From Pseudooceanicola lipolyticus (GTDB taxonomy: Bacteria; Pseudomonadota; Alphaproteobacteria; Rhodobacterales; Rhodobacteraceae), in the NCBI RefSeq assembly GCF_002786325.1, contig NZ_PGTB01000020.1:1-45306 (forward strand): a DNA stretch of 45,306 nt, written 5' to 3'. The position numbers and the translations under genes are program-made. Position 1 is the stretch's first letter, and every line of letters starts with the position of its first letter. Below, piece after piece: positions 1 through 45,306 of this stretch. Under the pieces are notes generated by a model. That model saw only the letters and a list, made by a program, of their open reading frames with translations. It was not told where the DNA came from and searched no databases.

Positions 1-571
1 ACGGTTCCGGCGTCGGCGCGGCCAGCGGCGTCAGGATCTCGATGGCCCGTTCCTCCACCCCGTCGCCCGGCCAGCCCCGGTCGCGCTGGTCCAGCGCCGG
101 GTCAAGCGCGGCGCAGACCGACAGGAAGGACAAGGCCGCATGGGGCCCGGCCAGGCTGAGCGCGACACCGCCGTGTTGCGACAGGCGCTCGACCGCCTCC
201 CAGCTGTCGGGCCGCGCCTCGGTCAGGTCAGAACGCAGCGCCATGACCTGCGTCGCCGCGTCCAGCGGCAAGGCCCATTGCCGCCCCGCCATGGCATAGC
301 TGGCATAGGCCGGCCCGATGGCGGCGGCGGCGATGCGGGACAGGTCCTCCGGGGCGAAGACCTGGTCCAGCGGCATCAGACAGCCCTGCGCCAACGCCTC
401 GCCCAGATGCGGATGATCCAGCACCACCAGGTCATAGTCTGCACAGAGCGCCGCGATCGGTGCCGATTCAAACCCCTCCAGCGGCTGCACCTCCCAGTGC
501 ACCGGGCCATCCGCCGCCGCCAGCGCGGTATACCCGCGCGGATGGTTCCAGGTCAGACCGCGAAAGCTCAT
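1..571 (-). CDS. Binding-protein-like protein without signal peptide (partial, C-terminus outside window)
   Basis: About 190 residues are visible, beginning MSFRGLTWNHPRGY. The fold signature (PHLGEALAQG, followed by WALPLDAATQVMALRSDL) looks like a family 1 extracellular solute-binding protein of sugar-type ABC systems. There is no signal peptide or lipobox, so as written the protein should stay in the cytoplasm. The ATG at 571 overlaps the stop codon of the CoA-transferase gene by 4 nt (ATGA), so the two are probably translationally coupled. The reading frame is open to the window edge. The family assignment comes from overall pattern, and the role is unknown: it might sense or carry the substrate or a CoA-linked intermediate inside the cell, which is inference. 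Confidence 0.7.
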   Translation of the reverse strand, partial: MSFRGLTWNHPRGYTALAAADGPVHWEVQPLEGFESAPIAALCADYDLVVLDHPHLGEALAQGCLMPLDQVFAPEDLSRIAAAAIGPAYASYAMAGRQWALPLDAATQVMALRSDLTEARPDSWEAVERLSQHGGVALSLAGPHAALSFLSVCAALDPALDQRDRGWPGDGVEERAIEILTPLAAPTPEP

Positions 572-1761
572 GCCGCGCCCCGCCCGATGGCCCCGGCCCC
601 ATCGAAGCCGGCGATCTCGTCCTCGGAAAACCCGGCGGCGCGCAGGATGTCGTCGGTATGTTCACCAGTCAGCGGCGCGCCCCGGCGCAGTTCCGACGGG
701 CTGCGCGAAAAGCGGATCGGAAAGCCGGGGGTTTTCACCCGGCCCTCGGTCGGGTGGTCATATTCTAGGAAGGTGCCGTTATGGGCGATCTGCGGGTCGG
801 CGACCAGGTCGGCATAGGTATAGACCGGCCCGGCCCAGATCCCCTCGGCCTCCAGCCGGGTCAGGCATTCGGCGGTGGAAAACCGCGCAATCGCCTCGCG
901 CACCGCGGCAAAGGTGGCATCGCGGTCGTCCCAGCCGGCCGTCGTTTCATCCAGACCGGCCAGCGCCGGGGCCTCCAGCGCGCGGGCAAGCCCGGGAAAC
1001 TGTGGCATCGCCAGCGCGATATAGCCGTCGCGGGTGGCAAAGGTGCCATAAGGCGCGCGAATATAGACATGGGCATGCGGTTCGGCGCTGCGCTCCTGCG
1101 GCTTGTGGCCGACGGTGAAGACCGACAGTTCCTGCATTTGCAAGGTGGTGATCGCGTCGAGCATGTTCACCTCGACCTTCTGCCCCTCGCCGCTGCGTTC
1201 GCGATGCAGCAGCGCCGCCAGCGCGCCTTCGAAGGCGGTATAGGCGGTGACCGCGTCCACCAGGTACTGCCCGGCGGCCTGCGGCGGCTCGCCCTTGCGC
1301 CCGGTCGACATCATCGCGCCGGACATCGCCTGCAACAGCAGGTCCTGCCCCGGCCTCTGGGCATGCGGACCATCCTCGCCATAGCCCGACATCGACACGT
1401 AGACGAGGCGCGGGTTGATTGCCGACAGCGTGTCGTAATCGACACCCAGCCGTCCGGCCACGCCGGCGCGGTAGTTCTGGATGAACACGTCGGCCTTGGC
1501 GACCAGCCGGCGGATGATCTCTTGCCCGCCCGGCGATTTCAGATCCACCGCCAGCGACCGCTTGTTGCGGTTCAGCGACAGGAAGGACACGTTGATCTTG
1601 TTGCCGGTGATGCCGCCGGCGGGCGCGTGGCGCTGCCATTCGCCGGCCACCGGTTCCACCTTGATGACATCGGCGCCCAGATCGCCCAGGCGCTGCGCCG
1701 CGAAGGGGCCTGCCATGGCGATGGAGCAGTCGAGCACGGTATAACCGTCGAGAATTCCCAT
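568..1761 (-). CDS. CaiB/BaiF (class III) CoA-transferase family protein
   Basis: This 397-residue protein has the usual length of the formyl-CoA transferase/CaiB family. The N-terminus LDCSIAMAGPFAAQRLGDLGAD followed by VIKVEP is the family hallmark, and the GQDLLLQAMSG segment (around residue 135-145) carries the expected catalytic aspartate region. The reaction in this family is CoA transfer between two carboxylic acids in the cytoplasm; donor and acceptor cannot be read from sequence. It is the second-last visible gene of the leftward sugar-type operon, 23 nt after the SDR and overlapping the next gene by 4 nt. It probably activates an acid made by the upstream oxidoreductases, which is inference. 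Confidence 0.9.
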   Translation of the reverse strand: MGILDGYTVLDCSIAMAGPFAAQRLGDLGADVIKVEPVAGEWQRHAPAGGITGNKINVSFLSLNRNKRSLAVDLKSPGGQEIIRRLVAKADVFIQNYRAGVAGRLGVDYDTLSAINPRLVYVSMSGYGEDGPHAQRPGQDLLLQAMSGAMMSTGRKGEPPQAAGQYLVDAVTAYTAFEGALAALLHRERSGEGQKVEVNMLDAITTLQMQELSVFTVGHKPQERSAEPHAHVYIRAPYGTFATRDGYIALAMPQFPGLARALEAPALAGLDETTAGWDDRDATFAAVREAIARFSTAECLTRLEAEGIWAGPVYTYADLVADPQIAHNGTFLEYDHPTEGRVKTPGFPIRFSRSPSELRRGAPLTGEHTDDILRAAGFSEDEIAGFDGAGAIGRGAA

Positions 1762-1784
1762 TGTCTTCGTTCCAGTTCCTGCTG

Positions 1785-2573
1785 TCAGGTCATGTTCCAG
1801 CCGCCATCGACGGCAAGGTTCTGACCGGTAATAAATCCCGCCCCGTCGGAGGCGAGGAAAAGGATGGCGGCGGCGATGTCATGCGGCGTGCCGCGCCGCT
1901 TGACCGCCTGGTGATCCAGCACGAATTTGCGATAACCCTCCGGATCGGGATGGATCTTTTCCGCATCGGTGGGAAAGGCGCCGGGGGCGATGGCGTTGCA
2001 GGTGATGCCCCACTTGCCGAACTCCCGCGCCCAGGCGCGGGTCAACCCCAACAGCGAGCCCTTGGACTGGACATAGGGCGCCAGGTTTTCCCAGCCGCCG
2101 GTCAGGGTGATCGAGGTCACGTTGATGATCCGCCCCCAGCCCAAATCCCGCATCCCCGGCAGCGCCGCGCGGGTACAGATCAGCGCCGCCTCGACATTGA
2201 CTTGATGCACCAGCCGCAGCTCTTCCATGGTGAAGGCTTCGAACGGTTTCGAAGGATAGATCGCCGCGTTGTTGATCAACACGTCCAGCGGCGCCTGCGC
2301 GGTGATCTCGGCCAACCCGACCTCCAGCGCCGGCTGGTCGGTCAGGTCCAGCTCCAGCAGGTGCAGCCGGTTCGCCGCGTCTTTCGGCGTATGCGCCAGC
2401 AGGCTCTGGTTTTTTGAATGGTCGCGGTCGAGGGCGAAGACCTCGGCCCCCGCCGCCAGCAGGTCAAGGGTGGTCTGGTGGCCCAGCCCGCCCGAGGCAC
2501 CGGTATAAAGCACCCGCCGCCCGGCCAGCGCACCGCGGCCGGATGCGGCCTGCATCGGGGCCTCGCGGTTCAT
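1785..2573 (-). CDS. Short-chain dehydrogenase/reductase (SDR)
   Basis: This 262-residue classical SDR has a cofactor motif TGASGGLG (residues about 24-31), an NNAAI motif, and a catalytic Ser-Tyr-Lys triad in VTSITLTGG and YVQSK. LNIxxP-like C-terminal text (GQNLAVDGGWNMT) ends the protein as in many 3-oxoacyl/sugar dehydrogenases. The acidic residue after the second strand (ALDRD) suggests NAD(H) preference. Start ATG overlaps the preceding DUF4432 stop by 4 nt, so translation is coupled. In this operon it most likely oxidises a hydroxyl of a sugar or sugar acid; the substrate is not determinable. Confidence 0.93.
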   Translation of the reverse strand: MNREAPMQAASGRGALAGRRVLYTGASGGLGHQTTLDLLAAGAEVFALDRDHSKNQSLLAHTPKDAANRLHLLELDLTDQPALEVGLAEITAQAPLDVLINNAAIYPSKPFEAFTMEELRLVHQVNVEAALICTRAALPGMRDLGWGRIINVTSITLTGGWENLAPYVQSKGSLLGLTRAWAREFGKWGITCNAIAPGAFPTDAEKIHPDPEGYRKFVLDHQAVKRRGTPHDIAAAILFLASDGAGFITGQNLAVDGGWNMT

Positions 2574-3748
2574 GACCGGCCTGCAATCGGCAGGAAGGTA
2601 CCTGAGGGGGCTGGATAATCCGCCTCGGGCTGCGCCGCGATGGCGCCGATCCGCGCCTCGGCCGCGGCGATGGCCCCCGCATCGGGCAGCACCGTGAACG
2701 CGGTGTCATAGCGGCGTTCCTCGCCGTGTTTCAGCCGGATCAGCTCGCCCCGCTCGCGCGCCGCGCCATTGCCCAACACGTGGTTCGACGATGGCTCGAT
2801 CCCAAGCGCATATTGCCCGGCTTGCAGGTTCTGCCATTCGTACATGCAGGGGAACTGGTCCTTCCGGGTGGTGACCATGAAACCCAGGCCCAGCCGATCA
2901 TTGACCAACGCCACCGGCACGCGCCCGTCGGCATCGGTGGCCATCTCGTGCTGCCAGACCTGTTCGTGGAACCCCATCTGCGGTGCCGGCATGGTGCGAT
3001 AGCCGACGCCCTGCCGCTCATACGCCTCGGCATGCGCGGCCCAGACCACGTCGCGGATCGGCCCAAGATAGCGCGCGCCTTCCTCCAGCACCGGATGACC
3101 GACATTGATGTGATAGCAGAACATGTGCGGCGTGTCGTAGAAACCGCGATTGACCACCCGATCCGACAGGCGGATCTCGTCGCTGCCGACCGCCACCTCG
3201 ATCCGGCGGTGCAGCTCCAGATGCTCGCCGAACACCGTGCCCTGCGTCACCACGCCTTCGGCCCACAGCGTGCAGCTGTCGCCCTCCCAGGTCTCGCCAT
3301 AGCCGGTCAGGCGCGCCGGGATGGTCCCGGCGCGGCCATGCAGCGAATGTTTCGCCGTTCTGCGCGGGCCATAGACATATTCCGGCGTTGCGCTTTCGGC
3401 CATGAACAGGATGTGATCCAGCCCGCAGGTGATCATCAGGCCGGAAAAGCTGCGCATCCAGCCCAGCCCGCCCTCGCCCTCGTAATCATGCAGGCCGGGA
3501 TGGCGGAACCCGGCTGGCGAATGCCAGCCGATGGCCCGGCCGTTATGTTCGCAATCGGCGATATCCATCGCACGGTCGACCAGCACGGTAAACCGCAGAC
3601 CCGACCCGCTGCGGAATTCCAGCATCCGGATGCCGCGCTCCAGCCCATCGCCCAGCGTCATCAGCCGCACGCCGGCCGCGTGACCCAGCGATCCGCTGAG
3701 GGCCTCGGCCTCTGCCCTGCTCAGGTTCTTGCCGTATAGCTTGACCAT
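2570..3748 (-). CDS. DUF4432 / aldose 1-epimerase-like protein
   Basis: This 392-residue protein has galactose-mutarotase-like beta-sandwich features: GLRFTVLVDRAMDIADCEHNG near the N-terminus, GLMITCGLDHI around residue 108, and histidine-rich segments (HMFCYHINVGHPVLEEG) as in DUF4432 proteins. A GGAGAAG ribosome binding site precedes the ATG. Proteins of this type sit in sugar and sugar-acid catabolic operons and are presumed mutarotases or epimerases. Here the gene follows the TIM-barrel isomerase after a 92-nt gap that contains a hairpin, and is coupled to the SDR. Function beyond carbohydrate epimerisation is unknown. Confidence 0.85.
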   Translation of the reverse strand: MVKLYGKNLSRAEAEALSGSLGHAAGVRLMTLGDGLERGIRMLEFRSGSGLRFTVLVDRAMDIADCEHNGRAIGWHSPAGFRHPGLHDYEGEGGLGWMRSFSGLMITCGLDHILFMAESATPEYVYGPRRTAKHSLHGRAGTIPARLTGYGETWEGDSCTLWAEGVVTQGTVFGEHLELHRRIEVAVGSDEIRLSDRVVNRGFYDTPHMFCYHINVGHPVLEEGARYLGPIRDVVWAAHAEAYERQGVGYRTMPAPQMGFHEQVWQHEMATDADGRVPVALVNDRLGLGFMVTTRKDQFPCMYEWQNLQAGQYALGIEPSSNHVLGNGAARERGELIRLKHGEERRYDTAFTVLPDAGAIAAAEARIGAIAAQPEADYPAPSGTFLPIAGRS

Positions 3749-3809
3749 GACTTCTCCGTCCGCCGCCGGGCCAGGCCGGGGCGCCTTGTCTCGTTTTGTG
3801 CCTGATGGA

Positions 3810-3831
3810 CGGGCCGGGGGAGTCCGGCCCG
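3810..3831. repeat. Intercistronic hairpin between isomerase and DUF4432 genes
   Basis: An 8-bp perfect inverted repeat (CGGGCCGG / CCGGCCCG, loop 6 nt) lies in the 92-nt spacer, the longest gap inside the catabolic half of the operon. No T-run follows on either strand, so it is not a canonical intrinsic terminator. It may be a processing or mRNA-stability element. Confidence 0.5.
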
Positions 3832-3840
3832 CCCGATGGG

Positions 3841-4755
3841 TCAGCAGCCGTTGGCGCGCATCTTGCCGTCGATGAATTTCTTGGCGCGCGGCACGTCGGC
3901 CTCGTCCAGGTGTTCGATGATCATCGGGATGTTCGGATGTTTCTTGGCCAGCCGCTGGAAATAGAGGTCGTAGTTCAGCTCGCCCAGACCCGGCGCCGGC
4001 AGTTCGATTTCGCCCACGCCGCGGAAGGTATGGCTTTCGGCGGCCGAGTCGTCGCCGATATCCGAATGCTTTTCGCCCTTGTCATCGCCCGAGCGCTTCA
4101 CGTCCTTGGCATGGGCGATCTTGATCTTGTCGGACAGCGCGTCGAACACGTGGTTCAGAGTCTTGTCCATATCGTCGATGTTATGCGCCTCGAAATAGTT
4201 GGTCGGGTCCATCAGCAGGCCCAGGCCGGGATGATCGACCTCGGCGAACATGCGCAGCGTCTCTTCGACCGAGCCGACGACATTGTTGACATAGGTTTCC
4301 AGCAGGAACACCGCACCGTGGTCATAGGCATATTGCGACAGCTCGCGGATCACCTCGCGGCAATCGTCCCAGCCTTCCTCGGTCTTGTTCTTGGGGTGGT
4401 GCACCCAGTCGGACTCGGTGTCGAAGGTGCCGGTTTCCGAGATCACGTAGGGCGTGCCGAGATACTGCGCATGGGCGATCAGTTCCTTCAGCCGCGCCAG
4501 CCGCTCCTTGCGGGTGCCGGCATCGGGATGCACGATATTGGTATAGCCCGAGATACAGCAGACCGGCAGGTTGTGGTCGCGAAAGCTGTCGCGGATGGTG
4601 CGACACTTGTCCGGCGTCATCTGCCCGTCGGAAACGTCGATATCCTTGAAATGCAGGTCCAGCTGCACGGTGGTGAACCCGTGGCCCTGGATCACCTCGC
4701 AGGTCTTTTTCAGGTCATAGGGGAAATACCCCGAGAAAATGCCTGTGCTCATCAT
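3841..4755 (-). CDS. Sugar phosphate isomerase/epimerase family TIM-barrel protein
   Basis: This 304-residue protein has the xylose isomerase-like TIM-barrel (AP endonuclease 2 family) pattern. It shows GFTTVQLDLHF near the start, FLLETYVNN with a metal-ligand Glu, LGLLMDPTNYFE, IAHAKDV with a ligand His, and IIEHLDEADV with a late Glu. These are the expected divalent-metal ligands. Such enzymes isomerise, epimerise or cleave keto-sugars and cyclitols. Two adjacent ATG codons start the gene (4755 and 4752) behind GGGAGGA; the first is chosen. It follows the Gfo/Idh/MocA gene by 15 nt, a pairing frequent in 3-keto-glycoside and inositol pathways (family knowledge). Confidence 0.88.
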   Translation of the reverse strand: MMSTGIFSGYFPYDLKKTCEVIQGHGFTTVQLDLHFKDIDVSDGQMTPDKCRTIRDSFRDHNLPVCCISGYTNIVHPDAGTRKERLARLKELIAHAQYLGTPYVISETGTFDTESDWVHHPKNKTEEGWDDCREVIRELSQYAYDHGAVFLLETYVNNVVGSVEETLRMFAEVDHPGLGLLMDPTNYFEAHNIDDMDKTLNHVFDALSDKIKIAHAKDVKRSGDDKGEKHSDIGDDSAAESHTFRGVGEIELPAPGLGELNYDLYFQRLAKKHPNIPMIIEHLDEADVPRAKKFIDGKMRANGC

Positions 4756-4770
4756 GATGAAAATCCTCCC

Positions 4771-5856
4771 TCAGTCTTTGGTCAGGTCCAGCCGGACAGT
4801 CCGGCCCTGTTCGATGGATTGGTAGGCGCCTTCGACCAGCGCCATGGTGCGGACGTTGTCGGCGACGTTCAGAACCGGCTCGGTGCCGGTGTCGATGGCG
4901 TATTGCAGCTGTTCCATCACGCCGATGAAGGCCTGCGGGAACCACATCGTGTCCCATTCCGGCGTCACCCATTTGCCGCCGGTCTCGTCGATGGAATTGT
5001 AAGACAGGGTCGAGGCCGCGCCGGTGGGCCAGCCGATGCTGCCCTTGGCCACGCCACGGGTGCCCTCGACCCGCCAGGTGATGTGCTGATCATCCTCGTA
5101 CCCCGCTTCGCGCGGCCCCGACCAGACATCCTCGGTCGACAGGGCCAGCAGGCCCGAGGGGAAGCGTAGGGTGGTCACGACGATACCGTCGGAATGCTCG
5201 AAGGCGGTGCGCGGATCGGTGCGGGTTAAGCTGGTGACCTCCTCGGGATCGCCGAACAGGAACCGCAACGCGTCCAGATGATGCACGCTCATATTCGACA
5301 GCGTCAGCCGGTCATACCCCTCCAGAAACCCCTGCCAATGCGGGATCGCGTGCATGTCGATCTGGGCAAATATCGGGTCGCCCAGCGCCCCACGCTCCAG
5401 CAGCTGCTTCAGCACCTGCATCGACTGGTCATAGCGCATGTTCTGGTTCACGCTCAGCGGCTTGCCCGCCGCCTTGGCCGCGTCGCGCAGGCTGCGTGCC
5501 TCTTCCAGCGACAGCGCCAGCGGCTTCTGCGCCAGCACCGCCTTCACATGCGGGGCCGCCAGCGCCTTGCGGATCAGCGCCGGCTGCTGGTCGGGCGGAT
5601 AGGCGATGTCGACAATCTCGACTTCGGGGTCATCGATCAACGCCTCGGGCGTGTCATGCACGCTGCCGATGTTCCAGCGCTCGGCCACCGCGCGGGCCTT
5701 GGCCGGGGTGCGCGATGCAATCGCCACCACCGGGAACCCGGCCTCGGCATAGGCGGCCAGGTGGCACTCGGCCATGATCATGCCGGCGCCGATGGCCCCG
5801 ATCTTGTATTTGCGAACCCGGACCTCTGGGTCCGGCCGATAGGCGACGTCCTTCAT
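4771..5856 (-). CDS. Gfo/Idh/MocA family NAD(P)-dependent oxidoreductase
   Basis: This 361-residue protein has an N-terminal Rossmann domain (KIGAIGAGMIMAECH, residues about 16-30). The EKP-type catalytic motif is present as AQKPLALS, with the lysine retained. The C-terminal substrate domain has the SVHHLDALRFLFG helix typical of the family. Family members oxidise a ring hydroxyl of a sugar, glycoside or cyclitol using tightly bound or free NAD(P). The gene starts behind a strong GAGGGAGGAG site, 21 nt after the first ATPase gene, tying the enzyme to the importer. Exact substrate unknown. Confidence 0.93.
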   Translation of the reverse strand: MKDVAYRPDPEVRVRKYKIGAIGAGMIMAECHLAAYAEAGFPVVAIASRTPAKARAVAERWNIGSVHDTPEALIDDPEVEIVDIAYPPDQQPALIRKALAAPHVKAVLAQKPLALSLEEARSLRDAAKAAGKPLSVNQNMRYDQSMQVLKQLLERGALGDPIFAQIDMHAIPHWQGFLEGYDRLTLSNMSVHHLDALRFLFGDPEEVTSLTRTDPRTAFEHSDGIVVTTLRFPSGLLALSTEDVWSGPREAGYEDDQHITWRVEGTRGVAKGSIGWPTGAASTLSYNSIDETGGKWVTPEWDTMWFPQAFIGVMEQLQYAIDTGTEPVLNVADNVRTMALVEGAYQSIEQGRTVRLDLTKD

Positions 5857-5877
5857 GCTCTCCTCCCTCTCCCCGTC

Positions 5878-6894
5878 TTACTGTGCCGCGAGTGCGGCGC
5901 CGCCGGCATCGAAAAAATGCGCCCGGCCGGGATCAACCGTCAGGCCTACCATTTCTCCGGCAGTGAATTTCGGCTGGCCGCGCAGGGTCGCGCGCAGCGG
6001 GGTGCCCTGCAGCTCCAGCGCCAGCGTGGTAAAGCCGCCCAGCGGCTCGACCTCGGTGATCCGCGCGGCCGCGCCCGGCGCCACCCGCAGGTTTTCCGGC
6101 CGCACGCCCAGGGTCTCGGCGCGCTGCGGCCCGCCCTCCACCTGCATCTGCCGCGCCAGCGCCATCGGCACCACGTTCATCGCCGGGGCGCCCAGCATTC
6201 CCGCCACGTAGGTGGAATTGGGATGGCGATACAGCTCTTCCGGGGTGCCGGTCTGGCGCACGCGGCCGTTTTCGAACACCGCCATGCCGTCGGCAACCGA
6301 CATCGCCTCTTCCTGGTCGTGGGTCACGTAAACCAGCGTCTTGCCCATCTCCTGCTGGATCCTGCGCAGTTCTACCCGCGTTTCTTCGCGCAGCCGTGCG
6401 TCCAGCGCGCTGATCGGGTCGTCCATCAGATAGGCCACCGGATCGCGCACCAGGGCGCGGGCGATGGCAACGCGCTGACGCTCGCCGCCCGACAGCTGCG
6501 CCGGCGGCTTGTGCAGGATATGCCCGATATGCAGCTTGGCTGCGGCATCGCCGACCCGCGCCTCGATCTGTTTCGGGTCCATCCGTCGCTCGACCAAGGG
6601 AAAGCGCACGTTCTGCAACGCGGTCATATGCGGGAACAATGCCAGGTTCTGGAACACCATCGCCACGTTGCGCTTGGCCGGCGGCACAAGCGTCACCGGC
6701 CGCCCGTCGATCAGGATCTCGCCCGCATCGGGCTGTTCCAGCCCCAGGATCAGCTTCAGGATCGTCGACTTACCCGACAGCGGCGGCCCGAACAGGCAGA
6801 AAAAGGCATTGTCGCGGATGTCGAGGCTGACATCGTCCAGCGCCAGCACATCACCGAACCGCTTGGACACGTTGCGGAAGGAAATCGAAGCCAT
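5878..6894 (-). CDS. ABC transporter ATP-binding protein (MalK/UgpC-like; atypical Walker A and B)
   Basis: This 338-residue sugar-class ATPase has a C-terminal TOBE-type regulatory region (LGVRPENLRVAPG). Walker A is GPPLSGKS (residues 36-43) instead of the common GPSGCGKS. The Q-loop is at Q82, the signature is canonical LSGGE (134-138), and H192 is the switch histidine. Walker B reads YLMDDP, so the catalytic glutamate is Asp159. The ATG at 6894 shares one base with the upstream TGA (TGATG); a GTG one codon earlier is possible but less likely. It is probably the heterodimer partner of the ATPase encoded at 6894-7952. Glycerol-type GlpS proteins resemble this one, but the substrate is not proven. 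Confidence 0.93.
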   Translation of the reverse strand: MASISFRNVSKRFGDVLALDDVSLDIRDNAFFCLFGPPLSGKSTILKLILGLEQPDAGEILIDGRPVTLVPPAKRNVAMVFQNLALFPHMTALQNVRFPLVERRMDPKQIEARVGDAAAKLHIGHILHKPPAQLSGGERQRVAIARALVRDPVAYLMDDPISALDARLREETRVELRRIQQEMGKTLVYVTHDQEEAMSVADGMAVFENGRVRQTGTPEELYRHPNSTYVAGMLGAPAMNVVPMALARQMQVEGGPQRAETLGVRPENLRVAPGAAARITEVEPLGGFTTLALELQGTPLRATLRGQPKFTAGEMVGLTVDPGRAHFFDAGGAALAAQ

Positions 6895-7952
6895 CACAGC
6901 GCCCTTTCGGTCTTGGGATCGAACAGGCGCACCGCGTCGGCAGGCACCGAAAACCGCAGTTCCGCGCCCTGCGCGGGCGTTTCCGCCTCGCTGTCCAACA
7001 CCGCCTTGGCCAAATGGTCGCCGGCCGCGAGGTGCAGGATGGTCCGCGCGCCGATGCGCTCGACCGTGGTCACGGTCATCTGCATCGGCCCCTGCGGATC
7101 GGGCTGCACCTGTTCCGGGCGGAACCCGAACAGCACCTCGCCACCCTGCCCGCTGCGCAGCGGGCAGCGGCCGGCCGCGCCAAGGTCGACCGCCACCCCG
7201 GTATCGGCGCCGATCACCCGTCCGCGCAGCAGGTTCATTCCCGGCGCGCCGATGAAACGCGCGACAAAGGTGTCGGCGGGGTGATTATAGACCTCCAGCG
7301 GCGTGCCCACCTGCAACAGCTTGCCATGGTCCATCACCGCGATGCGGTCGGCCATCGTCATCGCCTCCAGCTGGTCATGGGTGACATAGACCATGGTCTG
7401 CCGGAACTGGCGCTGCAGCGCCTTCAGCTCGGAGCGCATAACCGCCCGGAACGCGGCATCGACATTCGACAGCGGCTCGTCCAGCAGGAAAATCGCCGGT
7501 TCCACCACCGCCGACCGGCCGATCGCCAGCCGTTGCAGGATGTTGACCGACAGCCCCGCCGCCCTGCGCTCCAGCATCGGGGTCAGTTGCAACAGCTCGG
7601 CAATCTCGCCCACCCGGCGCCTGGTCTCGGCGGCCGTCACACCCTGCGATTTCAGACCGTAGGCCAGATTCTCGCGCACCGTCATATGGGTGAAGATCGC
7701 GTAATTCTGGAACACGAAGCCGACACCGCGCTTGGCCATCGGCACGCCGTTCATGTTGCGCCCGTCAAAACGGATCTCGCCATGGGTCGGCGCCAGCATC
7801 CCTGCAATCATGTTCATCGTGGTCGACTTGCCGCAGCCCGAGGGCCCCAGCAGCGCGACGAATTCGCCGGTGCCGATGGTCAGGTCCATATCGGCAAGCG
7901 CGGTGAAATCGCCGAATGCCTTGCCCAGGTTCTGCATCACGATCTCGGTCAT
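6894..7952 (-). CDS. ABC transporter ATP-binding protein (degenerate signature motif)
   Basis: This 352-residue ATPase has a canonical Walker A GPSGCGKS (36-43), canonical Walker B with catalytic Glu (FLLDEP, D158-E159) and switch His192. The signature sequence is LSVNI (134-138) followed by LQRLAIGRS, where LSGGQ would be expected. The C-terminal part (LFGFRPEQVQ) is a TOBE-like domain. The start is the ATG at 7952, one base overlapping the permease stop, with a GAGGAG site inside the permease 3' end. The degenerate signature would face the other subunit's ATP, which fits an asymmetric heterodimer (see findings). Confidence 0.93.
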   Translation of the reverse strand: MTEIVMQNLGKAFGDFTALADMDLTIGTGEFVALLGPSGCGKSTTMNMIAGMLAPTHGEIRFDGRNMNGVPMAKRGVGFVFQNYAIFTHMTVRENLAYGLKSQGVTAAETRRRVGEIAELLQLTPMLERRAAGLSVNILQRLAIGRSAVVEPAIFLLDEPLSNVDAAFRAVMRSELKALQRQFRQTMVYVTHDQLEAMTMADRIAVMDHGKLLQVGTPLEVYNHPADTFVARFIGAPGMNLLRGRVIGADTGVAVDLGAAGRCPLRSGQGGEVLFGFRPEQVQPDPQGPMQMTVTTVERIGARTILHLAAGDHLAKAVLDSEAETPAQGAELRFSVPADAVRLFDPKTERAL

Positions 7953-8893
7953 CACGCGCTCCTCAGTTTCTTGATGGCCAGCGCCGAGACCACGGAGAGC
8001 ACGATCAGGATGGCCAGCGCGATGGCCGCGACATAGCCCCAGATCAGTTCCTGTTGGGTGACCTTGTAGATGTAGATCGAGATGGTTTCGGTCGCGACGC
8101 CGGGGCCGCCGCCGGTCATGATGTAGAAATTGTCGAAGACCTTGAAATTCTCGATCACCCGGATTGCCAGCGCGATGATGATGATCGTCTTCATCCGCGG
8201 CAGCACGATGGTCCAGAACCGGCGCCACCACGAGGCGCCCAGCAGCACGGCGGCCATCTGCTGATCCTGCGGCACCGAGACCATGCCGGCCAGCAGGATT
8301 AGGAACATCAGCGGCGTCCACTGCCAGATGTCCGACACGATGGTGGCAAACAGCGCCAGGTCGGGATCGGACAGCCAGGCGATGGTCACCGGGCGGCCCG
8401 CGAACATCGACAGGATGTCGTTCACCGGTCCGCCGGACTGGAACAGCATGAAGAACATGTATCCGGCCACCGCGGGCACCACCATCATCGGCACCAGGAT
8501 GGTGGAATACAGCACCCGCTTGCCGCGGAAATCATCGACAAAAAGAATGGCGAGTCCGAGGCCCAGCAAGAATTGCACCGGCACGCACACCACCATCACG
8601 ATGCAGGTGCGCCACAGCGCCGACCAGAACCGCGGGTCGGTGGCCAGGTCGGTATAGTTCAGCAGGCCGATCCACAGCTCGTAGGCGCGGTACCAGGGGA
8701 TCCCGTCCAGCGGCGACCAGTCGGTCAGCGAGATGTAGATCTGCATCAGGATCGGGAACAGCGCGATGAACAGGACCAGCAGCTGCGCGGGAAGGGTCAG
8801 CCAGAGACCCAGCCGCTTTTCCTCGTGGCCCTCCTGCATCGGCATCGCCGGGGCGTCGGGCGCGTCCATGTGATGGGTGGTCATGTCGGTCAT
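7952..8893 (-). CDS. Sugar-type ABC transporter permease (MalF-like)
   Basis: This 313-residue inner-membrane protein has about six TM segments. The first is [20 protein letters not shown] (residues about 30-50), after a soluble His/Met-rich N-terminus. The EAA-type cytoplasmic loop is [22 protein letters not shown]. Its length and position as first permease fit the MalF/UgpA class. The ATG at 8893 overlaps the stop of the other permease by 4 nt. It should pair with the 290-residue permease to form the translocation pore. Confidence 0.93.
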
Positions 8894-9762
8894 TCCTTGA
8901 GCGCTCCGAAGGTTAGGCCGCGCACCAGCTGTTTCTGGATCGCGATGCCCATGATCACCGGCGGCACCGCGGCAATCAGGCCCAGCGCCGCCTTGGCGCC
9001 GTAAAGCTGCCCTGTCATCGACGAGCTGAGCGAGGCCATGTAGACCGGCACGGTGATCCAATCGCGCGTCGTCAGCAGCAGCGCGATCAGGTAGTCCGAC
9101 CAGTTCAGGATAAAGACGAACAGCGCGGAAGAGGCGAGCGCCGGGCGCATCATCGGCAGGGTGATCTTGAGAAACACCCGCCAGCGCGAACAGCCTTCGA
9201 CCAGCGCGGCATCCTCGATCTCTTTCGGCATGTCGTCGAAAAAGGTCTTCATCAGCCAGAAACTGAACGGCATGGTGACAATGCCATAGATCAGCGCCAG
9301 ACCGTACCAGGTGTCGATCAGGCCCAGAAACGACCACATGATCATCACCGGGATCATCACCGCCATCGGCGGAAAGATCCGCAGCTGGATCAGCGCCAGC
9401 GGCAGGTTGCCGCCCGCCCCGAACCGCGACAGGCCATAGGCGGCGGCGGTGCCGGCGGTCATCGCGATCAGCGTGCCGAAACTGGCCGCCAGCAGCGAGG
9501 CCAGGATCGGCCGCCCGGCGGTGCGTTCCAGCGCCACGATCAGGTCCGATCCGGACTGGCCGAAGATAAACCGGAAATTGTCCAGCGTCGGGTTTTTCGG
9601 CCACCAGGTCAGGTCGGCGCCCGAGGCCTGCCATTCGGCAATCGGCTTGAATGCCATCGAGATCATCCAGATCGTCGGCACAAGCGACAGCGCCAGAAAC
9701 GCGAAGATCGCGGCATAGCGGAAAATTTCGAAAGAGAGCGAACGTTGCATCGGGCCAGTCAT
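8890..9762 (-). CDS. Sugar-type ABC transporter permease (MalG-like)
   Basis: This 290-residue inner-membrane protein has six predicted TM segments beginning [22 protein letters not shown]. The conserved EAA loop is [20 protein letters not shown] followed by TLPMMRP, which contacts the ATPases. The C-terminus GLTFGALKE is the usual MalG-class ending (VxGLTxGAxK). The ATG at 9762 has only a weak ribosome binding site, and it lies downstream of a hairpin in the 52-nt gap after the binding-protein gene. The MQRS methionine four codons on is an alternative start. Confidence 0.94.
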
Positions 9763-9781
9763 CTACGAAGGGTCAGTCGCA

Positions 9782-9802
9782 GGGCCGCCTATGGGGCGGC
9801 CC
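9782..9802. repeat. Hairpin between binding-protein and permease genes
   Basis: An 8-bp perfect inverted repeat (GGGCCGCC / GGCGGCCC, 5-nt loop) lies in the 52-nt gap after the binding-protein stop codon. There is no T-run. In binding-protein-dependent operons such hairpins commonly protect the upstream mRNA or reduce downstream expression, giving excess binding protein; that role is inferred here. Confidence 0.55.
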
Positions 9803-9814
9803 CGCAGGGGAGGA

Positions 9815-11425
9815 TCAGCTTGCCACCGGGTCCATCACCGTGGGCCAGGCCGCCTTGTTGGACTTGATCGCATCCAGCAGCTTGTCCTCGCCGACGCGGC
9901 GGGCAATGCGCTGCCATTGGCGTTCGGTATTGGCCATCGCCTGTTCCGCCGACATGCCGCCGGTCAGCGCCGCCATCAGGTTTTCGTCCAGCGCGTTGTG
10001 GAAGGCGGTGGCGCCGGGATAGTTGATCGTCGGCACCGTGCGCTTCACGCTCTCGCGGACCACGTCCATGTGGTAGTCATGATAGGTTTCGCGCACCAGC
10101 GGATCAGCGAAGTTCGACAGCTGGAACGGGTCGAAATAGCCGCCCGGATTGGCCGTCATCCAGGAATAGATGCGCGACGATCCCAGCCATTGCAGCAGCA
10201 GATAGGCCGCCTCGGGATGTTCCGACTGCGACGACACGCAGGCGGTCAGGTTCAACCACAGCACGGTGCGCGACGCGATGCCATCGTCATGTTGGCGCCC
10301 CGGCGGCAGGTGGCTGCCCACCTTGCCGGTGACCTTGGAGCCTTCGTTCGCCGGGTTGTCGAGGAATTTGGGCAGGTTCGAAAAGGCACAGGTCATCGCC
10401 GCGCCGCCATTGCCGAAATTGCCGTATTGCTCGGGCCAGCCCCAGCTGATCGCGTCGGGCGAATGGTGCGACAGGCTGTCGATATATTCCTGCGTCGCGG
10501 CCCAGCCGGCCTCGGTATTGATCAGCGCGGTGCCGTCATCGGCGAACAGGAACTGGTTCGGCGATCCCATCGACACATAGCGCTGGTACCAGTTGGTATA
10601 GCCCCAGCCCTGGTTGCGCAGATCGGTCGAGCCGAACAGCCCCTGGTCCGGCCGGTGGAAGAACGCCGCGATCTCGTCATGCTGCCTCCAGGTTTTCGGC
10701 GGCGCCAGGTCGTAGCCGTATTGGTCGGCAAAGGCCTGCTGTTCGGTCGGGTCGTTGAACAGGTCGCTGCGGTGGTTCCAGGTCTGGAAATCGCCGTCCA
10801 GCGACACGCCATAAACCGCGCCGCGATAGGCGTTCAGCAGCGACACGCCCTGATCGCCATTGACATAGCCGCGCTCCGGGTCGTCCCATTGCGGCTGGTG
10901 CTGAGCCACGAAATCATCCAGCGCCACGATGCCGCCGGTTTCCGCCAGATCGCCCAGACGGTTCCATTCCACCGCGTAGATGTCAAAGCCGCCCGCCTTG
11001 GTCGAGACGTCCTGCATGACCTTGGTGAATTCCTGCCCGTTCGGCACCCCGACAATATCCAGCACGATGCCGGTTTCCTGCTCCCACAGTTCCTTGACCG
11101 AGGGCGCGCCCTCCGGGAACGGCTGGGTGATCTGCCCGATGGACCCGTCCGACAGGCCCAGCACGATCCGCGCCGGCGCCTTGCCGGCCGCCTTCAGCGC
11201 CTTGGCCGCCTCGATCGCCCGCCCCTCGGGGGTGTCGGGCCCGTATTGATAGCGCTCGGCCCCGGCAAAGCCGGTCGGGCCACCGATCATGCCATCGGCC
11301 AGCCCCCCGGCGGCGCGAGCGCGGTCAGCGCGCAGGACCAGCGGCGAGGACAGCGCGACAAGCGCGGTTGTCTGGGCGGCAGCCGTCAGCAGGCGGCGCC
11401 GCGAAAATCGCGGTTGATTGTTCAT
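9815..11425 (-). CDS. Tat-exported ABC transporter substrate-binding protein
   Basis: This is a 536-residue periplasmic binding protein of the large sugar/polyol class (GlpV-like in size). The N-terminus MNNQPRFSRRRLLTAAAQ is a twin-arginine signal followed by a hydrophobic core and an A-R-A cleavage region near residue 38-40, so export is probably by Tat. The body shows family 1 features: a WEQETGIVLDIVGVP segment, FDIYAVEWNRLGDLAETGGIV and an EYIDSLSHHSPDAISW hinge region. The start at 11425 is chosen because GGGAGGG lies just upstream and it places the Tat motif at the N-terminus; an upstream in-frame start would bury it. It is the first gene of the operon, divergent from the LacI-type regulator. 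Confidence 0.92.
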   Translation of the reverse strand: MNNQPRFSRRRLLTAAAQTTALVALSSPLVLRADRARAAGGLADGMIGGPTGFAGAERYQYGPDTPEGRAIEAAKALKAAGKAPARIVLGLSDGSIGQITQPFPEGAPSVKELWEQETGIVLDIVGVPNGQEFTKVMQDVSTKAGGFDIYAVEWNRLGDLAETGGIVALDDFVAQHQPQWDDPERGYVNGDQGVSLLNAYRGAVYGVSLDGDFQTWNHRSDLFNDPTEQQAFADQYGYDLAPPKTWRQHDEIAAFFHRPDQGLFGSTDLRNQGWGYTNWYQRYVSMGSPNQFLFADDGTALINTEAGWAATQEYIDSLSHHSPDAISWGWPEQYGNFGNGGAAMTCAFSNLPKFLDNPANEGSKVTGKVGSHLPPGRQHDDGIASRTVLWLNLTACVSSQSEHPEAAYLLLQWLGSSRIYSWMTANPGGYFDPFQLSNFADPLVRETYHDYHMDVVRESVKRTVPTINYPGATAFHNALDENLMAALTGGMSAEQAMANTERQWQRIARRVGEDKLLDAIKSNKAAWPTVMDPVAS

Positions 11426-11504
11426 ATTTCCCTCCCTGGTCGCGCCCCCCGGACGCACCTTTCCAATGAGGTCCACCATCCTCCGCCGCCCGCGCAACGA
11501 CAAT

Positions 11505-11534
11505 CATCAATAGCCATCAATTCCCATCATTATC
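11505..11534. repeat. Three phased 10-bp direct repeats in the operon control region
   Basis: CATCAATAGC, CATCAATTCC and CATCATTATC follow each other without spacing, each starting CATCA. The 10-bp period puts them on the same face of the helix. They lie 80-110 nt upstream of the binding-protein start and overlap the left arm of the inverted repeat at 11529-11575. They may be part of the regulator's binding region. Confidence 0.5.
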
Positions 11535-11575
11535 GCCCATTTGCGGTGAGATGAGCCGCTGAATGAGGCGATAAT
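11529..11575. promoter_or_regulatory. Candidate operator: inverted repeat ATTATCGCC ... GGCGATAAT
   Basis: Two perfect 9-bp arms (11529-11537 and 11567-11575) face each other across 29 nt in the 232-nt divergent region between the ABC operon and the LacI-family gene. Similarity extends loosely beyond each arm (CATT / TCATT). Each arm contains GATAAT reading outward, a good match to a -10 hexamer, so the arms may coincide with divergent promoters. Binding by the adjacent regulator is inferred from position only. Confidence 0.5.
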
Positions 11576-11657
11576 CGCAGTTTCCAGAGATAAATGATTG
11601 CATCACATCACCAAAATGAGGTGAAATGATGATCACTTCGACTCGCGAAAGGCTCAT

Positions 11658-12665
11658 ATGCGCACCACAGTCTCTCAAATCGCCCGCGAGGCCGGCGTCT
11701 CTCCAGCCACGGTCGACCGGGTGCTGAATGACCGCGACGGCGTGCGCCCGCGCACCCGCGAGATCGTGCTGCAGGTGGCGCGCAAGCTGGGTTATTTCGG
11801 CCCGCAGGAGGCCGGCGACAATGCCATCAAGGTGCGGCTGGACTTCATCCTGCCCGCAGGCAGCAATTCCTTCATCCGCACCCTGCGCAAGAACCTGCTG
11901 GAAGAAAGCCTGGCGCGCGACGACGTCGCCGCCACCATCCACGAGATCGAAGGGTTCGATCCCGACCGGCTCTCCGCCAAGCTGGGTGATTTGCGCGGCC
12001 GCACCGATGCGGTCGGCCTGGTGGCGCTGGATCATCCGCAGGTGCGCGAGGCGATCAACGACCTGGCGAAATCCGGCGTGCGGATCGGCACGCTGGTGTC
12101 AGACATCCCCACTGTCGACAAGGTCGGCTATGTCGGGGTCGACAACCGCGCCGCCGGGCGGCTGGCCGGCCTGCTGCTGGGCCGGTTCCTGCCGCCGGGA
12201 CAGCACAAGGTCGCCGTGTTCATCGGCTCGCTTGCCTATCGCGGCCACGAGGAACGCGAGATGGGGTTCCGCTCGATCCTCAGCGAGGAGTTTCCCGAGA
12301 TGCGCATCGCCGGCACCGCCGAGGTCAGCGACGACCGCGACCGCGCCTATCAGGAAACCATGCGCTTTCTCGACCGCGGCGACATCACCGGCATCTACAA
12401 TATCGGGTCGGGCAATCAGGGCATCGCCCGCGCCCTGCGCGAGGCGCGCATGGAACGGCAAATGGTGTTCATCGGCCATGACCTGACCGACGCCACCCGG
12501 CTGATGCTGCTGGATCGCACCATGGATGCGGTGATCGACCAAAACCCGCGGGTCGAGGCACGCGAAATCGTTCGCCTGCTGGCCTCCTCGGTCAAGGGAT
12601 CGATGGAACCGGAATACCTGCCCCGTCTGCAGGTGGTGTTCAAAGAGAATATTCCGATCCAGTAG
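11658..12665 (+). CDS. LacI-family transcriptional regulator
   Basis: This 335-residue regulator has an N-terminal LacI helix-turn-helix (TVSQIAREAGVSPATVDRVL, residues 4-23) and hinge (DGVRPRTREIVLQVARKLGYF). A periplasmic-binding-protein-like ligand domain follows (DKVGYVGVDNRAAGRLAGLLL, IYNIGSGNQGIARALREA). The TVDRVLN recognition helix and long effector domain are as in regulators of sugar and inositol-like uptake operons. It is divergent from the ABC operon and probably controls it; the effector is likely the transported compound or a product. The gene meets the histidine kinase gene tail to tail with a 9-nt gap. Confidence 0.93.
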   Translation: MRTTVSQIAREAGVSPATVDRVLNDRDGVRPRTREIVLQVARKLGYFGPQEAGDNAIKVRLDFILPAGSNSFIRTLRKNLLEESLARDDVAATIHEIEGFDPDRLSAKLGDLRGRTDAVGLVALDHPQVREAINDLAKSGVRIGTLVSDIPTVDKVGYVGVDNRAAGRLAGLLLGRFLPPGQHKVAVFIGSLAYRGHEEREMGFRSILSEEFPEMRIAGTAEVSDDRDRAYQETMRFLDRGDITGIYNIGSGNQGIARALREARMERQMVFIGHDLTDATRLMLLDRTMDAVIDQNPRVEAREIVRLLASSVKGSMEPEYLPRLQVVFKENIPIQ

Positions 12666-12674
12666 GCAGGGCGG

Positions 12675-14312
12675 TTACGCCGACAGCGCGCGCTTCAGCA
12701 CCGCGGGCTCTGCATCAAGCCCGTTCCCGGCTTCGGATTGCGGCAACCGCACGGTGAACACCGTGCCCTTTCCCGGTTTCGAGTCAAAGCTGAGGCTGCC
12801 CATGTGATGATCGACAATCGACTTCACAATGCTCATGCCCAGGCCCGAACCGCTGCGGACCGAATCGTAACTTTCCGCCGCGCGGGTAAAGCGGTCGAAC
12901 AGATAGGGCTGGAATTCCTCCGGAATGCCCTTGCCCCGATCACGAACCCAGAACCCGTCCAGCTCTTTGGTCAGACCCAGAGACACCACGCCCTGGGCCG
13001 GCGACGCCTTGATTGCGTTCGAGATCAGGTTGGTCAGAACCTGCACGATCTGCCCGCTGTCGCCCATCACCCGGGCCAGCTCCGGGCTGTGGCACAGTTT
13101 CAGGTTCACCGCGTGTTCCTCGGCAAAATCCCGCATGCCCGTCGCGGCCTGGTCCAGCAATCCGTTCAGGTTGATTGCCCTGGCCTGTGTATTCGGCTTG
13201 GTTTGCGACAGGCTTTCAACGTCGAGAATATCGTCGATCAGCGTCTGCAGCCGGCGTGCATTGGCCGTCGCCGCGGTCAGCCATTTGGCGGTTTTTTCGG
13301 GATCGCCCGCGCCCTTCATCTCAAGCAGCTTGAGCGAGCTCAGGATCGACGCCACCGGTGCGCGCAACTCGTGGCTGACCGTGGCAAACAGCTGGGATCG
13401 CCGCTGTTCGGCTGCGCCCGCCGCGGGTTTTTCCTGCACCACGCCAAGATAGCCCAGGAAATCGCCCTGCTCGGAAAACAGCGGCTCCGCGGTGGTCTTG
13501 CCGACAAAGCTTTCGCCGGACTTGCGGCGATAGTGCAGGTCGACTCCATCGATCTTTTCGTGGCGGGCCTCGGTATAGGTCTGGGTGCGGTCTTCGTAAT
13601 CGCCCATGTCGTGATACAGCGCCGAAACCTGGCGCCCGATCAGTTCCGACGCGGCATAACCGAAAGTCCGTTCGGCGGCCGGGTTCGCCGATTGGATGCG
13701 GCGTTCGGCATCCAGCGTCACCACCGGGTCCGGCACCGATTGCAGCGCGGCCTTCAAGATCGTCGACTGGCGGAACAGCTGGTCATGCTCCTGCTGTTTC
13801 TGCCATTCGCTGGCAAACCAGAAGCCGATGAATCGGATCATCTCGATCTCTTCGCGGCGGAAGGGGCGGCGCGCTTCGGGGCTGGAGAAATTCACCGTGC
13901 CAAAGGTCTGCCCGCCGATCTTGATCGGGACGCCGATATAACTTTCGAGTCCGAACTCCAGATAGCAGGGATGCGTGGCGATCTCGGACGTTCCGGCGGC
14001 GTGGAAATGTTTGACCTCATCCGCCAGCAAGGTGTGCACGCAATAAGTGCCATTCAGGTCAAAACGTGTCCCCGGTGCCGGCGCCCAATCCGGCCCGCTG
14101 CTGAACAGCACCTCGTACTTGCCATCGTTGATGCGGCTGACGATGCCCATCGAGGCGCCCAGCGCGCTGCGCCCCAGGCGCAGCAGGCTATCGACCTTTT
14201 CGGAAAAGGACAGGTTGGGGCTGACCGCCAGAAGATAAAGCTCGCGCAGCGTTTCGTCGCACTTGGCCGCCTTCTTCCGCTTCGACATCCTTTCGCGAAG
14301 ATTGGTCAACAT
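12675..14312 (-). CDS. Soluble GAF-PAS sensor histidine kinase
   Basis: This 545-residue protein has no TM segment. A GAF domain spans about residues 22-175 (GTYCVHTLLADEV, ESYIGVPIKIGGQTFGTVNF). A PAS domain spans about 185-295 (PDPVVTLDAERRIQSANPAAE). HisKA has its phospho-accepting H314 in TVSHELRAPVASIL, and HATPase has N-box NLISNAIKAS, G1 DRGKGIPEE and G2 GSGLGMSIV. It should sense a cytoplasmic cue. No receiver domain and no response-regulator gene lie beside it, so the partner is elsewhere. The ATG at 14312 is chosen for the GGGAAAGG upstream; an in-frame start 21 codons earlier lacks a clear site. Confidence 0.93.
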   Translation of the reverse strand: MLTNLRERMSKRKKAAKCDETLRELYLLAVSPNLSFSEKVDSLLRLGRSALGASMGIVSRINDGKYEVLFSSGPDWAPAPGTRFDLNGTYCVHTLLADEVKHFHAAGTSEIATHPCYLEFGLESYIGVPIKIGGQTFGTVNFSSPEARRPFRREEIEMIRFIGFWFASEWQKQQEHDQLFRQSTILKAALQSVPDPVVTLDAERRIQSANPAAERTFGYAASELIGRQVSALYHDMGDYEDRTQTYTEARHEKIDGVDLHYRRKSGESFVGKTTAEPLFSEQGDFLGYLGVVQEKPAAGAAEQRRSQLFATVSHELRAPVASILSSLKLLEMKGAGDPEKTAKWLTAATANARRLQTLIDDILDVESLSQTKPNTQARAINLNGLLDQAATGMRDFAEEHAVNLKLCHSPELARVMGDSGQIVQVLTNLISNAIKASPAQGVVSLGLTKELDGFWVRDRGKGIPEEFQPYLFDRFTRAAESYDSVRSGSGLGMSIVKSIVDHHMGSLSFDSKPGKGTVFTVRLPQSEAGNGLDAEPAVLKRALSA

Positions 14313-14415
14313 ACTCAAGCCTTTCCCGGTATTCCTGGCCACCCCACCGCGGCACAGTCCTGCGAGGGGTGGCACAGCTTTACGGCCAGAATGTGGAGGT
14401 ATCCGAGCCCGGCGA

Positions 14416-14459
14416 AGTATACTTTGCTCGCATGCGGAGAGTAACGAAATCTCTCCGCA
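14416..14459 (-). promoter_or_regulatory. Candidate histidine kinase promoter with overlapping 9-bp inverted repeat
   Basis: On the minus strand TATACT (14416-14421) is a good -10 hexamer. Seventeen bases upstream TTACTC is a weak -35. A perfect inverted repeat, TGCGGAGAG and CTCTCCGCA with a 9-nt loop (14433-14441 / 14451-14459), covers the -35 region. It could be an operator or, for the creatinase transcript ending at 14528, a terminator-like hairpin, but it has no T-run. Confidence 0.4.
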
Positions 14460-14527
14460 ACCCTGGATTTAACCAACGCGAAACAGCTGGCGAAAACCCG
14501 CACCTGCACTGTCTGATCCGGGCCAGC

Positions 14528-15736
14528 CTAGCCGATCACGTTGAACTCCGGCCCATAGGGATAGGCGGTGATATTTTCGGCGCCGGTTTCGGTGACAATC
14601 AGGATGTCATGCTCGCGATACCCTCCCGCGCCGGGCTGCCCCTGCGGGATGGTCAGCATCGGCTCCATCGAGATCACCATGCCCGGTTCCAGCACCGTGT
14701 CGATATCCTCGCGCAGTTCCAACCCCGCCTCGCGCCCGTAATAATGCGACAGCACCCCGAAGGAATGACCATAGCCAAATGTGCGATACTGCAGCAGGTC
14801 GCGTTCGGCCAGAAAGACGTTGATCTTCTCCGTCACCTCGGCACAGCTTGCCCCCGGTTTCAGCAGGCTCATCCCGTATTCATGGGTGGCGACATTCGCC
14901 TGCCAGATGGCAAGCGCCTCGGACTTGGGTTCACCCAGGAACAAGGTCCGCTCCAGCGCGGTGTAATAGCCCGAGATCATCGGGAAGGTGTTCAGCGACA
15001 GGATATCGCCGCGCCGCAGTTCTCGGCCCGTCACCGGGTTATGCGCGCCATCGGTGTTCAGCCCCGACTGGAACCAGACCCAGGTATCGCGATATTCGGC
15101 CTCGGGGAAACGGCGGGCGATCTCGGTTTCCATCGCGTCGCGCCCAGCCATCGCCACGTCGATCTCGCGCACGCCTTCGCGAATTGCCTCGCGGATGGCA
15201 TAGCCGCCCAGATCCGCCACCCGCGCGCCTTCGCGGATCAGGGCGATCTCGGCCGCCGATTTGCGCATCCGCTGCATCATGGTCAGCGCGCTTAGGTCCA
15301 CGGCGTGGCGCGGCTCCAAGAAGGTCAGCATCTTGCCATGCTGCACAAGCGTCAGGTGGTCGGCCTCGTATCCCAGCACCGCGCCGCGTCCGGCAACCGA
15401 AGCCACCGCGCGCCAGAAATTGTCGCGCGCCCAGTCGGTATAGGTGATGTTGTCGCCATGGCAGCGCCGCCAGGGCTGGCCGGCATCGATGCCGGCACTG
15501 ACCGTCACCGCATCCGTCGCCGTCACAACCAGCCCATAGGGCCGGCCAAAGGCGCAATACAGAAAGCCCGAGTAATAGGCGATGTTGTGCATCGAGGTGA
15601 ACAGCGCGGCAGTGACGCCCTCGGCCGACATCCGGGCGCGCAGGCCGGCAAGGCGCGCCTCGTATTCTTCCGGCAGAAACGGCAACGTGGCCTTGTCGCC
15701 ATTGTGAAAGCGATAAAATTCAGGGCGTGCGGTCAT
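14528..15736 (-). CDS. Creatinase (creatine amidinohydrolase)
   Basis: This 402-residue protein has the length of bacterial creatinase (EC 3.5.3.3), which hydrolyses creatine to sarcosine and urea in the cytoplasm. Family text is very clear: FTSMHNIAYYSGFLYCAFGR near residue 46, GQPWRRCHGDNITYTDWARDN, and FQSGLNTDGAHNPVTGREL, where the histidine falls at position 232, the number of the catalytic His in Pseudomonas creatinase. The C-terminus QYRTFGYGHSFGVLSHYYGR and the ending EHDILIVTETGAENIT also match. It uses a pita-bread (M24) fold without the full metal set. A strong AAGGAGG precedes the ATG. No sarcosine oxidase or creatininase gene is adjacent. Confidence 0.9.
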   Translation of the reverse strand: MTARPEFYRFHNGDKATLPFLPEEYEARLAGLRARMSAEGVTAALFTSMHNIAYYSGFLYCAFGRPYGLVVTATDAVTVSAGIDAGQPWRRCHGDNITYTDWARDNFWRAVASVAGRGAVLGYEADHLTLVQHGKMLTFLEPRHAVDLSALTMMQRMRKSAAEIALIREGARVADLGGYAIREAIREGVREIDVAMAGRDAMETEIARRFPEAEYRDTWVWFQSGLNTDGAHNPVTGRELRRGDILSLNTFPMISGYYTALERTLFLGEPKSEALAIWQANVATHEYGMSLLKPGASCAEVTEKINVFLAERDLLQYRTFGYGHSFGVLSHYYGREAGLELREDIDTVLEPGMVISMEPMLTIPQGQPGAGGYREHDILIVTETGAENITAYPYGPEFNVIG

Positions 15737-15871
15737 CGCGACCCTCCTTTTCAGAAAGGTCCCGGCGTGCAGGACGGGGAAATCGGGCCGCCGGTTGCCC
15801 GGCGCGGCGACGCCATCGCCCTGCCCGCCTCACATCTTCCGAAAATTCAGCGCCAGCGCAAGCGTTTCGGC

Positions 15872-16171
15872 TTATCGCAGGCCGCGACTGCGCGCCTCGT
15901 CCAGCAGACGCGCGTACAGGTCGTCCGACGCCACGTGGCCCAGGCCGAAGGCCCCGGTGCCATTGCCGCCGGGTGTCGCGGCCTGCACCGCGCCGGAGGA
16001 TGTCGGCACCGGCCCCGCCGTCGGCGTGGCCACGGTGTCAAACCGCACTTCGGGGGGGCCGAGATAGTCGACAACACCGATGGTCGGCATCGGCAGGATC
16101 ACCGGCTGGTCCCCGGCAACGGCCGGACTGGCGACAAGCGCGGCAAGCGCCAGGGCAAAGACGGGTTTCAT
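15872..16171 (-). CDS. Small secreted protein of unknown function
   Basis: This 99-residue protein has a clear Sec signal peptide (MKPVFALALAALVASPAVAG, cleavage about residue 20). A proline/threonine-rich middle (TPTAGPVPTSSGAVQAATPG) follows and a charged C-terminal helix (DDLYARLLDEARSRG) ends it. The start at 16171 is set by GAGGAGAG upstream. It lies 25 nt after the predicted outer-membrane protein gene in the same direction and may be co-transcribed with it. I do not recognise the family. Confidence 0.65.
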   Translation of the reverse strand: MKPVFALALAALVASPAVAGDQPVILPMPTIGVVDYLGPPEVRFDTVATPTAGPVPTSSGAVQAATPGGNGTGAFGLGHVASDDLYARLLDEARSRGLR

Positions 16172-16196
16172 CGGTCTCTCCTCGATCTCCAGGCCA

Positions 16197-17030
16197 TCAG
16201 CGGCGGCCAATGGGCTTTGCAAGGGTCAGCGCCAGCAACAGGCGGCGGCCCGATACCGCACCGGTCATATCACCGATGCCAACGGAAATCTGCAGGTTTT
16301 TGTCAGGATCGGGCCAGATCATCGCCCCGGCGATCGCCTCATCGCCATACCACCCCAGGCTCAACCCGACTCGGTGGCTCAACCCGATGCCCGCCCCGGC
16401 AAAGACACCGGGGGCGGTGCTCCGGTCCGACACGCCGCTGCCCCAGCCAGCGCTCAGCATCACCGGGCGCCCGAATAGTCCATCGGCGGGCCGGATGCCG
16501 GACAGCGCCACGCTCCAGTTGCGGTCCAGCACGCGGGAATCACCCCAGGTCGCCAGATTCTGCACCTCCAGTGCCGCCGCCCCCTGCCAGCCAGGGCCAA
16601 GGCGCAGTGCCCTGCTGAACTGCAGGCTCAGCTTGCCGGATTCGCCGAAATGATGCGGCGTGACCGAGGTCAGGTCCAGCACCGGGGTCACCGCCACGCC
16701 CCGCCGCGCATCGCCCAGGCCGATGCCCAGCACAACCGAGGCGTCCCAATCGCCGATCTGCGCCCGATCCCGCCGGTTGGTGACGGCGCCCGAGACAAAG
16801 CCCAGACCGCGCGGCGCCCCGAAGCCCGATGGAATGCCGAACACCCCCACCCGCTGCGGCAGCCCCCGCCGTGCCGCCTCGTAGCGGTTCAGCAGCTCCA
16901 GCAATTCGGCATCGCTCAGCGTCGTGGGGTCGAGATCGACCAGGTTCTGCGCATTCGGCCCGCGCGGCACCGATTGCGCCAACACCGGCAGCGCCAGCAG
17001 GCACAGCACCACCGCGGATAGCAGCCGCAA
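16197..17030 (-). CDS. Predicted secreted/outer-membrane beta-barrel protein, unknown family
   Basis: This 277-residue protein has an N-terminal signal peptide (LLSAVVLCLLALPVLAQ). A short helical region (LSDAELLELLNRYEAARRG) is followed by alternating polar/hydrophobic strands rich in Gly, with repeated WDASVVLGIGLGDARRG- and LSLQFSRALRLGPGW-like stretches. The pattern fits a small outer-membrane barrel. Its only plausible start is TTG at 17030, 4 nt after the hydrolase stop, with a G-rich segment in the hydrolase 3' end serving as ribosome binding site; translational coupling is likely. Function unknown. Confidence 0.7.
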   Translation of the reverse strand: MRLLSAVVLCLLALPVLAQSVPRGPNAQNLVDLDPTTLSDAELLELLNRYEAARRGLPQRVGVFGIPSGFGAPRGLGFVSGAVTNRRDRAQIGDWDASVVLGIGLGDARRGVAVTPVLDLTSVTPHHFGESGKLSLQFSRALRLGPGWQGAAALEVQNLATWGDSRVLDRNWSVALSGIRPADGLFGRPVMLSAGWGSGVSDRSTAPGVFAGAGIGLSHRVGLSLGWYGDEAIAGAMIWPDPDKNLQISVGIGDMTGAVSGRRLLLALTLAKPIGRR

Positions 17031-17034
17031 CCGG

Positions 17035-17829
17035 TCAGCCCCCGCCGGTCAGCACGGCCATCAGGTCGCTGTCTGGATCGGCCAGCCCGTCGATCACGTC
17101 GAAATGATGCCGGCCCGCCACCACCGTCCGGCCACAGCTCCAGGCCTTGGCCAACCAGGCGGCCTGGTCCAGGAAGGCGGGACGCTCGTCGCCGCCCACC
17201 CAGACGGTCACCGGTGTCGCCGGCGCCGGCTGGAACACCGGGCTTTCCGCCTCGGCCTCCGCTTCGGTCAGGCGCAGATCGGCATTCATCGAGGTTTTCA
17301 ACAGGGGCCGCAGGTCGGCCAAGGGCGAGATCGGCACCACCTGGGCCAGCCGGATCGTGCACTCCGGGGGCAACATTCCCGGCGCCAGCATCCGTGCAAC
17401 CAGATGTCCCCCGGCGGAATGGCCGGTCAGCGCCAGCGGCCCCGCGACCCGCCCCGCCGCCGCCTGCACCGCGCCGGCGATCTGCCGGGTGATGCCGGAA
17501 ATCCGGATCGACGGGCACAGATCATAAGACGGCAGCGCCGCCGCCCAGCCGCGCGCCACGGCGCCGGCGGCGAAATGCGACCAGGTCGACTTGTCAAAGT
17601 TCAGCCAATAGCCGCCATGCACAAACACCATCAGCCCCCGCGCCGTGCCCTCGGGCAGGAACAGGTCGAACCGTTCGCGCGCGCCGGGCCCATAGGCCAG
17701 GTCCAGCTGCGCCCGTCCCGCCGCCGACAGCTGGTCGCGAAACACCCGCGCCGCGGTGTCCCATCGATCGGGATAGCTGTCCGCCCCGGCGATATAGGCG
17801 CCATTGGCATAGGCATCGTCCAGTTCCAT
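17035..17829 (-). CDS. Alpha/beta hydrolase (arylformamidase-like)
   Basis: This 264-residue alpha/beta hydrolase has the oxyanion motif HGGYW and nucleophile elbow GHSAGG. Its late catalytic His is probably in RHHFDVIDGL. The HGGYW form is common in kynurenine formamidases and related esterases, but no tryptophan-degradation gene is adjacent, so a specific substrate is not claimed. The start at 17829 is chosen for GGAAGGAC upstream and the MELDDAYANGAYI beginning usual in this group. It is divergent from the aldehyde dehydrogenase (89-nt spacer) and first in a three-gene leftward group with two secreted proteins. Confidence 0.85.
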   Translation of the reverse strand: MELDDAYANGAYIAGADSYPDRWDTAARVFRDQLSAAGRAQLDLAYGPGARERFDLFLPEGTARGLMVFVHGGYWLNFDKSTWSHFAAGAVARGWAAALPSYDLCPSIRISGITRQIAGAVQAAAGRVAGPLALTGHSAGGHLVARMLAPGMLPPECTIRLAQVVPISPLADLRPLLKTSMNADLRLTEAEAEAESPVFQPAPATPVTVWVGGDERPAFLDQAAWLAKAWSCGRTVVAGRHHFDVIDGLADPDSDLMAVLTGGG

Positions 17830-17918
17830 TTCCGTCCTTCCGGTTGATCTGGACAAAACCTGCCCCAAATGGTTTCGGTGGGCGAGACCAAATTTCATCA
17901 ATACCGCGGGAGGCCATC

Positions 17919-19394
17919 ATGCTGGACGCCACGACCGATCTCAAATCCCTGTTGAACGACCCCACGCTGCTGGAAAGCCGCGCCTATGTGAACGGCGCCT
18001 GGACCGATGGCAGCGACGGCACCTTCGATGTCACCAACCCGGCGCGCGGCGATGTGATCGCCCAGGTCGCCGACCTGTCGCGCGCGCAAGTGGCCGAAGC
18101 GATCGACGCCGCCTATGCCGCGCAAAAAGAGTGGGCGGCGCTGACCGGCAAGGAACGGGCGAACCTGCTGCGCAAGTGGTTCGACCTGATGACCGAAAAC
18201 GCCGAGGACCTGGGCATCATCCTGACCGCCGAACAGGGCAAACCCAAATCCGAGGCAGTGGGCGAGATCCATTACGGCGCCTCCTTCGTCGAGTTCTTCG
18301 CCGAAGAGGCCAAGCGGGTCTATGGCGAAACCATCCCCGGCCACCAGCGCGACAAGCGCATCACCGTGATCAAGCAGCCCATCGGCGTTGCGGCCTCGAT
18401 CACGCCGTGGAACTTCCCCAATGCGATGATCACCCGCAAGGCGGCGCCGGCGCTGGCGGCCGGCTGCGCCTTTGTCGCGCGGCCCGCGAAGGAAACCCCG
18501 CTGTCGGCCATCGTTCTGGCGGTGCTGGCCGAACGCGCCGGCATTCCTGCCGGCGTGTTCAACGTGGTGACGTCCAGCTCCGCCTCGGCCACCGGCAAGG
18601 AATTCTGCGAGAACCCCAAGGTGCGCAAGCTCACCTTCACCGGTTCAACCGAGGTTGGCCGCATCCTGCTGCGCCAGGCCGCCGACCAGGTGATGAAATG
18701 TTCGATGGAACTGGGCGGCAACGCGCCGTTCATCGTCTTTGACGATGCCGATCTCGACGCCGCGGTCGAAGGCGCGATGCTGTGCAAATTCCGCAACAAC
18801 GGCCAGACCTGCGTCTGCGCCAACCGGATCTACGTGCAGGCCGGCGTGTATGACGCGTTCGCCGCCAAGCTGGCCGAAGCGGTGGCCAAGCTGAATGTCG
18901 GCGACGGGCTCAGCGACGGCGTTACCACCGGGCCGCTGATCAACGAAGACGCGGTCGAGAAGGTGGAAGAGCATCTGAACGACGTCACGTCCCATGGCGG
19001 CGCCATCCTGACCGGCGGGCAGCGCCATGCCCTGGGCGGCACCTTCTTCGAACCCACCATCGTCACCGGCGTGACCCAGGACATGATGGTGGCGCAGGAC
19101 GAAACCTTTGGCCCGCTGGCCCCGCTGTTCAAGTTCGAGAGCGATGAAGAGGTGATCGAGATGGCCAATGACACCATCTTCGGGCTCGCCTCCTATTTCT
19201 ACGCCAAGGATCTCAGCCGGGTCTACCGCGTGGCCGAGGCGCTGGAATACGGGATGGTCGGCATCAATACCGGCATCATCTCGACCGAATTGGCCCCCTT
19301 CGGCGGCGTCAAGCAATCGGGCCTGGGCCGCGAAGGATCGCATCACGGGATCGAGGAATTCCTCGAGATGAAATATCTCTGCATGTCGGTCTGA
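17919..19394 (+). CDS. gabD: NAD(P)-dependent succinate-semialdehyde dehydrogenase family protein
   Basis: This 491-residue aldehyde dehydrogenase matches the GabD subfamily throughout. It has ITPWNFPNAMITRKAAPALAAGC, FTGSTEVG for cofactor binding, MELGGNAPFIVFDDADLDAAV with the general-base Glu, and catalytic Cys in FRNNGQTCVCANR. C-terminal APFGGVKQSGLGREG is also present. It would oxidise succinate semialdehyde to succinate in GABA or related catabolism. The start at 17919 has CGGGAGG 6 nt upstream. Close homologues accept glutarate semialdehyde, so the exact substrate is not certain. Confidence 0.88.
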   Translation: MLDATTDLKSLLNDPTLLESRAYVNGAWTDGSDGTFDVTNPARGDVIAQVADLSRAQVAEAIDAAYAAQKEWAALTGKERANLLRKWFDLMTENAEDLGIILTAEQGKPKSEAVGEIHYGASFVEFFAEEAKRVYGETIPGHQRDKRITVIKQPIGVAASITPWNFPNAMITRKAAPALAAGCAFVARPAKETPLSAIVLAVLAERAGIPAGVFNVVTSSSASATGKEFCENPKVRKLTFTGSTEVGRILLRQAADQVMKCSMELGGNAPFIVFDDADLDAAVEGAMLCKFRNNGQTCVCANRIYVQAGVYDAFAAKLAEAVAKLNVGDGLSDGVTTGPLINEDAVEKVEEHLNDVTSHGGAILTGGQRHALGGTFFEPTIVTGVTQDMMVAQDETFGPLAPLFKFESDEEVIEMANDTIFGLASYFYAKDLSRVYRVAEALEYGMVGINTGIISTELAPFGGVKQSGLGREGSHHGIEEFLEMKYLCMSV

Positions 19395-19455
19395 CCGGCC
19401 CAGCGTATTTCCCGGCGCCTGCCCCGCGCAGGAGCCCCCGGCCGCCGGACCACCC

Positions 19456-19484
19456 TTGCCGCGGACGCGCTGCACTGCGATATG
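19456..19484 (+). promoter_or_regulatory. Weak candidate promoter for ybaB-recR
   Basis: TTGCCG (19456-19461), a 17-nt spacer and GATATG (19479-19484) lie about 50 nt upstream of the YbaB start in the 141-nt spacer after gabD. The match to the housekeeping consensus is moderate. Confidence 0.3.
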
Positions 19485-19535
19485 TGAACCAAACACATCC
19501 CCGGCGCCCGCGCGCCCCAGCACGAGGAGACCGAA

Positions 19536-19880
19536 ATGCTCAAGGGACTTGGCGGCCTTGGCGATATGGCCAAGATGATGAAGGCCGCACAGGAAATGCA
19601 GACCAAGATGGCGCAGATGCAAGAGGACATGGCCAACCTCACCGTGACCGGCGAAAGCGGCGCGGGGCTGGTCAAGGCGGTCTGCACCTGCAAGGGCGAG
19701 CTGAAGTCGCTGGAAATCGACCCGTCGATCTTCAACAGCGACGACAAGGAAGTGGTCGAGGATCTGATCCTCGCCGCGATCAAGGACGCCCAAAGCAAGG
19801 CCAGCGAAAAGGCGCAGGCGGAAATGAGCAAGCTGACCGAGGGCATGGGCCTGCCCAAGGACATGAAGCTGCCGTTCTGA
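19536..19880 (+). CDS. ybaB: YbaB/EbfC family nucleoid-associated protein
   Basis: This 114-residue protein is the normal family length. The helical N-terminus ([22 protein letters not shown]) is followed by the conserved [21 protein letters not shown] strand region and [14 protein letters not shown] helix. YbaB dimers bind DNA and are usually encoded between dnaX and recR. Here recR follows after a 94-nt gap, but dnaX is not upstream (gabD is). A GAGGAGA site precedes the ATG. Confidence 0.95.
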
Positions 19881-19974
19881 GCCGGATCCGGGAGGTCCCA
19901 GGGCAGGCCCGGGACCGCGGCCCGCAGCCGGGCCGCCGCAGTTCCGGAACCCGATCGGCTACCTCTCCGCGCAA

Positions 19975-20568
19975 ATGAGCTCCAACCGCGACATCGACAA
20001 TCTGATCGAGCTGATGGCCAAGCTGCCCGGCCTCGGCCCCCGTTCGGCCCGGCGCGCGGTGCTGCACCTGATCCGCAAACGCGCGCTGTTGCTGACGCCG
20101 CTGGCCGACTCGATACAGCGGGTGGCGGAAACCGCCCGCGAATGCCTGAACTGCGGCAATGTCGGCACCAGCGATATCTGCGATATCTGCAGCGCCGAAA
20201 AACGCGCCACCGGAGAGCTCTGCGTGGTCGAGGATGTTGCCGACCTCTGGGCGATGGAACGATCGGGGGTGTTCAAAGGCCGCTATCACGTGCTGGGCGG
20301 CACGCTGTCGGCGCTGGACGCGGTGGGCCCGGACGAGCTGCGCATCCCGCGCCTGATCGACCGGGTCGAAACCGAGGCAATCACCGAGGTGATCCTGGCG
20401 CTGAACGCCACCGTCGACGGGCTGACCACCGCCCATTACATCGCCGACCAGCTGGGCGGGCGGGTGCGGCTGACCTCGCTGGCCCAGGGCGTGCCGATCG
20501 GCGGCGAGTTGGACTATCTCGACGACGGCACCATCAGCGCCGCGATGCGCGCCCGCAAGGACGTGTGA
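19975..20568 (+). CDS. recR: Recombination mediator RecR
   Basis: This 197-residue protein has the full RecR architecture. It has an N-terminal helix-hairpin-helix ([15 protein letters not shown]), a C4 zinc motif ([16 protein letters not shown]), a TOPRIM domain ([17 protein letters not shown], followed by [10 protein letters not shown]) and the Walker-like C-terminal segment ([20 protein letters not shown]). RecR acts with RecO/RecF to load RecA on gapped DNA. It pairs with ybaB as in most bacteria. Confidence 0.96.
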
Positions 20569-20758
20569 ACCACGGCGCGACCGCTCAGGCCCGCACCGGG
20601 CGCGCCTGTCTTTCCAGCCGGACGGCCCCCGGCAACACATATCCTTTTCTTTGCACGTGCCTTTTGCGACACTTGGCGTGAAATATGCCGCCCGCCTGAT
20701 GTAAATCTTTGTAACATTGCCTATATGGGCAGCAAGTCATTGAAAGAGGGAGCGTTTG

Positions 20759-21835
20759 ATGGCCGATTTTGACGCGATGGTTCGTGAATCACAGGAAAAG
20801 GTCGCCAAAAGCCAGGCCGAGATCAAGGCGATGACCAGCCGGATCGAGGCCGCCCGCGCCAAGATCGAGGCGGGCGAGGACGCGGCCATCGATATCGAGA
20901 ATGCAACGCTGGATGACGTGCACGCCCATACCGAGGTGATGACCGCCAATATCGCCGAGCTGATCATGGGGCTGGACGATGTGACCGCCGGATTCTCCAA
21001 GGATTTCGACGAGATGCGCAACAAGACCGGCTGGGAAAGCTTTGTCGGCATCTTCTCCAAGGCCAAGTCCGACTCGATGCGGCAGGAACGCATGCGCACC
21101 GCCAATATCGACGACAAGCTGCAGGACCTGATCTCGAAATCCGATGTCATCGTCAAGCTGCTGCAGGAGCAACTGGCGATGCTGGAAACCCAGAAAACCC
21201 AGGTCGGCGACAACCTGTCGTCCACCCTGGACGAACGCGAGATGACGGTGGGCGAGTTGGAGGCCCTGCGCGCCGATATCCTGGCGATGGATCCCAAGAT
21301 CATCGAGCTGGAGAACAAGATCAGCGTCGAACAGGACGCCGCCGCGCGCACCAAGCTGGAAACCGACCTGGCCGCGCTGAACGCGAAGTACAACGAGATG
21401 GTGCAGCAGGAACAGGTCAAGCTGGCCAAGTCGCAGACGCTGGAACGCTATATCGAAAAGGGCAAGAGCTGGGTCGATTCACTGCAGAACCAGGCGGCGA
21501 CGCAGATGGTGCTGATCAACAAGCTGCAGACCGACACGCAGCAGCGCGTGGTGCTGTATGATGCGCTGTCGAAATCGCTGAAAACCGCCCAGCAGCAGGA
21601 CGTGGCGCACCGGATCAACGAGATCGGCGTCAAGACCGACCAGGAGGCGCAGACCGCCATGGCCGCCATCGGCACCGCCACCAACCAGAAGATGGCCGAC
21701 ATGCTGGAAGCCCACGAGGATCACATGGTCTTCGCCCGCAAGGTGCTGGAACAGAAGGCCAAGGCCGACGAACGCTTTGCCCGCCGGTTCCAGGCGATTG
21801 TCGATAAGCACGACAAGAACCTGTACGGGGCTTGA
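20759..21835 (+). CDS. Coiled-coil protein of unknown function, first gene of the six-gene set
   Basis: This 358-residue protein is almost entirely helical and charged. Long heptad-like stretches run through residues about 5-45 (MVRESQEKVAKSQAEIKAMT), 115-240 (LLQEQLAMLETQKTQ, LEALRADILAMDPKIIELEN) and 290-345. A conserved-looking non-coiled patch is GWESFVGIFSKAKSDSMRQER. There is no signal peptide, TM segment or enzyme motif. The ATG at 20759 is preceded by AGAGGGAG; the TTG one codon earlier is not needed. The layout loosely recalls TelA-type helical proteins, but I cannot support that. It may be an assembly or adaptor partner for the ATPase encoded two genes downstream. Confidence 0.85.
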   Translation: MADFDAMVRESQEKVAKSQAEIKAMTSRIEAARAKIEAGEDAAIDIENATLDDVHAHTEVMTANIAELIMGLDDVTAGFSKDFDEMRNKTGWESFVGIFSKAKSDSMRQERMRTANIDDKLQDLISKSDVIVKLLQEQLAMLETQKTQVGDNLSSTLDEREMTVGELEALRADILAMDPKIIELENKISVEQDAAARTKLETDLAALNAKYNEMVQQEQVKLAKSQTLERYIEKGKSWVDSLQNQAATQMVLINKLQTDTQQRVVLYDALSKSLKTAQQQDVAHRINEIGVKTDQEAQTAMAAIGTATNQKMADMLEAHEDHMVFARKVLEQKAKADERFARRFQAIVDKHDKNLYGA

Positions 21836-21891
21836 GTGCAGATGCATCCCGGTTCCACAGCCGCGTTCAGTCAGCGGCTGGGAGAAGATGA

Positions 21892-23016
21892 ATGACCACC
21901 ACCGCCGAAGATGACCGCGCCGGCCTGAGCGACACCTTCGCCTCGCGGCGTTATTTCCGCAAGTTCGAGGCGATCACCGGCCATCTCGGCCGCGTCGCCG
22001 GCGTGCTGGAGGCCGAGGGCGCGCTGGACAAGACCGAGGTCAGGGTGCTGACCCGCTATGTGCAGATGCTGACCTTCACCTTTCGCGCGCTCAGCATGAA
22101 ATACCTCATGGTTGGCCGCGACACAGGGCGGTTTTTCGGCTCGCTGCTGATCGACACCCGCGACAGCGGCTTTCCGGTGGCGACCGAGCTGATGACCATG
22201 GCCAATGACGCCCAGCAAGCCGAAAGCCACCTGGCCAACATGCCCTCGGAGGCGCGGCTGAAGGATGACATGGTGCGCACCATCGTCAGCGACCGGCAAA
22301 TCCCTACCAAGCTGCAATTCGCGCTGTCGCAGCGGCTGTATTACCAGGAACTGCTGAAAGGCGGGCTGTTCTGGTGTCGCAACGATCCCGATTGCCAGTG
22401 GCTGGGCAATCTCGGCGAAAACCGGCGCCGTTTCCTGCTGCATTGGGCGGCCTATGACAGCCAGACCAACCTGCCGGTGATCTACCTGATGGAAGTCGAG
22501 GATTCCGGCCGCACCGCCCTGCCCAAGGACGAACGCCGCTGGCCCGAGGCGCAGGCGCATCTGACCGCGCAGGCGCTGGGCGGGCTCAAGCTGTTGACCA
22601 TCGCCAAGGGTTTTGACGAGGATTTCGACGACCTGCACCCGAAACGCCTGCGCCGCTTCCATATCGGGCCGATGTATTCCCATGCCTATACGCGCCAGGC
22701 CGGGCCGCTGCGCCAGGTACTGGAAGACGCCGCCGCGCCCGAAGGCCAAGACTGGGCGCTGGCCTGGACCCAGGAAGATCTGCACAGCGAACGGGTGGTC
22801 GAGGAACGCGCTGGCTGGTTCGGCAAGGTTGAACGCGAGGTGTTTGCCCTCGATCCGTTTGCCGGGCGCGGCGCCGAAACCGGCGCCTCGCTGACGGAAC
22901 GCGCGATCATCCTGCCGCAGCGGCCGTTCCAGGTGCTGGCCGAGCAGAACCCGCCGGGCTTTGCCAGCGTGCGGAAATTTGTCGTCGGTGATGGCGGCCG
23001 CGTGCTCAGGTACTGA
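21892..23016 (+). CDS. Soluble protein of unknown family, second gene of the six-gene set
   Basis: This 374-residue protein has no signal peptide or TM segment. The N-terminal half is helical (FASRRYFRKFEAITGHLGRV, VLTRYVQMLTFTFRALSMKY). The middle carries a mixed alpha/beta part with CRNDPDCQWL and YDSQTNLPVIYLMEVEDSG. The C-terminal third is rich in Arg/Phe and ends in VRKFVVGDGGRVLRY. No catalytic motif was recognised. It begins 56 nt after the coiled-coil gene, with GGGAGAAG as ribosome binding site, and ends 61 nt before the ATPase gene. Confidence 0.85.
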   Translation: MTTTAEDDRAGLSDTFASRRYFRKFEAITGHLGRVAGVLEAEGALDKTEVRVLTRYVQMLTFTFRALSMKYLMVGRDTGRFFGSLLIDTRDSGFPVATELMTMANDAQQAESHLANMPSEARLKDDMVRTIVSDRQIPTKLQFALSQRLYYQELLKGGLFWCRNDPDCQWLGNLGENRRRFLLHWAAYDSQTNLPVIYLMEVEDSGRTALPKDERRWPEAQAHLTAQALGGLKLLTIAKGFDEDFDDLHPKRLRRFHIGPMYSHAYTRQAGPLRQVLEDAAAPEGQDWALAWTQEDLHSERVVEERAGWFGKVEREVFALDPFAGRGAETGASLTERAIILPQRPFQVLAEQNPPGFASVRKFVVGDGGRVLRY

Positions 23017-23077
23017 GCCCGCGGCCGGTGTCGCCGGGTGGAAGACGCAGGAAAGATAAAGGGAGGACCCGCGCCAG

Positions 23078-25015
23078 ATGAGCCTGACATCCGACCAGAT
23101 GGAACTCCGCGAGGCGGATATCCGCGCCCATTACCCGGCCGCCGCGGCGATGCTGGACGGGTTCGACCATACCCCGCGCATCGCCAAACCGGGCGAACCT
23201 GCCGCGGCCCCCGAACGCTCTCCGGGCATCGGCAGCCGCCGCCGTTTTCGCTCCACCACCCCCGGCCTGGTCACGCGCTCGACCGCGCGGCCCGAGGGCG
23301 TGCACCTGCTGGAACGGATCGCCGCCGCCGATGACGGCGACATCATCACCTCGCCAAGCCAGGCGGTGGTGATGACCGCGCTGCGCCGGGCGCTGGCGAT
23401 CGCGCTGGCCCTCGGCGACAGCTTCGCCGACGCCACGCCGCTGGCCGAGCTGAAACGCGCCAATCTCGCCGGCAGCCTGCCGGCCGCGCGCAAGACCGAG
23501 TTTTCGGAACTGCTGGCCTCCGAGGCGCTGATCGCGCTGCATGTTTTTGGCAACGCGCTGGCCTATCTGCTGTCGCCCCATGCCGGCGAGGTTGCGGTCG
23601 AGGTCGGCGAGGCGCAGGAGGTGCTGACCGACAATGGCCAGCTGGCGCTGCACGGCGCGCTGTGGGAACTGGACCAGATGTTCGCCCGCCACGCCGCCGA
23701 CGATGCCCGGCTGCTGGCCACCGCCAGCGCCTATGCCGAACAGCTGATGGAAAAATCTGCCCTGCGCGCCCAGTCGGCGCCGCATCTGGGCCCGTTCACC
23801 GGCGCCGCCTGGCGGGTCGAGGCCGATGACCTGACGATCCGCGGCTTCACCCCGGCCTCCAAGGCCAGGTCCACCACGCTGACCATGACCTTCAAGCAGC
23901 CCAACGAAGTGGTCGGCAACCATATCGCCAAATACCAGGCGATGAAGCTGGCCAAGATGCTGATGGCCTATGATTTCGACCGCAAGCTGAACCCCTTTGC
24001 CGAGCTTGGCGGCTTCATCTTCACCTTCATGGGCGATGGCAAGCCGGGCACCGGCAAGACCACCCTGATCCAGATGATGGCGGGGCTGATCGACGGCTAT
24101 TGCCGCAATGCCGGCTATCCCTTCCGCTATCAGAACCTCAGCACCGAGAATATCGACAGCTATCAGGGCAAGTCGGGCCAGAACGCCAAGGCCTTCATCA
24201 ACACGATCATCGACCCTTCGGTGATCGGCTTCGGCACCATTGACGATATCGACCAATTGGCCGGCAAGCGCGGCGACCGCCAGTCCAGCGCCGGCCAGCT
24301 GGAAATCACCGCGGTGCTGATGGAAAGCTTTGCCGGCGCCAATACCGTGGTGCGCGGCAACTGCACCTTCGGCATGTTCTCGAACTATCCCGAAAACGTC
24401 GACGACGCCCTGCGCCAGCGCGCCGGCGCGCGGTTCCTGGTCGACGGGCCGCAGACCCGCGAGGATTACATCGACATCCTGCATCTGCTGATGGGTAAGA
24501 ACCACGCCATTCCGCTGGGCGATCACGACGCCTATGCCGCGCAGGAGATCAAGCGCGCCGTCGCCGCATCGTTCGAAGCACACGCGCGCCCGCATGAGGA
24601 AGGGTTGCTGAACGTCTTCGACCGGGTACAGGCGCAGATTGGCGAGTTGGACACCATCGCCAAGATGGGCACCTATCTGAAGGCGATCCAGCAGGCGGAC
24701 GACCGCTTTACCGGCCGGGCGATCAAGAACATCACCGACGCCGTGAAGGTCCGGGCGATGGATTTCGAACTGCCCGATGAATGGATGGAAGAGCCGGACC
24801 TGTTCCTGTTCAAACCTTACGACGAGAAAAAGGCGATGATCGCAGAGTTGCGGGTGCCGATCACCGCCGAGATGGTGATCCAGGAGATCAACCGCTATGC
24901 CGATAGCGAATTCCGCTATGCCGACAAATCCGACGAGGCCGCGATCGAGGCATTGGTGCGCGAGTTCGGCCGGCAGGAAGCGGCGAAGAAGCGGTATCTG
25001 GAGGGCAAGGAGTGA
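23078..25015 (+). CDS. AAA+ ATPase with long unassigned N-terminal half
   Basis: The protein has 645 residues. The ATPase core sits in the middle: Walker A GKPGTGKT (321-328), Walker B GFGTIDDID (D389/D390), sensor 1 Asn436 in FSNYPENVDDALRQR, and arginine-finger candidates R446/R448/R452. This ordering is classic AAA+. Residues 1-310 contain a helical region (ALRRALAIALALGDSFADA, AEQLMEKSALRAQ) with no family I know. Residues 520-645 are helical, probably lid plus a C-terminal extension (KAIQQADDRFTGRAI). No protease or helicase domain is fused. It likely remodels or assembles a complex with the neighbouring gene products, which is inference. GGGAGGA precedes the ATG. Confidence 0.92.
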   Translation: MSLTSDQMELREADIRAHYPAAAAMLDGFDHTPRIAKPGEPAAAPERSPGIGSRRRFRSTTPGLVTRSTARPEGVHLLERIAAADDGDIITSPSQAVVMTALRRALAIALALGDSFADATPLAELKRANLAGSLPAARKTEFSELLASEALIALHVFGNALAYLLSPHAGEVAVEVGEAQEVLTDNGQLALHGALWELDQMFARHAADDARLLATASAYAEQLMEKSALRAQSAPHLGPFTGAAWRVEADDLTIRGFTPASKARSTTLTMTFKQPNEVVGNHIAKYQAMKLAKMLMAYDFDRKLNPFAELGGFIFTFMGDGKPGTGKTTLIQMMAGLIDGYCRNAGYPFRYQNLSTENIDSYQGKSGQNAKAFINTIIDPSVIGFGTIDDIDQLAGKRGDRQSSAGQLEITAVLMESFAGANTVVRGNCTFGMFSNYPENVDDALRQRAGARFLVDGPQTREDYIDILHLLMGKNHAIPLGDHDAYAAQEIKRAVAASFEAHARPHEEGLLNVFDRVQAQIGELDTIAKMGTYLKAIQQADDRFTGRAIKNITDAVKVRAMDFELPDEWMEEPDLFLFKPYDEKKAMIAELRVPITAEMVIQEINRYADSEFRYADKSDEAAIEALVREFGRQEAAKKRYLEGKE

Positions 25016-25051
25016 GACCCCTGCAACCGATCCACGACACATCGATGCCCC

Positions 25052-25080
25052 GCTGTCCCGGCCCCCGCGCCGGGACCTCT
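25052..25080. repeat. Dispersed hairpin element, copy 1
   Basis: GTCCCGGC (25055-25062) pairs with GCCGGGAC (25069-25076) across a CCCCGC loop, in the 121-nt gap between the ATPase and the DUF6638 gene. A near-identical copy occurs at 29951-29978 with compensatory changes in the stem, which marks it as a repeated structured element of the REP kind. Confidence 0.65.
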
Positions 25081-25136
25081 ACCCGTAGCCAAGAGGCCCC
25101 GGATCACCTTCGCGGCGGCGGCAGGGAGGCACGGCC

Positions 25137-26483
25137 ATGAAACGCCTCATCGAAAAGGGCCTGATGTTCGGCAACCTCTACCACGTCTCCTCGCACGCGC
25201 TGGTCGAGCGGTATAACCGCGCGCTGGAACATCTGACCGGCAGGCGCACGCAGCTTGCCGATTTCCACATCGACCTCTCCGGCTATTCGCCCGAGATCGG
25301 CGACGAATTCGGCGATGACCTCTATCTCAACCACAACGGCGTCAACCGGCAGTTCATCCTGCTGACCACCGAGCAGAAACGCTGCCCGCTGCTGAACGTG
25401 AAATTCTCCACCTCACGCGAGATCCTGAAACGGTTCATCACCGATAACGAAACCCAGCTCTTCGCGCTCACCGCCACCGATGCGGTGGCGGGCGAGCTGA
25501 TCAATTCGGTTTTCGACATCTCGCACCCCGCCCGCCTGTTCGACATCACCAGCATCGGGATCGAGGCCGACACCACCACCGGCACCCTGCGCCATGCCGA
25601 ACGGCTGGCCGGGCTGGTCGATCGGTTCAAGACCGAGGAGGATGGCTGGTTCGACGATGTGCTGATCGCCGAGATGATCGGGCTGGCGCAGAAATCCGGC
25701 GACATCACCCGCAACCCGGTACGGCTGAAACAGAAAAGTTACGACCAGCCCGATTTCTGGACCGCCCATTTCGGCGGTGCCTACCTGTTCCGCTCGGTGC
25801 CGCATCCGGCGCTGATCGCCGTCGGTGACAAGCAGGGCTTCGACGGTGTGCCGCTGAAACATGTCTTCGACCTGGAGGACCGCAACCAGATCGCCAGGTT
25901 CCTCGATCTGAACGACCTGGTCGAACCCATCGTCAAGGCGCGCGGCATCGACGCGGTGGCGATCCTGCGCCAGAAGATGGATTTCATCGTCATCGATGCC
26001 GCCGCCGACCTCGACCTTGACCTCACCGGCCTCACCCGTCCCGACATCCGCCGCCTGGCGCGGGCCAATGCCGACCGCCTGCCGCGCGCCTATCACGGGC
26101 TGAACGCGCTGCTGAAATGGGCGGTGGAGGGCGGCAGGTGGCCGCGCATCGATTCCTCGGACCCGGCCTATTTCTATTCGCTGCGCGCCGCCGACACGCC
26201 GCAGCGCGACCTGGTCAACATGCTGCTGGCCAATCTCACGCCGCTGGACATCCGGCAGCTGTTCATCTGCCACAAACAGCTGTTCTACGACCTTTACCGC
26301 ACCTGGCCCGAGACCAAGCGCGCCTTTGTCGCCGATTTCCTCGACCGGGAATATCAGGTGGACAAGGCCGGGGCACGCGCGGCACTGTTCGGGCACGAGC
26401 CGGATATGGGCGGCCGCCCGCCGCCCCGCCCGGTGGAAGAAATCGTTCGCAGGGTCGGGCCCTGGGGCGCAGTCAGGAGATAG
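25137..26483 (+). CDS. Probable DUF6638 family protein, fourth gene of the six-gene set
   Basis: This 448-residue soluble protein has no signal peptide or TM segment. Recognisable stretches are KGLMFGNLYHVSSHALVERY at the N-terminus, FGDDLYLNHNGVNRQFILL, SISHPARLFDI-like text near residue 130 and LFICHKQLFYDLYRTWPETK near the C-terminus. It resembles the DUF6638 family of Rhodobacterales, named from memory of the pattern. No catalytic motif is evident. A GGGAGG site precedes the ATG. The next gene starts 3 nt after its stop, and that gene's CAGGAGA site lies inside this gene's 3' end, so the two are surely co-transcribed. Confidence 0.85.
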   Translation: MKRLIEKGLMFGNLYHVSSHALVERYNRALEHLTGRRTQLADFHIDLSGYSPEIGDEFGDDLYLNHNGVNRQFILLTTEQKRCPLLNVKFSTSREILKRFITDNETQLFALTATDAVAGELINSVFDISHPARLFDITSIGIEADTTTGTLRHAERLAGLVDRFKTEEDGWFDDVLIAEMIGLAQKSGDITRNPVRLKQKSYDQPDFWTAHFGGAYLFRSVPHPALIAVGDKQGFDGVPLKHVFDLEDRNQIARFLDLNDLVEPIVKARGIDAVAILRQKMDFIVIDAAADLDLDLTGLTRPDIRRLARANADRLPRAYHGLNALLKWAVEGGRWPRIDSSDPAYFYSLRAADTPQRDLVNMLLANLTPLDIRQLFICHKQLFYDLYRTWPETKRAFVADFLDREYQVDKAGARAALFGHEPDMGGRPPPRPVEEIVRRVGPWGAVRR

Positions 26484-26486
26484 GCG

Positions 26487-26762
26487 ATGGGCTTTGTCCG
26501 TCTTACCATAGTCGGCCTGATCGTCATGACGGCGGCCTATTTCCTGATCTCGCTCTATTCGCGCTCGGTCCGGCGCGAAAAGCTGGAAAAACGCTGGGCG
26601 GCGGAACATCCCGGCGCCACCGACATGGCGGCGCGCGCGGCCTATGTTGAAAAAGGGATGGCCGAGTATCACGCCAGCCTGCGGCCCAAGCTGATCCTGC
26701 TGGTCTATGTCATCCCGGTGATCGTCGTCGCCGCGATCCACATCGTCACCACCTATTACTGA
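26487..26762 (+). CDS. Small two-TM membrane protein, fifth gene of the six-gene set
   Basis: This 91-residue protein has TM1 at about residues 5-24 (LTIVGLIVMTAAYFLISLY). A charged 45-residue cytoplasmic or periplasmic loop follows (SVRREKLEKRWAAEHPGA ... YVEKGMAEYHASLRPK), then TM2 at about 70-88 (LILLVYVIPVIVVAAIHIV). There is no known domain. Spacing is 3 nt from the gene before and 9 nt from the gene after. It probably anchors or partners the soluble proteins or the DUF1523 protein. Confidence 0.85.
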   Translation: MGFVRLTIVGLIVMTAAYFLISLYSRSVRREKLEKRWAAEHPGATDMAARAAYVEKGMAEYHASLRPKLILLVYVIPVIVVAAIHIVTTYY

Positions 26763-26771
26763 GGAGCGCCC

Positions 26772-27452
26772 ATGCGCCGCATCAAGACCGCCTTTTTCAT
26801 CCTTGTCTTCGTGATCGTCGGCGGCTTCCTGCATTATGTCCTGCCCCAGCATGACATCGTGCGCATCACCTCGACCGAGGTGATCCGTACCGATTTCAAC
26901 TGGCTGAACCGCCCGTTTTACGCCCAGGCCGACAGCGGCGCCTCGGAACTGGCCACCCGCGACCTGCGGCTGATCAATACCGAGAAACGGCGCACCTGGT
27001 TGCTGGGCTTCTTCCCGCGCGGCTCCACCCGCGTCATGGTGTATCGCAACGAGGATACCGGCTGGATCTGGCCGCCCTATTTCAAGTTCGACAGTTCCGA
27101 CCTGCAGGCCCAGGCCGCCGCCAATGTCTCGACCAATGCCAATCCGCAATGGGCGGTGCTGACCCATTACGGCTGGCGCAACAAATACCTGTCGATCTAT
27201 CCCAACGCCATCGGCATCCGCCCGGTCGAAGGCCCGGACGTAACCGTGATCCCCTGGTTCAACATCGTCTTCTTCTTCTTCCTCGCCATCGCCTGGGGCT
27301 TTCTCAGGGCGGTCTGGCGCCAATTCCGCGAACGCACCATCGACCCGACGATGGACGATATCGAGGAACAGTGGGACACGGTGGGCCATCACCTGTCCGA
27401 ACGCCGCGGCCGATTCCGCCGCTGGCTCGACACCTGGCGGGCAAAAAAATAG
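26772..27452 (+). CDS. DUF1523 family membrane protein, sixth gene of the six-gene set
   Basis: This 226-residue protein has an N-terminal TM (AFFILVFVIVGGFLHYVLP). A periplasmic domain of about 130 residues follows (DIVRITSTEVIRTDFNWLN, RDLRLINTEKRRTWLLGFFP, TGWIWPPYFKFDSSDLQAQA, HYGWRNKYLSIYPNAIGIRP). A second TM (WFNIVFFFFLAIAWGFLRAV) and a basic cytoplasmic tail complete it. This is the DUF1523 arrangement known from Rhodobacterales. GAGGAG precedes the start. It is the last gene before an intrinsic terminator. Confidence 0.88.
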   Translation: MRRIKTAFFILVFVIVGGFLHYVLPQHDIVRITSTEVIRTDFNWLNRPFYAQADSGASELATRDLRLINTEKRRTWLLGFFPRGSTRVMVYRNEDTGWIWPPYFKFDSSDLQAQAAANVSTNANPQWAVLTHYGWRNKYLSIYPNAIGIRPVEGPDVTVIPWFNIVFFFFLAIAWGFLRAVWRQFRERTIDPTMDDIEEQWDTVGHHLSERRGRFRRWLDTWRAKK

Positions 27453-27573
27453 ACGGGCAAAAAAATTGCCAACCGGTTGAAACCATTTCGGTCTCGGCGC
27501 GTTAACGAATTGGAAGCAGCGACCTGAGGTTGCTTCCGCCCATCCTGCCACCGGGTTTGCCCGGTCCCCCCCA

Positions 27574-27615
27574 GGCCCGCCTCTCATCCCCAACGAGGCG
27601 GGCCGCCCCTTTTTC
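27574..27615 (+). terminator. Rho-independent terminator of the six-gene set
   Basis: A perfect 10-bp GC-rich stem (GGCCCGCCTC 27574-27583, GAGGCGGGCC 27595-27604) with an 11-nt loop is followed by GCCCCTTTTT. It stands 121 nt after the DUF1523 stop and before the convergent pseudouridine synthase gene. Confidence 0.75.
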
Positions 27616-27620
27616 GGGGG

Positions 27621-28274
27621 TCAGAACTCCGCCGCCGCCCGGAACCGCAGCGCCGCGCCGCCATCGGGATGGCGGATCTTCAGCTCTTCGGAATGCAGCA
27701 TCAGCCGCGGATGGTCCCGCGCCGCGCCCTCGGCATAGAGCGGATCGCCCAGGATCGGATGACCCAGCGCCAGCATATGCACCCTCAGCTGGTGGCTGCG
27801 CCCGGTTTTCGGGTTCAACCGCACCCGCGTGGTGTCGCCCTCGTGGCGCAGCACCCGCCAGTCGGTCACCGCCGCCCGGCCGTTCTGGTGATCGACCATC
27901 TGCCGCGGCCGCCGCTCCCAGTCGACAATCAGCGGGAGGTCCACCGTACCGGTTTTCGGCGCCAGCCGGCCGGCCAGCCGGGCCAGATAGGTCTTGCGCG
28001 CCTGCCGCTTCTCGAATTGCAGCCCCAGATGCCGCTGCGCATGCGGCGTCAGCGCAAATACCATCACCCCCGAAGTGTCGCGGTCCAGCCGGTGCACCAA
28101 CAGCACCTGCGGAAACACCGCCTGCAACCGGGCGATCAGGCAATCGGCCAGATGCGCGCCCTTGCCCGGCACCGACAGCAGCCCGGCGGGCTTGTTCACC
28201 ACCAGGATTTCCGCATCGTCATGCAGGATCTCGGGCATCCCGGGGGGTGGTGCATATACGCTCGAAACCGTCAT
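27621..28274 (-). CDS. RluA-family RNA pseudouridine synthase
   Basis: This 217-residue protein has the RluA catalytic motif HRLDRDTSG, whose aspartate is the nucleophile. The preceding VVNKPAGLLSVPGKG and later TGRSHQLRVHMLALGHPILG and DPLYAE motifs also match. There is no S4 domain, and the short length fits the RluA subgroup that modifies 23S rRNA and some tRNAs. The target position cannot be assigned. It is convergent with the six-gene set and divergent from the NTF2-like gene. Confidence 0.92.
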   Translation of the reverse strand: MTVSSVYAPPPGMPEILHDDAEILVVNKPAGLLSVPGKGAHLADCLIARLQAVFPQVLLVHRLDRDTSGVMVFALTPHAQRHLGLQFEKRQARKTYLARLAGRLAPKTGTVDLPLIVDWERRPRQMVDHQNGRAAVTDWRVLRHEGDTTRVRLNPKTGRSHQLRVHMLALGHPILGDPLYAEGAARDHPRLMLHSEELKIRHPDGGAALRFRAAAEF

Positions 28275-28381
28275 CGCGCCTGACTAGCGGCGCGTTGCCC
28301 GGCACACAAGACGCCGCGTCGCGCTGGACAGACCTCGCCCGCCCGGTCAGTCTGGCACCGCAGCGCAAGGGAGGACAGGCG

Positions 28382-28792
28382 ATGCACCCCACCATCAGTA
28401 CCCTGCAACAGGTCGTGGCCAGCGGCGAGGACAGCCGCATCGCCGCGCTTCTGGCCGAAGACGTGCGGTTTCTGCCGCCGACCTACTGGGCCACCTGGAC
28501 CGGCCGCGCCCCGGTGGCCGCGGTGCTGGGCCATGTCGGCCAGGTGTTCAGCGATTTCCGCTATCGCCGGGTGATGGGTGCGGGCCGCGACTGGGCGCTC
28601 GAATTCGAATGCAAGATCGGCGATCTCGACGCGGTTGGCGTCGATCTCCTGACTTTGGACGATGACGGGCTGATCGCGGTGTTCGAGGTTGCCATGCGCC
28701 CGCTGAAATCGGTGGCCGCCCTGCGCACGGCAATGAATGAACGGGTGCAGGGCGATCCACGCTTCCTGGCCTATCGCGACGCGCTGCGCTGA
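28382..28792 (+). CDS. NTF2-like / SnoaL-like domain protein
   Basis: This 136-residue protein has a cone-shaped NTF2-like fold pattern: an N-terminal helix (ISTLQQVVASGEDSRIAALL), then AEDVRFLPPTYWATWTGR, a helix with GHVGQVFSDFRYRRV and strands ALEFECKIGDLDAVGVDLLT. Such proteins are small-molecule-binding domains or isomerase-like enzymes; the role is unknown. GGGAGGACAG before the ATG sets the start. It converges on the GFA-family gene with a 16-nt gap. Confidence 0.8.
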   Translation: MHPTISTLQQVVASGEDSRIAALLAEDVRFLPPTYWATWTGRAPVAAVLGHVGQVFSDFRYRRVMGAGRDWALEFECKIGDLDAVGVDLLTLDDDGLIAVFEVAMRPLKSVAALRTAMNERVQGDPRFLAYRDALR

Positions 28793-28808
28793 GCGGCGGC
28801 GATGGCGG

Positions 28809-29186
28809 TCAGCCCTGCTGCGGCAGCCCGTCCTCCAGGTCGTAGTAGTCGCCCTTGTCATCGACAAAGATATGCCGGGCCAGTTGCACCCCGGTCGGCG
28901 TGTCAAAGGCGCCCATCGCGATCGAGATCCTGTCTTCTTCCTCATGCTGCCAGAACAGGAAACTGCCGCAGACGCCGCAAAACCCGCGCCGCGCGTTGAC
29001 GCTGGCGCGATACCAGATCAGCGAGTCCTGCCCGCTCAGCTCCAGCGCCGACTGCGGCACATGGGTCGAGGCCCAGGCATGGCCCGACATCTTGCGGCAC
29101 ATGCGGCAATGACAAACCGATGGCGGCGCCAGCGCGCCCGACAGCTGGAAGGTGACGGTGCCGCACAGGCAAGACCCCTTGTGCAT
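28809..29186 (-). CDS. GFA (glutathione-dependent formaldehyde-activating) family protein
   Basis: This 125-residue zinc-binding protein has the cysteine pattern SCLCGTV, CHCRMCRKMSG and GFCGVCGSFLF, the conserved GFA/CENP-V arrangement. Most family members have no demonstrated formaldehyde activity, so the name is only a family label. It begins 2 nt after the LysE-family stop, so it is the second gene of that pair. AAGGGGGTAG precedes the ATG. Confidence 0.9.
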   Translation of the reverse strand: MHKGSCLCGTVTFQLSGALAPPSVCHCRMCRKMSGHAWASTHVPQSALELSGQDSLIWYRASVNARRGFCGVCGSFLFWQHEEEDRISIAMGAFDTPTGVQLARHIFVDDKGDYYDLEDGLPQQG

Positions 29187-29188
29187 CT

Positions 29189-29812
29189 CTACCCCCTTGG
29201 TTGCGGCGTGGCGCTGACTCCCAGCAGCACGCCGTAGATGATGAAACAGACCGCCATGATCCGGCGGAACCAGGTGTTGAACACCATGCCCAGCGCGGCC
29301 CGCCCGATCCCCGCGCCCAGCGCGGTAAAGGTGGTATAGCTCAGTGTGGTGATCACCAGCGCCGTCGGCACGATAAACACCATCTGGCCCCAGATCGGCA
29401 CATCCGGCTGCACGAATTGCGAAAAGGCGGCGAGATAGCCGGCCACGCTTTTCGGATTGATCGTCGCCACCGCCAGCGCGTGCAGGTAGACATGCCGCGC
29501 CGGCCGCGGCGCGGCGCGCACCGGCCGGCCGGCATTGATCCAGCTGCGGATGCCCAGCCAGACCAGCACCCCGGCCCCGGCCAGCTTGGCCAGGAAAAAC
29601 GCCGCTGGCGAGGCGGCGATCAGCGCGGTGATGCCCAGCGCCGACAGGATCAGAAAGGCAAAGGACTGGGTCAGAATCGCCAGCACCCCCACCATCGCGC
29701 GCCAGAACCCCAGGGTCATGCCGTTGCTGATGCAATTCACCGCATTCGGCCCCGGCGTGGTGACAAACACCACCCAGAACAGGGCAAAGACGGTCCAGGC
29801 GTGAAAACTCAT
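29189..29812 (-). CDS. LysE-family amino-acid/metabolite exporter
   Basis: This 207-residue inner-membrane protein has about six TM segments. Family hallmarks are VFVTTPGPNAVNCISNGMTLGF near the N-terminus and ALAVATINPKSVAGYLAAFS in the middle. It would export a small amino acid or analogue; the substrate is not readable. The start at 29812 (MSFHAWTVFALFW) is chosen because it puts TM1 at the N-terminus as in relatives, though the ribosome binding site is weak and in-frame starts exist further upstream. Confidence 0.9.
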   Translation of the reverse strand: MSFHAWTVFALFWVVFVTTPGPNAVNCISNGMTLGFWRAMVGVLAILTQSFAFLILSALGITALIAASPAAFFLAKLAGAGVLVWLGIRSWINAGRPVRAAPRPARHVYLHALAVATINPKSVAGYLAAFSQFVQPDVPIWGQMVFIVPTALVITTLSYTTFTALGAGIGRAALGMVFNTWFRRIMAVCFIIYGVLLGVSATPQPRG

Positions 29813-30222
29813 CGCCACGCGGCCCAACAGGTTGGGACCGGGCGGAACACCGGGAGTTTGAACATGCGGCACCCGCCTTGCTGTCGGATTCGGTCCTGCC
29901 ATGCTGCCGCGCCGCACCGGAAAATGCACTTGGTTTTTTGGTCGCGCGCCGCTGTCCCGGACCCCGCTCCGGGATCTCCCGGCCGCCCCTCGCCGGTGCA
30001 GGCTTGCCTAATTTGACGCCACCCGCCCCACCGACTCATTGTGGCACACACCCGAATACCCACAAAATATAGAGGAGTCCGCCGCGCTTCGCCCAAAAAT
30101 TAGGCGCCTTACGCGGCGTCGCAGCAAAATTCGCGCGATAAATGCTGCATTGCGGCATTTCTGGCGCGCATCCGCAGCGCCCGCGTCCTAGACTGGATGT
30201 CAATCACATGAGGGGAGGATCA
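29813..30222. other. 410-nt stretch without a supported protein gene
   Basis: It holds the upstream region of the LysE gene, hairpin copy 2 (29951-29978), an AT-richer segment around 30035-30075, and a second inverted repeat with arms CGCCGCG (30080-30086) and CGCGGCG (30112-30118). The CGCC and GGCG between those arms could extend the helix. No good -35/-10 pair was found. The end leads into the leader ORF at 30223. Confidence 0.5.
29951..29978. repeat. Dispersed hairpin element, copy 2
   Basis: GTCCCGGA (29954-29961) pairs with TCCGGGAT (29968-29975, one G-T) across CCCCGC. Against copy 1 at 25052-25080 only three of 28 bases differ. Two of these are a paired A-T to C-G exchange and the third turns G-T into G-C, so the hairpin is preserved. 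Confidence 0.65.
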
Positions 30223-30255
30223 ATGACCCGACGCACAGCCTGCAAAGGAGATTAA
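30223..30255 (+). CDS. 10-codon leader ORF (MTRRTACKGD)
   Basis: ATG at 30223 lies behind a strong GGGGAGGA and reads ten codons to TAA at 30253-30255. Its last codons (TGC AAA GGA GAT) contain the AAAGGAG that serves as ribosome binding site for the next ORF, starting 4 nt after this stop. This arrangement suggests translational coupling or attenuation. It is too short to judge by coding statistics. Confidence 0.4.
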   Translation: MTRRTACKGD

Positions 30256-30259
30256 ACAG

Positions 30260-30445
30260 ATGTGCCTGACCGCCGAAGCGCTTGCGCTGTTCCTCAACCT
30301 GCTGGACCCGCAGATCATCACCACCGAAAGCGGCCGCATCACCGTTCACGCCAGCGAACGCAATGCCGTCTGGGAGCTTTCCGGCGAAAAATGGTGCACA
30401 AACGCGCCGCAACAGGACCGGCTGGCGCGGCTGCAGGCGAACTGA
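30260..30445 (+). CDS. Small hypothetical protein, 61 residues
   Basis: The sequence MCLTAEALALFLNLLDPQII is followed by TTESGRITVHASERNAVWEL and a polar tail with one further Cys (KWCTNAPQQ). There is no signal peptide or TM. It has an excellent AAAGGAG site 9 nt upstream and follows the 10-codon leader. Its stop codon lies in the arm of a palindrome shared with the convergent gene. The family is unknown and the gene call rests on the ribosome binding site and position. Confidence 0.55.
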   Translation: MCLTAEALALFLNLLDPQIITTESGRITVHASERNAVWELSGEKWCTNAPQQDRLARLQAN

Positions 30446-30461
30446 GCCTGCGGCAGGCTCA
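30443..30461. repeat. 19-nt palindrome joining two convergent stop codons
   Basis: TGAGCCTG-CGG-CAGGCTCA is a perfect 8-bp inverted repeat. The TGA at its left end stops the 61-residue ORF and the TCA at its right end is the stop of the convergent sulfoxide reductase gene. No T-run follows, so it is a possible short bidirectional transcript-end hairpin. Confidence 0.5.
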
Positions 30462-30914
30462 GAGCCGCCCGAACACCTGCTGCAATATCGCCTGCAGTGC
30501 CGTGGCGTCGCTCTGATCAAAGGCGTCCGGCTGGTCGCTGTCGATATCGAACACCCCGATCAGCGCCCCGGCACCGTCCCGCACCGGCAAGACCAGCTCG
30601 GACCGGGTGCTCGCGGCACAGGCGATATGATCGGGAAACGCCTCGACATCGGCAACCAGCTGCACTTCGCCGGTGCGGGCGGCGGCACCGCAGACCCCGC
30701 GCGAAAACGGGATCACCAGACAGCCATGGCCGCCCTGATACGGCCCGATCTTCAGCACTTGCGGTGCGGTCACCCGGTAAAACCCGGTCCAGTCAAAACG
30801 GTCATCGGCATGATGCACCTCGCAGGCGACGGTCGCCATCAGCGCCACCGCATCGGTCTCGCCTTCGGTTAGCGCCGCGATTGTTTGCGTCAGGGTCGGG
30901 TAATCGGCGCGCAT
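30459..30914 (-). CDS. Free methionine-R-sulfoxide reductase (GAF-domain fRMsr)
   Basis: This 151-residue single GAF-domain protein reduces free methionine-(R)-sulfoxide in the cytoplasm. The three functional cysteines are present as C65 (GHGCLVI), C75 (RGVCGAA) and C99 (HIACA). Their 10- and 24-residue spacing is the same as that of Cys84/94/118 in E. coli MsrC. The segments IGPYQGG and SELVLPVRDGAGALIGVFDIDS are typical. The ATG at 30914 lies close behind GAGGTGAAG; an in-frame GTG six codons earlier is less likely. Confidence 0.92.
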   Translation of the reverse strand: MRADYPTLTQTIAALTEGETDAVALMATVACEVHHADDRFDWTGFYRVTAPQVLKIGPYQGGHGCLVIPFSRGVCGAAARTGEVQLVADVEAFPDHIACAASTRSELVLPVRDGAGALIGVFDIDSDQPDAFDQSDATALQAILQQVFGRL

Positions 30915-31021
30915 CTTCACCTCAAATTGCACATCATTCGCTGCATGGCCCGCTGCATACCGAATGGTAAGCCTTGCCGTCTAGGATCTTGCTGCCGAAT
31001 CCCAGCACAAGGACCACGCGG

Positions 31022-31360
31022 ATGAGTTTGACCAGCAGGGTAGCGGACGGGTTACAGATCGTCACCGTCGATGCCGAACGTATCGACGCAGCAGGCGCAA
31101 TCCAGTTCAAGGAGGAGATGCGCAGCGAAACCGCCAGCAGCGCAGCGCGGGTGGTGCTGGACCTCTCCGCCGTCGATTTCATCGATTCCAGCGGGCTGGG
31201 CGCCATCGTCGCCGCGATGAAACAACTGGGCGATGACCGCCGCCTGGACCTGGCCGGGCTGTCCCCGGCGGTCGACAAGGTGTTCCGACTGACCCGGATG
31301 GATACCGTCTTCAACCTCTACCCGTCGCTCCATGACGCACTCGCGGCTGAACGGGGCTGA
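31022..31360 (+). CDS. STAS-domain anti-sigma factor antagonist
   Basis: This 112-residue STAS protein has the phospho-acceptor serine in VDFIDSSGLGAIVAAMK (around residue 60) and the strand-helix order of SpoIIAA/RsbV. It would bind and release an anti-sigma kinase depending on serine phosphorylation. The next gene, which overlaps by 29 nt, encodes a matching kinase-fold protein. The ATG at 31022 is chosen with AAGGA upstream and the family-like N-terminus. Confidence 0.92.
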   Translation: MSLTSRVADGLQIVTVDAERIDAAGAIQFKEEMRSETASSAARVVLDLSAVDFIDSSGLGAIVAAMKQLGDDRRLDLAGLSPAVDKVFRLTRMDTVFNLYPSLHDALAAERG

Positions 31361-31835
31361 CCCGCATCCGCCGCTGCGGCCGGCGGCGCACAGCGGCACG
31401 GGCCGGATCAGCGCCAATACCGGCGGCGCGCGCAGCGCCATCCGCGCCACGATGCAGCGGCTGGCCGGGGCCGGGCTGGCGCCGGAAACCCGCGAAAACG
31501 TGCAGATCGTGCTGGCCGAGGTGATCAACAACATCGTCGAACATGCCTTTGCCGGCAACACCGCCGCGACATTCGTGATCGAATTCCACCTGTCCCCCGA
31601 CCAGTTGCAGCTGACGCTGACCGATCGCGGCCGCAGCTTTCCCGCTGGCCGGCTGCCGCCGCCTCGCGTGCCCGATCTGTCCGGCCCGCGCGCCACAATG
31701 CCCGAAGGCGGCTTTGGCTGGCCGCTGATCCGCATGTTGACCAGCCGGCTGGCCTATCGTCGCGAAAACGGACAGAACCGGCTGGATCTGTGGTTCGACC
31801 TGGCCACGCCGGCCGCCCCCGACCCGGCAAACTGA
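31332..31835 (+). CDS. RsbW-like anti-sigma factor / serine kinase (HATPase_c_2)
   Basis: This 167-residue GHKL-fold protein has N-box EVINNIVEHAFAG, G1 TDRGRSF and a G2-like PEGGFGWPLIRML. These match the anti-sigma kinase family that phosphorylates STAS antagonists. It overlaps the STAS gene by 29 nt. No sigma factor or PP2C phosphatase gene is adjacent, so the target is elsewhere. A strong terminator follows 115 nt downstream. Confidence 0.88.
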   Translation: MTHSRLNGADPHPPLRPAAHSGTGRISANTGGARSAIRATMQRLAGAGLAPETRENVQIVLAEVINNIVEHAFAGNTAATFVIEFHLSPDQLQLTLTDRGRSFPAGRLPPPRVPDLSGPRATMPEGGFGWPLIRMLTSRLAYRRENGQNRLDLWFDLATPAAPDPAN

Positions 31836-31949
31836 CTATTTCCCGCGCAAAAAGCGCACAGAATTCGCGCTGCCGCAAAACTGCCCTATTCGCTCCCTAC
31901 TGCTGCCCGAATGCCAGCGGAAAACAGCCATGTAGCTGCATAAAGCTTC

Positions 31950-32004
31950 CCTCGGTGCCGCGTGTCATAGCCCCCACCCAGTGCGCGGCACCGAGGATTT
32001 TCTT
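31950..32004 (+). terminator. Rho-independent terminator after the STAS/anti-sigma pair
   Basis: A perfect 13-bp inverted repeat (CCTCGGTGCCGCG 31950-31962, CGCGGCACCGAGG 31984-31996) with a 21-nt loop is directly followed by ATTTTCTT. This is a strong intrinsic terminator on the plus strand. Confidence 0.75.
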
Positions 32005-32022
32005 CCCCCCGACTTTCACGCA

Positions 32023-32078
32023 TTGGCAACCCGCGCCCTGCCACCTATGGTCCGCTGCAAAGGACCAAGGAGGTTAGT
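32023..32078 (+). promoter_or_regulatory. Promoter and ribosome binding site of the gamma-glutamyltransferase gene
   Basis: TTGGCA (32023-32028) and TATGGT (32046-32051) are separated by exactly 17 nt. Transcription would start near 32058. The Shine-Dalgarno AAGGAGGT (32067-32074) is a perfect anti-16S match, 4 nt from the ATG at 32079. Confidence 0.6.
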
Positions 32079-33653
32079 ATGCGCGATTTTCACCTGCCGG
32101 GGCGCTCACCGGTGCTGGCAACCAATGGCATGTGCGCCACCTCCCATCCGCTTGCCGCGCAGGCGGCGCTGGACATGCTCAAATGCGGCGGCAATGCCAT
32201 GGACGCGGCGATTGCCGGGGCGGTCCTGTTGGGCATATGCGAACCGGCGATGACCGGAATCGGCGGCGATTGCTTCATGCTCTACACCCGGCCGGGCAGC
32301 GATGACATCCATGCGCTGAACGGCTCGGGTCGCGCCCCCGCCGCCGCCGATGCCGCGAAACTGCGCGCCGCCGGGCACAGCACGGTTCCCCTGGGCGGTG
32401 TTTTGCCGGTCACCGTGCCCGGCGCCATCGACGCCTTCTGCCACCTGGCCGACACCGTCGGCAAACTGGGGATCGACACGCTGCTTGCCCCCGCGATCGA
32501 GTATTTCGAAGCGGGTGTGCCGGTGGCACCGCGCGCCGCCTCCGACTGGGCCAGGGATTTCGGGGCGATCCAGGGCAGCGCCCGCTCGGCCTATCTGTCC
32601 AATGGTGCCCCGCTGCGCCAGGGCCAGCTTTTCCGCTCACCCGGCCAGGCCGAAGTGCTGCGCCGCATCGCCGCCCAGGGCCGCGACGGGTTCTATACCG
32701 GCGAGGTCGCCGAGGACATGATCGACTCGCTGAACCGGCTGGGCGGCGAGTTCACCGCCGAGGATTTTGCCGCCACCCGCTGCGACGCGACCGAACCGGT
32801 GCACAGCCGCTATGGCGACCGGACGCTGTTTGAACATCCGCCCAACGGCCAGGGCGCCACTGCCTGCCTGATGCTGAACATCCTGTCGCATTTCGACCTC
32901 GCCGCGATGGACCCGCTGGGCACCCAACGCGCGCATATCGAAGCCGAGGCGGCCAAGCTGGCCTATGACGCCCGCAACCGTTTCATCGCCGATGCCGGCC
33001 ATACCACCCGGCTCGATCACATGCTTGCCCCGGAAACCGCCGCAAAACTCGCGGCCCTGATCGACCTGAAACAGGCTATGCCCGCCGCCGCGCCGCTGAC
33101 CGAGTCGGTGCACAAGGACACGATCTATATCACCGTGGTCGACCGCGACCGCATGGCGGTGTCGCTGATCTATTCGATCTTCCACAGCTTCGGCTCCGGC
33201 GTCGCCTCGGACAAGTTCGGCATCCTGTTCCAGAACCGCGGCGCCGGTTTCACCCTGGAAGAAGGCCACCCGAACGAGTTGAAGGGCGGCAAGCGGCCGA
33301 TGCACACCATCATTCCCGCGATGCTGCGCGATGGCGAAACCCTGATTCCCTTCGGCGTGATGGGCGGCGCCTATCAGCCCAACGGTCATGCCCGCTTTGT
33401 CAGCAACCTGACCGATTACGGCATGGCCCCGCAGCAGGCCATCGACGCGCCGCGCTGTTTCTCCGATACCGGCGAGATGAAGGTCGAACGCGGCTACAGC
33501 GACGCGGTGCGCCAGGAACTTGCCGATCTCGGCCACCGGGTATCGATCCCCGACACCGCGATCGGCGGCGCCCAGGCGATCACCATCCATCCCGACGGCG
33601 TGCTGGAAGGCGCCAGCGACCCGCGCAAGGACGGCTGTGCAATCGGCTACTGA
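32079..33653 (+). CDS. Gamma-glutamyltransferase family protein
   Basis: This 524-residue Ntn-hydrolase precursor autocleaves into two subunits. The nucleophile is Thr348 in HKDT-IYITVVDRD, giving subunits of about 347 and 177 residues. Other family segments are SHPLAAQAALDMLKCGGNAM, GIGGDCFMLYTRP, HPPNGQGATACLMLNIL and GGKRPMHTIIPAML. There is no signal peptide, so it should be cytoplasmic, unlike E. coli Ggt. Members hydrolyse glutathione or gamma-glutamyl amides; the natural substrate here is not known. It is convergent with hspQ (4-nt gap). Confidence 0.92.
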   Translation: MRDFHLPGRSPVLATNGMCATSHPLAAQAALDMLKCGGNAMDAAIAGAVLLGICEPAMTGIGGDCFMLYTRPGSDDIHALNGSGRAPAAADAAKLRAAGHSTVPLGGVLPVTVPGAIDAFCHLADTVGKLGIDTLLAPAIEYFEAGVPVAPRAASDWARDFGAIQGSARSAYLSNGAPLRQGQLFRSPGQAEVLRRIAAQGRDGFYTGEVAEDMIDSLNRLGGEFTAEDFAATRCDATEPVHSRYGDRTLFEHPPNGQGATACLMLNILSHFDLAAMDPLGTQRAHIEAEAAKLAYDARNRFIADAGHTTRLDHMLAPETAAKLAALIDLKQAMPAAAPLTESVHKDTIYITVVDRDRMAVSLIYSIFHSFGSGVASDKFGILFQNRGAGFTLEEGHPNELKGGKRPMHTIIPAMLRDGETLIPFGVMGGAYQPNGHARFVSNLTDYGMAPQQAIDAPRCFSDTGEMKVERGYSDAVRQELADLGHRVSIPDTAIGGAQAITIHPDGVLEGASDPRKDGCAIGY

Positions 33654-33657
33654 GCCG

Positions 33658-33984
33658 TCAGTTCAGGTTGAAATGCAGCGGGTAGGACCCGTCTTCGAAC
33701 GGGCCGAACATCTCAGGGATGTCGGGGTGGTCCACCGGCTCGCCGGAATAATCGGCGATCAGGTTCTGCTCCGACACATAGGCCACGTAATAGCTCTGAT
33801 CGTTCTCGGCCAGCAGATGATAAAACGGCTGCGCCTTGGTCGGGCGGCTGTCCTCGGGAATCGCCTGATACCATTCCTCGGTGTTGGAAAATTCGGGATC
33901 CACGTCAAAAACCACCCCCCGGAAGGGATGCTTCCGATGGCGGACTACCTGTCCCAAACGATATTTCGCGTGCCTAGCCAGCAT
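33658..33984 (-). CDS. hspQ: Heat shock protein HspQ
   Basis: This 108-residue protein matches the HspQ/YccV family. The core KYRLGQVVRHRKHPFRGVVF is followed by DVDPEFSNTEEWY and FYHLLAENDQSYYVAYVSEQ. HspQ binds hemimethylated DNA and acts as a specificity factor for Lon in enterobacteria (family knowledge). The start is the ATG at 33984; an ATATAAG just upstream is discussed among the rejected items. Confidence 0.93.
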   Translation of the reverse strand: MLARHAKYRLGQVVRHRKHPFRGVVFDVDPEFSNTEEWYQAIPEDSRPTKAQPFYHLLAENDQSYYVAYVSEQNLIADYSGEPVDHPDIPEMFGPFEDGSYPLHFNLN

Positions 33985-34070
33985 ACATATAAGCCCCCAT
34001 CAGGCTTCTAGCCGTTTTGCGTCCTATTTGTCCATGAATTGAGCCAGATTTGTCAGAAACAGTCTGTGAA

Positions 34071-34108
34071 CTTCATTACGACAGTGGATCTTCATCACGA
34101 CAGGGGAT
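34071..34108. repeat. Two 19-bp tandem repeats upstream of the lipoprotein gene
   Basis: CTTCATTACGACAGTGGAT and CTTCATCACGACAGGGGAT are contiguous and differ at two positions; a third unit begins CTTCG. They lie in the 222-nt spacer between the divergent hspQ and transglycosylase genes. A regulatory role is possible. Confidence 0.55.
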
Positions 34109-34206
34109 CTTCGCGCAGCGGCCAGAGCCCCGTCACTGTTGCCCCGAATGTGGTTTGCCTGAAGCGCCACTTGATGTAGGATTGCATCAAAAAAGGCACG
34201 AGGCAA

Positions 34207-34785
34207 ATGAGCAGAACACTTTGCGTCATGATTCTGGCGCTGATGCTGTCGTCCTGTGGCGGCGGCTACAAGTCGCCTCCCCACGATCTGGACAATGCCT
34301 GCAGCATCGCGGTCCAGCGGCCGAAATATGTCCGGGCTTTCAAGGCGACCGAGCGGCGCTGGGGGGTTCCGGTGGCGGTGCAGATGGCCACGATCTATCA
34401 GGAAAGCCGGTTCCGCGGCGACGCGCGCACCCCGTTCCGCTATGCGCTGGGCATCATTCCGATGGGCCGGCAAAGCAGCGCCTTCGGCTATAGCCAGGCG
34501 CTGGACGGCACCTGGGACGATTACCGCCGCGCCACCGGCAAGCGCCGGGCCAAGCGCGACAATATCCGCGACGCGTCGGATTTCATCGGATGGTACATGA
34601 CCCGCAGCCGCGACAAGAACGGCATCGCGCTCAATGACGCCAGGAACCAGTACCTGGCCTATCACGAGGGCCATTCCGGCTATGCGCGCGGCAGCTATAA
34701 CAGCAAAAGCTGGCTGTTGCGCGTCGCCGACGAGGTCGAGGCGCGCGCGGTGCTGTACAATTCCCAACTGGCGCGCTGCGGCTAA
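34207..34785 (+). CDS. Lytic-transglycosylase-like lipoprotein
   Basis: This 192-residue protein has a lipoprotein signal (MSRTLCVMILALMLSSCGGG, lipobox LSSC, Cys17). An SLT-like domain follows: VPVAVQMATIYQESRFRGDA with the catalytic-type Glu, FGYSQALDGTWDDYRR, and YLAYHEGHSGYARGSY near the end. The domain order is that of membrane-anchored transglycosylases acting on peptidoglycan. It is short, so it may be a specialised or structural variant. It precedes tpa by 170 nt containing the TauR-type boxes. Confidence 0.88.
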   Translation: MSRTLCVMILALMLSSCGGGYKSPPHDLDNACSIAVQRPKYVRAFKATERRWGVPVAVQMATIYQESRFRGDARTPFRYALGIIPMGRQSSAFGYSQALDGTWDDYRRATGKRRAKRDNIRDASDFIGWYMTRSRDKNGIALNDARNQYLAYHEGHSGYARGSYNSKSWLLRVADEVEARAVLYNSQLARCG

Positions 34786-34822
34786 CCCCCCGGCGCGGTG
34801 GCAAAATCGCGCCTCCCGCGTT

Positions 34823-34888
34823 CTGGACTTAGATCAAGTTCCATCTGGACCTATAATTCCGGCCGTTTTCGCGCTGTTCTAGGTCCAA
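34823..34888 (+). promoter_or_regulatory. TauR-type boxes and -10 hexamer upstream of tpa
   Basis: Direct repeats CTGGACTTAG (34823-34832) and CTGGACCTAT (34845-34854) match the CTGGACYTAA boxes described for TauR of Rhodobacter capsulatus; starts are 22 bp apart. TATAAT (34852-34857) overlaps the second box. A third inverted copy, CTAGGTCCAA (34879-34888), lies downstream. The tpa ATG is 101 nt after the second box. Confidence 0.8.
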
Positions 34889-34955
34889 GCGGCGGGCGGC
34901 GTGGGCTGCCGATGTCGCATGAGCGATTCCACCAGAACACCGGAAAGGGCCTGCC

Positions 34956-36347
34956 ATGGACGGCACCTTCAACGAAAACGACATCTCGCACATCGTGGCC
35001 GCCGACAAGGCGCATGTCTGGCACCACCTGAGCCAGCACAAACCCTATGAAACCTCCGATCCGCGCATCATCGTCGAGGGCAAGGGCATGCGCGTCTGGG
35101 ACCAGAACGGCAAGGAACATCTGGATGCCGTCTCGGGCGGGGTCTGGACGGTGAATGTCGGCTATGGCCGCGAAAGCATCGCCAACGCGGTCCGCGACCA
35201 GCTGCTGAAGGTGAATTATTTCGCCGGTTCCGCCGGCAGCATCCCCGGCTCGGTCTTTGCCGAAAAGCTGATCGGCAAGATGCCCGGCCTGTCGCGGGTC
35301 TATTACCTGAACACCGGCTCGGAGGCGAACGAGAAGGCGTTCAAGATGGTCCGCCAGATCGCGCATAAGAAATTCGGCGGCACCAAGCACAAGATCCTTT
35401 ATCGCGACCGCGACTATCACGGCACCACCATCACCTGCCTGTCGGCCGGCGGCCAGGATGAACGCAACCTGCAATACGGCCCCTTTACCCCCGGCTTTGT
35501 CCGGGTGCCGCATTGCCTGGAATACCGCAAGCACGAACAGGACGGCGCCCCGGTCGAAAATTACGGCGAATGGGCGGCCGAGCAGATCGAACAGGTGGTG
35601 CTGCGCGAGGGCCCCGACACGGTGGGCGCGCTGTGCCTGGAACCGGTGACCGCCGGCGGCGGCGTGATCACCCCGCCCGAGGGCTATTGGCAGAAGGTGC
35701 AGGAGATCTGCGACCGTTACGGCATCCTGCTGCATATCGACGAGGTGGTCTGCGGTATCGGCCGCACCGGCACCTGGTTCGGCTATCAGCATTACGGAGT
35801 GAAACCGGACATGGTGACCATGGCCAAGGGCGTCGCCTCGGGCTATGCCGCCATCGCCTGCCTGGTGACCACCGAAGAGGTGTTCAACCTGTTCAAATCC
35901 GATCCCACCGACAAGCTGGACCATTTCCGCGATATCTCGACCTTTGGCGGCTGCATCACCGGCCCGGTCGCGGCGCTGGAAAACATGCGCATCATCGAAG
36001 ACGAAGGGCTGCTGGACAATTGCAATGCCATGGGCGCCCGGATGATGGACAACCTGAATGCGATCAAGGACAAGCACGCCATCGTCGGCGACGCGCGCGG
36101 CAAGGGCCTGTTCTGCGGCCTGGAACTGGTCAAGGACCGCGAGAGCAAGGAGCCGGTGGAAGAAGCCAAGGTCGCCGCCGTGGTGGCCGAATGTGCCGCG
36201 CAGGGCGTGCTGATCGGCGCCGCCAACCGCTCGGTTCCCGGCTATAACAACTACCTGTGTTTCGCGCCTTCGCTGATCGCCACCGCCAGCGATATCGACC
36301 AGATCACCGGCACCGTCGACAGCGCGCTGACCAAGGTGTTCGGGTGA
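34956..36347 (+). CDS. tpa: Taurine-pyruvate aminotransferase (class III, PLP)
   Basis: This 463-residue class III aminotransferase transfers the amino group of taurine to pyruvate, giving sulfoacetaldehyde and alanine. Family text includes VWHHLSQHKPYETSDPRIIV, LNTGSEANEKAFKMVRQIAH and HIDEVVCGIGRTGTWFGYQH. The PLP lysine is K291 in MAKGVASG. The N-terminus MDGTFNENDISHIV and two upstream TauR-type boxes favour tpa over other omega-transaminases. No xsc, pta or tauABC gene is in the window, so the rest of taurine breakdown must lie elsewhere. Confidence 0.87.
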   Translation: MDGTFNENDISHIVAADKAHVWHHLSQHKPYETSDPRIIVEGKGMRVWDQNGKEHLDAVSGGVWTVNVGYGRESIANAVRDQLLKVNYFAGSAGSIPGSVFAEKLIGKMPGLSRVYYLNTGSEANEKAFKMVRQIAHKKFGGTKHKILYRDRDYHGTTITCLSAGGQDERNLQYGPFTPGFVRVPHCLEYRKHEQDGAPVENYGEWAAEQIEQVVLREGPDTVGALCLEPVTAGGGVITPPEGYWQKVQEICDRYGILLHIDEVVCGIGRTGTWFGYQHYGVKPDMVTMAKGVASGYAAIACLVTTEEVFNLFKSDPTDKLDHFRDISTFGGCITGPVAALENMRIIEDEGLLDNCNAMGARMMDNLNAIKDKHAIVGDARGKGLFCGLELVKDRESKEPVEEAKVAAVVAECAAQGVLIGAANRSVPGYNNYLCFAPSLIATASDIDQITGTVDSALTKVFG

Positions 36348-36350
36348 CAG

Positions 36351-36388
36351 GAAAAATCGATTTTTCGCGGCATTTTTCGGCGCCGAAA
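36351..36388. repeat. Two consecutive palindromes after tpa
   Basis: GAAAAATCGATTTTTC (36351-36366) is a perfect 16-bp palindrome 3 nt after the tpa stop. TTTCGGCGCCGAAA (36375-36388) is a perfect 14-bp palindrome 8 nt later. They may be transcript-end structures or protein-binding sites. Confidence 0.55.
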
Positions 36389-36466
36389 CATCGCGCGGGC
36401 CGACGCATTCGGGCGCGCTTCCCCTGCAAGGGCACTGCCCAGCCCGACCAGTTGGCCAACTGACAT

Positions 36467-36500
36467 GCCATGCGGTGCCAGCGCACCGGCCCCGCATGGC
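36467..36500. repeat. Stem-loop upstream of the secreted hypothetical gene
   Basis: GCCATGCGG (36467-36475) pairs with CCGCATGGC (36492-36500), nine bases, and an inner GGTGC/GCACC adds an alternative helix. There is no T-run. It lies 62 nt before the next ATG and could be a transcript-end or leader structure. Confidence 0.45.
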
Positions 36501-36562
36501 CCTAATGCTGCCGCTTTGGTAATCTAGGGCCAGGACAGGTTTCTCTGGCTCGAAGGCGGCAC

Positions 36563-37636
36563 ATGGCATCCCGGATCCCCGCGACCGAAACAACCGGCGG
36601 CGTCGCCAAACTTTTGGCGCGCCGGATCGCAGCCGTGCTGACCGCGTGGCTCTGCCTCATCCCCGCCATCGCCCTCGCCCAGGATGACACGTTCCTGCCG
36701 GATGCCCCGGATACCGCCGCCTGCACCCTGCCCACACCATCGGAATTTGCCCGCATCGTTCTGGTTGGCGGCGGGGTCGGGGCAACGCTGTCCAACGTCG
36801 CGCTCGCCGGGCCCGATGGCACCACCACCATGGCCACGCTCGACATCGAGCCGGGCGATGGCGGGCTCTATCTGGTCGCCACCACGCCGGGCAGCATCGT
36901 CTGGACCCTGACCGGCGCGGTCGAACGGGTGCACGAATTTATCCTGCCCGAGGGCGCCGGCGTTGCGGGGCTGGATCCCGCGCGGGTCACATTTGCCGCG
37001 CCCGGCTGCATCCCGCCGCCCTTTGCCGACAGCGCCGCGCCCTCAGCGCAGCGCGCCAAACAGGCGCTGTCCGATGTGCTGAACCGCCCGGTCGATCACA
37101 TCTTCGCCGGCGCAAGCATCGGAACCGTCCGCTTGCCCTCGGGCACGGTCGAACTGCCCGAGGCGCAGGAAGATCGCTGGGGGCATCTGGCTGCCGAGGG
37201 CCAGGGCGTTGCGCAGGAGGGTGGCAACTTCCGCATGATCGTGAACGGCCCGACCCATATGGGCGCGGTGCAACCCGGCGATGCAGAGAAGCTGGAACAG
37301 CAATTGCTGAACCGCCTGCAAGCGGTCTATCCCGGCGGCATCGCCCGGCTGAACGCCCGCGACATCACCACCGCCGCCCCGGCAGAGGCCTATGACATCC
37401 TGCCGGGCGAGGCCGGCCTGTTGTTGCTGCTGCACTCCGGCGCCATCGTTCCCGGCCCTGATGGCCAGCTGGTGATCACCCGCCCGATCGCCCGCCTGCC
37501 CTATGGCTTTCGCGACGGACGCGGCCGCCGCTACCTGCTGCAAATCGACGTGCCCCTGCCGCCCGGCCTGCCGGATCCGGCGGCGGTGATCCTCGACCGC
37601 TTCGGCCGCTGCCTGGCCGGGGCAGAGTGCAACTAG
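36563..37636 (+). CDS. Secreted protein of unknown function
   Basis: This 357-residue protein has a signal peptide (RRIAAVLTAWLCLIPAIALAQ, after a 20-residue basic leader). The mature part looks beta-rich with a few helices: ARIVLVGGGVGATLSNVALAG, then FAGASIGTVRLPSGTVELPE, and IARLPYGFRDGRGRRYLLQI near the end. It carries four cysteines, two of them in the last ten residues or near (CLAGAEC). I do not recognise a family. It lies between tpa and the TauR-like gene, without its own TauR boxes. Confidence 0.75.
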   Translation: MASRIPATETTGGVAKLLARRIAAVLTAWLCLIPAIALAQDDTFLPDAPDTAACTLPTPSEFARIVLVGGGVGATLSNVALAGPDGTTTMATLDIEPGDGGLYLVATTPGSIVWTLTGAVERVHEFILPEGAGVAGLDPARVTFAAPGCIPPPFADSAAPSAQRAKQALSDVLNRPVDHIFAGASIGTVRLPSGTVELPEAQEDRWGHLAAEGQGVAQEGGNFRMIVNGPTHMGAVQPGDAEKLEQQLLNRLQAVYPGGIARLNARDITTAAPAEAYDILPGEAGLLLLLHSGAIVPGPDGQLVITRPIARLPYGFRDGRGRRYLLQIDVPLPPGLPDPAAVILDRFGRCLAGAECN

Positions 37637-37794
37637 GCGGCGCGACCCCCCCATGAGGCCACGCCGACCGGCGCGGTTGAATCACAGCGCCGCCGCGACA
37701 TTGGCGGACCCCATTTGGCCCGAGTCGGAAATTTCCTTGCTCAATCGCCCGGTGCGGCCAGAATGGCCGGGAGCAACCGCAGGACGGGCCCGAC

Positions 37795-38763
37795 ATGCAG
37801 GACGCAACCCGAACCATCCAGCGCGCCGCGCATCAATTGGACGAGGCCGCGCAGGCGCTGGAACAGGCGATTGCCGATCTCGGCACGCTGCAGGACAAAC
37901 ATGACGGCATCACAAAGCGGATCATCGAACTGGTGAAAACCCGCGACAAGGGCTGGGATGCCACCGCCCGCTCGGCGCTGGCCGCGCTCGGCGGCAAACA
38001 CGCGCTGCAACAACGCGCGCTGGACCGCGCCCGCAACACGCTCAGCGCCGCACGGGCGGCCTATGATTGCGAGCGCGTGGCGTTCGACACCCTCAGCAGC
38101 CGCTATGCCGACAGCCTCGCCCAGCAGAAAACCGCCAGGCTGGACGCCCATCGCCGCGAGGGCGCATTGTGCCGGGTGATCCACCAAATGGTCAACGATC
38201 TCTGGCCGGGGCGCGATCCCGAGGGCGCCTGCGCGTCGGATTTTGCCGTTCCCGAAACCAGCTTTGGCTATATCGCGCTGGATATTCCGCGCTTTCTGAC
38301 CTTTCTGATGCGGCTGGACGCGATGCTGCGGTTGGATCCGGATTATACCGACGACAGCGGCGGCTATCGCCCGGTCAGCTATCTCGAGGTCGGCTGCGGC
38401 CAGGGCCGCAACCTGATCATCGCGCGCAACGCACAGCTGATCACCTGGTCCAGCCTGTCGGGGTTTGACCTCAACACGGTGATGATCAAGGGCGGGCAGG
38501 ACCAGCTGGGTTTGGGCGAGGCCCTGTTCACCGCCGATGCGCTGACGTTCGACTATGGCGGCTATGACGTGATCTTTTCCTACCGGCCGCTATCCGATCC
38601 GGTCTTGCAGACGCAGCTGGAGGAACGGATGGTGCGCACGATGACCCGGGGCAGCTATTTCCTGGCGCCCTATGCCTATGACCTCACGCTCTATCCGGCG
38701 CTGGAACCGATGGGCGATGGCACCGAGATCTGGAAGAAAACCGGCGAGCACCAAGCGCCCTAA
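37795..38763 (+). CDS. Coiled-coil protein with methyltransferase-like C-terminal domain
   Basis: The protein has 322 residues. Residues 1-120 form a charged helical/coiled-coil region (AAHQLDEAAQALEQAIADLG, ALQQRALDRARNTLSAARAA). The C-terminal half has a class I methyltransferase motif I, YLEVGCGQGRNL (about residues 199-210), followed by FDLNTVMIKGG and YDVIFSYRPLSD in the positions of motifs II-IV. Substrate unknown. The two TauR-type boxes of the next gene overlap its stop codon. A fusion of coiled coil and SAM fold is unusual and could indicate a polysaccharide- or cell-envelope-associated enzyme, but that is speculation. Confidence 0.75.
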   Translation: MQDATRTIQRAAHQLDEAAQALEQAIADLGTLQDKHDGITKRIIELVKTRDKGWDATARSALAALGGKHALQQRALDRARNTLSAARAAYDCERVAFDTLSSRYADSLAQQKTARLDAHRREGALCRVIHQMVNDLWPGRDPEGACASDFAVPETSFGYIALDIPRFLTFLMRLDAMLRLDPDYTDDSGGYRPVSYLEVGCGQGRNLIIARNAQLITWSSLSGFDLNTVMIKGGQDQLGLGEALFTADALTFDYGGYDVIFSYRPLSDPVLQTQLEERMVRTMTRGSYFLAPYAYDLTLYPALEPMGDGTEIWKKTGEHQAP

Positions 38764-38792
38764 GTCCAGATTGCCAGCGCCCTAAGTCCAGA
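38754..38792 (+). promoter_or_regulatory. TauR-type boxes upstream of the tauR-like gene
   Basis: CTAAGTCCAG occurs at 38760-38769 and 38782-38791. It is the reverse complement of CTGGACTTAG, with the same 22-bp start-to-start spacing as the tpa boxes. Each lies inside a 17-bp perfect direct repeat AGCGCCCTAAGTCCAGA (38754-38770, 38776-38792). The ATG of the regulator is only 15 nt away, pointing to autoregulation. Confidence 0.8.
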
Positions 38793-38806
38793 CTAGGGTC
38801 CCCCCG

Positions 38807-40273
38807 ATGGCAATCTCGGTCGAAACCTTTTTCCTGGCCCCCGATGCGCAGGGCACGCTGCAGTCGCAGATCCAGGAGATGATTGCCCAGGGCATCCTGT
38901 CGGGCCGGTTTCACCGCGGCGAAAAACTGCCCTCCTCGCGCAAGCTGGCGCTGCATCTGGGCGTCAGTCGCATCACCGTGACGCTGGCCTATACCGAACT
39001 GCTGGCCAACGATTATCTCAGTTCGCGCGGCCGCTCGGGTTATTTCGTCTCCGACAACGCGCCGGTGCCGCCGGTCTACGACCCCGCCCCGCACAGCGAG
39101 GACCGGGTCGACTGGACCCGCGCCATCACCCACCGCTTTACCGGCGGCGACACCCCGCGCAAACCCGATGACTGGTCGACCTACCGCCATCCGTTCATCT
39201 ACGGCCAGGTCGACCCGACCCTGTTCGACCACGCCAATTGGCGCATCTGCGCGATGCGGGCGCTGGGGGCCAAGGATTTTGCCGCGCTCACCTCGGATTA
39301 TTACGACCGCGACGATCCGCTGCTGGTCGAATTCATCGCCCGCCACACGCTGCCCCGGCGCGGCATCACGGCCCGCCCTGCCGAGATCCTGATCACCATG
39401 GGCGCGCAGAACGCGCTGTGGCTGGCCGCGCAGCTGCTGCTGGGCCCGCAGCGCCGGGCGGTGGTGGAAGACCCCAGCTATTACGCGCTGCGCGACCTTC
39501 TGGGCCACACCCGCTGTGCCACCCTGCCCGTGCGTGTCGATGCCGACGGGCTGCCGCCCGAACAGGTGCCACCGGGCACCGACGTGATTTTCTGCACCCC
39601 CAGCCACCAGTCGCCAACCACGGCGACCATGCCGATGGCCCGGCGCCGCGCCTTGCTGAACCGCGCCCGCGACCTCGACGCGCTGATCGTCGAGGATGAT
39701 TACGAATTCGAGCTTTCCTTTCTCGGCGCGCCCTATCCCGCGCTCAAGTCGATGGACCGGGACGGGCGGGTGATCTATGTCGGCTCGTTTTCGAAATCGC
39801 TGTTTCCCGGGCTGCGGCTGGGCTATCTCGTCGGCTCCGAGGCGTTTATCCGCGAGGCGCGCGCGCTGCGCGCCTCGGTGCTGCGCCACCCCCCCGGCAA
39901 CATGCAGCGCACGGCGGCCTATTTCCTGTCGCTCGGCCATTACGACACCCAGATGCGGCGCATGGCCAAGGCGCTGCATGCCCGCCGCCGTGCATTGGAA
40001 CAGGCGATCGGTCAGCACGGGCTGACCATCGCCGGGCGCGGGGTCTATGGCGGTTCGTCGCTGTGGATGCGCGCCCCCGAGGGCGTGAACACCACCCGGC
40101 TTGCCACGGTGCTGCGCAGCCGCAGCGTGCTGATCGAACCGGGGGCGCCGTTTTTTGCCGGGCCGGACAAGCCGCAAGGCTTCTATCGGCTGGGCTATTC
40201 CTCGATCCCCGAGGGGCGGATTGCCGAGGGCATCGCCGGGATCGCGCAGGCGATCCCGGAAGCGCTCAGTTGA
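38807..40273 (+). CDS. tauR: TauR-like MocR/GntR-family regulator
   Basis: This 488-residue regulator has an N-terminal GntR winged helix ([40 protein letters not shown]) fused to a class I aminotransferase-like domain. PLP-lysine candidate is [18 protein letters not shown], and [11 protein letters not shown] carries the ring-stacking Asp. MocR proteins bind PLP and an amine as effector. In Rhodobacter capsulatus, TauR activates tpa in response to taurine. The twin boxes before both this gene and tpa support the same role here. The gene has only a weak AGGG ribosome binding site. It overlaps dapA by 8 nt, convergent. Confidence 0.87.
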
Positions 40274-41141
40274 TCAGGCCGGCATGGCGCATCGCATCGT
40301 CGATCGCCGATTTGGTACTGTCTTCCAGCCCGGTCAGCGGCGAGCGCACCTCCTCGGTACACAGCCCCAGGCGCGACAGCCCGTATTTGGCGCCGACCAG
40401 GCCGGGCTCGACAAAGATCGCCTCGTGCAGCGGCATCAGCCGGTCCTGGTACTCCAGCGCCTTGGCGTAGTCGCCTACCAGAGTCGCCTGCTGGAACTCG
40501 GCGCACAGCCGCGGCGCCACATTCGCGGTGACCGAGATGCAGCCGACCCCGCCATGGGCATTGAACCCCAGCGCCGTGGCATCCTCGCCCGACAGCTGGA
40601 TAAAGTCGGCGCCGCAGGCGCTGCGCTGCTGGCTGACACGCTCCAACTTGCCGGTGGCATCCTTCACCCCGACGATGCGCGGCAGCTTGGCCAGCTGCCC
40701 CATCGTTGCCGGCGTCATGTCCACCACCGAGCGCGGCGGAATGTTGTAGATGATGATCGGCAGATCGCAGCAATCATGCACCGCGGTGAAATGCGCGATC
40801 AGCCCGCGCTGGGTGGGCTTGTTGTAATAGGGCGTCACCACCAGCGCCGCATCGGCGCCGACCTTCTCGGCAAAGCGCATGAACCGGATGGCTTCCACCG
40901 TGTTGTTCGACCCGGCCCCGGCAATCACCGGGATGCGGCCCGCCGCGGCTTTTACCACCGCCTCCACCACGCTTTCGTGCTCTTCGTGGCTCAGCGTCGG
41001 GCTTTCCCCGGTCGTGCCCACCGGCACCAGCCCGGTCGAGCCTTCCTCGATATGCCACTCGACCAGATGTTTCAGCGCGTCCAGATCCACCTCGCCGTTG
41101 CGGAACGGGGTGACCAGGGCTGGCATCGAGCCTCTGAACAT
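40266..41141 (-). CDS. dapA: 4-hydroxy-tetrahydrodipicolinate synthase
   Basis: This 291-residue aldolase condenses pyruvate with aspartate semialdehyde in lysine and diaminopimelate synthesis. It has the [15 protein letters not shown] motif (T43/T44), catalytic Y132 in [10 protein letters not shown] and Schiff-base K160 in [18 protein letters not shown] is also typical. The start at 41141 is chosen for AAAAGGAG 8 nt upstream; in-frame extensions are unsupported. It is divergent from the lytic transglycosylase gene. Confidence 0.95.
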
Positions 41142-41222
41142 CGGACGCACTCCTTTTACTGTCGTCACTGTGCTATGGCGGCCCATGCGCCGCCGGGAAT
41201 TTGCCTTTGGCAAGAATGTGAG

Positions 41223-41250
41223 TTGAACCTTGCCCGGCAGTCGATATCGT
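41223..41250 (+). promoter_or_regulatory. Candidate promoter of the lytic transglycosylase gene
   Basis: TTGAAC (41223-41228) and TATCGT (41245-41250) are separated by 16 nt. Transcription would begin near 41257, upstream of the chosen start at 41281, which argues against an earlier TTG start at 41230. Confidence 0.45.
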
Positions 41251-41280
41251 CTGAAGCCTCTAGCCTTGGTTGCCTGGAAA

Positions 41281-43266
41281 ATGCAAGTGATGACGCGAAT
41301 TCTGGCGATGGCCGCACTGCTGTGGACCACGCTTGCCCTGCCCGCCCTTGCCGGCGAGGCCGAGGCGCTGTCGCGGGCGATGTCCCGCATGAAATCGGGA
41401 GAATGGAGCGCCGCGCTGGACGCCGCCGGCCCTGAGGGATCGGTGCCGCGCGATATTATCGAATGGCACCGCTTGCGCGCCGGTCACGGCACCGCGGCCG
41501 AGGTCATTGCCTTTCTCACCCGGCGCCCCGACTGGCCCGGCCTGGACTGGCTGCGCCGTAACAGCGAACCGGCCATCGTCGCCGCCGGGCGCAACACCGT
41601 GCTCAGCTTTTTCCGCGATCAACCGCCGCAGTCCCCCGAAGGTATGCTGGCCCATGCCACCGCGCTGATCGCCAGCGGCCAGAAAGGCGATGGCGAGGCG
41701 GAACTGGTGCTGGCCTGGCGCACCATGCCAATGGGCGAGGCGATTCAGGCCGCCTATCTGTCGGCCCATGGCAAGCTGCTGGCGCCGCATCACGCTGCCC
41801 GGCTCGACCGGCTGCTGTGGGACGATCACCTGGTCAGCGCCCGCCGCATGTTGCCGCTGGTGGATGACGGTCAGCGCAAGCTGGCCGAAGCGCGCATCGC
41901 CCTGCGCGAACAGGCGCCCGGCGTCGATTCAAAAATCGCCGCGGTGCCCCAGGCGCTGCAAGACTCGCCCGGCCTGGCCTATGACCGCTTCGTCTGGCGC
42001 CACCGCAAGGGCCGCGAATCCGACGCGGCCGAGCTGCTGATCCAGTGCAGCACCAGCGCCGACCGCCTGGGCGAACCCGCCGCCTGGGCCGCCCGCCGCG
42101 TCGACCTGGCGCGCAGCTTCATGCTGGCCGGCGACCCGGTGCGCGCCTATCATATCGCCGCCTCGCACCACACCACCCCCGAAGCCGGCTATGCCCATGC
42201 CGAGCTGGAATGGCTGGCCGGCTATATCGCGCTGAGCGATCTGAAGGATCCCACCACCGCGCTGCGGCATTTCGAACGGTTCGACGCCGCCGTCGATTCG
42301 CCGATCTCCAAGGGCCGTTCCGGCTATTGGTTGGGCCGCGCGCATCAGGCGCTGGGCCAGGCCGAGGCCGCCAAGGCCGCCTATACCATGGCGGCGCAAT
42401 TCCAGACCTCGTTTTACGGCCTGCTGGCGGCCGAACGCGCCGGCCTGCCCTTCGACCCGCTGCTGCGCAAGCCCCCCGCCCTGCCCGACTGGCGCAACGC
42501 CGCGTTCACCGGCTCCAGCGTGCAAAAGGCCGGCCTGATGCTGCTGGCCGCCGGCGAACCCGTGCTGGCCGAACGGTTCTTGACCCACCTGGTCGAAACG
42601 CTGGAACCGGGCGCGGCGGCGCAGCTGGGCCAGATGGCGGTCGATCTCGACCGCCCGCACCTGGCGGTGATGATCGCCAAGCGCGCCGCGCGCCGGGCCA
42701 TCCTGCTCTATGGCGCCTATTATCCGTTGCACCCGGTCGGCGCCATGGACCTGCCGATGGCACCGGAAATGGTGCTGGCCATCGCCCGCCGGGAAAGCGA
42801 ATTTGACCCCAGCGTGATCAGCGGCGCGGGCGCGCGCGGGCTGATGCAGGTGATGCCGGGCACCGCCCGCGCGGTGGCTGGCGATCTGGGCATCCTGGGC
42901 AGCCACGACACCGGGCGGCTGATCTCGGACTGGCAATACAATGCCAAGCTGGGCGCCAATTACCTGGCCGGGCTGGCCGGCGAATTGCGCGGCAACGTGG
43001 TGATGATGTCGGCCGGCTACAATGCCGGCCCGTCGCGGCCGCTGCGCTGGATGGACCGGTTCGGCGACCCGCGCGAGGCGAAGCCGGCAGACGATGCCCG
43101 CATCGTCGACTGGATCGAACGCATCCCCTTCGACGAAACCCGCAACTATGTCATGCGGGTGACCGAAAGCCTGCCGGTCTACCGTGCGCGCCTGGGCAAA
43201 GACCCGTTGCCGGTGCCCTTCTCGCAGGAACTGGCCGGATCAACGCTTTTGTCTTTCGCGCCATAA
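41281..43266 (+). CDS. Soluble lytic murein transglycosylase (Slt70-like)
   Basis: This 661-residue periplasmic protein has a signal peptide ([20 protein letters not shown], cleaved after ALA). A long alpha-helical superhelix spans about residues 25-470 (TPR/U-domain-like, [20 protein letters not shown]). A C-terminal SLT domain has catalytic Glu505 in [20 protein letters not shown], followed by MQVMPGTA and SAGYNAGP. It cleaves the MurNAc-GlcNAc bond to form 1,6-anhydro ends. Start 41281 has GGAAA upstream; the ATG at 41290 is equally possible. The 3' end overlaps the convergent transporter gene by 27 nt. Confidence 0.93.
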
Positions 43267-44148
43267 GGTGAACAGGCCCGCCGCGACGATGATCGCGACG
43301 CCGATCACCACGTTCGAGGTCAGCACCTCGCCGAACACGATCAGGCCGATGGAGGCGGCAAAGACCAGCTGGAAATAGGCAAAGGGTTGTACCGCGCTGG
43401 CCTCCGCCACCTCGTAACAGCGGATCAGCAGCCAGTGCCCCAGCGCCCCGGTGACGCACAGCGCCGCCATCCAGATCGTATCGGGGCCGCTCATCGGTTC
43501 CCACGACGACAGGCCGATCAGGGTCATGAACACCGCCCCGGTCACCCCGGTCCAGAAAAACGATGTGGCAGTACGGTCGCGCCGCCCGGCATAGCGGGTC
43601 AGCAGGCCGTAAACCGCGAACATCACCGCCGCCAACAGCGGGATCACCGCAGAGGGATCGAACACGCCATAGCCCGGCTGCAGAATGATCAGGACACCGA
43701 CGAAACCGACGGCAATCGCGCTCCACCGCCGCCAACCGACCTTTTCGCCCAGGATCGGCCCCGACAGCGCCGCCACCAGCAACGGATAACAGGTGAACAC
43801 CGCGTGGCTCTGCACCAGGCCCAGCACGGTAAAGCCGTAGATCATCACGCAGATCTCGCCCGCCAGCAGCAGCCCGCGGATGATCTGGATCAGGGGCTGC
43901 GAGGTGCGCGCCGCCGCCCGCAGCCCGCCGGCACTGCGCGCCGCGACCGCCATCACGAACAGCGCAAAGAACCAATAGCGGATCATCACCACCATCAGCG
44001 TGTTGTACTCGCCCGCCAGATAGCGCGAGATGCCGTCCTGCACCGAGAACACGACGGTGGTGGCAATCATCAGCGCCACGCCCAGGCGCACGTTGTTGCT
44101 TTGCGCCGACGGGGTCTTCGGCGCGATAACCAGGCGGTCCGGCTGCAT
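43240..44148 (-). CDS. EamA/DMT-family transporter
   Basis: This 302-residue inner-membrane protein has about ten TM segments in two EamA repeats (LGVALMIATTVVFSVQDGIS ... VIPLLAAVMFAVYGLLTRYA). The ending [17 protein letters not shown] is basic and cytoplasmic. Such proteins export metabolites; the substrate is unknown. It begins one base after the mnmD stop and so is co-transcribed with it. Confidence 0.92.
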   Translation of the reverse strand: MQPDRLVIAPKTPSAQSNNVRLGVALMIATTVVFSVQDGISRYLAGEYNTLMVVMIRYWFFALFVMAVAARSAGGLRAAARTSQPLIQIIRGLLLAGEICVMIYGFTVLGLVQSHAVFTCYPLLVAALSGPILGEKVGWRRWSAIAVGFVGVLIILQPGYGVFDPSAVIPLLAAVMFAVYGLLTRYAGRRDRTATSFFWTGVTGAVFMTLIGLSSWEPMSGPDTIWMAALCVTGALGHWLLIRCYEVAEASAVQPFAYFQLVFAASIGLIVFGEVLTSNVVIGVAIIVAAGLFTLWRERQKR

Positions 44149-44149
44149 C

Positions 44150-44821
44150 TCAGGGTTTCTCCGCTATCGTCATGTGACGTTTGCGGCCATACCCCGGCTT
44201 TCGTGTAACAGTAAAGCCCGCCTCGGCCAGCCCGCGCCGCACGAAACCCGCCGCGGTATAGGTGGCCGCCGTACCGCCCGGCGCGGTGTGGCGGGCGACC
44301 TCGGCCATCAGCGCGGGTTCCCACAGTTCCGGGTTCTTGGCCGGCGAGAACCCGTCAAGAAACCAGGCATCCGCCACGCCCTCCCAGGTGGCCAGCCGCT
44401 GCCGCGCATCGCCGATCACAACGGTCAGTTCGGCGCCGCCCACCTGCATCGCCAGCCCGTCCAGCCGCCAGGCCGCCAGCAGTTCCGGCGCCAGCGCCGC
44501 CAGTTCCGGAAACGCCGCCAGCGCCAGCGCCATATCCCCGGCCGCCATCGGAAACGCCTCGAAACTGACAAAGCGCAACGTGCCCACTGCGCCCGCCGCC
44601 TGCCAAGCCTCGACCGCGGTCAGAAAGTTCAGCCCGGTGCCAAAGCCCAGCTCGCCGATGCAGAACCCGTCGCGGAACCGCCCCGGCAGCCCGTTGCCGT
44701 CAAGGAACACGTGGCGGGTCTCGGCCAGGCCGTTTTCCAGGCTGAAATAGGGGTCGTCGAACCGCGCCGACACCGGCACCCCGCCGTCGCGCCATTCGAT
44801 CTCTGCCTGCTGGTCCTGCAT
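44150..44821 (-). CDS. mnmD: tRNA 5-methylaminomethyl-2-thiouridine methyltransferase (MnmD, MnmC N-domain type)
   Basis: This 223-residue stand-alone version of the methyltransferase half of MnmC has SAM motif I IGELGFGTGLNFLTAV and the signature WFLDGFSPAKNPELW, diagnostic for the DUF752/MnmD family. It methylates nm5(s2)U to mnm5(s2)U at wobble position 34 of tRNAs. The ATG at 44821 is chosen; an in-frame GTG 11 codons upstream is less likely. The FAD oxidoreductase half of MnmC is not fused; a divergent FAD-protein gene lies 57 nt away. Confidence 0.9.
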   Translation of the reverse strand: MQDQQAEIEWRDGGVPVSARFDDPYFSLENGLAETRHVFLDGNGLPGRFRDGFCIGELGFGTGLNFLTAVEAWQAAGAVGTLRFVSFEAFPMAAGDMALALAAFPELAALAPELLAAWRLDGLAMQVGGAELTVVIGDARQRLATWEGVADAWFLDGFSPAKNPELWEPALMAEVARHTAPGGTAATYTAAGFVRRGLAEAGFTVTRKPGYGRKRHMTIAEKP

Positions 44822-44878
44822 CCGCGAAAGCCTTAGTCTAAGACGGCGCGACACTGGCGAAAGGGTCCGGCATTGGCA

Positions 44879-45306
44879 ATGGCCGAAATCACCATCCGCG
44901 GCGCTGGCATCTTCGGCCTGTCGATCGCCTGGGCCTGTTCACGGCGCGGCGCCCGAGTGCGGGTGATCGACCCGCTGGGCCCCGGCGCCGGCACCAGCGG
45001 CGGCATCGTCGGTGCGCTGGCGCCGCATGTGCCGGAGAACTGGAACGACAAGAAGGCGTTCCAGCTCGACAGCCTGCTGCTGGCCGAAGCCTTCTGGGCC
45101 GGGGTCGAGGCCACCGGCGGCCTAACGGCCGGCTATGGCCGCAGCGGGCGGCTGCAACCGATTGCCGATGAGGCCGCGCTGGACCTGGCCCGCAGCCGCG
45201 CCGAAAACGCCAAAACCCTGTGGCAGGGCAAGGCCGACTGGCGCATCCTGCCGGTGAACCAGGCCGGCCCCTGGTGCCCGGCCAGCCCGACCGGCCTGGT
45301 CATTCA
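44879..45306 (+). CDS. FAD-dependent oxidoreductase (DAO family, partial; C-terminus outside window)
   Basis: About 142 residues are visible. A dinucleotide-binding N-terminus, MAEITIRGAGIFGLSIAWAC, carries GxGxxG and is followed by RVRVIDPLGPGAGTSGGIVG and GALAPHVPENWNDKK, as in D-amino-acid oxidase/MnmC C-domain proteins. It is divergent from mnmD with a 57-nt spacer. It may provide the cmnm5U to nm5U oxidation of an MnmC pathway, or be a glycine/sarcosine-oxidase relative; the missing C-terminus prevents a decision. Confidence 0.75.
   Translation, partial: MAEITIRGAGIFGLSIAWACSRRGARVRVIDPLGPGAGTSGGIVGALAPHVPENWNDKKAFQLDSLLLAEAFWAGVEATGGLTAGYGRSGRLQPIADEAALDLARSRAENAKTLWQGKADWRILPVNQAGPWCPASPTGLVI

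Follow-up and report, generated by a model that had tools for sequence, protein, structure and literature searches.

A four-gene AAA+ ATPase block inherited as a unit, with an attached membrane-protein pair, in Rhodobacterales

Do six same-strand genes around a AAA+ ATPase in Pseudooceanicola lipolyticus form one system, and what might such a system do? The stretch of DNA analysed here (the window) covers 45,306 nt of contig NZ_PGTB01000020.1; the genes described below lie on its + strand. Gene A (20759–21835, from the list of open reading frames) encodes a soluble coiled-coil protein of 358 residues, predicted to be all-helical; gene B (21892–23016), a soluble protein of 374 residues with a predicted helical N-terminal and alpha/beta C-terminal part; and gene C (23078–25015), a classical AAA+ ATPase of 645 residues, whose AAA domain spans residues ∼300–470. 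Beyond a C–D gap that is empty here (25016–25136) lie gene D (25137–26483), coding for a 448-residue DUF6638 protein (PF20343, 871 bits), gene E (26487–26762), coding for a small protein of 91 residues with transmembrane (TM) segments at 3–21 and 69–87, and gene F (26772–27452), coding for a 226-residue DUF1523 membrane protein (PF07509, 204 bits; TM 6–24 and ∼157–181). The ORF coordinates bear out a sequence-only reading of this region, which had described six genes on one strand with gaps of 56, 61, 121, 3 and 9 nt. Its assignments of D to DUF6638 and F to DUF1523 agree with the Pfam profiles, of which both proteins are full-length members, and hydropathy recovers the two TM segments proposed for E (counts: two in E, two in F, none in A–D). 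The same reading had closed the set with a terminator. A terminator-like hairpin and T run (27574–27614, + strand) are indeed present, yet 121 nt past F and adjoining a convergent pseudouridine-synthase gene (27621–28274). The hairpin (27574–27604) has a 10-bp stem and a loop of 11, is followed by GCCCCTTTTT, and gives a folding energy of −32.5 kcal/mol (z −2.8) for positions 27560–27625; a consensus terminator scan missed it because that scan accepts loops of 8 at most.

Inheritance within the order Rhodobacterales divides the six genes into two groups. Among 149 genomes, A, B, C and D are each present in 89, and the four lists, compared by eye, name identical genomes. E and F occur in 136 and 143 genomes of the same sample; 46 of the 60 genomes lacking A–D have both, and in all 46 the two genes are adjacent, 10–88 nt apart. 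A–B–C–D is an all-or-none block, and E–F is a separate, near-universal membrane pair. Because E and F occur independently of A–D, the presumed six-gene set is better described as a four-gene core with an attached membrane pair. One of the 89 genomes (G180) has broken pieces only, of all four A–D genes, and in G066 and G139 a stop codon falls within the D match. Where computed, dN/dS of A–D is 0.11–0.31 against the loci L082, L083 and L127.

Gene order is kept as well. A search of 61 genomes detected C in 20, the window's own among them (all from the 37 of its family, none from the 24 others), and the order A–B–C–D–E–F holds in 17 of the 20 loci fetched around these genomes; of the remaining three, two are cut by contig ends and one is a fragment from the window's own assembly. 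On contig C65 of the window's genome, 75 bases (L043:8147–8221) identical to window positions 24563–24637 of gene C follow an unrelated frame where the contig ends, which looks like an assembly break. For named relatives, taken as the best 80 of 415 confirmed in a GTDB contig scan, all six genes are in order at 70 loci. The exceptions among these best 80 include contig ends (L097, L109, L123, L124, L137 and L152), a locus in which E went undetected (L153), two with A–B–C and none of D, E or F in view (L104 and L113), and a metagenome bin with C only (L098). The conserved order that had been proposed as a check was thus found, and of the claim that the six genes are one set, the co-inheritance of A–D and the six-gene order stand, whereas the occurrence of E and F without A–D speaks against their full membership. 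Spacing behind D is tight (median D–E gap 1.5 nt in 86 loci; median E–F gap 10 nt in 87 loci). In genus g67, genomes with A–D (G066, G088 and G176) have second copies of E and F beside D, whereas those without A–D (G068, G128 and G138) have one E and one F each, which suggests that the whole set arrived together in the carriers.

The identification of C as a AAA+ ATPase is supported by its match to PF00004 (46.3 bits against a cut-off of 21.2; E 7e-12) and by alignments with classical AAA proteins in the PDB, including i-AAA protease, VCP-like proteins, proteasome ATPases, katanin and VPS4. Hallmarks of classical AAA proteins are a second region of homology (SRH) with arginine fingers, an aromatic-x-Gly pore loop and a Walker B motif of the form hhhhDE. 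Like i-AAA/FtsH, VCP, the proteasome ATPases and VPS4/katanin, C has Walker A, the pore loop and paired SRH arginines. Across ten diverse sequences, Walker A (G319–T328; GxxxxGKT, in the form G321-x-P-G-T-G-K-T328), the pore loop Y362-Q363-G364, which aligns to the YVG of i-AAA, and R446 and R448 of the SRH (SNYPENVDDALRQR in the window) are all invariant. Unlike classical AAA proteins, C carries D389-D390 in Walker B in 10/10 sequences, aspartate replacing the glutamate of hhhhDE, and ATP hydrolysis by C therefore cannot be assumed. C differs further in its partners and in an N-terminal extension of ∼300 residues, for which no family match was found. The best-supported interpretation is that C is a translocase-type AAA motor, with A, B and D as its probable obligate partners.

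The other members are less readily classified. A and C are the most conserved (mean column identity of A, 83% over 19 sequences). A is predicted to be helical and B to be folded. The A model places helices at 52–96, 117–190, 194–275 and 282–352, with a predicted hairpin of helices 74 and 82 residues long, at a mean pLDDT of 66, which is low confidence; structural matches to this model are at the level of arrangement and mostly to common helical arrangements. The coiled-coil protein that had been remarked on beside the ATPase belongs to a real, co-inherited gene set and is predicted to be all-helical. For B, the fold is predicted with confidence and has no clear structural match. No curated family scored above cut-off for A, B or E, and searches of PHROGs and PADLOC returned weak or generic AAA matches only; those from PADLOC comprised TRIP13 (21 bits) for C, and NsnC (16.6 bits) and a type II REase (15 bits) for A. 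A known anti-phage system was rejected on the ground that all PADLOC signature matches are weak.

Hosts of the best 80 named loci are mostly roseobacters and their kin (Ruegeria, Shimia, Roseovarius, Leisingera, Sulfitobacter, Tateyamaria and others), plus two Halomonas. Laboratory roseobacters with the operon include Ruegeria conchae TW15 (L089) and Leisingera aquaemixtae CECT 8399 (L127). A quick tree of 88 C proteins, with a long-branch warning elsewhere, places the Halomonas locus L158 and its near twin G506 inside the roseobacters (8-row group, support 98); the Halomonas copies were thus probably acquired by transfer. In the family of G506, A matched in 2 of 101 sampled genomes: G506 itself, and a second through a 23-bit match taken as chance. 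A sample of the class has A in 5 of 289 genomes, four of them from the window's family; one of the phylum has it in 23 of 299 at E 0.01, ten from the window's family, the match in G704 (18.6 bits) being probably due to chance. Diverged A–B–C–D blocks occur in rhizobia, in another alphaproteobacterial family and on Vibrio megaplasmids, with that order present in G389 (as A–B–C–D–F, E undetected), at least three rhizobial loci and two Vibrio records. In the Vibrio records (∼0.9 Mb) the block is followed by mfd; E and F were found at neither, nor at the rhizobial A–B–C–D loci L182, L183, L200 and L201. The Vibrio records (L198 and L199, ‘plasmids’ of V. vulnificus and V. parahaemolyticus) have their own mfd and secA near the block. 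A DUF2333 gene, whose product is a probable membrane protein as judged by eye, follows D in Sinorhizobium meliloti, and another adjoins an orphan A-like gene on a Rhizobium leguminosarum plasmid. Some rhizobia retain only such an orphan. Diverged orphans at L184:9713–10786, L185:9922–10995 and L202:7794–8867 occupy places where relatives have A–B–C–D; the one in L202 is beside DUF2333 and close to the choline transporter and formate–tetrahydrofolate ligase genes.

How might these proteins act together? The reading we favour, at a probability of about 0.35, is a single AAA+ remodelling machine with A, B, C and D as its obligate subunits, in which C pulls on A or on an A-bound client, assisted by B and D, near the membrane. 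C would form a ring motor of the classical AAA kind, its Tyr-Gln-Gly loops threading polypeptide through the pore. A, as an elongated helical hairpin, would be expected to self-assemble and is the likeliest candidate for client or scaffold, while B and D may act as adaptors, linking A to C or bringing in clients. In Rhodobacterales, the E–F pair could position the machine at the inner membrane, where ATP hydrolysis would build or dismantle an A-containing structure on the envelope. The one-machine reading draws on the identical presence pattern of A–D, their kept order, the AAA sequence features of C, the remains of all four genes in G180, the short D–E and E–F gaps, the dN/dS values and the DUF2333 gene beside the block. 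It is weakened by the pLDDT of the A model, the occurrence of E and F without A–D, the D-D Walker B, the long C–D gaps of relatives and the two loci with A–B–C and no D in view. The membrane link of A–D is suggested by their co-location with E–F only. Such a machine, made of four proteins and apparently driven by ATP, is present in 89 of the 149 genomes sampled, and for three of its subunits we found no family of known function. It is a clean target, since the all-or-none pattern leads one to expect the same knock-out phenotype for each of A–D. The analysis also separates the likely machine from a membrane pair with which annotation alone would lump it, and places DUF6638 and DUF1523 in a genomic context.

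A–D could instead be a cytosolic AAA machine, such as a client-specific chaperone or activase in the style of MoxR or CbbX and their partners, with E–F merely co-located and without an envelope role. We hold this to be a possible explanation, slightly less likely than the favoured reading. The near-universal distribution of E–F as a pair of its own, the failure to find E and F at the Vibrio and rhizobial blocks and the lack of TM segments in A–D all fit a soluble machine; however, E–F follows D almost without a gap in the measured A–D loci, seems to travel along in g67, where the second E and F lie beside D only in genomes with A–D, and in S. meliloti the probable membrane protein DUF2333 is encoded beside the block. 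Far less credible is an assembly of chance neighbours that share a direction of transcription and no function. Gaps of 56–121 nt among A, B, C and D, and the variation of the A–B and C–D gaps in relatives, leave some room for it, but the common presence pattern in 149 genomes and the order kept in four distant lineages contradict it for A–D.

The C–D gap raises a different alternative. Its median is 689 nt in 85 loci, exceeding 250 nt in 74 and measuring 250 nt or less in 11; the next longest, the A–B gap, has a median of 219 nt (80 loci). GC is more than 0.05 below that of C in 54 of the 74 long slots, and ORFs of at least 100 aa occur on the + strand in 33 of them against 16.0 expected from Markov shuffles, an excess that is partly chance because 20 of the 74 show such ORFs on the minus strand. 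The gap is a variable slot, often with extra genes in relatives and empty in the window, and its length in most relatives means that A–B–C and D–E–F may be two transcripts. From 45 slot ORFs in 39 loci, at most six match a Pfam or PADLOC model at an accepted score and most match nothing. The largest family, a small 3-TM protein termed X, is present at 12 loci; X also precedes F in 6 of 22 loci lacking A–D, with E called between in five. Other matches are a PIN_10/DUF433 pair, two DUF2971, two PDC-S31 and one CARF-HEPN-like protein. These matches, the length, lowered GC and ORF excess of the slot, and the patchy presence of the block with its transfer to Halomonas would be in keeping with a conflict or stress-defence machine with exchangeable effectors in its slot, including many small membrane proteins. 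We consider this improbable, as PADLOC gives no convincing family match for A–D, A and C are highly conserved, the slot is short in some loci and empty in the window, few slot ORFs match any model, X before E–F in the absence of A–D is not solely an A–D effector, and searches turned up neither A nor Vibrio C among phage records and no C among viral contigs.

A more specific form of the envelope machine can be drawn from known systems. ESCRT-III or PspA with a VPS4-type ATPase combines a helical hairpin protein with a classical AAA ATPase, and the present locus resembles this in having the gene of a helical hairpin protein, A, beside the classical AAA gene C, with membrane proteins nearby. A–B–C–D might then be a filament remodeller of this type whose parts are unrelated or have diverged beyond recognition, with A polymerising on the inner membrane, C dismantling the polymer, B and D regulating, and E–F (DUF2333 in rhizobia) anchoring it to the envelope; we judge this version unlikely. 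A and two diverged A proteins gave no PspA or Snf7 profile match at E up to 1, A had no PDB sequence match, and a Pfam sequence-profile search for an MIT domain in C had no match at E up to 1. TelA (PF05816), a long-helix protein of similar size found in the same genomes, is a separate gene in 9/9 genomes searched, and A was rejected as TelA (HHalign probability 0.2–0.4% against 0.2–0.3% for a reversed control; no Pfam match). C was likewise rejected as a CbbX/MoxR activase (CbbX 12.4 bits against a cut-off of 459.25; no MoxR model listed). The sequence-only reading had given no member an assigned function. Literature searches on the combined gene set yielded no paper on such a system, and PADLOC no convincing match; a search for DUF6638 found no paper mentioning it. 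The portion of the PSP survey PMC11237479 that we drew on describes AAA partners of PspA and leaves the A–B–C–D set unmentioned. One table in PMC11373665 lists a mycobacteriophage protein that matches DUF1523 at E 0.77, and one in PMC9339283 labels a 112-aa mycobacteriophage growth inhibitor DUF1523.

In the window, recR ends 190 nt upstream of A, and the proximity of ybaB–recR had been taken as a sign of core genome. Searches at E 0.001 detected neither gene in the 20 fetched loci or the best 80 of 415 named loci, in flanks of roughly 3–8 kb (shorter at contig ends), so that this neighbourhood is particular to the window among the loci examined. With patchy presence, the G180 remains and the Halomonas copy nested among roseobacters, ‘core genome’ proves too strong a term. 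Flanking genes of the block vary between genera. In two genomes lacking A–D, F lies close to the aldehyde dehydrogenase gene that also borders many A–D loci, and by eye this holds for others among 22 loci lacking A–D; the same site thus seems to be there whether or not it has the block. The sole tRNA detected in the window is a tRNA-Thr (GGT) at 31361–31457 on the minus strand. The C–D gap of a Marivita operon contains DUF433 and PIN-like genes (L119:9947–11094), a toxin–antitoxin-like pair, and that of an S. meliloti locus contains an endonuclease-domain gene (L200:9986–10390) and an IS4-type transposase (10568–11731).
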